Shown here: positions 1-64,000 of the stretch, piece after piece
Layout of the letters: every line of letters begins with the position of its first letter
How positions within the stretch are numbered: the stretch's first letter is position 1
Translations under genes and position numbers: made by a program
Notes under the pieces: generated by a model
Seen by the model: only the letters and a program-made list of their open reading frames with translations
The model's database searches: none
Told to the model about the DNA's origin: nothing
Assembly (NCBI GenBank): GCA_015178975.1
Contig: WHVD01000052.1
Location: forward strand, 372,001-436,000
DNA length: 64,000 nucleotides
Direction of reading: 5' to 3'
DNA from: Hysterangium stoloniferum
Lineage: Eukaryota > Basidiomycota > Agaricomycetes > Hysterangiales > Hysterangiaceae

Positions 1-70
1 TCCCCCATCAACTGCAATATCATGGCTATGCTGACAAGCTACTGGGGATCCAAGAACCCCTCACTGAGGA

Positions 71-486
71 ATGGGAACAACACAATGCATATCATATGCA
101 AAGGCAATGATCGACCTGATTGTGAAAAATCCCATTGGTCACAGTATCCAACTCACAGACACCACACATGAGGCATGGTCTGCACTAAAAAAAATCCACA
201 GTATGTTGTCTGACATAGGTTTGTTAAACACTGATAATGAACTTCATGCAATCAAACATACTGACGGTGTGGATATTTTAAACCATTTTTCACAATTGTG
301 GGAATGATGGGCAAAGGTCAATGCACAAGGAGGAAAAATGATGACTCGACCTTTCATATAATCATCACCACCTCAATGCCCAAGGAGTGGGACCTAGCCA
401 TTGGGATACTTTTCTCACTGAAAACATCACATGAAGTAATTGCAAACCTCAACTTACATGATACAACACTTGCTCGACACAGATAA
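71..486 (+). pseudogene. Copia-type gag relic (UBN2-like), frameshifted
   Basis: Two reading frames (71-307, then 298-486) together resemble the gag polyprotein start of Ty1/Copia retrotransposons: a stretch with THEAWSALKKIH, a predicted helical region ending HFSQLWE, then, after a frameshift near 300, TSMPKEWD followed by a VIANLNLHD segment. In the family this part of gag packages element RNA. Neither frame has a good start and no zinc knuckle follows, so this is a broken fragment whose 5' end may lie outside the window. The assignment rests on motif resemblance only. A Copia RNase H relic lies at 45072-45420, but nothing shows that the two belong together. Confidence 0.5.
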
Positions 487-1540
487 CAAACACCACAATC
501 ATCACAAGCTGTCACAACAACCAGACCCAACTGATCAACTGACATTTGCTCCAACCTGAACTGCAAGCATGTAGGGCACACCATTGACAAGTATTGGATT
601 AATTGAATGCTTGTACTTGATTAATTCAATAAACTTAGGTATGGACCTTGAATAATCTATGTAAGTGTTGGCAGGATTTCAGTAAGGATACTTATTAGGT
701 TTATTATGTATTTAATAAGCCTAGGAGGATATCTGAAAACTATTAAGTATACCAAATTCTAATATACTCTAAAGGTCATTTAAACATCTGGGATGTGATT
801 CAAACATAATTTGGTTTTAAAAAGTTTTAAAAAGTTTTAAACTCTCTCATACATTACAAACTAAAGAATCTTTCCGGACACAAGTAGACAATAAAAAAAA
901 TTAGTAGTTTGAAACACTAATACTTTTAAAAAATAGATACCTTTAAATAGTCCATTCCATGCATATGTATATCATTGGCACCTCTAAATACATATGTATT
1001 ACTTCGGAATGGATCTGTTAATCTAAACAGATTTCTACTTGATTCAACATACCCAGAATATATAGGGGGTTTTACTTAATAAAGACAGCTGTGGTATGAA
1101 AAATTTCCAATAATATTTTACATATTTTACATGGAAATAACTTCATTACAACTTTTAAAAAACAAAGTACTAATAAAAGTATTAGTAGGCATCTGTAAAA
1201 GGAAGGAAATTATATACAATGGAATTTGTTAAATAACTATGGGTTGTATAAGATGTAATATGGAGAACTATTTCTGATGGTTGTTTTTTGATGATATAAT
1301 TGTTTCAGAATAGATATCACTATTTAAAGATGGAGTTTTGTAAAAATAAGACTTTATTAGTAAATATTTGAGATTATAGTAATTATAAACACCCTCCCTA
1401 AGGGGTAGCTGTGAGGCTGCCATCTAGGTATGGTGTTCCATTTTCCTGATGATTTCTACAATGAGCATGTCACATTTGCCATGAACAGTGACAGAGATAG
1501 GGCCACTAGAATATCTAGCTACAAGATATAGGCTACTTAA
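487..1540. other. AT-rich stretch, no gene seen
   Basis: No frame of useful length and no recognisable domain. The sequence is AT-rich with short homopolymer runs and looks like old decayed intergenic or transposon DNA. Confidence 0.5.
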
Positions 1541-1870
1541 ATTCCTTCATTCTATGGGCCATTTAGGCACCCCTTCCCAACTCCCTGATGCTGCCTCCCA
1601 AATGTTGCATGTGCTTCTGCCAGCTGATGAAGATACCTGCCCATAAATTATTATGAAACTTGGGAACCAATTCAGAGATGTTGGAAATATAGTTATCTCA
1701 GTACAATGGGATTAATGCTCATTTCAGCACAAAGTTTCTTTATAAAGCATATGAAACTAGCCTGCATGATGGCACATCTATGTTAGCACTATTTGGTTGG
1801 TACCTGCTCACACAGAGTACCAAAGTCCTCTGCTTGTGTTTTAGCTGAGGTTCAGTTGGGGCTTCTCTCT
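1541..1870 (+). pseudogene. Decayed NLR hydrolase-domain fragment
   Basis: Read on the + strand, this stretch can be followed codon by codon against the third coding exon of the NLR genes at 51 and 63 kb: a stretch corresponding to SQMLRVLLPVDE, then TNSEMLEI, LSQYNGI, TKFLYKAYETSLHDGT, and after a broken intron a stretch like VPKSSA at about 1815. Stops and small indels interrupt it (a TGA in the LLRNL segment, a TAG after EMLEI). It is therefore a third NLR in the window, reduced to one exon and part of the next, and 50 kb from the functional-looking cluster. No NB-ARC or TPR sequence follows; the Gypsy relic G0 starts about 800 bp further on. Confidence 0.75.
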
Positions 1871-2689
1871 CTAGTTCAGTCATATTGAAGAGACAGTACA
1901 GTATAGTTGAGGCTGGTGTAACAAAGCACTGATCAGGATGTCTTTCTCTTATTCTCATGTCCAACAGGAAGTTCTCTGTCACAACTGTCACAGTCACAAC
2001 ATTGTCACAAAATATTCATCTTTGACAAAAACTTTGACTTGATCTTCTATTTGACATCTTTGACACCCTCAAAAATATTTGATGAACATTCAACATATAT
2101 TCGACTTGTCTCATTTCGACATCATATATGATTTTATTCTTAGGTCATAGTATAATCATAGTTTAACAAAGAAAGGCATAAAAGGGCAATGAAAGGAATG
2201 AGGGAAGTCAGTCAGAAAATCTCTCCATTGTACATTAATTGTCTGTATTGTTAATCTACTCTCGATCTTATCTTTTGTAATCATCATAACTTTTCAACAT
2301 TAACATCTGTGAGCCTTCGTGACTGGTATTAGCCTCTTACTTCATCAACAGGGCAAATCTATACTTCATTGAATGAGGCTTTTGTATTCAGTTTAGTAGA
2401 ATATATTATGATTATTATTTGACTTTATCAAAGGAATTTCAATTTGCATCAGTATTTTCTGACTATCAACTGTTGATGAAGCCCAGGACATGATCTGAGA
2501 CTACCAAATTGTTGAGTACTATGCACTTCAATCTGTGGCTTCCATTCCTTAACCAAGAGCTATTTGATATCAAGAATTCCAGTATCTCTGTTAACTAAAA
2601 CCCAAAGAGCTACAATGTCAACTACTATTTGAGTTACATCACCAATTCGAGAATCCAAAGAAGTTTGAGAAGAGCTGATCTTCCCTATT
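1871..2689. other. Unassigned AT-rich DNA with a small inverted repeat
   Basis: No gene recognised. An exact 11-bp inverted pair (2341-2351 and 2470-2480, TTCATCAACAG against CTGTTGATGAA) encloses about 120 bp. It could be the remains of a 5' LTR or leader of G0, but I could not define LTR ends. Confidence 0.35.
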
Positions 2690-3755
2690 CAAGAATCTGA
2701 GTCATTTTTAACATCTTTACCTGAGTCTCCACCCCCAGAACCTGTTACTTCTGAGGATGAGACAATGCTTTGAAATTTCAGAGATGCACTTGGAAAAGTA
2801 TTGAAGGAACAGTTCTCTTCCTCTTCCTCGAAGGAACCTGAAATTACTGTGAATAAACCAGAAAAGTTTACCAGAGAAGAGCCTTCAACATTAAAGAATT
2901 TTATTGCCCAATGCAAAATGGTTTTTTGATCTTGACCAAAATCATTCAACTCTGATCAGTTGAAAATTACAATGGTAACTTTGTATTTCTAGAAAACAAC
3001 TTGAGAATGGTGGCAACCTTATTTGCTGAATCCTCCAATTCCTCCTCCATCTTTCCTTGTGGATTATCTCAACTTCTTGGATTAATTATATGCTCAGTTT
3101 GGAGAAATTGATGCAGAAGGAGAAGCTGAAGAAAACTCAATAATCTTTGAATGAAGACTCATCATCATGTTGTGAAGTATTTGATACAATTTGTGAGTCT
3201 CACTGCTCAAACTCGATACAATGAATTTGCTTACAACAACAATTTTACAAGGGACTTCCAAATCAAATTACGGATGAAATAGTGAAGCTTCAAATTCAAC
3301 TGGAAAGTTTTACCAAATTACAAATGGCAGCCCTTTGACTGGATTCTTATTATTGGATGCAAGAAAATGAATGACAATGAGAAACAGAATCAAGTTTAAC
3401 TCAGTGAAGATTTGAAAGGAAACAAACAACAACACCTTCAACTTACCCTTCGACATCTCAAATACGTTTGACTTCAAAATTGATGACACAGACTCCACGA
3501 ATAATTAGGCCTTTGACTCAAGTGAAACTATCTTTGACAATTCTAGGATCTGATGGTCAGTTACTTCCTGCCAAATGGGAGAGAAGATTTAAAGAAGAAT
3601 TATATATACTATGTGGAGAAAAAAGGCCATTCAGTGAGGAATTGTCTGAAAAGAAAACTCAACAAGTCACAAAAGGAAAACTCATTGAAATTCAAGATTT
3701 GACAACTCAACCCAATCAGTTGAATCAAGAATCAAAGGTTCAATTGGAAAATTGA
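2690..3755 (+). pseudogene. G0 gag relic
   Basis: Fragments match the gag pattern seen intact in G2. An acidic/serine-rich N-terminus is followed by a segment that parallels the PEPFTGSNPNKLSTFL region of G2 (here KPEKFTREEPSTLKNFI at about 2860-2910). Then come the tryptophan-containing EWWQPYL segment and AQFGEIDAEGEAEENS (parallel to TNFGPYDPTGEAENS). The open stretch 3468-3755 is the C-terminal, probably zinc-knuckle, part (CGEKRPFSEE in place of a CX2CX4HX4C knuckle). Frameshifts and TGA stops make it non-functional. Confidence 0.65.
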
Positions 3756-3776
3756 AAAGGGATACTCTTCAGACAT

Positions 3777-6686
3777 GTGAAGAGTATCAAAAAAAAACTT
3801 GATCACATCAAAAAATATTTCTGTATAATATTACAAGTGGTAACAATTTCTGATTCTTTAATTATTGAACTTAAATTGAAGAAAATTCTGAAAATAAAAG
3901 CATTAATTGATTCAGAGTCTAGTCACATTTTTATGGACAAAACCTTTTCTCATCAAAACAATCTATCCTTCAATCAACTAAAAAATTTGTTATCTTTGAA
4001 ATTAATTGATGGGTCAATTCCGACATCAGGACAAATTATGCATACAACTACACTACAAGTTTATTTTCCATATGGGCAAATTCAAGAATTACAATTCTTT
4101 TTAACAATATAGACTCATCTTGTCAAGGAGTATTAGGACTCAACTGGCTGAAGCAATACAATCCTGTGATTGACTGGCAATCTGGCCATACTGTATATCA
4201 TTTGAACCTACTTCAACTCTGAATCTAATTCAAATGCCACTCAAGACTTTATTGGAAAAGAAGCATGCTTCAACCTTGGTGAGTCATCCATTTACTTCTG
4301 AGAAAATTCATGAAAAATCAAAACCCGAGACTATTAATCTGAGTATAAACATAGTAAACCAGAACCCATTCTTCTGAGCTGTGAAAGCAAAAGATTTACA
4401 AACTTTTGTGGTTTTCATTCACAATGAATCTTTCAAGACTTGTAAGGCCTCTGGTGCAAAAACTATGACTTCAACTTCTTTTGACATACTGAATGTCCTG
4501 ACTGAATATTTTGACTTCTTGGATATTTTTGATAAAAAAGAAGCTGAAGCCTGACCTCAACATCAAAGTTATGATCATGCTATCCCATTAGAAGAAGGAA
4601 CTATTCCACCTATAGGACTGATCTATTCGTTATCCAAGACAGAACTATAAATACTATGAGAATATCTCCAAGAAAATTTATCAAAGAAATTTATTTGATT
4701 GTTGCAATCTCCCACTGGTGCACCAATTGTATTTGTCAAGAACAAATATGGAAGTTTACGACTTTATGTTGATTATTGAGGACTTAATAAAATTACTCAA
4801 AAAAATTGGTATCCACTTTCTTTAATTCCCAATCTTTTGGATTGACTTTGAATGGTGAAATATTTTACAAAGATTGATATTCGAGGTGCCTATAATTTGG
4901 TTAGGATTGCCCCAGGTGATGAATAGAAAACAGTTTTTTGGACTCGATATGGATCTTTCAAATAATGCTCCAGCAACCTTCCAACAATTAATGAACGAAA
5001 TATTTGCAGATTCACTTGACATTTGGGTCATTATCTAGCTTGATGACATACATATTAATATTTTCTGACCGTTGAAAAACATTTATGACATGTTCAAGAA
5101 GTTCTTTGATGGATTCAACAAAATTGATTATTCACAAAACCTGAAAAATGTGAATTTTACAAGACTAGTATTGAATTTCTAGGATATGTTATTTCTTCTC
5201 AAGGTGTATATATGGATCAAGAAAAAATCAAAGTCATTCAAGATTGCCCTGACCCACAAAAAGTCCATGACATTCAATTGTTTTTAGGATTTGTGAATTT
5301 CTATCGAAGATTTATTCCAAGTTACTCTGAAATTGTTTTACCATTGACTTGACTTACTTGAAAAAATATTCAATGGCATTTCAATGACAAACATCAACAA
5401 GCATTTAAATTTGAAAAAAGAATTTACTACAGCCCCAACTTTAATCCATTGGCATCCAGAATATAAAGCTATACATGAAACTGATGCTTCTGATCATGCT
5501 ATAGCCTCAATATTTTATATGCAGACTTCCAACAATGACATTCATCCAGTCACCTATCATTCAAGAACTCTTTTGACTTCCAATATTAATTATGATACTT
5601 ATGACAAAGAATTATTGGCAATATTTTAATCTTGCAAAATTTGGCAACATTATTTTGAAGGAACAAAAGAACCAATTGTTAGGACCAGAAAACCCACCAG
5701 GCTCCAGGCCCCATCCTGTATGCACCCAACTCTCTATACCAGTTGTAGCTAACCAGAAAACCCGCTAGGCTCCAGACCCCACTCTATACTGTATGCACTC
5801 AATGCTATGCCCACCAAGTTGAAGTTCACCCATGTACATCAAACCTGTCTATACATGTCCAACTCTGTTCCATGCACCAGTCACCAGACTCCACCTGGAC
5901 AACCTGTCAGCTTTCTAACTGAGCTCCACTCCTGTTATGGTCAAATGACCTGTCATGCTTCAGACTCTGCCCCCATTCCATTCCATCCCTAACACCTAGT
6001 TTGGTGTTTATTCATCCCAATTTATGTTTACTTGTTTAAACTTTTATTATTACCAGATTTAGTATTGCATACAGTCCACAGTCTATACATTATAGTCTAA
6101 CTGATATTTGTACATACAATCAATCCAGTCAGAAAATTGATTAAGTTTCCCCAGTAACTCTAGCACCTATTCTACTCTATCTCCACCTCTCACCTCACAA
6201 TGCTAATGACCCCATCAGAGCCCACAGGCTTTCTGACTAGGTCTTTTGATATCAACACACATCAACCTATCAACTACACCCAGACTCCCTGGGTTTCCCA
6301 TCTACGTGTTTGAAATTGGATGCTATGATCTCATGAGGGTGCAGCCTATAAGCTGAAGCCAAGTCCTACTAGAATACCCATGGGTTCCTCTGGAAACCCT
6401 CTGTTAAGCTCTGCACAACCCTTAACACAATTGACATTTTAATGGATCACAATAATCTCAAATATTTTGCAACAACTCAAATTCTCTCTTGACAACAAGC
6501 TCAATGGGCAGAATATTTATTGACTTTGAATTTAAATATTCAATTTCAACTGGGAAAATTAAATTTGAAAACAGATATTTTTTCAAGAAGAAATGATGTC
6601 TATCTTAACAAACCCAACTACTTGCAAAAAAATCCCACCAATCTTTGACCAGTGTTTATGAATGAACAGATCAATGGCTTCCCTTT
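3777..6686 (+). pseudogene. G0 protease, reverse transcriptase and RNase H relic
   Basis: The protease active-site region is at about 3900-3940 (ALIDSESSHIFMD; the usual DSG triad is changed to DSE). RT follows from about 4690 (PTGAPIVFVKN, SLRLYVDY, TKIDIRGAYNLVRIAPGDE). The catalytic YLDD region near 5035 reads with a stop. The RT connection and RNase H follow (SIEFLGYVI, then ETDASDHAIASIFY at about 5470-5520). The LTR inserted at 5677 splits RNase H between KEP and IDILMDHNN; joining the flanks and removing one copy of the duplicated CAAT restores the frame. Multiple stops and frameshifts: pseudogene. Confidence 0.8.
5677..6427 (+). mobile_element. Solo LTR (beta-like) in G0 RNase H
   Basis: It starts TGTTAGGACC, ends CTTAACA, 751 bp, with CAAT repeated on both sides (5673-5676 and 6428-6431). 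With the LTR removed, the RNase H reading frame of G0 is restored. The conserved LTR hairpin (see findings) is at 6338-6360. CpG is depleted, so this is an old insertion, but younger than G0. Confidence 0.85.
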
Positions 6687-8745
6687 GTGCAACATATTAT
6701 CTTCAATAGTGAGAAAGCTACTTTGATCATGGACACTGATCAATTATTAAAAAATATATTGAAAGCCCAAAAAGAAGATCAATTCACTCTTGATAAAATT
6801 CAACAGATTTCTGACAACATTGAAGAAGATTGGCAACAAAATGAACAAGACTTTTTATGTTTTCAAAACAGAATTTACATTCCTGATTATCGAAATATTT
6901 GACTTTGAATTCTTCAATCAAGACATGATCACATTACCACAGGTCATTTTGGACAAATGAAAACATATCAAGTGATATATCAAGATTTCATTTGGCCCTG
7001 ACTTTGACAAGATATTCCAAGATTTTATTCAATCATGTGTAACTTGTACAAAATTGAAAACTCCATGATATCGACCCAATGGATTACTTAAACAACTTCT
7101 GATCTCTCTTTGACTATGGCATTTAATCTCGATGAATTTTATTGAACAATTACCGACCTCTAGTGGTTACAACTCAATACTTGTAATCATCAATCAACTA
7201 TCAAAACAAGCAATATTCATTCCAACTTATACTATGATCAATGCTCCTGAACTTCCTTGACTTTTCATATTACATACATGTCTTTTCAAAACATAGAGTT
7301 CCAAGTCATGTAACCTCCGATCAGGGATCTGAATTTGTGTCAGATTTCTTTTGATCTCTCAGAACAGCACTCAATATGAAATTACATTTTACTTTGGAAT
7401 ATCATCCTGAAGGTGATGGACAAACTGAATGAGTCAATCAAACTCTTGAACAATATTTACAAATATATTGCAATTATCAACAAGACAATTGGGCAGAATT
7501 ACTCTATCTAGCTGAATTCACTTATCACAATGCACTTTCTAAGACAACTGGTGGAACACCATTTTTTGCCAATAAAGGTTATCATCCATTGTTAGAAATT
7601 CACCCTGAAAAAGCTTCCACTCTCACTCATAATTACAGTATATGACAGATCTTGAAGCTTTACATAAACATCTCAAATCAAATATCCAGAAAGCTTAATT
7701 ACATTAAAAATATGCTGACATACATCAAAAAGAAGTAATTGCTTTTCCAATCCATTCTCAAGTTTTTGTATGATCTGACTTTATTCGAACAACTCAACCA
7801 TCAAAAAAACTAACAGAAAAATTATTAGGCACTTTCAAAATCATCACTCAACCCAGATCTCATTTGTATACATTAAAAATTCCCAATCATCTCAAAGGAA
7901 TTCATCCTGTATTTCACATTTCTATGTTAGAACCATTTTATCCCAATACTTTCCCAAATTGAAAACAACCACCTTGTTAGGACTGGGAAACCTGCTGGGA
8001 CCTGGAATGCATCCTATAAGTATCCGACTCTCTATATTGCACAATCATATGCTCTGGACTCTGCACAGATAACCCAGACTCCATTCTATATGTCCTGACT
8101 CTTTGTATCATATGAACTATGCACCGGACCCCACCTGGACATTCTGGACCCCCTTGTTCTCAATCTGTCCTTGCCCAATTGTCATCTGGTTTAGTTTACT
8201 GCCATGTTTCCCTCTGGTTTATTGTCTTATTGTACTCTTGATATGTCCTTTTGTATGTCTGATTTAGTAGTACAATAACCTACTAGTCTATGTATATAGT
8301 CAAATAGTTATTGTACATACAATTTGATTATAAAATTGACTTAGTTTCTACTTGTCTTTTGCACTTTGCATATTCTTGGAACCCATGGGTTTCCCATTCA
8401 CTCCTGTTTGAAATTGGACAATGCAATCTGAAAAGGCACAGCATATAAGCTAAAGCTGCATCCTTCCTGGAACTTCTGCAGGTTTCCCCAGAGACCCACC
8501 TGTGAGCCCCACACTTAACACACCTCCACCACCAATTTACATTGAAGAAGAACCTGAATATGAAATTTGAGAAATTTTGGATTAAAAATTCAACAAAAGA
8601 TATAAAGACTCATTACAATATTTAGTTGCTTGGTTAGGATATGAAGGGACAGATGAAGAAACTTCTTGGTTAGGTTCTCAAGATCTCAAACATGCTTTCA
8701 ACCTTATCCAAGAATTTCATCAAAAATATCCAAATCTTCCATGAC
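6687..8745 (+). pseudogene. G0 integrase and chromodomain relic
   Basis: From the LLKNILKAQKEDQF stretch (parallel to the start of the G2 integrase segment), through the HHCC zinc-binding part (ITTGHFGQMK, CVTCTKLK at about 6930-7060), the catalytic core (SMNFIEQLPT, TSDQGSEF, DGQTE, NQTLEQYLQIYCNYQQDNW) and the GPY/F-type C-terminus, to a chromodomain (YEISEILD equivalent at about 8555, YLVAWLGYEGTDEETSWLG at about 8620-8680). The LTR at 7975-8520 sits just before the chromodomain. Stops at many former Arg codons. Confidence 0.8.
7975..8520 (+). mobile_element. Solo LTR (beta-like, short type) in G0
   Basis: TGTTAGGACTGGG to ACACTTAACA, 546 bp, flanked by the exact 5-bp duplication CACCT (7970-7974 and 8521-8525). 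A slightly decayed LTR hairpin lies at 8435-8457. Another LTR of this type survives as a 3' part at 36523-36698. Confidence 0.88.
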
Positions 8746-8809
8746 ATTAAACTTTTGACTCAAAAAATTTTGACATTATTTTGACATTTATCCAACATAT
8801 TGGAAAACA

Positions 8810-9523
8810 CTTCAAAATTGCAAGATCAGCCTCTGATCTCCCAAGACATCCTTGACATCATTTGTGGGAAACTGTGTTGTGGTGTTTGGCACAAGAGGTT
8901 ACATCACAGGCAATGGCTACACAAGAAGTTGAGGACAAGTTTGCTATTATAATACAGCTTATAATCTGCTGTACCTCTAGTGTATGTGTAAGCACACATC
9001 AGGCATTCAATGTCACGGATAGGCTCTATACTCACCGAATGTTCCCAGGTGATCTCGGTCTGATAACCCGATTGCAGTGGCCCATGGCCACAATCTAATT
9101 GATACCTGTGTTGCCGATAAATCATTCAATGTCTCTGGATCAAGGATTGTGGTTACTGGGAAAACTGAGCACTGGCCGGCACAATGCAGAGTTAGCCAAG
9201 AGGGAAGTTTAGAATTGAGTGTACATTATCTCGACAAGGGAGGCTATACGGCCTTAAAGAGATTGTATGTGTGTGTGGGGAAAACAGTGTGTAAAAAACT
9301 GACCAACCTGATAGATGTTAGATAGGCCCACACAGCAGAGGTGGATCAGCAACCATGAAGCCATATGCAAGGTCACCGTAACCCAACAACAAGATATAAT
9401 AGTGTGTATCCACCATATTGGCTACATATATGTTGAAGGATGATGCAGTGAAGAGACCCCACACAATGATCAAGAAAAGACAAGTTTAAAGGACAAATAT
9501 GTAGATGATGGGAAGTGTATAAA
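8810..9523 (-). repeat. Inverted copy of the NLR upstream module
   Basis: Reverse-complemented, this stretch runs in register with about 52440-53140, the DNA upstream of the NLR gene at 51.9 kb. The similarity includes the peptide-like stretch HSVSIEPI-DIE and the segment around GTATAAA at the right end. It stops abruptly at 9523, where the alpha LTR begins: in the 52-kb copy the sequence continues from the same point. In this orientation an NLR on the + strand would have lain to the right, where G1 now sits. No NLR coding exon remains here. Confidence 0.8.
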
Positions 9524-10248
9524 TGTTAAGAACTGAAAACTGACTAATGTCGGTGTCCGACAGGGACCGATCGGAAGGACTTGGCTTCAGCTTACGTGCT
9601 GTGCCCTCGCAAATGTCTGTCCGTAGGGTGTCCTTAGATTTCGGACGGGCGAGGACTAATCCTAAGGAGTTCCTTTCGGCGAGATACCAATCGGAACCGA
9701 AGGACAAGTCGAGCGTCGGGCCAAGGGGTCAGGGCCAGGAGTGGGTGAGTGCACGCAAAGGCGGATGGGGGGATTCTTAGTATGGGACTGGTACAGATGT
9801 ATGAGGGTATTCTGAGTCGATATTCTGATTGCCTCGTAACTACAACTACAGCGGGTTCATATACAAGTAGCAAGTGTCTAGAAAATACTAATGGGGAGAA
9901 GGGTGGAAAATGGTATTAACAATAAGCTTGACTAGGAATGGCAAGTTTATGATTAGTTCAGAGGCCGATGATAACCAAGGGGGGAATTACGATAAAAGGA
10001 AATAGTTCAAAGACTACAAATATAGATAGACATATGCAAAACATAGGATTGAACAGATCAACATAATAAAAGGGACGTATCAAAGTTTAACCAGACAATA
10101 CGAGTTATTTTGACATGGGCGTAAACAGAGTTTGATCATTGTGGAAACATACATCAGCTTCGGGGCCGATGGTTTCCGAAGTGGTGACTTGAAAACATTG
10201 ATGTGGCGATAACCTCAGGACCGATAGGGTAGTGACACGGTTGTAACA
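9524..10248 (-). mobile_element. LTR alpha, 3' LTR of G1
   Basis: 725 bp, TGTTAAGAACTGAAAACTG to GGTTGTAACA on the + strand, that is TGTTACAACC to CTTAACA in element orientation. Family members: 20663-21382 (solo, -) and 31704-32423 (+). Conserved hairpin at 9583-9605. It is inserted in the NLR upstream module at GTATAAA. Confidence 0.88.
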
Positions 10249-10282
10249 GTATCTCCCCTTTTGGCCGAAATCCCAAGGAGGC
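10249..10282 (-). promoter_or_regulatory. Polypurine tract and conserved block next to the 3' LTR of G1
   Basis: On the - strand a purine run AAAAGGGGAGATAC directly precedes the LTR start, where plus-strand priming would occur. A block containing TTGGGATTTCGGCC is shared at the same place in G2 (15935-15968), G3 (27706-27739) and G4 (35947-35980). Because the opposite-strand gene starts about 140-180 bp away, the block could also belong to that gene's promoter. Confidence 0.7.
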
Positions 10283-10364
10283 CGAAAATCTAGATCCTGT
10301 ACGTAAAAACCTGTTGGGTATGGCTGGGTGTGTCAAACATCATGTGACTCGGCAAAAAATTACA

Positions 10365-10370
10365 TATAAA
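10365..10370 (+). promoter_or_regulatory. TATA box of antisense zinc-cluster gene, copy 1
   Basis: TATAAA, 51 bp before the ATG at 10422. Copies 2 and 3 have TATATAAAA and TATAAAA at nearly the same distance (16085, 27834) in otherwise weakly similar DNA. Confidence 0.6.
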
Positions 10371-10421
10371 AATTCGAGGGGTCCTGGTGCTTGAAATTCT
10401 ACTTCTCTTCCCTTAACCACC

Positions 10422-11395
10422 ATGACCAAAGGTTCAGGGTCGAAACCCTTCCCAGTTCAGTTAACAGTTGCGCCTATGTCGGTGCCGAGTGGACCAGCGA
10501 ACACGCAGGATCATCGGCACGTGCTCGAGCAGAAAAGAAAGGCACGTGAAGAGGAGGAGTGGAAGGAGAAGGAGGAGTTGGCAGCCATTGAGGCCGAGGA
10601 GAAGAAACAGGCGGTGGAAGAGGCTGCGTGCAAGCACTGGGAAGCAGTGCTTGCGAAGAACAAGCAGGAGGAGGCCGATCGGGCACAAGAGGAGGCGGTG
10701 GCAAAAAAGAAGCGGGAGGGGAAGGTAAGTCAGCTCCGGTATCTTTTGTGAACCTTACTGACATATATTTGTTAGTGCAAGGCTGCAACGCCTTTGGAGT
10801 CTGATGACAAAGAGGAAGAGGAGGACGAGGAGGATGCACCAGGGCCGTCGAGCCCCAAGGTGGGTTCGGTTTCCCTAAATGAAGGCTTTTTTAAATAATT
10901 TTCCTATAGAAACAAAAGCAGGCCCCAAAGGCGGGGCCTGAAAACGATCCTAAGTGCAACTGGTGCACGAAACAGGGTCGAATTTGCCACCCTCGGGCTA
11001 ATGGTCGGGGCCGCACTTGTCAAGAGTGCGCCGATCAGAAGCTTGGGTGCATCTTCCCAGGGGCCGATGGATCATTCCAGGAGCGACAGGCCGATGCTCT
11101 AGAAGAGCAAAACCGCCTTATGTGGACCTACTTCTCAGAGACGACTCGGTTCCAATTCGAGACACTGTGACAACAAGGGCTCATAACCGAACAATTGCGA
11201 CTTTTGGGTGTCGGGCTGGAGAAGCAGACCAGCGTTATTGAGTCCCTCGGAGGTCAACTGGAGCAGTACTTGGAAGTCTCGAGTTGCGATGGAGTTGGGC
11301 ATGAGATGGTTTGTCAGAGAAGGTCGGTGAAGTGGTATCAGTGGCTGTCAGTGCGGGAGAGGGTTCGGAGGCTGGAGAGGAGGGAGAAGTTGTAG
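10422..11395 (+). pseudogene. Antisense zinc-cluster/coiled-coil gene, copy 1 (in G1)
   Basis: Exons 10422-10724, 10776-10859 and from 10910, with GTAAGT/TTAG and GTGGGT/ATAG introns at the same places as in copies 2 and 3. Exon 1 (101 codons) is a charged helix rich in KR and E (KRKAREEEEWKEKEE), a likely coiled coil. Exon 2 is acidic and ends GPSSPK. Exon 3 holds CX2CX6CX10CX2CX6C (CNWC ... CQECADQKLGC), the spacing of fungal Zn2Cys6 domains. A TGA at 11168-11170, plausibly from CGA, ends the frame; it then stays open to 11395 with more helix-like sequence. Known Zn2Cys6 proteins bind DNA; the role here is unknown. It is convergent with G1 pol, about 110 bp from its end. Confidence 0.75.
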
Positions 11396-11506
11396 AGGAA
11401 GAAACTTAGATAGTAAATATATTGGTTTTTCTCTTTTAAAACAACAAATCATAGCGTGAAATCATAAGGCATAGTCGGAAAAAAGGTCAGATACCACGTG
11501 ATAGAC

Positions 11507-12160
11507 TTATAAAGAATTTAGGGGACCGGGTTTGTTTGGATAAGCTTGGTGAAACCCTAGGACGATTTCCAAGGCATTACTGAGCTCTGTAGCTAGGATC
11601 CACAAAGTTTCTTCATCTGTACCTTCGTAGCCAGCCCAATTGACCAAATAAAGTAATTTGCATGAGCATCGGCGATTGTCTAGGATCTGTGGCTTGAGAG
11701 CCGGATCAGAAGAGAGTGTGGAAAGGATATCTTGATGTAATTGCTCAATGTCCATAATCATGATGCTATGCATAATTGGATAGTAGAGGGAAGTTGCTTG
11801 AATAGATGTGGAAAGTTGTTGCGTTGTAAAAACCGGTTTCAAGTTATGCGGATTAACAACGGTGTAGTTACTTTCCCCCTCTTTAGGATAGACGTCCCAA
11901 CATCGAGTCATGGCATCTGGTTTTCCACCAAGGTGTCTGGGTTGGAAACAGATAATCATGTTGAAAGCGGAAAGAAATTCAGACCAGCGGGCTTGCCAGC
12001 GGATTAAAAGTTTGGTGGTAGAAAAATATTCGAGATTTTTGTGATTGGTAACAATGTCAACGGGAGTTGTGGAACCTTCAAGATAATGGCGCCATTGTTT
12101 GAAAGTCTCAAAAATCGCCAAAAGTTCCTGATTATGAACATCGTAGTTGAGTTCAGACAC
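11507..12160 (-). pseudogene. G1 RNase H end, deleted integrase, chromodomain
   Basis: Open frame of 217 codons: the RNase H tail ([29 protein letters not shown] equivalent), the spacer WDVYPKEGES, the start of the integrase segment (MDIEQLHQDILSTLSSDPALKPQ), then directly a chromodomain (CKLLYLVNWAGYEGTDEETLW). About 1 kb of integrase with the catalytic D,D,E residues is missing, but the frame is kept across the join at about 11690. Upstream of the join the DNA is very close to G3 (gamma); the chromodomain part is clearly more different. Where G2 and G3 have TGA before WD.YPKEG, this copy has TGT and reads through. Confidence 0.8.
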
Positions 12161-12280
12161 TTTCAGTGTCTGAGATGTTAGTTTTTTGTGGTTACAGCTT
12201 GAGGTGCAGAATCAGTAGCACTGTATTATGTAATAATAATAACAGAGCTTCGTTGTCCACTGTGCACATCATCTGGTCAG
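12161..12280. other. Unidentified insert beside the minisatellite
   Basis: At 12160 the match to G3 RNase H stops, and unrelated DNA follows up to the repeat array. It starts with a small inverted repeat, CAGACAC and GTGTCTG, near 12156-12175. Together with the array it replaces roughly 150 bp of RNase H that G3 still has (about 31010-31165). Confidence 0.55.
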
Positions 12281-12580
12281 CATTGTCATATTTCGGTCAG
12301 CATTGTCATATTTCGGTCAGCATTGTCATATTTCGGTCAGCATTGTCATATTTCGGTCAGCATTGTCATATTTCGGTCAGCATTGTCATATTTCGGTCAG
12401 CATTGTCATATTTCGGTCAGCATTGTCATATTTCGGTCAGCATTGTCATATTTCAGTCAGCATTGTCATATTTCGGTCAGCATTGTCATATTTCGGTCAG
12501 CATTGTCATATTTCGGTCAGCATTGTCATATTTCAGTCAGCATTGTCATATTTCGGTCAGCATTGTCATATTTCGGTCAG
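12281..12580 (+). repeat. 20-bp minisatellite, 15 units, in G1 RNase H
   Basis: Fifteen head-to-tail copies of a 20-bp unit (CATTGTCATATTTCGGTCAG), 300 bp, nearly perfect. Two units have CAGTCAG in place of CGGTCAG. 20 is not a multiple of 3, so all three frames stay open and produce repetitive reading frames on the + strand that are not genes. The array ends exactly where G3-like pol sequence (AGCATTTTTCAAAG) resumes. Confidence 0.97.
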
Positions 12581-13400
12581 CATTTTTCAAAGTCTGGAAA
12601 GCAGAGCGGCATTTGTCGTCAAAGACCCATGGTTGAGTTTTACGGGTAAGATGAGTGAGTGGTACTGTAATATCCGAGTAATTCTGAATAAAATGACGGT
12701 AAAAGTTGGCGAAACCTAAAAATGACTGAATGTCCTTGACTTTCCATGGTTCAGGCCAGTCACGGACAACTTGAACCTTGGTTTTGTCCATACGGAGACC
12801 CTCAGGTCTGATAATGAAACCTAAGTATTCAATAGAATCCATGTCAAAGTAACATTTTTTACCATTGGCGAAAAGACCAGTCTTCAGAAAACTTCACGGA
12901 CCTGTTCATCGTGAAGAGCGGGATCCTCCGAAAATACCAAAATGTCATCCAAATAGACTATAACACATATGTCAAGCATATCAGAAAATATATCATTAAC
13001 AAAATGTTGAAAAGTGGAAGGGGCGTTGGTAAGGCCGAACTGCATAACCAACTATTCAAAGGATCCATAGCGAGTCCAAAAAGCAGTTTTCCATTTATCA
13101 CCCTCAGCAATTCAAACCAAATGATAAGTGTGTTTGAGGTCTATTTTGGTGTGGATTCGAGCTTTCCGTGGGGTGTCGAGTAAATCAGTAACGAGTGGAA
13201 GTGGATACTTATCTTTCCGTGTGATGGAATTTAATCCTCTGAAATCGACACAGAGTCGAGGGAGCCATCCTTCTTTCTGATGAAAAGGACAGGTGCTCCG
13301 TACGGAGACTTTGAGGGACGGATAAAACCTATTGACAGATGTTCATCCAGGAACTCCCAAATAGACGAAAGTTCCGATTGGGATAATGGGTAAACTGGGC
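12581..13400 (-). pseudogene. G1 reverse transcriptase
   Basis: Continuous similarity to the RT of G2 and G3: the connection region with EYLGFIIRPEGLRMDKTKVQ and [19 protein letters not shown] (open, ending in the minisatellite), then upstream the palm with the YLDD equivalent at about 12950-12965 and the finger region (SPFGAPVLF equivalent at about 13290). Small indels break the frame upstream of 12842 and near 13060. Confidence 0.8.
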
Positions 13401-13406
13401 TCAATA

Positions 13407-14200
13407 TCAATTTTTTAAGTCATAGGACCTATGTGGTACAAGCCTGTCAGCTTTTTGCTTACTGAAAATATCTGCAAAATCATGGTATTTGTCGGCAACT
13501 CCTTCCAGGTCAGCTTTTAGCTTGGATAGTTCTGGAGTCGCAAAATGTCCAGATACTTCATCAACTTTTAAGCTGATCGAAAAACACTGTGAACCATCCA
13601 GTTTACTCGCCCTAACAAATGCCGAAGTGTTGATGAGAGAGATTTTTGGAGGCGCAGAGGTTTTGGTAGAAGCTGTTGATGCTGTTGATGCTGAAAAGGC
13701 GTTGGCCGGAAAAGATGCTGCAGGAGGAACTGTTGTGTCAGGAATTCGGAAATTAATACTGCCCAATACCCAGTCAATCAACGGATTATATCGGGTGAGC
13801 CAGTTGTATCCAAGAACTACCAAACAGCTAGAGTCCAACTGTGTTATGAAAAAGGTAACCGTCTGGGATGTTCCACAAGGGAACTGGATAGACATGTTGC
13901 AGGCGTATTGCTAGTGCCGTCAAACAAACGCAAGGAAATTGCAGGAATAGAATGGAGTTTTAGATTATGTTTCGTGGCAAAGGTGGTATCTACAAAACAG
14001 TGTGTGGAGCCGGAATCTATCAGAGCTTGGAACACTAAATTTCCAAGAGGGTCAGAGATGAGTTTTACAAATAGTGAATCGGGGTTAGAGAGAGAGGACA
14101 TGTTGAGATGGATAATCTCGGAGACATGGAGAGAGTCAACGCAACCCTCTGTCTGTGCAGATTCCAGAGGGTTGCTTACTCTTTTTTCCGACTCCGTGGT
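13407..14200 (-). pseudogene. G1 aspartic protease and spacer
   Basis: ALIDSGSTHCFVD gives the DSG active site of the retropepsin at about 14010-14050. LVVLGYNWLTRYNPLIDW is the downstream conserved strand with the ILG-type motif. A Ser/Thr/Ala/Pro-rich spacer then leads to KYHDFADIFSK, the standard entry to RT. A frameshift near 13845-13895 separates the two halves, and a run of A at about 13410 breaks the frame before RT. In this copy the zinc knuckle of gag and the protease are in one frame, unlike G2. Confidence 0.8.
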
Positions 14201-15117
14201 GGGTTTTTCCTTAGACATTGTAGTCATAGTGGAAGTTGCCACGCGGGCCTTGGAAGAGTTAGATTTAACAGTACAGTTGGAAACCTTGTGTCCAGCTTTC
14301 CCACAGAAAAGGCAGAGGTCATTGTCCATACATCATTGTTTCTCCTTTGGGGTGAGTTTACCATCAGTACCCAACAAATGGGAAATGTCAGGTTTGTCGG
14401 AAGTTGACTGTTTTTCCTTGTTGGATTTCTTGTCTTTTTTCCGGTCAGAATTTGATTTGCCAGTATTAGTGCCAGAGTTGCCGGTGTTATTGCCTGAGTT
14501 GTTGCTGGAAGACTTGCTAGTCGACACTTTGTTATTCTGAGAATGTTCCATTGGGTTCTCTCGAGAGACCTCGGCTTTTCGTTCCCAATAACGGGCATTG
14601 GATGTCTGAGCTTTAATCTGCATGAGTTGGAGAGTTTTCGGCTTTCCATCTTTGCAGATTTCGTCTTTAAGGTGTGACGGAAGTCCCATATAGGAATGGT
14701 GCCTGAGGGCAGAATCATCCCATCCACATCGTGTGGTGAGGGTATTGAACTTGATGAGATAATCGGAAACTCATTGATTGTCCTTCATCTTAAGCGTCAT
14801 TAATTCATTTTCCACTTCGCTGGATTGATCATAAGGTCCGAAATTAGTTTCCAGTTCTTCCACAAAAGCATCCCAGTCATCGAGCCATACGGGTGTCTTG
14901 TCAGATATTCCAGATAGTCCAGGTTCAAACCAATCCTGAGTGGTATCCTTGAGATAAGAGAGCGCGAAATTGACTTTTCGACTGTTGGATTTAAATGCAG
15001 TGGGTCGATCATGGAAACTGAAACGGCATTGGAGAAGGAAATTCTTCAATTTTTTCGGATCCTTGCCAGTAAATGGTTTGGGTTCTTTGACTCTGGTGCG
15101 GGATGATTCCTTATTAT
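14160..15117 (-). pseudogene. G1 gag, C-terminal part
   Basis: EPKPFTGKDPKKLKNFLLQ, the DWFEPGLSG segment and ELETNFGPYDQSSEVENEL (15130-14771) are the gag core. After a TGA near 14771 it continues as LPSHLKDEI and an Asn/Ser/Lys-rich linker to the zinc knuckle CLFCGKAGHKVSNC (CX2CX4HX4C, about 14300). The 5' end of this gag is on the other side of G2, at 23878-24159. Confidence 0.8.
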
Positions 15118-15934
15118 TGTTAGGATACACACACAGGCCAGGTCTCCGGAGAAACCCATGGGATATCCGGTAGGACTTGGCTTCAGCTTATAGGCTGCGC
15201 CCTCGCTAGATCGTGTTGTCCAATTTCAAATGGACAGACAGGGATCCCGGGGAGTCTGGGCGGGGTTTGTGGGTCGTAGGTCGTAAGTCAGAGGTCGTGA
15301 GTCGTGAGTTGAGATAGTTGAGAGATAGATGCGCCGGAGCCCGTGGGCTCCGACTAGTGCGAGCAGTCTGATAAGAGTAGGGTTTTTAGAGCGGAAAATA
15401 TATTAGATTACTGGGGGGAATCTAAGTTAATTTTCTGACTGGATTGTATGTACAACATCTGCCAGTTTATATAGACCATGGAGTGAATGACATACCAAAT
15501 CCAGTAATGGTGAAACGAAACTAACAAAACATGAAACGGGAATAGTAAACACCAAATTGGTATTAGGAACAGAACGGAACAGAGCGGAGTCCGAATCGTG
15601 ACAAAGCATAACCCATAATGGGAAACGGAGCGGGAGCGGAGTCCTAAATCATGACAGGTCATTTGACTAAAACGGGAACGGGGCTCGAGTAGAGTGGTGA
15701 CAGGATTCTAAGCGGGGACCAGTGACTGATGCATGGGACGAAGACGGACATAGACAGAGACGGAGTCTGGGGGAAGTCCAGTGACTGATATGTGTTGTTA
15801 TGAGGTCGAACGTAACAAGTCTTGATGTGACAGAGTCCGGGTGGGAAATCCTATAAACAGACGATTGGTGCTTGTAGCGCGTGGGGGCGTACAGGTTAGT
15901 GCCCGGAGTCCGGCGGGATTGTCCGGTCGTAACA
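15118..15934 (-). mobile_element. LTR beta, 3' LTR of G2
   Basis: 817 bp, TGTTAGGATACACACAC to CCGGTCGTAACA on the + strand. Hairpin at 15179-15201. It includes a TATA-like TATATAAAC (element orientation, about 15470). The full-length match is the solo LTR at 44254-45071 (818 bp). Confidence 0.92.
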
Positions 15935-15968
15935 GTATCCTCCCTTTATGCCGAAGTCCCAAAGAGGC
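15935..15968 (-). promoter_or_regulatory. Polypurine tract and conserved block of G2
   Basis: AAAGGGAGGATAC next to the LTR on the - strand, followed by the TGGGACTTCGGCAT block shared with G1, G3 and G4. Confidence 0.7.
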
Positions 15969-16144
15969 TCTAGACCCAGATAAGGTTCTTGTCGGCTACG
16001 TGCATGTGTCAAAAGTCATGTCAGTTACCCGTATGTGTCAAAGAGTCATGTGATCTGGAAGGTAAGGTTCAAACGCGACGAGCCTATATAAAAATTTGAA
16101 AAAATAGAAATTTCTTCTTCTTTACTACCCCCATCATTGACATC

Positions 16145-17158
16145 ATGGGACCAAAGCCCACGCCGCGCAAGCCTATGCCAACTGCCGGGCCCTCCACAGG
16201 CAGTCCGTACTGAGCGCCACTCACCGCTGCCCAAATTTTGGCACAGCGGGACGAGCAACGTCGACAGCGAGAAGAGGCAGAGCGAGAAGCCTGAGAGGTG
16301 GAGGAGGCCCTGAATAGGGAGTACCAGGCGGCGGTGGCCGCGGAGGAAGAGGCTGCAAGGCAGAGACAGAGGGATGAGGAGGAGGCTGCACGGGTGGCCG
16401 CGGAGAAGGCCAAGGTAGTGGCTGAGAAAGCCCAGGTGGCTGCGGAGAGAGCTGTGATAGTTGCAGGAAAGGTAAGTCCCAACATTTCGACTTGTCGTCT
16501 TTTTTTTGACTTGGCGCTTTCAGTGCAAGGTGGCGGAAATCGAATCGGAGTCTGAGGGGGAGCAAGAAAGCCCCAACAAGGTGAGTCTCGGTCCGTGGGA
16601 ATACCGTGGAGCTAACCGTGTCAACAGAAAGCAAGGAAGGCGGCACCAGTCTGCCTACCGACTCGGAATGACCCACGGTGTTCTGGTTGTAATGACCGGA
16701 ACACTGAGTGCAATCGGAAGTCCGGCCGGGGCCTGGGGTGCTATCAGTGCGCGCACCTCAAGGCGAGGTGCTCGCTCGTTCATGAGCAGGCCGCGGGGTC
16801 CAGTTCTCGGGAGAATAACAGGTTGGACGGGTACTCCAGTTTGGAAGAAGCCTTGGGACGGATTGCCGAGGGCATTGAGGCCCAGAACGAGTTGCTCCGA
16901 AAGAGCAACAAGGTCAGCGTAGTCATGGTGAACGATCTCCGCACAATCCGTGGGGACCACTTCAAGTTCCTCATGGAGTATGCTGGCTTTGTATATGACA
17001 AGCCGGAGGACGGGAGTTCCGAGGGGGCTGGGTCAGATGAGTAGGAGGTGCCCACAGAGATCGCGGAGCTACCCGAGGAGATGAATGAGGCAGGAAAGGC
17101 TGAGGTGGAAAAAGAGGTGGGGAAAATAGATAGCCCCATCAATGTAGATGAAGAATAA
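16145..17158 (+). pseudogene. Antisense zinc-cluster/coiled-coil gene, copy 2 (in G2)
   Basis: Exons 16145-16471, 16524-16580 and 16628-17044 (open to 17158 after a further stop), with GTAAGT/TCAG and GTGAGT/ACAG introns matching copies 1 and 3. Exon 1 encodes an Ala/Glu/Arg-rich helix with heptad-like runs (EEEAARQRQRDEEEAA, EKAKVVAEKAQVAAE) but has two in-frame TGA codons, probably former CGA. Exon 2 is acidic and Ser-rich. Exon 3 has CX2CX6CX9CX2CX6C (CSGC ... CYQCAHLKARC), then a helical region (LEEALGRIAEGIEAQNELL) and an acidic tail. The TATA box is at 16085-16093. Convergent with the G2 integrase, which ends 199 bp away at 17357. Confidence 0.78.
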
Positions 17159-17356
17159 AAAATAGAACTTAATAATAATTGAACATAAAAGTAAAGCGTG
17201 AAAACATAAAAAATAAAAGTCAAAGCCAAAGTCTGCGGAGAGTCCACTTAAAGACTTGACAAGACATGTCAGAACCTGTAAAAGCAAAGAGAGACATAGG
17301 GTGACAGGGAATAATGAAAATGAGTCCAAATGTAACACGGGGTCCGCGGAGTGCGG

Positions 17357-18976
17357 TCAGAGAGACGATAATGGTCCAGGTTTGAGCGGGTAAGCTGTAT
17401 GAAAGTCAGTAACAATTTCCATGGCATTACCAAGTTCCGTGGCCAAAATCCATGAGGTCTCTTCATCGGTGCCCTCGTAACCCGCCCACTTGACCAGGTA
17501 AAGCAGTTTACAAGTGCGTCGATGCTTATCAATTTTTGAATCTAAAATCTGTGAGATTTCAAACTCGGGTTCTCCGTCAATGACGACAGGAGGAGGCAGA
17601 GATTGCACGCGATCCGGGATAGTGTTAGCAGTACAAGGTTCAAGCATAGAAACATGAAATACCGGGTGTACCGCGCGCATGCTATCTGGAAGCCGTAGAG
17701 TCCAAGAGACTGAACCTACTTGTGCAATGATTTCAAACGGGCCTAAATATTTTTCAGCAAGCTTTTTTGATGGACGGGTAGTCCGGAAGAATTGAGCTTT
17801 GACATAAACACGGTCACCTATCTTGAAGTTGGGTGGCGGGATCCGGTGTTTGTCCACTGAATGTTGGCATTGCTCTTGGGCAGACAATATTGCAGTCCGG
17901 AGTTCCTCGTGGAGGTCCACAGTGAACTCTTGAGCGTGAGCAGAGGCAAGATTTCGTTCTGGATGTACTGTAATATTTGGATTATATCCTTTATTTGCAA
18001 AGAACGGGGAAACGCCAGTAGTGGCCGAGGGTGCATTGTTGTAAGCAAACTCTGCAAGTGGTAACAAGGTTTTCCAATTGTCCTGTTGATAGTTGCAATA
18101 TACGTGGAGGTATTGTTCCAATGTCTGGTTGACGCGTTCGGTTTGTCTGTCACCTTCCGGATGATGTCTGGACGTGAAATGTAAGGTCATGTCCAAGGAT
18201 TTTCCGAGGGATTTAAAGAAGTGAGACACGAACTCTGATCCTCTATCGGAAGTCATGTGGGATGGAACTCCGTGCTTGGAAAATACGTGGATAATGAAAA
18301 GTTCCGCTAACTGCATGGACGTAATTGTATCATAAGTAGGGATGAATATACCTTGTTTTGAGAGTCTGTCAACAACGACTAGAATAGCAGAAAAACCTTC
18401 GGAATCCAGTAGGTGTTCAATGAAATCCATAGAGATAGAATTCCACGGGTGTTCCGGTACTGGGAGTTGTTTCAAAAGGCCGTATGGCTTGTGTCGCTGA
18501 GATTTCGAGTGGGGACAAGTAGTGCAAGATTTACAATAGTGCTTAACAAATCCACGGAGTCCAGGCCAAGTATATTCTCTTCTTATTAATGATAGAGTTT
18601 TGTTGTACCTGAAATGGCCTGAGAGTGGATGATCATGTTTGTATTGAAGGATCCTGAGGCGGAGGCCGTTGGAGTCCGGTACATAGATGCGATCGTCAAG
18701 TCTAATGAAACCATGTTGATCAAGAGACCACTGAGGTTGCTCAGGGTCCACGGGATTGTCCAGATGAGCTTTAGTAATTGGGTCTAGCGGAATTGCCGAT
18801 AGAATATCTTGATGTAACTTCTCGATATCCACGATGATAATTCCACGGACAATGGGATTGACGAGGAAAGTTGTGCGGACTGATGCGGTAAGCTGTTGAT
18901 TCGTGAAAATGGGTTTCAGGTTGTGCGGATTTACCGTTGCATAGTCGTTGCTCCCCTCTTTAGGATAGAGGTCCCA
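17357..18976 (-). CDS. G2 integrase with chromodomain (pol, C-terminal part)
   Basis: Open from the TGA at 18977-18979 to the stop at 17357. In order: the spacer WDLYPKEG; the HHCC zinc-binding domain (HPLSGHFRYNKT, CKSCTTCPHSK); the catalytic core with the three acidic residues in SMDFIEHLLDSEGF, TSDRGSEFVSHFF and ERVNQTLEQYL; a GPF-type C-terminal module (FRTTRPSKKLAEKYLGPFEI); and a chromodomain (FEISQILDSKI, CKLLYLVKWAGYEGTDEETSW). Integrase inserts the DNA copy; chromodomains of such elements steer integration to modified chromatin. All catalytic residues are present, but the part is cut off from RT by the TGA. Start codon not defined, since it is normally part of the polyprotein. Confidence 0.9.
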   Translation of the reverse strand, partial: WDLYPKEGSNDYATVNPHNLKPIFTNQQLTASVRTTFLVNPIVRGIIIVDIEKLHQDILSAIPLDPITKAHLDNPVDPEQPQWSLDQHGFIRLDDRIYVPDSNGLRLRILQYKHDHPLSGHFRYNKTLSLIRREYTWPGLRGFVKHYCKSCTTCPHSKSQRHKPYGLLKQLPVPEHPWNSISMDFIEHLLDSEGFSAILVVVDRLSKQGIFIPTYDTITSMQLAELFIIHVFSKHGVPSHMTSDRGSEFVSHFFKSLGKSLDMTLHFTSRHHPEGDRQTERVNQTLEQYLHVYCNYQQDNWKTLLPLAEFAYNNAPSATTGVSPFFANKGYNPNITVHPERNLASAHAQEFTVDLHEELRTAILSAQEQCQHSVDKHRIPPPNFKIGDRVYVKAQFFRTTRPSKKLAEKYLGPFEIIAQVGSVSWTLRLPDSMRAVHPVFHVSMLEPCTANTIPDRVQSLPPPVVIDGEPEFEISQILDSKIDKHRRTCKLLYLVKWAGYEGTDEETSWILATELGNAMEIVTDFHTAYPLKPGPLSSL

Positions 18977-19301
18977 TCATCTAGTTAAAGCGTCGGGTTT
19001 GCCACCGAGATGGCTGGGTCGAACGCGGATAATCATGTTGAAGGCAGAGAGATATTCAGACCAGCGGGCCTGCCGGTGGGTCAAAGGTTTTGTGGTAGAA
19101 AAGTATTCCAGGTTTTTGTGATCTGCTACAACGTCAATAGGAGCTCCTGAACCTTCCAAATAGTGTCGCCATGCTTTGAAAGCTGAAAAGATTGCCAGAA
19201 GTTCTTTGTCATGAATGTCGTAGTTGAGCTCTGCTCCGGTAAAAGTCTGGGACAGAAAAGCCACGGGGTGGACTTCTCCATCAGAGTCCTGGATAGACAG
19301 A
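18977..19301 (-). pseudogene. G2 RNase H, C-terminal part
   Basis: [39 protein letters not shown] and [12 protein letters not shown] are the RNase H alpha-helix and DH motifs. It ends at TGA (18977-18979), where a CGA Arg codon is expected. The N-terminal half is beyond the MITE at 19302-19676; splicing the MITE out with one copy of the 3-bp duplication gives [10 protein letters not shown], in frame. Confidence 0.85.
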
Positions 19302-19676
19302 CACTGGAGGCATCCCAAGGTTTTTGGAGTTTGAAAACCTTTCAAAAATCCTAATACTTAGCCAAATTTTCTCAGAATTCTTTGAACTGATAAATTGTTT
19401 GAAATTTTTAAGTTTCAGTATAATTTTCCAAAGTGGATAATCATATCTGAAAACTTTAAATATTTGTATCAGGAAATCTGAGGAAACATCATTAGTCAGA
19501 GTTTTTTAATACAAATATTTAAAGTTTTCAGATATGGTTTTCCACTTTGGAAAATCCTACTAAAACTTGAAATTTTCACAACATTTATCAGTTCAAAGAA
19601 TTCCTAGAAAATTTGGCCAAATAGTAGGATTTTTGGAAGGTTCTCCAACTCGAAAAACCTTGGAGTGCCTCCAGTG
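19302..19676. mobile_element. Foldback MITE with CACTG termini in G2 RNase H
   Basis: 375 bp, almost entirely two inverted arms of roughly 170 bp around a short centre near 19480-19500. Termini CACTGGAGGCA and its complement; 3-bp duplication AGA (19299-19301, 19677-19679). No coding capacity. The CACTG ends and 3-bp duplication suggest a CACTA (EnSpm)-type family. Arms differ by a few percent and small indels. Confidence 0.9.
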
Positions 19677-20662
19677 AGAATGGCTCCAAGTGCATAATCC
19701 GAGGCGTCCATTTCAACAATGAGTGGGAAGTCTGGTTTCCAATGCAACAGAATAGGAGCTGTAGAAAAAGAACTTTTTAAAAGATTGAAAGCTTTTTGAC
19801 ACTTATCATTAAAATTCCACGGAGTACCCTTATGCATAAGACGGGTAAGGGGTACCGTGATGTCGGAATATCCATGGATAAAACGTCTGTAAAAATTGGC
19901 AAAGCCGAGGAAGGATTGTATATCTTTAACTTTTCGGGGTTCGGGCCAGTCTTTGATGACTTGCACTTTAGTTTCATCCATGCGGAGTCCATCGGGTCCC
20001 ATCATGAAACCTAGGTATTCCATGGAGTCCGTGTCAAAAGTACATTTTTTACCATTCACAAATAAACCATGTTGTCTGAGCCTCCGGAGAACTTCACGGA
20101 CTTGTTTGTCGTGTTCCGCGGGATTCTCAGAGTAGATAAGAATGTCGTCCAAGTAGACAATGATGCATGCATCGAGCATGTCAGAGAAAATGTCGTTGAT
20201 AAAATGCTGAAAAACAGAAGGAGCATTGGTGAGTCCAAAGGGGATGACCAACCACTTGAAGGCCCCATAGCGGGTTCTAAAAGTGGTTTTCCATTCATCA
20301 CCCGCGGCAATCTGGACCAAATGATAGGCATGCTTGAGATCTATTTTGGTGTAAATCCAGGCATTCTGTGGAGCATCGAGCAGATCAGATATAAGTGGGA
20401 GTGGATATTTGTCCTTCTTGGTGACAGCATTGAGTCCTCTAAAATCAACACATAGTCGGAGGGATCCATCCTTTTTTCTGACAAAGAGAACAGGTGCTCC
20501 AAAAGGAGACTTTGAGGGGCGAATAAAACCTATGGACAAATGTTCATCCAGGAAATCGCAGATTGCGGATAGTTCCATGGACGAGAGCGGGTAAATATGT
20601 CCTAGGGGTGGCTGGGCGCCATCTTCAAGATTGATTTTTAAGTCGTATTCTCTGTGAGGTGG
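19677..20662 (-). pseudogene. G2 reverse transcriptase and RNase H N-terminus
   Basis: Open frame through the whole [30 protein letters not shown] (motif A region follows with [10 protein letters not shown]), [27 protein letters not shown] (catalytic DD), [31 protein letters not shown], and the first RNase H strand ([14 protein letters not shown]), where the MITE cuts in. Residues needed for catalysis are intact. It is cut from the protease by the LTR at 20663-21382. The tail of the frame beyond AIL is MITE sequence, not protein. Confidence 0.9.
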
Positions 20663-21382
20663 TGTTAAGAACTAGAAACTGACTAATGTTGGTGGCCGAC
20701 GGGGACCGATCGGGAGGACTTGGCTTCAGCTTATGTGCTGCGCCCTCGCAAATATCCGTAGGTTGTCCTTAAATTTCGGACAGGCGAAGACTAAATCCTA
20801 AGAAGAACCTTTCGGCGAGATACCAATCAGAACCAAAGGACAAGTCAAGTGTCGGGCCAAGGGATCAGGGCCAAGAGTGGGCGAGCGCACATGAAGGCGG
20901 AAGGGGGATTCTTCTAGTATGAGACTGCTACAGACGTATGAGGGTATTCTGAGTCGATATTCTGATTGCCTAGTAACTACAATTACAGTGAGCTCATATA
21001 CAAGTAACAGGCGTCTAGAAAGTACTAATGGGGAAGAGGGCGGAAAACGGCATTAACAATAAGCTTGACTAGGAACAGGAAGTTTATGATTAGTTTGGAG
21101 GCCGATGATAACTGAGAATGGAAATTACGATAAAAGGAAATAGTTCGAGGACTACACATAATAGACATATGTGGAACATAAGATGAGACGGATCAACATG
21201 ATGAAAGGGACATATCAAAGCATAACCAGACAGAAAGGCGTAGTCGGGTTTGATTGACCGGAGAGCATACGTCAGCGTCGGGGGACCGACGGCTTCCGAG
21301 ATCTTGTATTGTCGAAGACGTATAACGAGGGTATTCCATCGGGGACTGTCGGCCTGCGAAGGGTTGTGACACAGTCGTAACA
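20663..21382 (-). mobile_element. Solo LTR alpha in G2
   Basis: 720 bp, TGTTAAGAACTAGAAACTG to GTCGTAACA, with the exact duplication GGTGG (20658-20662, 21383-21387). Hairpin at 20722-20744. It separates the protease spacer from RT. Since it sits in G2 in G1, alpha elements moved after G2 arrived. Confidence 0.93.
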
Positions 21383-22200
21383 GGTGGAAGCCAGTCAGCT
21401 TTCCACTTGCTAAAAACATCGGCGAAGTCATGATATTTCTCCGGGATGCCTTCTAGGTCAGCGGCTTGCTCAGATTCAGATACCGGGGTTGAAAAACATC
21501 CAGTTGCTTCATCAATTTTTAAGTTGATAGTGAATGCCTGGGACCCATCCATTTTTGAAGCCCTAATAAAAGCTGCAGCATTAATCAGAGAAATGGACGG
21601 AGGTGCCGTGGGTTCCGGGGAAGCTATAGGTGCCGTAGGGATCACAGGAGTCCTCGAGACTGCAGGTGCCGGGAAGGCCATGGGTGCCGTGGAGGCCGAG
21701 ACAGGCGCAGTTTCCTCGGTCGCCACGGGAGTCCGGAATGTTATACTGTTAGCTATCCAGTCAATCAACGGATTGTAGCGGGTAAGCCAGTTATGTCCTA
21801 GGACCACCGAGCAACTTGAGTCTAACTGGGTCACATAGAAAGTGACCAATTGAGATGTTCCACAAGGGAAATTGATGGGTAAATCACAAGCTTGGGTAAC
21901 AACTGAATTACTTGTGCCATCGAAGAGGCGGAGACCGACGGGATTTATCGAATAGGTTGACAAATAATTTTTTTGCGTGAATTTTGTATCTAAAAAACAA
22001 TGAGTCGAGCCGGAATCTATGAGAGCTGAAAAAACAAATTTCAGGATCATATTAGACATAAGTTTAACAAAAAATGAATCAGAATGTGAAAGAGCGGATG
22101 CACTGAGACAGGTAAACTCTTGAATGCGTGGAGAGGCAACGCAACCCCCAACCCACGCAGAGTCCACGGGGTTGCTTACTCTTTTTTCGAATCGGCAGCC
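21383..22200 (-). pseudogene. G2 aspartic protease and Pro/Ala-rich spacer
   Basis: ALIDSGSTHCFLDTKF (DSG active site) at about 21990-22030, SVVLGHNWLTRYNPLIDW downstream, then a long Ala/Pro/Thr spacer (residues like PAPAVSRTPVIPTAP) and PEKYHDFADVFSKWKADWLP, cut by the LTR. The frame is -1 relative to gag and enters through the A6 run near 22185. Confidence 0.85.
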
Positions 22201-23450
22201 GGTTTGTCCTTCGATGGGGTTTCCGTGGAGGCTTTGGCTGATCGACCCTTTGAAGAGTTTGCTTTTGCCAGTGGACATTCTGGGACTCGATGACCGGGTT
22301 TCCCGCACAAGAGACAGAGGTTGTTGTCCATACAATGTTGTCTTTCTTGTGGAGTCAATTTGCCATCGGGTCCGAGTTTGCCTGAGAGGTCGGGTTTTCC
22401 GGCTTGCTTGCCGGACTGTTGACCCTTGTTGTTGTCCTTATTGTCCTTATTGTTGTTGTTGTTTGAAGACATTTTATCGTTTTTCTTGTCGGATTGTGTG
22501 GAGTTCTGGTTGCTGGTTGACGAATTGTTGTTATTGTTTTTGTCCTTGGACTTGTTTACTTTGTCTGTGGATGTCTCATGGGCAACTTCCGCGCGATGTT
22601 CCCAATAACGTGCGTCCGCGTTTTGAGCTTTGAGGCGCATACGGGACAGGGTTTTTGGCTTGCCATCTTCTCCTTTCGAGACTTCATCTTTAAGGTGGGA
22701 CGGCAGACCGGCGTAGAATTGGTGGCAGAGAGCGGGATTGCCCCACTGACAATGAGCTGCAAGATTATTGAATTGGACGATATAGTCCGTGATGCGCTGC
22801 GTGTCCTTCATGCGAAGATTTGTGAGACTATTCTCAGCTTCTCCTGTCGGGTCATATGGGCCGAAGTTGGTTTCAAGCTCCTCAACAAACACCTCCCAAT
22901 TTTCAAGCAAGAGCGGCTCTTCCTCGGATATTCCGCTAAAAGCCGGTTTGAACCATTTCAACGCGGATCCCGATAAATATGACAGTGCGTAGTTGACTTT
23001 TCGGGAGTCTGTGGAGAATGCAGCAGCACAATCATGGAAGTTGAAGCAACATTGCACGAGGAAAGTAGAGAGTTTGTTTGGGTTGGAACCCGTGAAGGGT
23101 TCCGGAGCATTGACTTTTGACCGTGGAGGTTCTTGTTCCTTTTTCTTTCGTTCTTCAAGCAGGTGCGTCATGAATTTTTCTATAGTACCTGCTAAACATT
23201 CAGAAGTAGGATCCTCCAAGTGCGGTTGTTGAATGGGTGGAGGATTTTCAACACCTTTGCCCTTGTCGGGGGCCACGGAATCGTCCTCGTGCTCGGATTC
23301 GTCCAGGTTTTCCGGGATTTCTTCAATACGGGCTTCTTCCATGGGTTCCGACTGGTTCGCAAGCGTCTGACTTGTATACAGAGTTAACGGGGAATGAAGA
23401 GTCGACGGTCCAGGTATTGATGACTGTGCGCGTGTACTTCTTGGTGGCAT
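22176..23450 (-). CDS. G2 Gag
   Basis: Intact 424-codon frame. It has an acidic N-terminal third (about residues 35-85), the gag core about residues 110-240 (EPFTGSNPNKLSTFLVQ, ALKWFKP, ELETNFGPYDPTGEAENSL, FYAGLPSHLKDEV), a Lys/Asn/Ser-rich low-complexity linker (about 300-350), and one zinc knuckle CLLCGKPGHRVPEC (CX2CX4HX4C, about 385-398) that would bind the RNA genome. It forms the particle shell in this family. The stop lies just after a run of six A; in G1 the same place has one base more and gag runs into protease. ATG at 23450, 37 bp inside the 5' LTR end. Confidence 0.92.
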   Translation of the reverse strand: MPPRSTRAQSSIPGPSTLHSPLTLYTSQTLANQSEPMEEARIEEIPENLDESEHEDDSVAPDKGKGVENPPPIQQPHLEDPTSECLAGTIEKFMTHLLEERKKKEQEPPRSKVNAPEPFTGSNPNKLSTFLVQCCFNFHDCAAAFSTDSRKVNYALSYLSGSALKWFKPAFSGISEEEPLLLENWEVFVEELETNFGPYDPTGEAENSLTNLRMKDTQRITDYIVQFNNLAAHCQWGNPALCHQFYAGLPSHLKDEVSKGEDGKPKTLSRMRLKAQNADARYWEHRAEVAHETSTDKVNKSKDKNNNNNSSTSNQNSTQSDKKNDKMSSNNNNNKDNKDNNKGQQSGKQAGKPDLSGKLGPDGKLTPQERQHCMDNNLCLLCGKPGHRVPECPLAKANSSKGRSAKASTETPSKDKPAADSKKE

Positions 23451-23486
23451 AATGAAAACAATCTGCGAGCGTTAGTCAGAAAATAC

Positions 23487-23877
23487 TGTTAGGATACACA
23501 CACAGGCCGGGTCTCCAGAGAAACCCGCGGGATATCCGGTAGGACTTGGCTTCAGCTTATAGGCTGTGCCCTCGCTAGATCGTGTTGTCCAATTTCAAAC
23601 GGACGGACGGGGATCCCGGGGAGTCCAGGCAGGGTTCGTGGGTCGTAGGTCGTAAGTCGGAGGTCGTGAGTCGTGAGTTGAGATAGTTGAGAGATAGATG
23701 CGCCGGAGTCCAGGGGAAGTCCGGTGACTGATATGTGTCGTAATGAGGTCGAATGTAATGAGTCTTGACGTGACGGAGTCCGGGCGGGAAATCCTATAAA
23801 CAGACGATTGGTGCTTGTAGCACGTGGGGGCGTACAGGTTAGTGCCCGGAGTCCGGCGGGATTGTCCGGTCGTAACA
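23487..23877 (-). mobile_element. LTR beta, 5' LTR of G2, internally deleted
   Basis: 391 bp against 817 bp at the other end. Both ends match the 3' LTR, but about 426 bp in the middle, including the TATA-like region, are missing. The break lies between GATGCGCCGGAG and GGGGAAGTCC, where both sides share CGGAG. Hairpin kept at 23548-23570. Confidence 0.9.
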
Positions 23878-24159
23878 ATTATCCTCAGCGGATTTCAAAT
23901 AGTCGGCAAATTTCACAATAGAGTTGATAAACAACATTTCAGTTGGTTCATCGGAAGATTTCTTTTTTGATGATTCCGGCTGATCTTCTGCTTCATTGTC
24001 GGAAGTGTGGGGAATATTGGGATCCTTTGTTACCTCGGTAACTTCTTCAATGGAAGCTGATGTTGTCGGCTGATTTGGGGTTTCGGGTTGGGTGGTGTAA
24101 AGTTGCAATGGGGATTGAAATTGGGATGGTCCTTCGGCAACTTTGCATTTGGGACCCAT
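23878..24159 (-). pseudogene. G1 gag, N-terminal part
   Basis: MGPKCKVAEGPSQFQSPLQ at 24159 going left, an acidic/Ser-rich N-terminal third like that of G2 gag (SDNEAEDQPESSKKK). It runs into the G2 LTR at 23877. Continues at 15117. The ATG is 34 bp from the end of the gamma 5' LTR. Confidence 0.85.
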
Positions 24160-24193
24160 GATGAGCGAGTCGCAGAGTTGAGATCTGATATAC

Positions 24194-24737
24194 TGTTAAG
24201 TGCCATGTCAGGAACTTATTCTGGAACTATCAGGAAGTCACCGGGAAGTCGGGAACTATCCGATAGGGTCAGGACATTGGCTTCAGCTTATGTGCTGCGC
24301 CTCTATGCAAATGCTCAAAGTCCTTAATTTCAAAGGTGAGATTTACGATGGAAGATATGGATATTCAGAGTTCCGAAGAGTTCCAAATATTGAGCATACA
24401 GAAAGATGGAAGAGGGAATAAGAAACTAAGTCGATATCAGATCTAAGGTAAAGTACAAATTCGTGGAAACTAATATAAGTCTTCTCATTATTGTACTACA
24501 AACTGAGACCATAATAGGACAGAAATGGAAGTATTCTTAAAATGGGAATACAATAAGACATATCAGGGAGACAATATTCCGAAATGGGAATATAATAGAC
24601 AAATGAGTGAAGACTTGTCAATGGACAAATTACCAAATGCGGAACAAGAGAAGAATGTGGAAGATATGGTAACTATGATGTTTTGTAGTCAGAGATCAGA
24701 AGTTGGATATTGGATCATCCGGGAATGGGTCGTAACA
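24194..24737 (-). mobile_element. LTR gamma, 5' LTR of G1
   Basis: 544 bp, TGTTAAGTGCCATGTCAGG to GGGTCGTAACA on the + strand. Same family as 27102-27705 (3' LTR of G3) and 35981-36522 (3' LTR of G4). Hairpin at 24279-24301. To its right the RT of G4 begins at once (TTATGCCATTC), so G1 was inserted into G4. Confidence 0.9.
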
Positions 24738-25980
24738 TTATGCCATTCAGCCTTACCAATGCCCCTTCTGCTTTTCAACACTTTGTTAATGATATATTTT
24801 CTGACATGGTTGATGTACATATGTGTTATAGTCTATTTGGATGACATTTTGGTATTTTCCGAGGATCCTGCTCTTCATGACAAGCAGGTCCACAAAGTTT
24901 TCTGAAGATTCCAAAAGAATGGTCTTTTTGCCAATGGTAAAAAATGCTATTTTGACATGGATTCTATTGAATATTTAGGTTTCATTATTGGACCTGATGG
25001 TCTCCATATGGACAAAACTAAAGTTCAAGTTGTCCACAACTGGCCTGAATCACAGAAAGTCAAAGACCTCCAGTCATTTTTAGGTTTCGCAAACTTCTAC
25101 CATTGTTTTATTTGGAACTACTCAGATATTACAATACTGCTCACTTGCCTTACCCATAAATCTCAACCATGGGTTTCTGATGACAAATGCCACTCTGCTT
25201 TCCAGACTTTAAAAAATGCTTTCACTTCCACTCCAATTCTTTCTCATTGGAAACCTGATGTTCCGATTATTGTAGAAACCAATGCTTCCAACTATGCAAT
25301 TGCCGTGATTCTTTCCATTCAAGATTCTGACAGTGAAATTCATCTGGTCACATTTCTTTCTTGGACACTTTCAGTCTCCAAACTCAACTATGATGTTCAT
25401 GATAAGGAACTTTTGGCAATCTTTGAAGCTTTCAAACATTGGTGGCACTACCTTGAAGGTTCTGCAACTACTGTTGATATCATTACTGATCACAAAAATC
25501 TCGAATATTTTTCCACTACTAAACTTTTGACCTGCTGGCAAGCCCGCTGGTCCAAATTTCTTTCCACTTTCAACATGATTATCCATTTCCGACCCAGACA
25601 TCTTGGTGGAAAACCAGATGCCATGACCCAATAAGGGGATGTCTATCCTAAAGAGGGGGAAAGTAACTACACCATTGTTAATCTGCATATGTAACTTGAA
25701 ACTGGTTTTTACAACACAGCAACTTTCTGCATCTATTTGAGCAACTTCCCTCTACTATCCAATTATGCATAGCATTATGATTATGGACATTGAGCAATTA
25801 CATCAAGATATCCTTTCTGCACTCACTTCCGATCTGGCCCTCAAGCCACACCTTGAAGTCCCCAATAACCCCAATCAACCCTGATGCTCACAAGACTCTC
25901 AAGGTTTCATCTGTCTCGATGGACATATCTACATATGTTCCAGATTCCAATAATCTCTGACTCCATGTACTTCAGTATGA
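24738..25980 (+). pseudogene. G4 reverse transcriptase and RNase H (gamma family)
   Basis: Near-copy of the G3 pol on the opposite strand but CpG-depleted. RT from [17 protein letters not shown] through [19 protein letters not shown]. The frame 24957-25634 carries [33 protein letters not shown] and the RNase H with [22 protein letters not shown] and [11 protein letters not shown]. It ends at TAA in the RNase H-integrase spacer. Several Arg codons have become His, Cys or Trp (FYRRF to FYHCF). It continues into the integrase zinc-binding start and is cut at 25980 by the beta-like LTR; the rest of pol is at 33298. Confidence 0.85.
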
Positions 25981-26382
25981 TGTTAAGACCGGAAAAGCAG
26001 CCAGACTCTGGGCACTAACTTATATGCACCTGCACCCTACATGCACCAATTATTGGTTTACCGGAATACCCACCAGACTCGGGATGTCAGACCTGTCCAT
26101 GCTTGACCTTTATCACTTCATGTATCAGTCACCAGAGTACCTGCTGGGACCTGCACCTGTCTATCTCTGATGCTGTCCCACATACATACCTGTCACTGGA
26201 CCTCACTCGGAAAACCCATCAGCCCTCTAACTGAGCCCCATTCCTGTTATGGTCTAATGACCTGTCACATTTCGGACTCTGCTCTGCTCCACTCCATTCC
26301 TAATACCAAATCTGGTGTTTACTTATCTCGTTTCATGATTACTAGTTTGGATTTCATTATTACTGGATTTGGTATGTTATAC
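25981..26382 (+). mobile_element. Beta-like solo LTR in G4, left part
   Basis: Starts TGTTAAGACCGG right after TATGA (25976-25980); the right end is at 33292 followed by TACGA (33293-33297). The duplication copies differ only by a CpG to TpG change. It is interrupted at 26382 by the epsilon element. The left part matches the first half of the beta LTR at 44254 (TACTGGATTTGGTATG region). Confidence 0.8.
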
Positions 26383-27101
26383 TGTGATGTATTAGCCTTA
26401 TTTTAATACTATTTTCCAAAAAAGAAGTCCAATGCTCTATCAAAATGTGCAAATACTCAATTCACTGCAAGGTAAAATAATTTAAGTATTTGATATTAAT
26501 CAGTGGCAGCCTAAATAGACTTAGAACCCCTGAACTCAAGAGTTTACTCTGAATATATGCACTCTACTTCACAAAGAAGGTTTTGAGAGCTGCTTGTGCA
26601 AGCTTGTTCTTTTTCTGTGAAAACAACTACTAAAATATGAATAACAATTCACTGATTCCGAAACTAGATTTGACTTCGATTCTAGCTAGTTTATATATAT
26701 TTTATACTATTTATCAAACAGTAAAAATATTTATAAACAGGTCAAAGGATTAGATATAGAATAGAACACTATTTGGCTAATATATGCTTTATTTACACTA
26801 ACCTACAAGGTCTAACTGTGATACTAACTTATCAGGATCTTAATGTAGTCTTAAGGATTCTGCAAGAATATTCTCAGTATTTATTTATGCCAAAAACCAG
26901 GTAGAAATTAGAAATGTATTCCTAATCTCAACAATGATAACCAAGATTGTTTATTACTTTAATAGATACCCAACAACTCAACTAGAGGTGGATAAGTAAT
27001 AAAGGAAAGCCAGCTACTCAACTAAGAGGTGGCAAAGGGAACAGTTGATATGTTTATTTATTTATTATTGATTGATAACCAACAGCTCAACTAGAGGTGG
27101 T

Positions 27102-27705
27102 TGTTAAGTGCCGTGTCGGGAACTTATTCCGGAACCATCGGGAAGTCACCGGGAAGTCGGAAACTCGTGGATAGGGTCAGGACGTCGGCTTCAGCTTATG
27201 TGCTGCGCCTCTACGCAAACGCTCAATGTCCTTAATTTCGGAAGTGAACTAACGACGGAAGATATGGATATTCAGAGTTCCGAAGAGTTCCGAATATTGA
27301 GCGTACAGAAAGACGGGAGGAGGAATAAGAAACTAAGTCGATATCAGATCTAAAGTAAAGTACAAATTCGCGGAAACTAATATAAGTCTACTCGTTATTG
27401 TACTACAAACTGAGACCATAATAAGACGGAAACGGAAGTATTCTTAAAACGGAAATACAATAAGACATATTAGGAAGACAATATTCTGAGACGGGAATAC
27501 AACAACAAACGAGTGAATACTTGTCAACGGACAAATTACCAAATGCGGAACAAACGAAGAACGCGGATGATACGGTAACTATGATGTTCCGTAGTCGGAG
27601 GTCAAAGTCGGAAGTCGGGGATTGGAAGTCGGGAGTGGGAGACTGGAAGTTGGATATTGAAAGTGGGAAGTCGGATATTGAAACATCCGGGAACGGGTCA
27701 TAACA
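27102..27705 (-). mobile_element. LTR gamma, 3' LTR of G3
   Basis: 604 bp, TGTTAAGTGCCGTGTCGGG to GGGTCATAACA. Retains CpG where the copy at 24194 has TpG, so it is younger. It contains GTCGG/GGAAGTCGG-rich short repeats near 27595-27680. Hairpin at 27187-27209. Confidence 0.92.
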
Positions 27706-27739
27706 GTACCCCCCTGTTAGGCCGAAATCCCATAGAGGC
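27706..27739 (-). promoter_or_regulatory. Polypurine tract and conserved block of G3
   Basis: GGGGGGTAC against the LTR on the - strand and the TATGGGATTTCGGCC block shared with the other elements. Confidence 0.7.
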
Positions 27740-27833
27740 GATTAGGTACTGAGTGTTTGAAGCGACGGCTGACTGTTATGTGTCGTGAAATTTACGCAAT
27801 TATGGAGGTGAGAGTTTCGGTTATTATTCTGAG

Positions 27834-27840
27834 TATAAAA
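27834..27840 (+). promoter_or_regulatory. TATA box of antisense zinc-cluster gene, copy 3
   Basis: TATAAAA, 49 bp before the ATG at 27890; same layout in copy 4 on the other strand (about 35850). Confidence 0.65.
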
Positions 27841-27889
27841 ACCTCCAAATATTCGAATTAACATTTTTGTTTCTTTATCCACGACTTGT

Positions 27890-29032
27890 ATGTCGATTCG
27901 TCGGCCATTATTCATCACTACCCCGGAAGACTCAGATACCGAAATATCCGTACTTCAAAAGATGTTGAAGGTCGCAGAACTTCAACAAAAACACCAGAAA
28001 ATGGAGGAGTTGAAGCGACGACAGGAGGAGGAGGAAAAAGCGTTGATGCAGGAGTTGAAAGATGCGGAGGAGGCGGAAAAGCGGGAATTGGAGCGGGCGA
28101 AGGCAGAAAAAGAAAAAGAGTTGGCGAGGTTGCGGAAAGTGATGGAGGATCGGAGGTTGAAGGAAGAAGAAGTGAAGAAACAACAAGAAGCTGAGGCGGC
28201 GGAAAAACGTAAGGAGGTAAGGGAAGGAAAGGTGAGTCCAATTCCATAGATTTCCATGGTTCCAACCGATAACTGTTACGTACAGCGAAAAGCCGTGGAG
28301 GTGGAAGTAGAGGGAGAAGCTGGGCCTTCAAGTCCTAAAGTGAGTGTATCTGTAACGGGAACGGTAGTCGTTTAACTTTCGAAACAGAAACCAAAGGTCA
28401 AAGCTCCGGAACGGATGGAAATTGCCCATGACACTCCATGTGCTCGATGTTCCGTACGGGATATAACTTGTTGGAAACAGAAGGTAAAATGGGGTGGAAC
28501 TTGTTATCCTTGCGCGGTCCTCAAACTTCCGTGCACTCTTGCTGCGAAAAGGGTTCCGAAAAGCGAAAAGGCTCAAAAACCTACCATCGCGGAAGGTTCA
28601 GGAGCGACCAAAACTGCAGAAACTAAGTTGCCGAGTACGGATGGTATGGGCGTTGAGCTCCTTAAGGAATTGGTCGATACAATGGTCTTCATCGGGGTTG
28701 AGATGCGGGAAATGCGGGAAACACTGGATCGCCATAATGAGATCCAGGAGAAGGGTTTCCGTTCGTTGGTCCGGAATTTCCGGAGGCAAAACGATTTCCT
28801 GGAGAAGATGATGGTTAGTATCGGTGTAATTGCGGTATCTGAACGATTTGCCGATAAGGCGAAAAACCAGCCGAACGATCCATTGGTGGAGTGTGTGGAG
28901 CGGAGATGGGGGTCGGGAAAAGAGGAGAGTGAAGATGAGGAGGTACAGGATATGGTGGAAAGTGCGGAAATTGCTGAAGAGCCGGAGGTTGGGACGGAAG
29001 GTGGATTTGGGGTGTCAGAGACTTTAAGATAG
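27890..29032 (+). CDS. Antisense zinc-cluster/coiled-coil gene, copy 3 (in G3), intact
   Basis: Three exons, 27890-28231, 28286-28339 and 28388-29032, give 346 residues without a stop; introns of 54 and 48 bp with GTGAGT donors, both phase 0. Residues 1-114: long charged helix (EELKRRQEEEEKALMQ, EEAEKRELERAKAEKEKE), a likely coiled coil. Exon 2: acidic linker ending GPSSPK. Residues about 149-174: CX2CX6CX10CX2CX6C (CARCSVRDITC, CYPCAVLKLPC), the spacing of Zn(II)2Cys6 DNA-binding domains. Then a second helical region (ELVDTMVFIGVEMREMRETLD) and an acidic C-terminus. It lies between LTR and pol, convergent with pol (88 bp apart). Function unknown; a DNA-binding regulator of the element is my inference. 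Confidence 0.85.
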
Positions 29033-29120
29033 ATTTTAATAATATTTTTTTTGACTTGCAAAACCTAAAACGAGTGTGAAAACGGAAGTGTCAGAAGTTG
29101 ATCAGAAAGGAACAGAAAGA

Positions 29121-30600
29121 TTAGAGTGATGATAAAGGTCCAGGTTTGCCTGGATAAGCTGTGTGGAAGTCAGTAACAATTTCCATAGCATGTCCAAGTT
29201 CCGTGGCCAATATCCATGAAGTTTCCTCGTCAGTACCTTCATAACCTGCCCATTTAACTAAATAGAGCAATTTACAAGTACGTCGGCGATTGTCGATTTT
29301 AGAATCCAATATTTCGGAAACTTCGAATTCGGGTTCTCCATCAATGATGACCGGAGGGGACGGAGGTTGAGTACGTTCCGGGAATGAGTTGGGAACACAA
29401 GGTTCTAACATGGAAATGTGGAAAACGGGGTGGACTGCTCGCATACTGTCGGGAAGACGGAGAGTCCATGAAAGTGAACCGGCTTGTGCTATAATTTCAA
29501 AAGGTCCTAAGAATTTCTCAGTGAGTTTTTTAGAAGGTCGGGTAGTACGGAAGAATTGAGCTTTTACAAAAACCTGATCACCAACTTTAAAATTAGGAGG
29601 CGGGATCCTGTTTTTGTCCGCGGAACGTTGATAATGTTCCTGTGCGGAAGAAATAGCTTTCCGAAGTTCTTGATGTAATTCGTCGAGGTCGGTAATAAAT
29701 TCTTGAGCACGGACAGAAGCCAAATCTCGTTCGGAATGTACTGTGAGATTCGGATTATAGCCTTTATTGGCGAAGAAGGGAGATATGCCGGTGGTTGCAT
29801 TTGGGGAGTTATTGTAGGCGAATTCCACGATCGGAAGAAGGGATTTCCAGTTGTCCTGTTGGTAATTACAATAGATGCGGAGATATTGTTCCAGTGTTTG
29901 ATTAACGTGTTCCGTTTGTCCATCACCTTCCAGGTGATATCCCGAGGTGAAGTGTAGTTTCATGTCGAGGGCTTTTCCGAGGGCCTGGAAGAAATGGGAG
30001 ACGAACTTGGAGCCTCGATCGGAAGTTACGTGAGATGGAACTCCGTGTTTGGAAAATACGTGAATAATGAAAAGTTCCGCTAATTGTAAGGATGTGATTG
30101 TATCATGAGTGGGTATGAAAATGCCTTGTTTCGAGAATCGGTCCACAACGACTAGAATGGATGTAAAGCCTTCGGAAGTCAGGAGTTGTTCGATAAAATC
30201 CATGGAAATTGAATTCCAAGGTTTTTCTGGTATCGGGAGTTGCTTGAGAAGGCCGTATGGCTTATGCCTCTGGGTTTTGGAGCGTAAGCAGGTGGTGCAT
30301 GACTTACAGAACTGAGTTACGAAATCTCGGAGGTTGGGCCAAGTATATTCTCTATGGATTAAACCAAGAGTATTGTTGATGCCGTAATGTCTGGAGATTG
30401 GATGATCGTGTTTATACTGAAGTACGCGGAGTCGAAGATTGTCGGAATCTGGAACGTAGATACGTCCATCGAGACGGATAAAACCTTGAGAGTCTTGTGA
30501 CCATTGGGGTTGGTTGGGATTGTCGGGAATGTCTAAATGTGGCTTGAGGGGTCGGAAGTGAGTGCGGAAAGGATATCTTGATGTAATTGCTCAATGTCCA
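29121..30600 (-). pseudogene. G3 integrase with chromodomain
   Basis: A long open part from 30203 or above to 29121. It has the catalytic core (SMDFIEQLLTSEGF, TSDRGSKFVSHFF, EHVNQTLEQYL), the C-terminal GPF module (TRPSKKLTEKFLGPFEI) and a chromodomain (FEVSEILDSKI, YLVKWAGYEGTDEETSW). The zinc-binding CKSCTTC part is upstream at about 30300. A small deletion near 30548, compared with the copies at 11.7 and 25.8 kb, shifts the frame close to the integrase start, so the polyprotein is broken there. Confidence 0.85.
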
Positions 30601-31703
30601 TAATCATGACGCTACGCATAATTGGATAGTAAAGGGAAGTTGCTCGGATAGATGCAGAAAGTTGTTGCGTTGTAAAAACCGGTTTCAGGTTATGTGGATT
30701 AACAACAGCGTAGTTACTTTCCCCCTCTTTAGGATAGACATCCCATCATCGAGTCATGGCATCTGGTTTTCCACCAAGACGTCCGGGTCGGAAACGGATA
30801 ATCATGTTGAAAGCGGAAAGAAATTCAGACCAACGGGCCTGCCGGCGGGTTAGAAGTTTAGTGGTAGAAAAATATTCGAGATTTTTGTGATCGGTAACGA
30901 CGTCAAAGGGAGTTGCGGAACCTTCGAGATAATGGCGCCAATGTTTGAAAGCTTCAAAAATTGCCAAAAGTTCCTTATCATGAATGTCGTAATTGAGTTC
31001 GGATACTGAAAGTGTCCGAGAAAGAAATGCGACCGGATGAATTTCACCGTCGGACTCTTGAATGGAAAGAATCGCGGCAATTGCATAATTGGAAGCATCG
31101 GTTTCCACAATAATCGGAAAATCAGGTTTCCAATGGGAAAGAATCGGGGCAGAAGTGAAAGCATTTTTCAAAGTCTGGAAGGCGGAGCGGCATTTATCGT
31201 CAAAAACCCATGGTTGAGTTTACGGGTAAGACGAGTGAGCGGTACTGTAATATCCGAGTAGTTCCGAATAAAACAACGGTAAAAGTTGGCGAAACCTAAA
31301 AATGATTGAATGTCCTTGACCTTCCGTGGTTCGGGCCAGTCACGGACAACTTGAACCTTGGTTTCATCCATACGGAGACCATCAGGGCCGATGATGAAAC
31401 CTAAGTATTCAATAGAATCCATGTCGAAATAACATTTTTTACCGTTGGCGAAAAGACCGTTTTTACGGAGTCTTTGGAAGACTTCACGGACCTGTTCATC
31501 GTGAAGAGTGGGATCCTCAGAAAATACCAAAATGTCGTCCAAATAGACTATAACACATACATCAAGCATGTCGGAAAATATATTATTAACAAAACGTTGA
31601 AAAGCGGAAGGGGCGTTGGTAAGGCCGAACGGCATAACCAACCATTCAAAGGATCCATAGCGAGTCCGAAAAGCAGTTTTCCATTCATCACCCTCGGCAA
31701 TTT
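30601..31703 (-). pseudogene. G3 RNase H and partial reverse transcriptase
   Basis: RNase H is open from 31171 to TGA at 30746-30748 ([39 protein letters not shown]). RT lies in another frame from 31703 ([50 protein letters not shown]). The frame change is near 31170-31225. Upstream RT, protease, gag and the 5' LTR of G3 are absent: the alpha LTR starts at 31704, within the GDEW region. Confidence 0.88.
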
Positions 31704-32423
31704 TGTTACGACCGTGTCGCAACCCTATCGGCCCCGAGGTTATCACCACTTGTCAACATTTCAAGTCATCCTCTCGGAAACCATCGGCCCTGAAGCTGAC
31801 GAATGTTTCGCGAAGATCAAACTCCATTTACGCCCACGTCAAATAACTCGTATTGTCTGGTCAAACTTTGATATGTCCCCTTTATTATGTTGATCCGTTC
31901 AATCTTATGTTTCGCATATGTCTATCTATATTTGTAGTCCTCGAACCATTTCCTTTTACCGTAATCCCGCTCTCAGTTATCATCGGCCTCCGAACTAATC
32001 ATAAACTTCCCGTTCCTAGTCAAGCTTATTGTTAATACCGTGTTCCGCCCTTCTCCCCATTAGTATTTTCTAGACGCCTGCTACTTGTATATGAACTCGC
32101 TGTAATTGTAGTTACTAGGCAATCAGAATATCGACTCAGAATACCCTCATACACCTGTATCAGTCTCACACTAAGACTTCCCCCATCCGCCTTCGCGTGC
32201 GCTCGCCCACTCCCGGCCCCGACCCCTTGGCCCGACGCCCGACTTGTCCTTCGATTCCGATCGGTATCACGCCGAAAGGTACTCACTAGGACTAGTCTTC
32301 GCCCGCCCGAAATTTAAGGACATCCTACGGATATTTGCGAGGGCACAGCCCATAAGCTGAAGCCAAGTCCTTCCGATCGGTCCCTGTCGGCCACCGACAT
32401 TAGTCAGTTTCTAGTTCTTAACA
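31704..32423 (+). mobile_element. LTR alpha next to truncated G3
   Basis: 720 bp, TGTTACGACCGTGTCGC to GTTCTTAACA, opposite in orientation to the G3 pol. Left flank AATTT (31699-31703) lies in the G3 RT; right flank GATTG (32424-32428) is epsilon DNA, so there is no duplication. The missing 5' half of G3 was lost exactly at this LTR. Hairpin at 32342-32364. CpG-rich, so young. Confidence 0.85.
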
Positions 32424-32462
32424 GATTGGTTAAAAATCAGAAAAACCTAAAAATACATAACA

Positions 32463-33292
32463 TATACACTCCACAGTCTATATAGTCTGGCAGATGTTGT
32501 ACATACAATCCAGTCAGAAAATCAGCTTAGATTCTCCCCAGTAATCTCAGTACATTTTCCACTCTAATCTACACACCACTATTTGCCTCGTCGGAGCCCA
32601 TGGGCTCCGACCTATCTATCACTTGACCTCCGACTTATCTCCGCCCAACCCCTCAACCTCCACCCAACCCCTTGTGAAGAGTGGTGGAAGTTCTGACTGT
32701 TCTATATATGAAGAAATGAGTAGAATGGGAAGATGGATGATTCAAGTGGAGGCCTCGACTGTTACAGTTCGAGGCCAGAAGTGTTAGATAGTTCAGATAT
32801 TGCTACCTATGTATGTGGTAGCTGACACATTACCCTGATCACCGCTCATAGTAGACCTAGTTTATGTCTTACGAGTGGTGGTTCTTGGGTAAAAGTGTGT
32901 CTGAGTTTCATTTGGTGCCGAGTGCACCCACAAGTATACACAATGCTTTGAACTAATGAAATGATGCAATATTCGAAGAATATACAAGATAGAAAAATAT
33001 GAATAGAATATGTAAAATATAAATAAAATAAAAGGAGTGTTTTACCATAATGAAACTGTGGTAAAAGCATACTCCTCACACCCCTTGACCTCTGTGGGAT
33101 TCCTGCAGTTGACTCCCTGACCTCTCAACCCACCAACTACTCCTGGACTCCCCAGAATTCCCATCCACCCATCTGAAATTGGATGACACAATCTTGTGAC
33201 GGTGCAGCCTATAAGCTGAAGCCAAGTCCTACCAGCTTTCCCATGGGTTTCTCTGGAAACCCTCTGATAAGCTCCACGCACACCCCTTAACA
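32463..33292 (+). mobile_element. Beta-like solo LTR in G4, right part (with delta LTR inside)
   Basis: Resumes after the TATAC duplication with the region around GTCTATATAG, ATGTTGTACATACAATCC and CCCAGTAATCT shared with beta LTRs. It is interrupted by the delta LTR (32673-33080) and ends CCCCTTAACA at 33292. Hairpin at 33201-33223. Confidence 0.82.
32673..33080 (-). mobile_element. Solo LTR delta
   Basis: 408 bp, TGTGAAGAGTGGTGG to ACTCCTCACA, with the exact duplication CCCCT (32668-32672, 33081-33085). Reverse-complement match to 43582-43982. Orientation given relative to that copy. It lacks the hairpin found in alpha, beta and gamma. Confidence 0.9.
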
Positions 33293-33297
33293 TACGA

Positions 33298-34545
33298 ACA
33301 CAATCATCCAATCTCTGGACATTGTGGCATTAACAATATCTTGGTCTAATCTGAAGAGAATATACTTGGCCCAACCTCCAATATTTTGTAACCCAGTTCT
33401 GTAAGTCATGCACCACCTGCTTACACTCTAAATCCCAGAGACATAAGCTGTATGGCCTTCTCAAGCACTTTGGATACTGGAAAAACCCTGGAACTCAATT
33501 TCCATGGATTTTATCAAACAACTTCCAACTTATGAAGGCTATCCATCCTGGTTGTTGTAGATCAATTCTTGAAACAAGGAATTTTCATATCCACTCACAA
33601 TACAATCACATCCTTACAATTAGCAGAACTTTTCATTATTCATGTATTTTCCAAACATGGTGTTCCATCTCACATAACTTCTGATCGAGGCTCCTAGTTC
33701 ATTCCCCATTTCTTCCAGGCCCTCAGAAAACCCTCAACATGAAATTGCACTTCACCTTGGGATATCATTCAGAAGGTGATGGACAAATGGAACATGTCAA
33801 CCAAACCCTGGAACAATATCTCCGCATCTATTGCAACTACCAACAGGACAACTGGAAATCCCTTCTTCCACTCATGGAATTTGCCTACAATAACTCTCTG
33901 AATGCAACTACTGGCATCTCTCCCTTTTTCACCAATAAAGGCTATAATCTGAATCTCACAGTACATTCCAAATGAGATTTGGCATCTGCTTGTGTTCAAG
34001 AAATTATTACTGACCTTGACAAGTTACATCAAGAACTTCAGAAAGCTATTTCTTCTGCTCAGGAACACTATCAGCATTCCATGGATAAAAACAGGATCCC
34101 ACCTCCTAACTTTAAAATTGGTGAGCAGGTTTTTGTAAAAGTTCAATTCTTCTGAACTACCTGACCTTCTAAAAAACTTGCTGAGAAATTCTTAGGCCCT
34201 TTTGAAATTATAGCACAAGCCTATGCGAGAGTTCACCCTGTTTTCCACATTTCCATGTTAAAACCTTGTGTTCCTAACTATATTCCAGAATATACTCAAC
34301 CTCTGCCTCCTTCAGTCATCATTGATGGAGAACCCAAATTTGAAGTTTCTGAGATTTTGGATTCTAAAATAAACAATTGCCGATATACTTGTAAATTGCT
34401 CTATCTGGTCAAATGGGCAGGCTATGAAGGTACCAATGAAGAAACTTCATGGGTATTGGCCTTGGAACTTGGACATGCTACAGAAATTGTAACTGACTTC
34501 CACACCGCATATTCTAGTAAACCCAGACCTTTATCATCACTCTGA
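33298..34545 (+). pseudogene. G4 integrase and chromodomain
   Basis: Continues G4 pol after the nested insertions: the zinc-binding part (REYTWPNL, CKSCTTC), the catalytic core (NSISMDFIKQL, a decayed TSDRGS segment ending in a stop near 33693, HVNQTLEQYLRIYCNYQQDNW), the C-terminus, and an open chromodomain (FEVSEILDSKI, YLVKWAGYEGTNEETSW; 34255-34545). Stops and a 90-bp-scale deletion near 34220 break it. Compared with G3 most differences are C to T or G to A at former CpG. Confidence 0.85.
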
Positions 34546-34597
34546 CTTTTTTTTCCATTCTCATTCTGTTTATTTTCTGACACTTCTGATCTGACAC

Positions 34598-35800
34598 TCA
34601 TTCTTCAAAATCATGCAAGTTAAAAATAATAAAAATATTATTGCAACTATCATAAAGTTTCTGACACTCCAAATCCTCCTTCTGCTTCAACTCCTGTATC
34701 ATCCACAACCTCCACACTTTCCACCATATCCTGCACTTCATCATCTTCACTTTCCGGCCCCTTTCCTGACTCCCACCTTTTCTCCACACATTCTGCCAAT
34801 GGATCATTTGGCTGCTCCCTTGCCTTATTGGAAAACCTTTTGGAAACTGCAATAACACCAATACTGACCATTACCTTCTCCAGGAATTTGTTCTACCTCT
34901 GGAAATTCTGGGTCAACAACCAGAAACCTTTTTCTTGGATCTCATTATGGTGCTCTAGAGTATCCTACATCTTCATCAGTTCTGTCCTGATAAAAACCAA
35001 CACATCCACAATGTCTTTGAGAAGTTCAATGTCAGAACCATCCATATTTGGCACCTCAGCCTCCACATTCTTGGCCATTCCCAGATTTTCCACATCATCA
35101 ATTTTCTGAGCCTTCTCACTTTTCAGAGCCCTCTTCATGGTGAGAGTGCATGGAAGCTTGAGTACCATGCAAGGGTAGCAAGTTCTGCCCCATTTTACCT
35201 TCTGCTTCCAACAAGTCAAGTTCTGAATTGAGCACTGATAACACAGATTATCGTGGATAATTTCCATCCATTCTGGAGCTGTGACCTTTTGTTTCTGTTT
35301 TGGAAATTAGTCATGTCCTGAACTTTTACAGAATTACTTACTTTAAGATTTGATGGCCCAGCCTCTCCCTCCACTTCCACCACTGCGGCTTTTTGCTGCA
35401 TTCAATTGTTATCGAAAGAAACATGGAGCATTTTTTTTCACTTACCTTTCCCTCCCTTATCTCCCTCGCTCACTTTTCTGCTCCTCAGCATCCTGCTGCT
35501 TTTTCTCTGCTTCTTCCCTTGACTTCTGATCCTCTGTCACTTTCTGCAACCATGCCTTCCTTTTTTCCTCCACCCCTTTTTCTGCCTTCACCTGCTCCAA
35601 CTCACATTTTTCTGCCTCTTCCACCTCCTTCAAATCCCGCATCAACTCTCTCTCCTCCTGCTCTTGTTACCTTTCAACTCCTCCATCATTTGTCATTTTC
35701 ATTGAAGTTCTTCGACCTTTGACATTTTTGTGAGTATGACAATTTTGGTGTCTGAATCTTCCAGAGCAGTGGCAAATAACAGTCGATGAATTGACATGCA
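34598..35800 (-). pseudogene. Antisense zinc-cluster/coiled-coil gene, copy 4 (in G4)
   Basis: Mirror arrangement of copy 3 because G4 is on the + strand. It has the coiled-coil part (about 35800-35457, EVEEAEKCELEQVKAEK), then the cluster CX2CX6CX10CX2CX6C (CYQCSIQNLTC, CYPCMVLKLPC; 35267-34965), then MVSIGVIAVSKRF through GFGVSETL (34871-34650). Frameshifts and stops separate the parts. All six cysteines survive. A TATA sequence (GAGTATAAAAAC on the - strand) lies near 35850. Confidence 0.8.
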
Positions 35801-35946
35801 AGTTGTGGTTAAAGAAACAAAATTGTTAATTTGAATATTGGGAAGTTTTTATACTCAGACCAGCAGCTGAAACTCTTACTTCCAGAATTGCATAAATTTC
35901 ACGACACATAACAATCAACTGTCACTTCAACACTCAGTACCTAATT

Positions 35947-35980
35947 GCCTCTATGGGACTTCAGCCTAACAGGGGGGTAC
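35947..35980 (+). promoter_or_regulatory. Polypurine tract and conserved block of G4
   Basis: GCCTCTATGGGACTTCAGCC, then CAGGGGGGTAC immediately before the LTR. Same block as in G1-G3. Confidence 0.7.
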
Positions 35981-36522
35981 TGTTACAACTCATTCCCATA
36001 TACTTCAATCTTTGACCCTGACTTCCAACTACAGAACATTGTAGTTCCTGCATCTTCCATAGTCTTCCCTTATTCTGCATTTGGTAACTTGTCCATTGAC
36101 AAGTCTTCACTCGTTTGTTTATTATATTCCCATTTCAGAATAATGTCTCCCTAATCCATCTTATTGTATTCCTGTTTCAGGATACTTCCATTTCCATCTT
36201 ATTGTGGTCTTAGTTTGTAGTACAATAACAAGAAAACTTATATTAGTTTCCATGAATTTGTATTTTACTTTAGATCTGATATCGACCTAGTTTCTTATTC
36301 CCTCTTCCATCTTTCTACACACTCAAGATTTGGAACTCTTTGGAACTCTGAATATCCATACCTTCCAGCAAAAGTCTCATCTTTGAAATTAAGGACTTTC
36401 AAGCATTTATGTAGAGGCACAGCACATAAGCTGAAGGCAACATCCTGACCCTATCTGATAGTTTCTGAGTTCCCAGTGGCTTTCCAATAGTTCTGGAATA
36501 AGTTTCAACATGGCACTTAACA
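35981..36522 (+). mobile_element. LTR gamma, 3' LTR of G4
   Basis: 542 bp, TGTTACAACTCATTCCC to ATGGCACTTAACA. CpG-depleted. Hairpin at 36416-36438 (slightly changed). Its 5' partner would have been left of 24738 and is lost. Confidence 0.9.
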
Positions 36523-36698
36523 CTTAGTTTCTACTTGTCTTGTATACCTTGTCTTGTATACCTTGTGTATTCTTGGAACCTACAGGTTTCCCATCTGCTC
36601 CTGTCTGAAGTTGGACATCACAATCTTGTGAGGGCACAGCACATAAGCTGAAGCCAAGTCCTTTCCTGGAACTTCTGTGGGTTTCCCCAGAGACCCAC
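36523..36698 (+). mobile_element. 3' part of a short beta-like LTR
   Basis: Matches the last ~180 bp of the LTR at 7975-8520 (TAGTTTCTACTTGTCTT, TTCTTGGAACC, CCCCAGAGACCCAC) with the hairpin at 36633-36655. G4 appears to have inserted into this LTR. TGTATACCTTGTCT is duplicated inside it (about 36540-36570). Confidence 0.7.
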
Positions 36699-37340
36699 TG
36701 TGAGAGGTACAGTGAAATATACTCCAGAAATATAGTCTGGACAAGCTCATACTATATTTCCATTATTATTTATATTTTCTCTCTATTTTTATTATACACA
36801 TATAATTAGTTCGACAACCTATGCATTCGGTACATTGACTCTTGTGGGCACATATGCACCAGACTTATGTATTCTAGCACGGGTAGTTAGAACTCAGACA
36901 CTTTTTACCCCACAACCATGACTTACCCAGACACCCAGTTAGTGTCCTGTAAGTTGTGATTGGGGTATTATCTCAACTGTCACAGATGGGCTTTAACTAC
37001 TAGCACAATCAGAGCTTCAAACTATATTAGTCGAAACTCAAACCATTATCTCAATTTATGCAGACTATGTATATCCACACTACTCTGTTATTTGACACTC
37101 TCGTTATTCTCTTCAACACTTGAGCAGTCATTCAGAATCATACTTCACAGTCAATTCTCCTTTATTCATCTTAGCTCTCTATTCTACTTTAGATAGCTAA
37201 TTCTCTCAACCATATTGAACTAAATAGTCCTATGCGTTTGGTCTGTATTAGACTTAGATAGTCAATACATCGTCATGTTGTACCTAAACGGTCGATATTC
37301 TTTGTATATAGAACGGTTACAACTTCCACCACTCTTCACA
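36699..37340 (+). mobile_element. Delta-related LTR
   Basis: Starts TGTGAGAGGTAC and ends CTTCCACCACTCTTCACA, the end shared with the delta LTRs at 32673 and 43582; the middle shares only patches (CTTGTGGGCAC, TTTTACCCCAC). Flanks CCCAC and TAAGG do not match, so the exact left end is uncertain, or this is one LTR of a larger rearranged element. Confidence 0.55.
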
Positions 37341-38152
37341 TAAGGCAATGGAGGTTGTGGATCCTTGGGCCAATTCCAACTTTTGACGTTTTCAAAGTCT
37401 TGAGAACAGGGCTACTAATTTTAATCCCCTTTGTTGAAAGGCTTCGTATTCCTGTAAAATATCCTCTTTAACTCCAGAAATATGAAGTGGATTATGGACG
37501 AGGGACAATATAGGCCCAAATGTGGGGGCAATCATACAAATTTCCATTAAATGCTTCAAGGAGATGTTGCAGCTTTTGATACTCCTATAACATAAGCATC
37601 ATGACCATTAGCCACTACACAAACCTCCTTAATGTTTTCTAGATGTGTGAGCCAGAGACAGTCGATTATCTTGGGATCGAGGAAGTCATAAAAGCGACTG
37701 TTTATAGTAATGTGTCCCCAGTCTTCATCTCGGGAAAGATATGCGAATGGGTTATTGGTCGGTTCTTGAGTGAGGGCTGTAACTATGTCTCATTGCTTAG
37801 GAATAGATGCACTCCAATTGAGAGAATAATCAAAACTGGTAGGGAAAGGAATAAAAACCATTTTTTGGTAGTATGAGCAGGTTTTCTGAGATGAATGGTT
37901 TGTATATGCAGTTTGGGTTGTTTGTTTTTCGTGTTTCAAACTTGTTTTATGTTGTTTTTATGTTTTATGATGTCATTATGAAGAATACAAAAGAATCTTC
38001 TAGCATATATGTTGGAATGCTTAGTGTTTTATGTAGACTGTTCTTGGCCTGGTGTCTCATTTCCCAGGCTCTCAAGATCTCTGGTGCATTTTTTTAGATC
38101 TCTTCAGGTTAACCATTCGTCAAAATTAGGTGAGTACCCTATGAACCTTACT
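37341..38152. other. No recognisable gene
   Basis: A possible 5' leader or 3' tail of G5. Short open frames on both strands (37643-37876, 37873-38097 on +) have no recognisable domain. The end of the G5 chromodomain lies just right of this stretch. Confidence 0.4.
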
Positions 38153-38951
38153 TTATTTAATAAATTCTTGCAACCGCTTCAGGATTTTGACCATTTTTGG
38201 GTCAATTATTGCCTCGACTTCATATTCAGGCATTTCTTCAAAATCTTCCTGGTTCAGAAGCTTTCCCGGTCGACTTCCGAATTCTTCTGGTGAGTTTTGG
38301 TAAGATTCTAAATGCACAATATTTAGAATTGGATGAGTGCCATATGAGGCTGGCATTCACAGTCTATATGCTAATGGACTTATTTTCTCTAGAATCTCAA
38401 ACAGTCCATCATACTTCATTAATAACTTTTGGCCTTTCCTTTCACATTTCCCAATAGGTTTAAAAAATTTCAAATAATTTGTACTACATTTCTTGCTTTG
38501 AATGTAAGCCAAATTTGATTATTATATTCTTTCCCACACATTTGACTCAAATTAAGTGCCCTTCCACTTATATTTTGTCTGTCTTAAATTATTTGACAAT
38601 TTGATCAGTGGAGTTGCAAAATCCTTTTGATGATCGTGAGTCATTTATTTCTATTTTTTCGTCATTAATTACTTCATTTTTAGGCCTTGGGACACTTTCC
38701 AGCATTAGGGGCAGGTGACTGGGCTGTGACAATGGCCAGTAGTTCAATAACAAAAAACACGAGGTGAATTTTGTTATAGAATATCTACTAGTATATAATG
38801 CAAATAAAAAACTATTCAAAATAATAACCCAATAGTTTCTTTTTGACCCTAAATAAGCTCTAAGTGCCCTTGTAAAAATTCGATTGATTATTTCTTTTTG
38901 GCTGTCCATCTGTGGGTAATAGGCCATTGTAAGTGCTCTCTTTATTCCCAA
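38153..38951 (-). pseudogene. G5 integrase end and chromodomain-like tail
   Basis: Frame 38951-38589 starts GIKRALTMAYYPQMDSQKEIIN, the region just after the second catalytic Asp of Gypsy integrases with the usual HPQTDGQTE changed to YPQMDSQKE, then a helical C-terminus. Frame 38356-38153 (NQEDFEEMPEYEVEAIIDPK) resembles the start of a chromodomain. The family differs from G0-G4. Confidence 0.65.
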
Positions 38952-39078
38952 TTGAGCACAGATTGATCTCTAAAATATTCCGGTCCATTTCCTATACCAG
39001 TCTGATGTGATTTGTTTTAGGAAGCTATAGTGTATTATTATATGTTTGAACAATAAATTGCCAATGTGCTCCTTAATG

Positions 39079-39723
39079 TCAGTGATTATTGGGTATGATA
39101 ATTGCATATTTAGTTAAGTTATCAACAATTACTAATATCTTATTATAACCCTGGATTTCTGGCAATTTTGGAGTGAAGTCCATAGTTATTATTTTAAATG
39201 GCCAGGTTGAGATTGGAATGGACTGTAAAGGTCCTATAGGGACATTTCCCTTTACTTTGGACTTTTGATATATATCACATGTTCTTTCATATTTTAACAT
39301 TGATCTTGAAATCCTTGACCTGATTGAATTTTCAACTTTCATTTTCCTATCACAGGAACTAAATATTAATTCAGCTCCTTTCTCATTTCTTATAATAGAC
39401 AGAGCATACTGATCAGCAAAATCATTTCCCAAGATAAATGGAGTTGTCATCCCCTTAACTACATAGGCTTCAACTTTTAATTCTACAGGACCTTCATTTG
39501 TATCAAAATATAAGGGAATGGATACAAATCCTGATATGGTAGAAGATCCTGTTACTTGAATTAAATTGACCTCTTGTCCATTTTTTATCTTAGGTGGATT
39601 ATTTACTTTGTTCAATGCTGATTGATATATCAAAGTAATATCTGCTCCAGAGTCTATTATGATTGATTTGATTTTGTCCATAATTATTAAGCCATGCCTT
39701 AATAGCCATAGCCTGTGCACCAA
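39079..39723 (-). pseudogene. G5 protease fused to integrase fragment (RT deleted)
   Basis: Open 214 codons: retropepsin with IIDSGADITLIYQSAL and TPFILGNDFADQY, then, without RT or RNase H, a piece of the integrase zinc-binding region (CDIYQKSK) and the first catalytic strand (ITMDFTPKLPEIQGYNKILVIVDNLTKYAIIIP). About 1.5 kb of pol is missing yet the frame is maintained. The first Asp of D,D,E is present (TMDF), the others are not in this frame. Confidence 0.8.
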
Positions 39724-39750
39724 GAAAGGTACATCCAGGTGGGCATGACA

Positions 39751-41363
39751 TTAACCTTTTAATGATAAAATATTATTTTTAGTCTCAGAAATAATTTGAG
39801 AAACATAAGATCTGGTCTTGAACATACCATTTCTAAATTTCTGAGATATGTCTTGTTTTTCAAAGGTCTGTCTGGCTTCTAACTTGCTCAATGATTCACT
39901 TGAATCTAGGGAACCCCTCAGAGAAGACTGTGGCTTCATTTTCAAAGTATCTGAGCCACACTCCAAATCCATTACAGCATTCACCTGAAGGGCCTCATGA
40001 AAATCTGGCTTTTCTTCCTCCTTTGAACTATCTGATGATTCTAAATTTATTAAGTTTTGACTAGAATCACTTTGAGGGGGATTTTCATCTTCTGAACTAG
40101 CATTTAGATAGGCTTCTTCATATTCTTCCATGGCTTTAATGTACTCTTCATCATGGACAATTAAATTTGCTTTGCCATTTCTAGAACCCTTTCTAGAATA
40201 CTTGCACTCATTATCCCAATGCTTAGGACTGCCACAATGTCTACATGGTCTAGCTCCTTTACTTTCAGGAGTAGACCCTTTGGAAATTGTTCTATCATCC
40301 CGAGGGAATTGAGGCTTGCCTATAATAGGTGAAGCACCAATAAGGTTAGTTCTGGCAGACTGGAAGAAATTCCTCCTGCTTGAACCTTGATCGGGACCTG
40401 GTAGATTAGATCTAGCAGTCCTTGGTGCATCACACATTATTTGTTCAAGCTGCCTTACTCTTCTATCTAGTACATTATCATGACTTGGGAATGGAGTATG
40501 CTCCAGTGCTTCTTCATGATATTTAATTGCTGCTGCAAATTCTACTAAGTCCTTGCCTACTAAGTCCTTGCAACAGTGTACATCTAAGATAGTTGTCCAG
40601 AATTTAGGTGCTCCATTCATTACTTCCATCATAACTTCTGAATCACTCATGCTATACACTAGACTAAGTAATTCGGATTTTCTAATGTAGTAATTGCTTG
40701 GTGATTCTGTTGTACATATATCCAGCTTCTCTGTAGTGTGCTCTGTTCGCTTGGCTCTTTTGTCTATCAAGCCATGGTCGGTTCATATAGTATGTGCATA
40801 CTACATCTCGAAGTGTACCCCAATTCTGCATTGCTTCTCTTCTATAACTACTTGGTAAAGACCAGAACCATAAATCTGCATCCTTCTCAAGTCTAGTGGG
40901 TACAACTTCTCCTAGCTGGTTATATATGCTTGTACTTTGCTTTGATAAGTTATTTATTTTCAAAACCCAGTTAGCAAGAGTGTCAGGATCACCATCCCAT
41001 TTGGGTATGTACAACATCAGGCTTCAACTTAAGATCAAAGTGAGCCCCTTTATCTTCTTGCTTTGCCCTAGATAATTCTGACAGTCTCCTAATACCCTTA
41101 GGTCTATGGGATTTATCCTCAGATGAGCTATTACTACTTCCTGGATCTCCAGGTAGGGGAGGACTTCCTGATATGATTCTCTGACTCTTACCACTTGGGA
41201 TTCCCCTCTGATGATGCCTCAAAGATGGCCCTTGCTTTGGGTGAAGGCTAGGTGAATGTGGTGGACCATAATCACTGTCAGATGATGGCTCATCAGGTGG
41301 AAAACTAGCTTTAGTGTATTTGGGAATTGAACTTGGCTTTGGTAAGTTATAGGCTCTTGACAT
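39751..41363 (-). pseudogene. G5 gag
   Basis: Frames 41363-40989 (Ser/Pro/Asp-rich N-terminus), 41017-40682 (LYIPKWDGDPDTLANWVLKIN, the gag core of this lineage) and 40770-39751, which holds one zinc knuckle CRHCGSPKHWDNEC (CX2CX4HX4C) and an acidic Ser-rich end. Two frameshifts break it. In this lineage gag and protease are separated by a stop (39751), here followed by a degraded stretch before DSGAD. Confidence 0.75.
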
Positions 41364-41401
41364 TTTACTTACTGCTTATTATCCTCAAAAATATCAGATA
41401 A

Positions 41402-41789
41402 TCAGCGTGACTCAGTCAGATGTATAGGATGTTTTTGATAAAGTGATTTTTTAGAAGTAATCCTTGGTTCAAACATCACTTCTGACTGTCTTCTTCTTAC
41501 AGCTTCAAAGCCATGTTCTTCATGAAGTGGTTTCATGGGTTCTGATTCTTGGGGAATTTTCACTAGGATGAGCTGGTGTTGAAGCTTCAATCCCCTCAAA
41601 CTCGACTGTAAGGCTAGGGCCTTTTACTGATGACTCTTTTTCTTTTTCTTTCCTTTCTGATGGCATCATTGTCTTATGATCATAGAAATAAGCTAACAAG
41701 TTTTCAACTTCTTCTCTATACAAAACAGATATTATTTCAAAATCATTAGCATTCCATGCTATGAGTGGATTGTTGTCAGGTCCCCAACT
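41402..41789 (-). pseudogene. Possible 5' extension of G5 gag
   Basis: Frames 41723-41520 (LLAYFYDHKTMMPSERKEKEKE) and 41599-41402 may be parts of one upstream reading frame joined by a frameshift; charged, no known domain. It is cut at about 41790 by the Tc1-derived DNA. Confidence 0.35.
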
Positions 41790-42096
41790 TGTAGTCAGTT
41801 AGCCTCCTTTTCAAGGGTTTGAATCTGGAGACTGTGCTGGTCATTGCATAACAGTATAACCATGGTCATCAAACCACTTTTGAGCAGTTTTCTGGTATGC
41901 TTTGGCCCATTATCCTGCTGGAAGATGGTATCAGATGGAGTTTCTTTGTAAAACTCAAGGGATTGCTCTCCAAGATAGAGCAGTAAAGCTGTGAATCCAT
42001 CTTCTCTTCAATACTAGTGACATATCTAATGCCTTCCCAATGCATGCAACCCCACATCATCACACTACCACCATCAAACTTCAATGTTCCCTCCAC
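41790..42096 (-). pseudogene. Tc1/mariner transposase fragment, inverted arm
   Basis: On the - strand: EGTLKFDGGSVMMWGCMHWEGI (a strand before the second catalytic Asp region of Tc1 transposases), KMDSQLYCSILE, then in a shifted frame QQDNGPKHT with the DN of the catalytic triad, then QIQTLEKEAN. It is an inverted copy of 42247-42560, forming a large hairpin with a ~150-bp spacer. The match ends sharply near 41790. Confidence 0.8.
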
Positions 42097-42718
42097 CTCA
42101 CAGGAGGGAGAGGCTACAGTGGGCAGAGAGACATCAGGAGTACACCCTGGAGGTCTGGAAGAGTGTTGTATTCTCTGATGAGACCAAAATCAATTGTCTT
42201 GGGTCAGATGGAAGGAAGTGGTTGTAGAAAAAGGTGGGGGAGGGGTTGACTGATAGGCCGGTGGAGGGATCATTGAGGGTTGGTGGTGGTAGTGTGATGA
42301 TGTGTGGTTGCATGCATTGGGAAGGCATTGGATATGCCATTAGGATTGAAGGGAAGATGGATCCACAGCTTTACTGCTCCATCTTGGAGATAATCCCTTG
42401 AGTTTTACAAAGAAACTCCATCTGATACCATCTTCCAGCAGGATAATGGGCCAAAGCATACCAGAAAACTGCTCAAAAGTGGTTTGATGACCATGGCTAT
42501 ACTGTTATGCAATGACCAGCACAGTCTCCAGATTCAAACCCTTGAAAAGGAGGCTAACTGACTACAACACACTACCTAGTGGAGTGGAGGAGCTTTGGAA
42601 GCACTGTCAAGTGGAATGGGAGAAGATACCAAACGAGGTGTGTCAGAACTTGGTAAAAAGCATGCCTAGAAGGGTTGAAGCTGTAATTAAGGCCAAGGGA
42701 GGGTATACCAAGTACTAG
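42097..42718 (+). pseudogene. Tc1/mariner transposase, C-terminal part
   Basis: On the + strand: SDETKINCLGSDGRKW equivalent at about 42175-42215, EGWWW/GCMHWEGIGYAIRIEGKMDPQLYCSILE equivalent, QQDNGPKHTRKLL at about 42437-42475, then the open end KRRLTDYN, SGVEELWKHCQVEWEKIPNEV, SMPRRVEAVIKAKGGYTKY with TAG at 42716-42718. DDE-type cut-and-paste transposase, several stops and frameshifts. The N-terminal DNA-binding half is absent. Confidence 0.85.
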
Positions 42719-42743
42719 TTTAGTATATAGGATTTATAAAATA

Positions 42744-42955
42744 CAGGCAACAAAACCGTTTGGATGTACAAGCTTCATTAATCCTATTATTACATTGCCA
42801 TAAATGGACATATGACATCATGGTCATGTAATCAACATTTTGCGATATTAGAGCATCTATCATAATTTATTCAGAATTTTTAGAATTTATTTTGGACTAA
42901 TGCTAAAGGGTCTTTTCAAAACAAAGAAACATCCGAACAGTTTTGTTGCCTACTG
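42744..42955. mobile_element. Terminal inverted repeats of a Tc1-type element or MITE
   Basis: CAGGCAACAAAACCGTTTGG at 42744 and its inverted partner (ACAGTTTTGTTGCCTACTG, ending 42955), flanked by TA (42742-42743, 42956-42957), the target of Tc1/mariner elements. 212 bp, non-coding. It could be a separate MITE or the complex 3' end of the Tc1 copy, whose stop is 25 bp to the left. Confidence 0.65.
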
Positions 42956-42957
42956 TA

Positions 42958-43581
42958 TCCATAATAGTCCCTATCCATGTTTGTGATTCTGTCCAACATC
43001 TGGTCATGAGTTTGGTTACTTCTCGTAACTAGTCTGTGTCTGTGTCTGAGTGGTGGTCTATTTGTCCACTAGGGTCACTATTATGTGCCCTGGTCCCCCT
43101 TCTATTCTATCCTTTTAATAGTATCCTCCTTCATTAATTTACTAGCTTGGGGGTATTGTATCCTCGGCCATCTTCCTTCTTTCCTAAGGGCTAGCTAAGT
43201 ATTCTGACAGAATCATTGGTCTGGAATGTTCAAATCATCTTCACCCTCTCAATCCAACTTGTCACTAATGATCTGGTCAGGAGGTACTGTAACCCTGGAT
43301 TGAAGGGAAAGGTTGCCCCTCCTACATCATTTCTCATGTCCTCTATGATGTATTGATTACTAGTATAATTACAGGTATGTCTTTATAGTTGAATATATAT
43401 AAGTTGGTTGATAAATACTTCTTCATCAACAATTTCTTCAATCCAAGGTGATTTCTTACTTGGGAAACTCTCAGGCCATGACAGACCTTCACAATGCTGA
43501 TGGTGAGATTCTAAATGGTCTCCCTTTTTCATGAAATCCTTGTTGGATATAGAAATGTATACCTCTGCAATTTCCTCTTTG
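42958..43581. other. No recognisable gene
   Basis: Only short frames. The - strand frame 43383-43625 crosses the delta LTR boundary (43582) and is therefore not a real gene end; its non-LTR part is charged and unrecognised. Confidence 0.45.
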
Positions 43582-43982
43582 TGTGAGGAGTATACTTTTA
43601 CCACAGTTTCATTGTGGTAAAACACTCCTTTATTTTATTTATATTTTACACATTTTATTCATATTTTTCTATCCTTTATATTCTTTGAATATTGTACCAT
43701 TCCATTAGTTCGAAGCTCTGTGTATACTTGTGGGTGCACTCAGCACCAAACAATAACAGACACACTTTTACCCAAGTACCACCACTTGTAAGACACAAAC
43801 TAGGTCTACAGCGAGCAGTGATTAGGATAACATGTCAGCTACCACATAGGTAGCATTATCTGAGCTAGCGAACACTTCTGGCCTCGAACTATAACAGTTG
43901 AGGCCTCCACTCAAATCATACTTCCTCCCATTTTACTCATTTCTTCATATATAGAATGGTCAGAACTTCCACACTCTTCACA
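43582..43982 (+). mobile_element. Solo LTR delta
   Basis: 401 bp, TGTGAGGAGTATACTTTTACC-like start, ACACTCTTCACA end, exact duplication CTTTG (43577-43581, 43983-43987). Reverse-complement partner of 32673-33080. Confidence 0.92.
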
Positions 43983-44253
43983 CTTTGTTATTTTTACCTT
44001 AGTTGTTAGAAAAATAACCCTAATGACAATATAACTCAGTCTCGTGTATCATACAATGGACTATACATTTTATGTACCTAATGACAATATAACTAATAAA
44101 CAATTATTAGTTACAATGTGCATGAATATATAACAATTTTACTCACCTCAATCTCATGTATCATACAATGGACTGAGGTGATACCACTTTCATTCTCCAG
44201 CTTATACATTGTCACATATATCATCAGGTACCAATATAGGTATGTTAGTGATT
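43983..44253. other. AT-rich DNA with an internal duplication
   Basis: No gene. Two copies of CTCGTGTATCATACAATGGACT-type sequence (about 44040 and 44155) and repeated AATGACAATATAACT (about 44020, 44080). Confidence 0.4.
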
Positions 44254-45071
44254 GTTACGACCGGACAATCCCGCCGGACTCCAGGCACTAACCCGTACGC
44301 CCCCACGCACTACAAGCACCAATCATCTGTTTATAGGATTTCCCGCCTGGACTCCGTCACGTCAAGACTCATTACGTTCGACCTCATTACGACACATATC
44401 AGTCACCAGACTTCCCCCGGACTCCATCTCTGTCTATGTCCGTCTTTGTCCCACACATCAGTCACCGGTCCCCACTTAGAATCCCATCACCGCTCTACTC
44501 GAGCCCCATTCCCGTTTTAGTCAAATGACCTGTCACGATTTAGGACTCCACTCCCGCTCCATTTCCCGTTATGGGTTATGCTTTGTCACGATTCGGACTC
44601 CGCTCTGTTCCGTTCCGTTCCTAACACCAATTTGGTGTTTACTATTCCTGTTTCATGTTTTGTTAGTTTCGTTTCGCCATTACTGGATTTGGTATGTCAT
44701 TCACTCCATGGTCTATATAAACTGGCAGATGTTGTACATACAATCCAGTCAGAAAATTAGCTTAGATTCCCCCCAGTAATCTAATATATTTTCCGCTCTA
44801 AAAACCCTACTCTTATCAGACCGCTCGCACTAGTCAGAGCCCACGGGCTCCGGCACATCTACCTCTCTCAACTATCTCAACTCACGACTCATGACCTCCA
44901 ACTTACGACCTATGACCCACAAACCCCGCCCGGACTCCCCAGGATCCCCATCCATCCATTTGAAATTGGACAACACGATCTAGCGAGGGCGCAGCCTATA
45001 AGCTGAAGCCAAGTCCTACCGGATATCCTGCAGGTTTCTCCGGAGACCCGGCCTGTGTGTGTATCCTCACA
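44254..45071 (+). mobile_element. Solo LTR beta, full length
   Basis: 818 bp, TGTTACGACCGGACAATCC to TGTATCCTCACA (the usual TAACA end has a C), exact duplication GTGAT (44249-44253, 45072-45076). TATATAAAC near 44713; hairpin at 44988-45010. CpG-rich and nearly the same length as the 3' LTR of G2, so recent. Confidence 0.93.
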
Positions 45072-45420
45072 GTGATACTGGTTACCCCTGTCCAATGATT
45101 AAATCTTGGGTCAGTCAATTTATGCTGGGTGAATTTCGATGGTGTTGTTCAACACTCCTCCTCTCCGAAGATCCCCTCCTCCACCCCAGGGTTAAACATA
45201 TTGATATTAAATATCATTTCCTTCGTGAAAAAGTCCACATGGGCATTTATGTTGGAAACCACTAAGCCAATGTTGGCTTAGTGGTTTCCAACATTAGTCA
45301 CATCATCACTTTCAGGGAAAGGAAGCTTTACTCACAATCAAAATATAAGTGTGGTGATGTGGACATTATTGAGCCAGAACCTGAGACCAATACTGTTAAA
45401 TGTGACCTGTGACTTACTGT
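45072..45420 (+). pseudogene. Copia RNase H relic
   Basis: HPRVKHIDIKYHFLREKV, the last conserved block of Copia RNase H (usual form RTKHIDI.HHF.RE), at about 45183-45236, then a broken end. Upstream the frame is degraded and cut by the beta LTR. A perfect palindrome (45250-45293) directly follows the motif. Confidence 0.75.
45250..45293. repeat. Perfect 21-bp inverted repeat with 2-bp loop
   Basis: Arms 45250-45270 and 45273-45293 (TGTTGGAAACCACTAAGCCA...) are exact reverse complements with only TG between them. Confidence 0.95.
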
Positions 45421-45865
45421 GACATGTGACACACTCAAGTCTGAGGAAAGTTGTTGCTATTCAGGTCACTAACTACAAGCTTATATATGTTATACATCAG
45501 TAGGCTTGTCAGCTGTCATGGGAAATGAACAGGGAATACTCTGGAACATGCTGGAAGCTTCTAGAAGGTTCTAGAAGGTTCCAGAAGGTCTTGGAGACAG
45601 TGGAGGGAGTTTTAACAAATACTTGTGTTGTGCAAGTGGTGGTTGTCAGGGTTAGTGTCTTTCCTATTGTGACTACTATGGTTACAAGTGTCACTGTTGT
45701 GGGCTTGTGGGTGCTCATGTGCCCACAAGCATACATGGATGTTCACACTACTAAATGTCTCATGTTTGAAGTGAAGGAAAAATAATACAAAATATAGAAA
45801 AAATAAAGAATCAAGGTATTACTCAGTTCCCTTATAGAGTATTGCACTGTTCACAGCCAATCCTT
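45421..45865. other. Unassigned; possible Copia 3' LTR
   Basis: Lies directly after the Copia RNase H relic and ends where NLR repeat similarity begins. Candidate LTR ends TGTGAC (near 45425) and GTTCACA (45856), but no polypurine tract or duplication was found. Contains TTCTAGAAGG short repeats (45558-45590) and an inverted pair CTTGTGGG/CCCACAAG near 45703-45728. The + strand frame 45525-45785 is not convincing. Confidence 0.35.
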
Positions 45866-46344
45866 CACATCAATGGATGTTGTTGATGTATCTGGATGCT
45901 CTGGGCCAAGCAGTTCCTTGCATGCATCCAGCTCCTGCATGTCCAGCCCCTGAGCTTCAGTATATTGTCCCAGATTCCTCAAGGTGGATACCAAGTTGCA
46001 CATAGATGTTAATGTATCTGGATGCTCTGGACCAAGCAATTGCTTGTGTGACTCCAGGACATGCATTCCAAGCTCCTGAGCTCAGTATACTTTCCCAGAT
46101 TACTGAAGGTGGTTGCCATGTTTCCCATGGATGTTAGTGTATTGGGATGATCTGGGCCAAGCAATTGCTTGCATGCCTCCAGGTCCTGCATTTGTAGTTC
46201 CTGAGCTTCAGCATACTTTCCCAGATTCCTCAAGGTGGATGCCAAGTGTCCCATTGATGTTAATGTATCTGGACAGTCTGGGCCAAGCAATTGCCTGTGT
46301 GCCTCCAGGGCCTGCATTTCCAGCTCCTGAGCTTCAGTATACAT
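45866..46344 (-). pseudogene. Cut-off tail of the NLR1 TPR array
   Basis: About four more TPR units follow the NLR1 stop: LGPDCPDTLTSMGHLAST, LGPDHPNTLTSMGNM, a frameshift near 46083, then LGPEHPDTLTSMCNLVST and a last partial unit ending in an unrelated VKDWL. They match the array closely, so the stop at 46345-46347 is a recent truncation. Confidence 0.85.
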
Positions 46345-49300
46345 TCACAGATTCCTCAAGGTGGATGCCAAGTTTCCCATGGATGTTAATGTATCTGGAT
46401 GCTCTGGGCCAAGCAATTGCTTGTGTGCCTCCAGGTCCTGCATTTGTAGTTCCTGAGCTTCAGCATACTTTCCCAGATTACTGAAGGTAGTTGCCAAGTT
46501 TCCCATGGATGTTAGTGTATCAGGATGCTCTGGGCCAAGCAATTGCTTGCGTGCCTCCAGGACCTGCATGTGCAGCTCCTGAGCTTCAGTATACTTTCCC
46601 AGATTCATCAAGGTGGATGCCAAGTTTCCCATGGATGTTAATGTATCTGGATGCTCTGGGCCAAGCAATTGCTTGTGTGCCTCCAGGTCCTGCATTTGTA
46701 GTTCCTGAGCTTCAGCATACTTGCCCAAATTACTGAAGGTGGTTGCCAAGTTTGCCATGGATGTTAGTGTATCTGGATGCTCTGGGCCAAGCAATTGCTT
46801 GCATGCCTCCAGGTCCTGCATTTGTAGTTCCTGAGCTTCAGCATACTTTCCCAGATTACTGAAGGTGGTTGCCAAGTTTCCAATGGATGTTAGTGTATCT
46901 GGATGCTCTGGGCCAAGCAATTGCTTGTGTGCCTCCAGGACCTGCATTTGTAGTTCCTGAGCTTCAGTATACTTTCCCAGATTCATCAAGGTGGATGCCA
47001 AGTTTCCCATGGATGTTAATGTATCTGGATGCTCTGGACCAAGCAATTGCTTGCATGCCTCCAGGTCCTGCATTTGTAGTTCCTGAGCTTCAGCATACTT
47101 TCCCAGATTCCTGAAGGTAGTTGCCAAGTTTCCCATGGATGTTAGTGTATCAGGATGCTCTGGGCCAAGCAATTGCTTGCGTGCCTCCAGGACCTGCATG
47201 TGCAGCTCCTGAGCTTCAGTATACTTTCCCAGATTCATCAAGGTGGATGCCAAGTTTCCCATGGATGTTAATGTATCTGGATGCTCTGGGCCAAGCAATT
47301 GCTTGTGTGCCTCCAGGACCTGCATTTGTAGTTCCTGAGCTTCAGCATACTTTCCCAAATTACTGAAGGTGGTTGCCAAGTTTCCCATGGATATTAGTGT
47401 ATCTGGATGCTCTGGGCCAAGCAATTGCTTGCATGCCTCCAGGTCCTGCATTTGTAGTTCCTGAGCTTCAGCATACTGTCCCAGATTACTGAAGGTGGTT
47501 GCCAAGTTTCCCATGGATGTTAGTGTATCTGGATGCTCTGGGCCAAGCAATTGCTTGTGTGCCTCCAGGACCTGCATTTGTAGTTCCTGAGCTTCAGCAT
47601 ACTTTCCCAAATTACTGAAGGTGGTTGCCAAGTTTCCCATGGATATTAGTGTATCTGGATGCTCTGGGCCAAGCAATTGCTTGTGTGCCTCCAGGACCTG
47701 CATTTGTAGTTCCTGAGCTTCAGCATACTGTCCCAGATTACTGAAGGTGGTTGCCAAGTTTCCCATGGATGTTAGTGTATCTGGATGCTCTGGGCCAAGC
47801 AATTGCTTGCGTGCCTCCAGGACCTGCATTTCCAGCTCCTGAGCTTCAGTATACTTTCCCAGTTTCCTCAAGGTGGATGCCAAGTTTCCCATGGATGTTA
47901 ATGTATCTGGATGCTCTGGGCCAAGCAATTGCTTGCGTGCCTCCAGGACCTGCATTTCCAGCTCCTGAGCTTCAGTATACTTTCCCAGATTTATCAAGGT
48001 GGATGCCAAGTGTCCCATTGATGTTAATGTATCTGGATGCTCTGGGCCAAACAATTGCTTGTGTGCCTCCAGGACCTGCATTTCCAGCTCCTGAGCTTCA
48101 GTATACTTCCCCAGATTCTTCAAGGTGGATGCCAAGTTTCCCATGGATGTTAATGTATCTGGATGCTCTGGGCCAAGCAATTGCTTGCGTGCCTCCAGGA
48201 CCTGCATGTCCAGCTCCTGAGCTTCAGTATACTTTCCCAGATTCCTCAAGGTGGATGCCAAGTGTCCCATTGATGTTAATGTATCTGGATGCTCTGGGCC
48301 AAACAATTGCTTGCGTGCCTCCAGGTCCTGCATTTCCAGCTCCTGAGCTTCAGTATACTTTCCCAGTTTCCTCAAGGTGGATGCCAAGTTTCCCATGGAT
48401 GTTAATGTATCTGGATGCTCTGGGCCAAGCAATTGCTTGCGTGCCTCCAGGACCTGCATTTCCAGCTCCTGAGCTTCAGTATACTTTCCCAGATTACTGA
48501 AGGTGGTTGCCAAGTTTCCCATGGATGTTAGTGTATTGGGATGATCTGGGCCAAGCAATTGCTTGCGTGCCTCCAGGACCTGCATTTCCAGCTCCTGAGC
48601 TTCAGTATACTTTCCCAGATTCCTTAGGGTGGATGCCAAGTTTCCCATGGATGTTAATGTATCTGGATGCTCTGGGCCAAGCAATTGCTTGTGTGCCTCC
48701 AGGACCTGCATGACCAGCTCCTGAGCTTCAGTATACTTTCCCAGATTCCTCAAGGTGGATGCCAAGTTTCCCATGGATGTTAATGTATCTGGATGCTCTG
48801 GGCCAACCAATTGCTTGTGTGCCTTCAGGACCTGTATTTGCAGCTCTTGAGCTTCAGTATACTTCCCCAGATTCCTCAAGGTGGATGCCAAGTTTCCCAT
48901 GGATGTTAGTGTACCTGGGTGCTCTGGGCCAAGTAATTGCTTGCATGCCTCCAGGACTTGCATTTCCAGCTCCTGAGCTTCAGTATACTTCCCCAGATTC
49001 CTCAAGGTGGATGCCAAGTTTCCCATGGATGTTAATGTACCTGGATGCACTGGGCCAAGCAAGGGCTTGTGTGCCTCCAGGACCTGCATTTCCAGCTCCT
49101 GAGCTTCAGTATACTTCCCCAGATTCTTCAAGGTGGATGCCAAGTTTCCCATATATGCTAATGTATCTCGATGCCCTGGGCCAAGCCGCTGCTTACATGC
49201 CTCTAACACCTGCACTGCCAAATCCTGAGCTCTGTGATATTTCCCCTGTCTTTCCCAAATATATGCCAATTTTGACATTATAACCCAGGAACAAGCATGG
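46345..49300 (-). repeat. 126-bp TPR-coding tandem array of NLR1
   Basis: Units start LGPEHPDTLTSMGNLA and run 42 codons. N-terminal units are the most diverged. From about unit 13 two alternating types appear: one with STLMNLGKYTEAQ and one with TTFSNLGKYAEAQ, giving a 252-bp higher-order period. Units differ mainly in a few positions of the helix (STLRNL/TTFSNL, EMQVLEARKQL/QMQDLEACKQL). With the tail at 45866-46344 there are about 28 units. Confidence 0.93.
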
Positions 49301-51948
49301 TCAGGACCCAAAATCCACTTTCTGATAGCCATTATCTGTTGGCACAACCTGCTAGCTTGGTCCCAGTACCCATGTTCTATGAACACTGCTGTAAGAGCAA
49401 AGTGCTCATCATCACAGTAGCCTAATCCAAAATTTGGATTATAATGGGTATATGCTATTATATGTGGCAATATCATTCTATAAAAGTGGGCAGACTGCTT
49501 TACCAAATTTGTATTCCTATTGATTGAGTTTACAATCAAAGCTCGCACTGCAGCCCAATGCATGACCTGCTTCTCATTAACTACTTTGCCTCTAGCCCAT
49601 ACATGTACCACAGGATGAATGGACCATGAAAGTCCAGTAATTGATGGGACAATTGATACAAGTGAATAATCACAAAGCATTTGCATTGCTGTTCGGAGCT
49701 TTATGTATATCCATTGACCATCCTGATCACATCCAAGGAATTGAAATGGAAGATCAGCCTGGGTAGTCCTCAATCGGGAATCCTCAGTATTCCATTCATA
49801 TGCCTCAGCAGCTCTCTTGAATATTACTTCCATAATATTTTGATGATGAAAGAAGGCCATCATTTTTAGAAGACACAATGCATCATTGGCTGTATTTCCT
49901 TGAGCACTTTTCTTCTCAATACAATCATATGAGATGTCTAGTGTGCTACAAATTGTTTTGTTATATAGTGAGGCACCCTTATACCAGAGATGATCTCCAT
50001 GTAGAAGTATCTCATGGTTCTTAAGATATGTTGATATGTACTCTTCCACAGTACACAGTCCCATAGATATAGCTGCACCAGCAACATCTAATGCCAATGG
50101 CAGGAAACCCAAGCTTTCTGCAATGACATGCAGTGAGTCATTCTTCAACACATCAGTTTTACCCTCTCTTATTGATGATCTCATGAGTAGTGAAATGGCA
50201 TCATCTTTGGACAACACCTCAAGATTAAGAGTGCTGCTCACAGACTGCTGTAGATCAGGATTTCTACTTGTAATCAATACATCCAACAAACGTGCTGGAG
50301 GAAGGTATTTTGAAACCAGAGAAGTCATACCATCAGCATTATCAAAAATAAGCAAGCACTTTCTCCCTAGTCTGGCAAGCCACCCTATAATTGCTTCACC
50401 TGACTCTTCAATTCCTAGTGACTTCATCATAGGATCAAGTTTAGCTATTTCAGTGAAACTCGTGTGAAGAGTTTCTGCAGTTGTAGCATCAAGCCATAAT
50501 ATCCTCCAATACCTAGGTGATATATCAGTATAGTCAGAATGCAATGCACTTATAAATAAATAATAATGAAATGACCCACAGCTTAAGATCTGCACATTGT
50601 TCAGCAAACTTTAAGGAAATCTGGGTCTTTCCAATACCACCCATGCCATACAACAGCAAGTGTTTGCAATGAGTTGTAACATTCTCATCTACAAAGAATG
50701 TTCTCAACTTCTCCAGGTAAACAATTTGACCAGTGAACCTTGGACTGGATAAAAGCTTGGCCCTGTAAGATAGACCCTTGTTCAGAATATCTGATGATCT
50801 GGATAAGAATATAGAGCTTTACAAGCAGAAAAGATACTACACCATCATACTGGCTATTGTCCCTTCCATATTTCAGCTCCAGTTTAAGATCACATCTCAT
50901 ACTTTGCAACAATGAGACCATCACAATAAAATCATCATCTTCACCTGAGTAAAATTTTATCATATCCATGTGACTCTTGTTCAGCCCAATAGCTTCAGTA
51001 TTCCGTGCACCTGGAACAATAGCTGAGGACTTTGGCACAATCTGACTTCCCGTGAGCAGGTGGTAATCAAATAGTGCTATTTGAACCACTCACAAAGCTG
51101 TATGTACCATCATGCAGGCCAGTTTCATACGTTTCATAAAGAAACTTCGTGTAGAAACGAGCACTGATCCCGTTGTACTGAGATAACTGTATTTCCAACA
51201 TCTCTGAATTGGTTGCCAAGTTTCGTAACAATTTATGGATAGTATTCTCATCAACTGGCAGAAGTACGCGCAGCATTTGGGAGGCAGACAGTGCAACAGC
51301 TGTCCCTTGGTGCGGGGTCCCAAAGAACAGTATCCCATTCGTGGACAGCATTATGTCCTTATGATAAGGAAGGTGAGATTTGTTGCATTGATTGGCATGA
51401 ATCAAAGCCTACGCGCGCACAGCCTAGTTTGAACTCAGAACATAGTAGTTTGAAATGAAACACCTACAAATTTGAGAATAATGCCACCCAAGCTGTGGGC
51501 AAGAAATATAATGGGACGTTTCTAGCCATAATTTAATAAGTATTCCCCATAAATAAAAGAAACTCACTGTTGTAGTTGTATTGTTCCTAAGCAAAGCGAG
51601 TCGCGAAATAAAATTTTCTGCGTGACCATACAATGTCTCGTCTATCTTATTTGATTGACTACCAGTGGATACATGATAGCCGTACGTAGCAATTCTGGCG
51701 TGAGGTAATCGTTGGGGCAATAGGTCTCTAAGCCAGAGTATTCCATTTTCGGCTGTCCAGGAGTCTTCGCGATGTCCATCTAGGCCGTGGATGGCGACGA
51801 TGCTACCAGAATTGTTATTAACGGGGAAACACAGGTACGTTGTTAACATGACACACTCGACAGTAGGGGAGATGCCCTCGACGAGCACTTTAATGCCCAG
51901 TCCAGAACCCGTCCGATCACGAGTATAGTTCACAATTTCTGATTCCAT
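46345..51948 (-). CDS. NLR1: alpha/beta hydrolase - NB-ARC - TPR receptor-like protein
   Basis: Exons (right to left) 51948-51568, 51521-51468, 51408-51094, 51041-50843, 50790-50580, 50512-46345, with 46-67 bp GT-AG introns, give 1775 residues. Residues 1-250: alpha/beta hydrolase (IVAIHGLDGH about 49-58, AHSLGG with Ser 137, ILFFGTPHQG after it). About 320-700: NB-ARC ATPase with P-loop GMGGIGKTQ (365-373), Walker B LLIFDNAD (440-447), LITSR (466), LGFLPLALD (521-529) and HPVVHVWAR (686-694). From 788: about 23.5 TPR units of 42 residues. Fungal NLRs of this build are thought to act in non-self recognition and cell death. A GGA-to-TGA change (46345-46347) cuts the array. The start is the first ATG of exon 1; a CAG before it would allow an upstream exon. 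Confidence 0.88.
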
Positions 51949-52369
51949 CTGAAGCAGGAGAGTTAAGATACCACCTGTATATGAAACAAGATGTAGCTAC
52001 CTAACTTTCAAGTTCTTTCTTCCAATCGCTTCAGGGATGGGTTGTAGAGAGATAACACGTTGATGTGGCGATACCTGTGACACTGTCACGTCTTCTCACA
52101 TAGTCACTCGAATGAACTATATGCCGGTTTGCGCTAACGTGTGTAATTTCACATAGTAGTACCCATGGTTTTTGTAGTAACGCATGACGGGAAGTCTTTG
52201 CGAAGGAGCATTCTGAGCTGGGTCTGTCGATCGTCTTACTATTCATTTTCTGTTTGCTCATCTTCACATAATTTCACGCAGTCTCTCGAAAATGCTGATC
52301 GCATGCTATGCCCATGTAGCCATCACGAAATATTCCAAGTGCTTAACAACATGAACTCACGAGCTCAAT
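51949..52369 (-). promoter_or_regulatory. NLR1 5' flank
   Basis: Directly upstream of the NLR1 ATG. The same sequence order (AACACGTTGATGTGGC, ACTGTCACGTC, CATTTGAA-type segments) recurs at about 55640-55800 behind the NLR exon 1 relic, so it belongs to the duplicated NLR 5' unit. An in-frame-looking piece (CYLSTTHP) also recurs but has no clear coding role. Confidence 0.55.
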
Positions 52370-53500
52370 TGAAGACATATCATCATTTGGAGACTCTGAT
52401 GCCAGCTATCTACCCTTCATCAAACCTGCCACATTGCTCTTTATACACTTCCTGTCATCTAAGCATTTGTCCTTTAAACTTGTCTTTCCTTGATCGTCCT
52501 GGGGGGTCTCTTCACTGCATCATCCTTCAACATATACGTGGCCATTATGGTGGATACGCACTGTTATCTCTTGTCGTTGGGTCGCAGTGACCTCGCTTAT
52601 GGCTTCATGGTTGCTGATCCGCCTCCGCTGCGCGTTCCTATCTAACATCTGTCATGTTGATCAGTTTCGTACACGCCGTGTTCTCCGTACACACATCTCT
52701 CTTCAAGGCTGTATAACCTCTTTTACGAAGATAATGTCCGCTCAATCCTAAACTTCCTTCTCGGCTAATTCTTCATCGCACCGGCCAGTGCTTAGTTTTC
52801 CCAGTAACCACGATCCCTCGATCCGGAGACGTCGACCCATTTCTCGCGACACAGATGTCAATCAGATTGTGGTCACTGCAATCGGGTCATCAGACCGAGG
52901 TCATCCGGGAACATTCGGTGAGTATAGAGCCTATCAGCGACATTGAACGCCTGACGTGCGCTTACATATACGCTAGCGGTACGGCAGATTATAAGCTCTG
53001 TTATAGTAACAAACTCGTCCTCGACTTCTTGTGTAGCCGTCGCTTATGACATAACCTTTTGCGCCAAACACCACAACACGCTTGCTCACGAATGATGTCG
53101 AGGATGTCTCGGGATGTCAAAGGCCGATCTTGTCGTTCTGTGGATGTCCGAAACTAATATAGAGAGGAGCAAGTACTGGTCGATGGGCATGATTCATTAT
53201 TATAGCTAGCGATAGGTATGAAGATCGTGACTGCGCTGTACTTGTCGACTATCTTGACATTGATGCTTATGACCTTCGCTTCTGTTCAACACTAAAAATA
53301 GGCGTCCTCATCGGTTTCCACTGCGTGCACCTCTTTCTTATCATCGTTCTGAAGTGTAACCAAACCCCACCATTCTCCGCGCCGGGAACACAACGATCAT
53401 ACTAGCAAGCACAGTCTCAGGGCCGACAATGCCACTTAGAGGCGGTTAGAACACGCGTATCTCTTGTGACTTGGGTTCGGCCGTGGCCACTACAGCTTGA
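52370..53500 (+). repeat. NLR upstream module, copy R1
   Basis: Present again at about 55790-56800 (R2), in part at 57160-57690 (R3), and inverted at 8810-9523. Conserved blocks include CGTTGGGT(C/T)GCAGTG, TTCGTGAGTATA-like, CACAACACGCTTGC and GATAGGTATGA. One copy has an ATG frame with a hydrophobic start (53220-53294, VTALYLSTILTLMLM) that is changed in the other copies, so I do not call it a gene. Confidence 0.7.
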
Positions 53501-54790
53501 CATAGCGACGAGTTTTGCGTAGTGAATGTGACCGCGACAAAACGTCTGAAGTGACAGGTTTACTGAACACTGAGCGTCTCAACCTATCTGGAGGATGAAC
53601 AGTACGTTTTGTCCGCATTTTCAATGGACGATGTTACAAGACTCTGTAATCTATCGAAATAATCTCTTTTTTTTAAAGTTATTTTTCACAAACGCGGAGC
53701 TTGAAGGGCAGAATATGCATATTGAGGGAGCTATGGAAACGAAGAACCTTCAATGTCAACAATCCTGGGAATGGCAAGTCCTCATCTCATTATTACGGGT
53801 GCTGATAGTTTTATACGAAACAGCCCTCCTTGCGAATTATTCCAACGCCAATGCAGAAAGTCAGGACTGCAAAAACGAACACGATTCCCAGAAGTTGTGG
53901 TAAAATTTTAAGCAATATTAGGAAACTTAAAAGCATCATCGCATTTAGATCGCGACATTCAGCAACCTATTTTCAAATGACCTCTTATCCTAGAGGTCTC
54001 GCTGAAATTCCCTGATTCCTTGGACGCTTTGGAAGGTCACTGTTCTGAATCCAGCGTAGTCAAGCAACGGTACGAAATATTTTCCTGAGAATACCCCAAT
54101 ACCATGTTAGAATAGCAAGCACGCAATAGTCCCTTTATGGTAAGGTCATGACGTACCAGCCCATAAGACAAAAGCCTTCCTTTGTTGTACTCCTTTATTG
54201 TTTCCTTTTGTCACATGAAAATATTTCTCCAGAACATTCTAGTACACATTCCATGCTATTGTTCTCATTTTCTCTTTGTTCCGAGTTAGCTTAAATACAA
54301 GCCATCCCAGTCAACTTCACCTCAGCTATTTGGCATACAGCGTGCAAATACTGAGGTGAGATGCTTACTACTATGCATTCCTAACTCTTTTACTTATTAC
54401 CATTACCTTAGTATTGTTCTTTCACTTAGGTAATCAATAACTAGCTATTTGGCATACAGCGTGCAAATACTGAGTATTGTTCTTTCACTTAGTTCTCACA
54501 TACCAAACCAAGTGAATAATTCAGATCGTGTTAGTAGACTTCGTCGTTTGTACATACTGCTTATTATACAATTTATTATTGGTGTCACGTCACAGTGACA
54601 TCGGCAAACCTCCTTGTTTTACACTCTGACCTGTTCACTCCGTTATACTGTTAGTTACACACCTGACTTGTTTCATTTCTTTATAATTGCTGACATGTAT
54701 CTCAGATCCCCTTTATGTCTCGGGGGATATTTTTTATCTGGGAAAGGCTGAACACTTTGTTTTTCCCTCACTGCCCAGGTTCTTCAATGG
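53501..54790. other. Intergenic; short direct repeats
   Basis: No recognisable protein in 53595-53903 or elsewhere. A 32-bp sequence (AGCTATTTGGCATACAGCGT...) is repeated exactly at 54324-54355 and 54443-54474. A 20-bp one (AGTATTGTTCTTTCACTTAG) is repeated at 54410-54429 and 54473-54492. Confidence 0.5.
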
Positions 54791-54802
54791 TACGCTACTA
54801 CA

Positions 54803-55261
54803 ATGACGACTCCTCGTATTCCGCTTCAATTCCATCATCTTATAGACGTGCGGCAACTAAGTCTCCGTTATATGACACCACCTCGTGAGATCACCGCCGT
54901 CCTACTTACCTTCGTCGCCCATGCTTTCCACCAGTTCAAAGCCTCTCAACCACGCCCTCTCGCATATATTCTCATACGCCCTGCCTCCCCACGGACGCTC
55001 CAGCGCCAGCATCGGCCCACTCCTCGCTTTTCATTCGCATGTGTCCATGATTCGAAACAACATTTCACTTCCTCCTTCCTAAATCGTTCCGAGGTTGAAT
55101 TCATCTTCCTCATTCTACGAAAATTGCCTTTCACATCGAGACCCCGCCATGCCACTGACGTCCCCTCCACTTCTCTCCGACTCCAATGCAACCACGTGCC
55201 CTGGCCTATTGACATCTATCCCGCTGACCACAGCAGTGGTGATAGTAGGCGACGTCCTTAA
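54803..55261 (+). other. 152-codon open frame of uncertain status
   Basis: Opens with MTTPRIPLQFHHL, higher GC than its surroundings, Pro/Arg/His/Ser-rich, several overlapping frames. I recognise no domain. Its 3' part (from about 55130) recurs at 56900 with a broken frame, which argues against a conserved protein; it might be a fragment of a gene captured in the NLR duplication unit. Confidence 0.25.
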
Positions 55262-55400
55262 GGACATCTTTCACAAGCGGTGACGGCATGCCTCAGGCTC
55301 TGAATGGCACGACACTCCTGCTGCGACCAACGAGCGCATCAGGCAATCGTGGTTCCGCCGTTGCAAACGCCAGCAGACACAGGTCACGATTAGTCCAGTA
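55130..55400 (+). repeat. Module X, copy 1
   Basis: Repeats at about 56900-57150 (GACATCTATCCCG, GATAGTAGGCGACGTCCTT, GCGCATCAGG). Both copies sit left of an NLR 5' remnant, so X is part of the same tandem duplication unit. Confidence 0.65.
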
Positions 55401-55449
55401 ATGGACTGCACAGCATTCATTGACCATCGAAAGGCACCGTCTTCCAGGG

Positions 55450-55650
55450 CTTGCACCAGGGGGCTATCCCCTTTTCGGCTGTCTAAGAGTCTTCGCGGTG
55501 TTTATCTAGGCCATGGATGGCGACAATGCTGTCAAAATCGACATTAGCGTTCGACAAGCATTTTGATGCTGAATCCAGAATCTACGCGATCACGAGTATG
55601 CTCACAATTTCTGGTGTCCTCTGAAACCGAAGAGTTCAAGATACTACTCC
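55450..55650 (-). pseudogene. NLR exon 1 relic
   Basis: On the - strand it follows NLR1 exon 1: the codons for TRDRVDSGFSIKMLVE match TRDRTGSGLGIKVLVE, and the stretch around the IHGLDGH motif (GATGGCGACAATG, TCTTCGCGGTG on +) is present with deletions. Behind it comes the NLR 5' flank and module R2. It is thus the start of a lost NLR gene between NLR1 and NLR2. Confidence 0.75.
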
Positions 55651-56800
55651 CTTCATATGAACCAAGATGCGTTGTAGAGATATAACACGTTGACGTGGCA
55701 ACGCCCGGGCCACTGTCGCCTCCACTCCACTGTAACGTGTAGTCCATTTGAACATTCCAACTGAGCTATGCGCCGACCGATATACGTGGCTAATATTGCG
55801 GCTCCATTATATCCCGCCATTGGGTTGCAGTGGCTTCGCTTCTGGCTTCATCGTCGTTGATCCGCCTCCGTTTCGTGTTCCTTTCCAACACTTGTCACGT
55901 CTGTCAGAGTTTCGCACACGCCATATCCCCCGGACAGCATCACTCACCAAGCTCGTATAACCTTCCTCACGAAGACAATGTGCTCTCGATAATTTACTTT
56001 CGCTCTCAACCCGCTCTGCATCGCGGCGGCCGGTACTCAGTTCTCCCAGTGACGATGACGACTCGATTCAGATGTTGAACCATGTCCCGTCAGACAAGTA
56101 GACTGCCATCCTTGCCACCAGGCTAGGTAAGACGATACGGCAAAACTTCGTGAGTATGGAGTCTATTTGAGGGAATTCTTGAACAGACGAAGATACTGAC
56201 GTGCGTTTGCATTCACGCTAGAGATATGGCCGATTACATGCTGTATGTTAATCGCAAACTCATCGTCGACCTCCTGTGCAGCGGTAACATGTGACATAAA
56301 CCTTCTCCCCAAACACCACGACACGCTTGCCCACGAACGGCCTTGAGGATGTCTCTGGACATCAATGGTCGATAATGTTGTTCTATGGATATGTCTGAAC
56401 CTAACATAGAGAGGAACAAGAACTGGTTGATGTACTTCATTACTACGGTTAAAGATAGGTATGACAGTTGTGACTGCGACGTATTCGTTGACTATCTTGG
56501 CATTGATGCTAATGAAATTCGCTTATGTTCAGCACTAGAAGTAGCTATCCTCAGCGGCTTCTCCTGCATGCACCTCTTTCCTGTCATCGTTCCGAAGCAT
56601 AACCAACTCGACCATTCTCCACGCCGGAAACGCCAGCCATACTAGCAAGCATGGACTCCAAGCCGGCAACCATGTGTGGTTGAGCGCGCATATCTCTTTG
56701 ACCTGGGTTCGGCCTTGGCCACTGCAGCTTGACAATAGATGACGTTGGATAATGGATGTGAGTTATGACCGTGTGTCTGACTATACAACTTTAACCAACA
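55651..56800 (+). repeat. NLR 5' flank and upstream module, copy R2
   Basis: Runs parallel to 51960-53500. Includes the blocks ATTGGGTTGCAGTGGC, TGGCTTCATCGTCGTTGATC and AACACCACGACACGCTTGC. No gene called; frames found here on either strand are not conserved between copies. Confidence 0.7.
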
Positions 56801-57159
56801 CTGGCTCACCTAGATGCAGTGCTTCAGCATACCTGGAGAATGTAGAGCACAATTAGTGCGTATCTCCAATGGACACGGTTACTACGACCTGTGCAAACTA
56901 CACCTCGAGACGGCGCCATACCAGCCACGTTCCCTCCACTTCCTTCCTTTCGACTCCAATGCAACCTCTTACGCTACCACATCGACATCTATCCCGTTGA
57001 CCTCAGCACAGTGTTGATAGTAGGCGACGTCCTTGCGGGTTTCTCGTGATGACATGTCACGTGGCATGGTGCACCAGTTTAACACCAGGAAGCGCATCAG
57101 GACAGTCGTCGCGCTGCCATTGCCAACGCCAGCTGACATAGAGTGACCACTAAAAAAGA
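56801..57159. repeat. Module X, copy 2, and flank
   Basis: 56900-57150 repeats 55130-55400. 56801-56899 is a linker with similarity to about 53560-53620 (CCTGGAGAATG/ATCTGGAGGATG). Confidence 0.6.
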
Positions 57160-57690
57160 TGATTTCGAGAGCTAGCTAGCATGGTTTAGAGAACCCAGTA
57201 GCGCCAGCTATCTGTCCTTCGTTAAGTTTAAGCTATTTTGTGTCGCGCCCTTCTCATATATCCATTCGTCCTTTGAACTTGTCATTTCTTGGTCGATTCA
57301 TGCCCTATCACCATTGTGCCCTCTCCACTCTGTCTTCTTTCAACATACGCGGCTGAGCAATACTAACCGCTATATCTCGCCGTTGGGTTACCGTGACCTG
57401 GCTCAGAGCGTCAAGGCCAGCATCGTCGTTCGGTGGATATGTCCGAACTTAATTTAGAAACTGTATATGCTCTAAGATTGCGGTCAAGGATAGGTACAAC
57501 CATCGTGACTGCAACATGTTTGTTGGCTATTTTGACATCAACCATTAATCACCTTGGCTTCTGTTCAGCATTAAATATAGGCGCCTTCAATAATTCCCGC
57601 CGCATACGCCCCTTGTCTGTCATCGATCCGAAGCGTGACCAACTACATCATTCTCCAACACCGGAATATGTCCTGTGAAGTATGCGAAAC
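57160..57690 (+). repeat. NLR upstream module, partial copy R3
   Basis: Follows 52370-52580 and then, after a deletion of about 500 bp, 53120-53390 (GATAGGTA, CGTGACTGCAAC, GGCTTCTGTTCAGCA). It ends in unrelated AT-richer DNA. Confidence 0.65.
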
Positions 57691-58174
57691 AACACCGCTC
57701 GGCTCAGGGCTGGCAATGCTGGCTAGTATATCTCTTGAAGGTAAATTCTGCCGTACTCATTCCTCAATTTGTATTCACATAACCTCATTTTACTATGAAA
57801 ATGGCATGGTTTACGTATCGGACATCAGATGCTATTTTGATCACAAGTGAGTAGGAAATGATGAAAAGTTAATGACATTAACATCAATTGAGATATGGCG
57901 ACCGAATAGATACAATGTCACAGGCTGAAGGTAAATAGTACTAAAATCGCAGTTGCAACTTATACTGGTGTGTATCCTCCTCTTCAAGCACACAGAGTTG
58001 CAACCAAAAAAAGATCTAATTTACATTGGGTATCTGCACAAATATACATGTTGCTGTTCACTAAAATGATGATGGTAAATAGTAGGATATAAGTTAAGAA
58101 GAGCATGGGAAAGGTAGTAAAATAACTTTGTCAGAAAAGAAATTACAATCTGGGTAAAGCACTATCACTCAAAA
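57691..58174. other. Intergenic region downstream of NLR2
   Basis: No gene seen. AT-rich; would hold the 3' untranslated part of NLR2 if transcribed past 58174. Confidence 0.45.
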
Positions 58175-58281
58175 GTTCATGCCTGCAGGTCCTGGGCTTC
58201 AGTATAAATTCCCAAATATGGCAAGGTCAATGCCAAATTTCCCTGTGCCAATGATGTATCTGGATGGTTTGGGCCTAGGAG
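58175..58281 (-). pseudogene. Residual last TPR unit of NLR2
   Basis: After the TAA of NLR2 a further diverged unit can be read (LGPNHP equivalent, then EAQDLQ equivalent) with a frameshift and stops. So the array was once at least one unit longer. Confidence 0.6.
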
Positions 58282-61200
58282 TTATTTGCAGGCCTCCAGG
58301 ACCTGCATTTCCAGCTCCTGAGCATCAGTATACTTTCTTAGATGTCTCAAGGTGCATGCCAAGGCTCCCATGGATGTTAATGTATGGGGATGCTCTGGAC
58401 CAAGCAGTTTCTTACATGCCTCCAGGACCTGCATTTCCAGCTCCTGAGCTTCAGTATACTTTCCCAGATGTCTGAAGGTGCATGCCAAGGCTCCCATGGA
58501 TGTTAAAGTATCTGGATGCTCTGGACCAAGCAGCTTCTTGCATGCCTCCAAGACTGGCATTTCCAGCTCCTGAGCTTGAGTAAACTTTCCCAGATACCTG
58601 AAGGTGCATGCCAAGGCTCCCATGGACATTAAAGTATCTGGATGCTCTGGACCAAGCAGTTTCTTGCATGTCTCCAGGACCTTCATTTCCAGCTCCTGAG
58701 CTTCAGTATGCTTTCCCAGATGTGTTAAGGTGGATGCCAAGTTTCCCATGGATGTTAATGTATCTGGATGCTCTGAACCAAGCAGTTGCTTCTGTGACTC
58801 CAGGACCTGTATTTCCAGCTCCTGAGCTTCAGTATACTTTCCCAGATGTCTGAATGTGCATGCCAAGGCTCCCATGGATGTTAAAGTATCTGGATGCTCT
58901 GGACCAAGCAGCTTCTTGGATACCTCCAAGACCTGCATTTCCAGCTCCTGAGCTTCAGTATACTTTCCCAGCTTCCTCAAGGTGTATGCCAAGTGTGCCA
59001 TAGATGTTAATGTATGGGGATGCTCTGGACCAAGCAGTTTCTTGCAAGCCTCCAGGACCTGCATTTCCAGCTCCTGAGCTTGAGTAAACTTTCCCAGATA
59101 CCTGAAGGTGCATGCCAAGGCTCCCATGGACATTAAAGTATCTGGATGCTCTGGACCATGCAGTTTCTTGCATGTCTCCAGGACCTTCATTTCCAGCTCC
59201 TGAGCTTCAGTATACTTTCCCAGATACCTCAAGGTGCATGCCAAGGCTCCCATGGATGTTAAAGTATCTGGATGCTCTGGACCAAGTAGTTTCCTGTGTG
59301 CCTCCAGGACCTGCATTTCCAGCTCCTGAGCTTCAGTATACCTTCCCAGATGCCTGAAGGTGCATGCCAAGCCTCCCATGGATGTTAAAGTATCTGGATG
59401 GTCTGGACCAAGCAGTTTCTTGCGTTCCTCCAGGACCTGTATTTCCAGCTCCTGAGCTTCAGTATACTTTCCCAGCTTCCTCAAGGTGTATGCCAAGTGT
59501 GCCATAGATGTTAATGTATGGGGATGCTCTGGACCAAGCAGTTTCTTGCACGTCTCCAGGACCTTCATTTCCAGCTCCTGAGCTTCAGTATACTTTCCCA
59601 GATACCTCAAGGTGCATGCCAAGGCTCCCGTGGATGTTAAAGTATCTGGATGCTCTGGACCAAGTAGTTTCCTGTGTGCCTCCAGGACCTGCATTTCCAG
59701 CTCCTGAGCTTCAGTATACCGTCCCAGATGCCTGAAGGTGCATGCCAAGCCTCCCATGGATGTTAAAGTATCTGGATGGTCTGGACCAAGCAGTTTCTTG
59801 CGTTCCTCTAGGACCTGTATTTCCAGCTCCTGAGCTTCAGTATACTTTCCCATCTTCCTCAAGGTGTATGCCAAGTGTGCCATAGATGTTAATGTATGGA
59901 GATGCTCTGGACCAAGCAGTTTCTTGCATGCCTCCAGGACCTGCATTTCCAGCTTCTGAGCTTGAGTAAACTTTCCCAGATACCTGAAGGTGCATGCCAA
60001 GGCTCCCATGGACATTAAAGTATCTCGATGCTCTGGACCAAGCAGTTTCTTGCATGTCTCCAGGACCTTCATTTCCAGCTCCTGAGCTTCAGTATACTTT
60101 CCCAGATACCTCAAGGTGCATGCCAAGGCTCCCATGGATGTTAAAGTATCTGGATGCTCTGGACCAAGTAGTTTCCTGTGTGCCTCCAGGACCTGCATTT
60201 CCAGCTCCTGAGCTTCAGTATACGTTCCCAGTTGCCTGAAGGTGCATGCCAAGCCTCCCATGGATGTTAAAGTATCTGGATGGTCTGGACCAAGCAGTTT
60301 CTTGCGTTCCTCCAGGACCTGTATTTCCAGCTCCTGAGCTTCAGTATACTTTCCCAGCTTCCTCAAGGCATATGCCAAGTGTGCCATAGATGTTAATGTA
60401 TGGGGATGCTCTGGACCAAGCAGTTTCCTGCGTGCCTCCAGGACCTGCATTTCCAGCTTCTGAGCTTCAGGATGTTTTCCCAGATACCTCAAGGTGTATG
60501 CCAAGCCTCCCATGGATGTTAAAGTATCTGGATGCTCTGGACCAAGCAGTTTCTTGCGTGCCTCCAGGACCTGCATTTCAAGCTCCTGAGCTTCAGTATA
60601 CCTTCCCAGATTCCTCAAGGTATATGCAAAGTTTCCCATGGATGTTAATGTATGTGGGTGCTCTGGGCCACACAGTTCCTTGCATGCCTCCAGGACCTGC
60701 ATTTCCAGCTTCTGAGCTTCAGGATACTTTCCCAGATGCCTCAAGGTGCATGCCAAGCATCCCATAGATATTAAAGTATCTGGATGCTTTGGACCAAGCA
60801 GTTTCTTTCGTGTCTCTAGGACCTGTATTTCCAGCTTCTGAGCTTGAGGATATTTTCCCTGATGCCTCAAGGTGCATGCCAAGCATCCCATGGATGTTAA
60901 AGTATGTGGATGGTCTGGACCAAGCAGTTTCTTGTGTGCCTCCAGGACCTGCATTTCCAGCTTCTGAGCTTCAGTATACTTTCCCAGATCCCTCAAGGTG
61001 CATGCCAAGCCTCCCATGGATGTTAAAGTATGTGGATGCTCTGGACCAAGCAGTTTCTTGCACGTCTCCAGGACCTGCATTTCCAGCTTCTGAGCTTCAG
61101 TATACTTTCCCAGATGCCTCAAGGTGCATGCCAAGGTTCCCATGGATGTTAAAGTATCTGGATGCTCTGGACCAAGTAGTTTCCTGCATGCCTCCAGGAC

Positions 61201-61830
61201 CTGCATTTCCAGTTCCTGAGCTTCAGTATACTTTCCCAGATGCCTCAAGGTGCATGCCAAGTTAACCATGGATGTTAAAGTATCTGGATGCTCTGGACCA
61301 AGCAGTTTCTTGCGTGCCTCCAGCACCTGCATTTCCAGCTCCTGAGCTTCAGTATACCTTCCCAGATTCCTCAAGGTGTATGCAAAGTTTCCCATGGATG
61401 TTAATGTATGTGGGTGCTCTGGGCCACACAGTTCCTTGCATGCCTCCATGACCTGCATTTCCAGCTCCTGAGCTTCAGTATACTTTCCCAGACAGTTCAA
61501 GATGCATGCCAACTCTCCCCTGGATGTTAAAGTATCTGGATGCTCTGGACCAAGCAGTTTCCTGCATGCCTCCAGGACCTGCATTTCAAGCTCCTGAGCT
61601 TCAATGTACTTTCCCAGATTCCTCAAGATGGATGCCAACTTTCCCATATATGCTATGGTGTGTGGATGCTCTAAGCCAACCTGCTGCTTGGATTTCTCCA
61701 AGACCTGCACTGCCAGCTTCTGCGCTCTGCAATATTTTCCCTGCCTGTCCCAAATGTAGGCCAATTGTGACATTATAGCCATGGAACAATCATGGTCAGG
61801 ACCCAAGATCCATTTTCTGATGGCCATTAT
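58282..61830 (-). repeat. 126-bp TPR-coding tandem array of NLR2
   Basis: 28 units. Unit types recur in a fixed order, giving higher-order repeats: MAHLAYTLRKLGKYTEAQ, then MGGLACTFRHLGRYTEAQ, then MGALACTLRYLGKYTEAQ, and in most rounds MGALACTFRYLGKFTQAQ. Three to four such rounds occupy the C-terminal half, so this half grew by duplication of 3-4 unit blocks (about 378-504 bp), unlike the 2-unit blocks of NLR1. Confidence 0.93.
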
Positions 61831-64000
61831 TTGTTGGCACCACCTACTAGCATAGTCCCAGTATCCATTTTCAATGTATTCTGCTGTAAGAGCAAAGTGC
61901 TCATCATCACAGTAAGACAATCCAAAATATGAAGTATAATGATTATATGCCATCACATGTGGTAATATCATTCTATGAAACTGGTAGGACTGCTCCACCA
62001 AATCCATATTACCATTGATTGAGTTTACAATTAAAGCTCGCACTGCAGCCAAGTGTATAATCTGCTTCTCATTGACTACCTTGTCTCTTGCCCAAACTTG
62101 CACTATAGGATGAATGGACCATGAAAGTCCCATGATTGATGGGACTTTTGATATCAGTGAATAATCACAAAGCATTTGCATCGCTGTTCTGAGTTTTGTG
62201 CATATCCATTGACCATTCTCATCACATTCAAGGAATTGAAATGGAAGATCAGGCTGTGTTGTTGCTAACCTGGAATCCTTGATGTCCCATTCACATGCTT
62301 CAGCAGCTCTCTGGAATATTACTTCCATAATATTTTGATGATGAAAGAAGGCCATCATTTTCAGAAGACATAATGCATCACTAGGTGTATTTCCTGGAGC
62401 ACTTTGCTTCTCAATACCATCATATGAGATATCTAGTGTTCCATAAAGTGTTTTGTTATATAGTGAGGCACCCTTATATAGGAGATGATCTCCATGTAGA
62501 AGTATCTCATGGTTCTTGAGATATGTTGATATATACTTTTCTACTGTACACAATCCCATATATATAGCTGCACCAGTAACATCCAATGCCAATGGCAGAA
62601 AGCCCAATTTTTCTGCAATGGCTTGTAGCAGTTCAATCTTTAACACATGAGTTTCACCCTCCCTTGTTGATGATCTCATAAGTAGTAAAATGGCATCTTC
62701 TTTGGACATCACCTCAAGATGAAGAGCACTACTGACAGCTTGGTGCAGATCAGGATTTCTACTTGTGATCAAGACATCCAACAAATGTGCCGGAGGAAGG
62801 TATCTTGAAACCACAGCAGTCATACCATCAGCATTATCAAAAATAAGCAAGCATTTTCTTCCTAGTCCAGCAAGCCACTCTATAATAGCTTCCCCTGACT
62901 CTTCAATCCCTAGTGACTTCATAACAGGATCAAGTTTAGAGATCTCAGTGAAACTTGTCTGGAGAGTTTCTGCAGTTGTAGCATCAAGCCATAATATTCT
63001 CCAGTAACTAGGTGATATATCAGTATGATGTGAACTGCAATGTGTTTAGAAATAATAATGAAGTAACCCACAGTGTAAGGTCTGTACACTCTTCAGCAAA
63101 CTTTAAGGAAATTTGGGTCTTTCCAATACCACCCATACCATACAACAACAAGTGTTTTCGGTGAGTTGTAACATTCCCATCCACAAAGAATGTTCTCAAC
63201 TTCTCTAGGTAAATATCTTGACCAGTGAACCGCGGACTGGATAGAAGTTTGCGTCTGTAAGATGAACCCCTATTCAGAACATCTGATGATCCAGATAAGA
63301 ACATCACATTTTACAAGCAGATAAGATGCCATACCATCAGACTGGCTAAAGTCCCTTCCATATTCCAGCTCCAGCTTAGGAAGATCACTTCCCATAGTTT
63401 GCAACAATGAGACGACCATGTTGAAATCATCATCTTCAGCTGAGTAAAATTTTATCATATCTGTGTGATTCTTGTTCAGCACAATAGGTTCAGCATTCCG
63501 TGCACCTGGAACAATAGCAGAGGACTTTGGTACCATCTATCCCCATGTGAGCTCGTAAAAATCAAACAGTGCTGCTCAAAGCACTTACAAAACTAGATGT
63601 TCCATCATGCAAGTCAGTTTGATAGGCTTCATAGAGAAACTTTGTGTTGAAACGAGCACTGATCCCGTTGTATTGAGACAATTGCATTTCTAACACTTCT
63701 GAATTAGTTGCCAAGCTTCGTAACAATTTATGGGAGGTATTTTCATCAACTGGCAGGAGTACACGGAGCATCTGGGAGGCAGAGAGTGCAACAGCTGCTC
63801 CTTGGTGTGGAGTTCCGAAGAACAGTATCCCAGTTGTGTACAGCATTATTTCCTCGTGATAAGGAAGGTGATATTTGTTGCATTGATTGGCATGGATCAA
63901 AGCCTATGCGCACACATTCCAGTTGGAACTCAGAGCATAGAAGGACTTTGAAATGGAACACCTACGAATTTAAGAATAATGCCACCTAAGCTGTGGGCAA
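58282..64000 (-). CDS. NLR2: alpha/beta hydrolase - NB-ARC - TPR protein, 5' end outside the window
   Basis: Exons within the window: 64000-63966 (partial, GGIILKF end), 63903-63589, 63536-63335, 63282-63072, 63007-58282, with introns at the same positions and phases as NLR1. Hydrolase part: ILFFGTPHQGAAVALSASQM. NB-ARC: P-loop GMGGIGKTQ, CLLIFDNADG, LDVLITSRNPDL, LGFLPLALDV and HPIVQVWAR in place of the usual HP..H. Then 28 TPR units of 42 residues (LGPEHPDTLTSMGALA type) to TAA at 58282-58284. Paralogue of NLR1 at the same strand, about 6.3 kb apart. Probably a surveillance protein with a hydrolase effector; ligand unknown. No stop or frameshift in the part seen. Confidence 0.9.

Follow-up and report, generated by a model that had tools for sequence, protein, structure and literature searches.

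Chromodomain Gypsy elements in the genome of Hysterangium stoloniferum carry a reading frame that runs against pol near their 3' ends. Is this frame a gene, and what might its product do for the element that carries it? We examined both questions starting from a stretch of 64,000 nucleotides (contig WHVD01000052.1, positions 372,001 to 436,000), which we call the window. The frame is a spliced gene that is placed between pol and the 3' LTR, is under purifying selection and has the same plan in three element families. What its protein does can be addressed only conditionally, and several explanations are weighed below.

A spliced antisense gene between pol and the 3' LTR

The best-preserved example in the window is the gamma-family gene of element G3, which occupies 27890-29032 (+) and consists of three exons (342, 54 and 645 bp; 346 codons) separated by GT..AG introns of 54 and 48 bp. 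A distance of 185 bp separates its ATG from the 3' LTR, whose edge is at 27705. The ORF at 29121-30590 (-) has family matches to integrase, Tf2-type SH3 and chromodomain, and the gene is therefore antisense to pol. The relevant features are as follows, with copy counts referring to the genomic copies described below.

27102..27705, minus strand: 3' LTR of G3
27706..27715, minus strand: probable polypurine tract adjoining the 3' LTR, read from the sequence
27721..27732, no strand assigned: the word GCCGAAATCCCA, common to the three families and 19 bp from the LTR edge in each
27834..27840, plus strand: TATAAAA, 56 bp ahead of the ATG; TATAAA at -55 to -57 in 31/31 copies
27890..28231, plus strand: exon 1 of the G3 antisense gene (gamma family), a charged helix-like region
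28232..28285, plus strand: intron 1, 54 bp, GT..CAG in 31/31 copies
28286..28339, plus strand: exon 2, an acidic stretch and then the beginning of a basic SPKK-type stretch
28340..28387, plus strand: intron 2, 48 bp, GT..CAG in 31/31 copies, the most diverged in sequence
28388..29032, plus strand: exon 3, with the six-cysteine cluster (residues 150-181), linker, helix, acidic tail and stop
29121..30590, minus strand: end of pol, with integrase, SH3 (Tf2-type) and chromodomain by family matches
10422..11409, plus strand: alpha-family antisense gene in G1, frame broken
16145..17159, plus strand: beta-family antisense gene in G2, frame broken
34653..35797 (about), minus strand: decayed gamma-like antisense gene in G4

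The original prediction placed such a gene in all four elements and considered the G3 copy intact. Both statements hold: the gene is present in G1 (ATG at 10422), G2 (ATG at 16145), G3 and G4, and the 346-codon frame of G3 is open, with stops or frameshifts disrupting the other three. A TATA promoter belonging to the gene itself probably lies in the stretch from the 3' LTR to the ATG. The 12-bp word GCCGAARTCCCA recurs in the spacers upstream of 10422, 16145 and 27890, always 19 bp from where the LTR-edge word starts. Present in three diverged families, it may serve in plus-strand priming or in the promoter of the antisense gene. Two other features of the window are a 20-bp tandem repeat inside G1 (12275-12584; 15.5 copies, 98% matches) and a pair of very long ORFs at 46345-50610 (-) and 58282-63045 (-), which span 1421 and 1587 codons between stops and encode tetratricopeptide repeats (23 and 26 TPR_10 stretches, respectively).

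A search of the genome (111 Mb, 554 contigs) with the gene DNA gave 359 first-look candidates, the best 40 of which were scored. We examined 31 of those 40, comprising the window copy, 20 copies with long flanks and 10 with short flanks; young copies are over-represented among them because the copies examined are the best matches. An LTR lies on one side of the antisense gene and integrase on the other in every long locus (20/20), with the LTR several hundred bases more distant at locus L028, and integrase adjoins the gene in all 10 short loci, where the LTR side falls outside the fetched DNA. LTR pairs with 94.7-99.3% identity are present in 15 of the 20 long loci. Among the 18 loci of at least 8 kb, the antisense frame is intact in 11, a pol frame of at least 1200 codons is found in 3, and the gag, pol and antisense frames are all open in 2; more intact copies are expected for the antisense frame, since it is much shorter than pol.

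The association is also evident when the search begins from integrase. At the best 87 of 5745 integrase candidates (88 rows, two merged), the antisense gene is convergent with integrase in 68, with 84-181 bp from stop to stop, where the gene side of the tally comprises the best 150 of 894 gene candidates. One of the other 19 integrase places, C528, carries the gene according to the DNA search. A hand count finds 114 of these best 150 exon-3 places free of in-frame stops. Like genes of the aORF-3R class, this gene lies between pol and the 3' LTR on the opposite strand and is carried by most copies of the element. That a spliced antisense gene travels with these Gypsy elements, and that its matches are tied to LTR elements, was anticipated by the original prediction and is borne out by the 31 of 31 copies that keep the introns and by the flanks of the long loci and integrase places. 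First-look candidates number 643 for the alpha-like protein and 4245 for the beta-like protein (unconfirmed counts). Among the matches listed, 22 beta-like places share an identical bit score of 203.2 and look as if they derive from one recent burst; 9 of the 22 are within 6 kb of a contig end.

Selection on the frame and its three families

In all 31 copies the ATG is kept, TATAAA stands at -55 to -57, and the two introns retain their lengths, their GT..CAG ends and an in-frame stop apiece; the spliced frame is intact in 22 of the 31. The intact copies have a dN/dS of 0.334 (Nei-Gojobori, 231 pairs). Over all 31 copies the gene frame scores 0.332 and the other five frames score 0.94, 1.02, 0.86, 0.41 and 1.26; we take the 0.41 antisense frame to be an echo of the gene frame through shared wobble positions. 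In a set of 20 copies, integrase has a dN/dS of 0.250 and the antisense gene in the same copies 0.364. When substitutions are relocated with base and CpG context kept, each of the 7 pairs shows fewer observed amino-acid changes than the relocation predicts (P = 0.0005, 0.0005, 0.002, 0.04, 0.07, 0.11 and 0.14, so that P <= 0.05 in 4 of 7). The low stop count in these pairs is partly due to the choice of intact copies. Intron 2 diverges by 0.22 versus 0.05 at codon position 2. Across 30 copies compared with the window copy, none of the six cysteines of the cluster is replaced (180 of 180 cells kept, versus 9384 of 10170 for other residues; cells are non-independent). Selection had been proposed from the outset, with a dN/dS near 1 named beforehand as the result that would count against it; the value of 0.33 is far from this, and we regard it as practically certain that the antisense frame is a gene under selection.

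The ratio pN/pS is uneven along the protein. Seven segments have values of 0.26-0.31, and the linker (residues 186-222) has a value of 1.14, for which a loss of constraint, diversifying selection or exchange with other lineages could each account. In intron 2, identity to the window copy is 0.96-1.00, 0.88-0.96 or 0.60-0.65, depending on the copy, and in the middle of exon 3 it is 0.97-0.99 or 0.71-0.74, combined variously with other segments. Recombination among copies is the plain reading of this mosaicism. Four gametes occur at 5678 of 15225 site pairs (Hudson-Kaplan minimum 48), a figure that recurrent mutation inflates.

The same plan recurs in sets of copies from three families (alpha: G1 and L040-L042; beta: G2 and L044-L046; diverse gamma: G3 and L051-L054). 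The alpha and beta genes share the gamma plan, with phase 0 introns of about 50 bp and, in their case, TATAAA at -56 to -58. The dN/dS of the gene frame is 0.24 in alpha and 0.21 in beta, where other frames range from 0.30 to 1.38, and 0.25 in the diverse gamma set; frames are intact in 1/4, 0/4 and 2/5 copies, respectively. Gamma integrases are 79-81% identical to those of alpha or beta (four loci, 431-466 residues compared). Exon-3 proteins of different families can be aligned only over 38-59 residues around the cysteines (32-42% identity), which agrees with the strong divergence that was originally noted. The cysteine pattern CX2CX6CX9-10CX2CX6C occurs in all three families, with spacing 2-6-10-2-6 in gamma and alpha and 2-6-9-2-6 in beta. 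The claim that the six cysteines and the exon plan are kept stands for the families as such, but individual copies depart from it: beta copy L044 has lost its first cysteine, and gamma copy L054 has an altered intron-1 donor and intron-2 acceptor.

The protein and its possible role

The cysteine spacing of the antisense protein satisfies the published zinc-cluster motif CX2CX6CX5-12CX2CX6-8C (PMC5412356). According to the same source, a zinc cluster often precedes a linker that is able to affect DNA specificity, and in Gal4 and Ppr1 a coiled-coil dimerization domain follows the linker. A four-member exon-3 profile has the PPR1 cluster as its top PDB match (E = 0.036) and zinc-cluster proteins in 4 of 16 listed rows (PPR1, RSC3 twice and LAC9). 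A 20-member profile returns zinc-cluster proteins in 3 of 12 rows (PPR1 and LEU3 twice), with an unrelated helical protein first. Of the 20 members, 12 match Pfam family PF00172 (Zn_clus), but with a best E of 0.62 they stay below its cut-off; DUF5380 (0.0037, in one member) and AvrD (0.023, in three), both unrelated families, score better. Since the family matches are below the cut-off, we use the label "Zn2Cys6-type by pattern" without assignment to PF00172. The Zn2Cys6-type designation of the original prediction is thus partly upheld: the spacing fits, but the family and structure matches all remain below threshold; we consider a fold of this type likely.

The coiled coil that had been proposed for exon 1 is not supported, as residues 21-112 are highly charged but have a heptad pattern no stronger than shuffles (P = 0.96). 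A weak heptad signal is present in the helix at residues 223-285 (score 0.67 versus 0.57 in shuffles, P = 0.10). The antisense protein does not match bZIP, and at E <= 1 it matches only Saf4_Yju2, below threshold. From its sequence we infer a nuclear protein in which a diverged Zn2Cys6-type cluster would be followed by a linker, helix and acidic tail, the build of a Gal4-type transcription factor.

Among proteins sharing five-residue words with it, a single-sequence search finds no relatives of the antisense protein at E <= 0.001, and BRTN is absent from the protein-search matches. Alignment searches on candidates chosen in the same way, one of which scored the best 8000 by shared words, find one relative each, both proteins of H. 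stoloniferum. The first has 62% identity with the alpha protein (155 residues), and its best match in the genome is fragmentary, with pieces at 78-98%; the second matches the genome at 99% over 137 residues. As a check on origin from a host gene, we inspected by eye the PF00172 matches in the genome (42 rows), and none falls at a listed antisense-gene place, the lists comprising the best 40 of 359 candidates by DNA and the best 150 of 894 by protein. Ordinary Zn_clus matches occur in close groups on contigs C56, C113, C115, C150 and C209, some with several per open frame.

In the mechanism that we favor, the TATA promoter between the 3' LTR and the ATG would drive the spliced antisense gene, whose protein would bind DNA of the element that encodes it, most likely at the LTR, and regulate that element's expression. 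The introns would survive retrotransposition because the splice signals of an antisense gene do not act as such in the sense genomic RNA, and the layout shows a way for a retroelement to carry an intron-bearing gene. That the protein acts on its element's own expression is a tentative reading to which we would give slightly less than an even chance. The fast-evolving linker corresponds to the segment that, in known zinc-cluster proteins, can determine which DNA is bound. A fuller version is unlikely as a whole: a retrotransposon lineage whose antisense Gal4-type factor switches on or de-silences its own LTRs, with linker and LTR array diverging in each family to give rival regulatory systems in one genome. 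If the protein does bind its own LTR, then the retrotransposon would encode a transcription factor specific to its own family, and the function of an antisense retroelement gene would become directly testable through a domain of known DNA-binding type. The fast divergence of the gene against a conserved pol provides a natural series of variants.

Candidate targets are found in the gamma LTR, where U3 opens with a loose array of 7-bp period made up of CCG-bearing units such as TCCGACT (57-66% match between units). The array varies among copies. Of 35 LTRs, 11 belong to a longer class and 24 to a shorter one. CGG/CCG triplets exceed shuffles in the gamma LTR (26 versus 15.8, P < 1/400) and the beta LTR (33 versus 24.5, P = 0.018), and are not in excess in the alpha stretch tested (5 versus 3.8, P = 0.32) or in the spacers of the three families. 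We dropped these triplets as protected binding sites: they lean in the same direction in 13 of 13 element bins (LTR bin strongest, z = 4.2), and across 35 LTRs they are no more conserved than the remaining CpG or G/C sites. Spacer and linker do not diverge together (0.95-0.98 versus 0.71-0.74, copies L029-L038). CpG sites in the 35 aligned gamma LTRs differ by about 0.055 per site versus 0.007 at other non-triplet sites, and this roughly eightfold faster change suggests cytosine methylation and deamination.

Such methylation would suit an anti-silencing factor that, by analogy with VANC, binds short repeats in the non-coding DNA of its own family and removes silencing marks. VANCs are described as element-encoded, with related VANCs acting on quite different elements through tandem repeats that differ between them (PMC5735166, PMC10398659), and the antisense protein likewise diverges far faster than pol in elements whose gamma LTR has a variable repeat array. 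However, zinc-cluster proteins are usually activators or repressors and the array is weak, and we judge this role improbable. Slightly less credence goes to a helper of integration that takes the pre-integration complex to the nucleus or to target chromatin. The basic SPKK-type stretch and DNA-binding-type domain would fit it, and nuclear roles of plant antisense proteins are discussed in PMC7264820, but the element's integrase already has a chromodomain, and the protein would come from a separate transcript and shows no link to capsid or integrase.

It is very unlikely that the antisense RNA itself is the active product, for example as a partner that anneals to sense RNA and supplies RNA silencing. 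The formation of double-stranded RNA from antisense transcripts of elements is discussed in PMC7264820; selection here acts at the amino-acid level, however, with splice sites and all six cysteines kept and intron 2 far more diverged than codon position 2. There is hardly any chance that the frame is a non-coding echo of a sense-strand ORF, since the 221-codon sense ORF that overlies the gene in 16 of the 20 long copies and the one low antisense frame per family (dN/dS 0.30-0.41) are outweighed by the gene's own frame having the lowest dN/dS in every set, by intron 2, the most diverged part, falling within the sense ORF, and by the constancy of the splice sites, TATA and ATG. We judge the sense ORF to be the echo of the antisense frame, and introns and frame comparison rule out a chance ORF as well.

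Comparison with known systems

The original prediction knew of no description of this arrangement, a view that has to be given up: such an arrangement is already known from Boty, from Grande, RIRE2 and Retand, and from the HBZ gene of HTLV-1. A fungal case is brtn of the Boty-like Gypsy elements of Botrytis cinerea (Zhao et al. 2011, as cited in PMC7264820, PMC8365987, PMC4227169 and PMC5987419), an additional gene that likewise runs opposite to gag-pol and sits between pol and the 3' LTR of a chromodomain Gypsy element. Its host is an ascomycete, however, and the citing descriptions, on which the comparison is based, leave splicing and a zinc cluster unstated.

The additional antisense ORFs of plants, including Grande gene23, RIRE2, Retand TRP28 and PvRetro13 (PMC7264820, PMC11963269), resemble the H. 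stoloniferum gene in place, orientation and presence in most copies. For gene23, a dedicated promoter upstream and a nuclear protein product are reported (PMC7264820, PMC11963269), and the TRP28 proteins are predicted DNA binders (PMC11963269). These ORFs differ in their protein domains, and the accounts cited mention neither a zinc cluster nor two constant introns. HBZ is also an antisense, spliced, nuclear regulator made near a 3' LTR (PMC10186651), but it is described there as a bZIP protein with a TATA-less promoter within the LTR, whereas here the TATA lies outside the LTR and bZIP is not matched.

Two systems without this layout offer likenesses in the protein. Gal4-type Zn2Cys6 factors such as PPR1 and LEU3 share the cysteine spacing, the order of cluster, linker and helix, and the acidic tail; here, by contrast, the cluster is in the middle of the protein behind a charged stretch, scores below family thresholds and is borne by a retrotransposon. 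The VANC proteins of Arabidopsis VANDAL elements serve as a working model of an element-encoded, fast-diverging protein with tandem-repeat targets, but they belong to another class of element in another host. The literature searched, which mostly excluded subscription papers, yielded no zinc-cluster antisense gene in a retrotransposon. Within that literature, what is new about the present gene is its zinc cluster, its pair of constant introns and its basidiomycete host.
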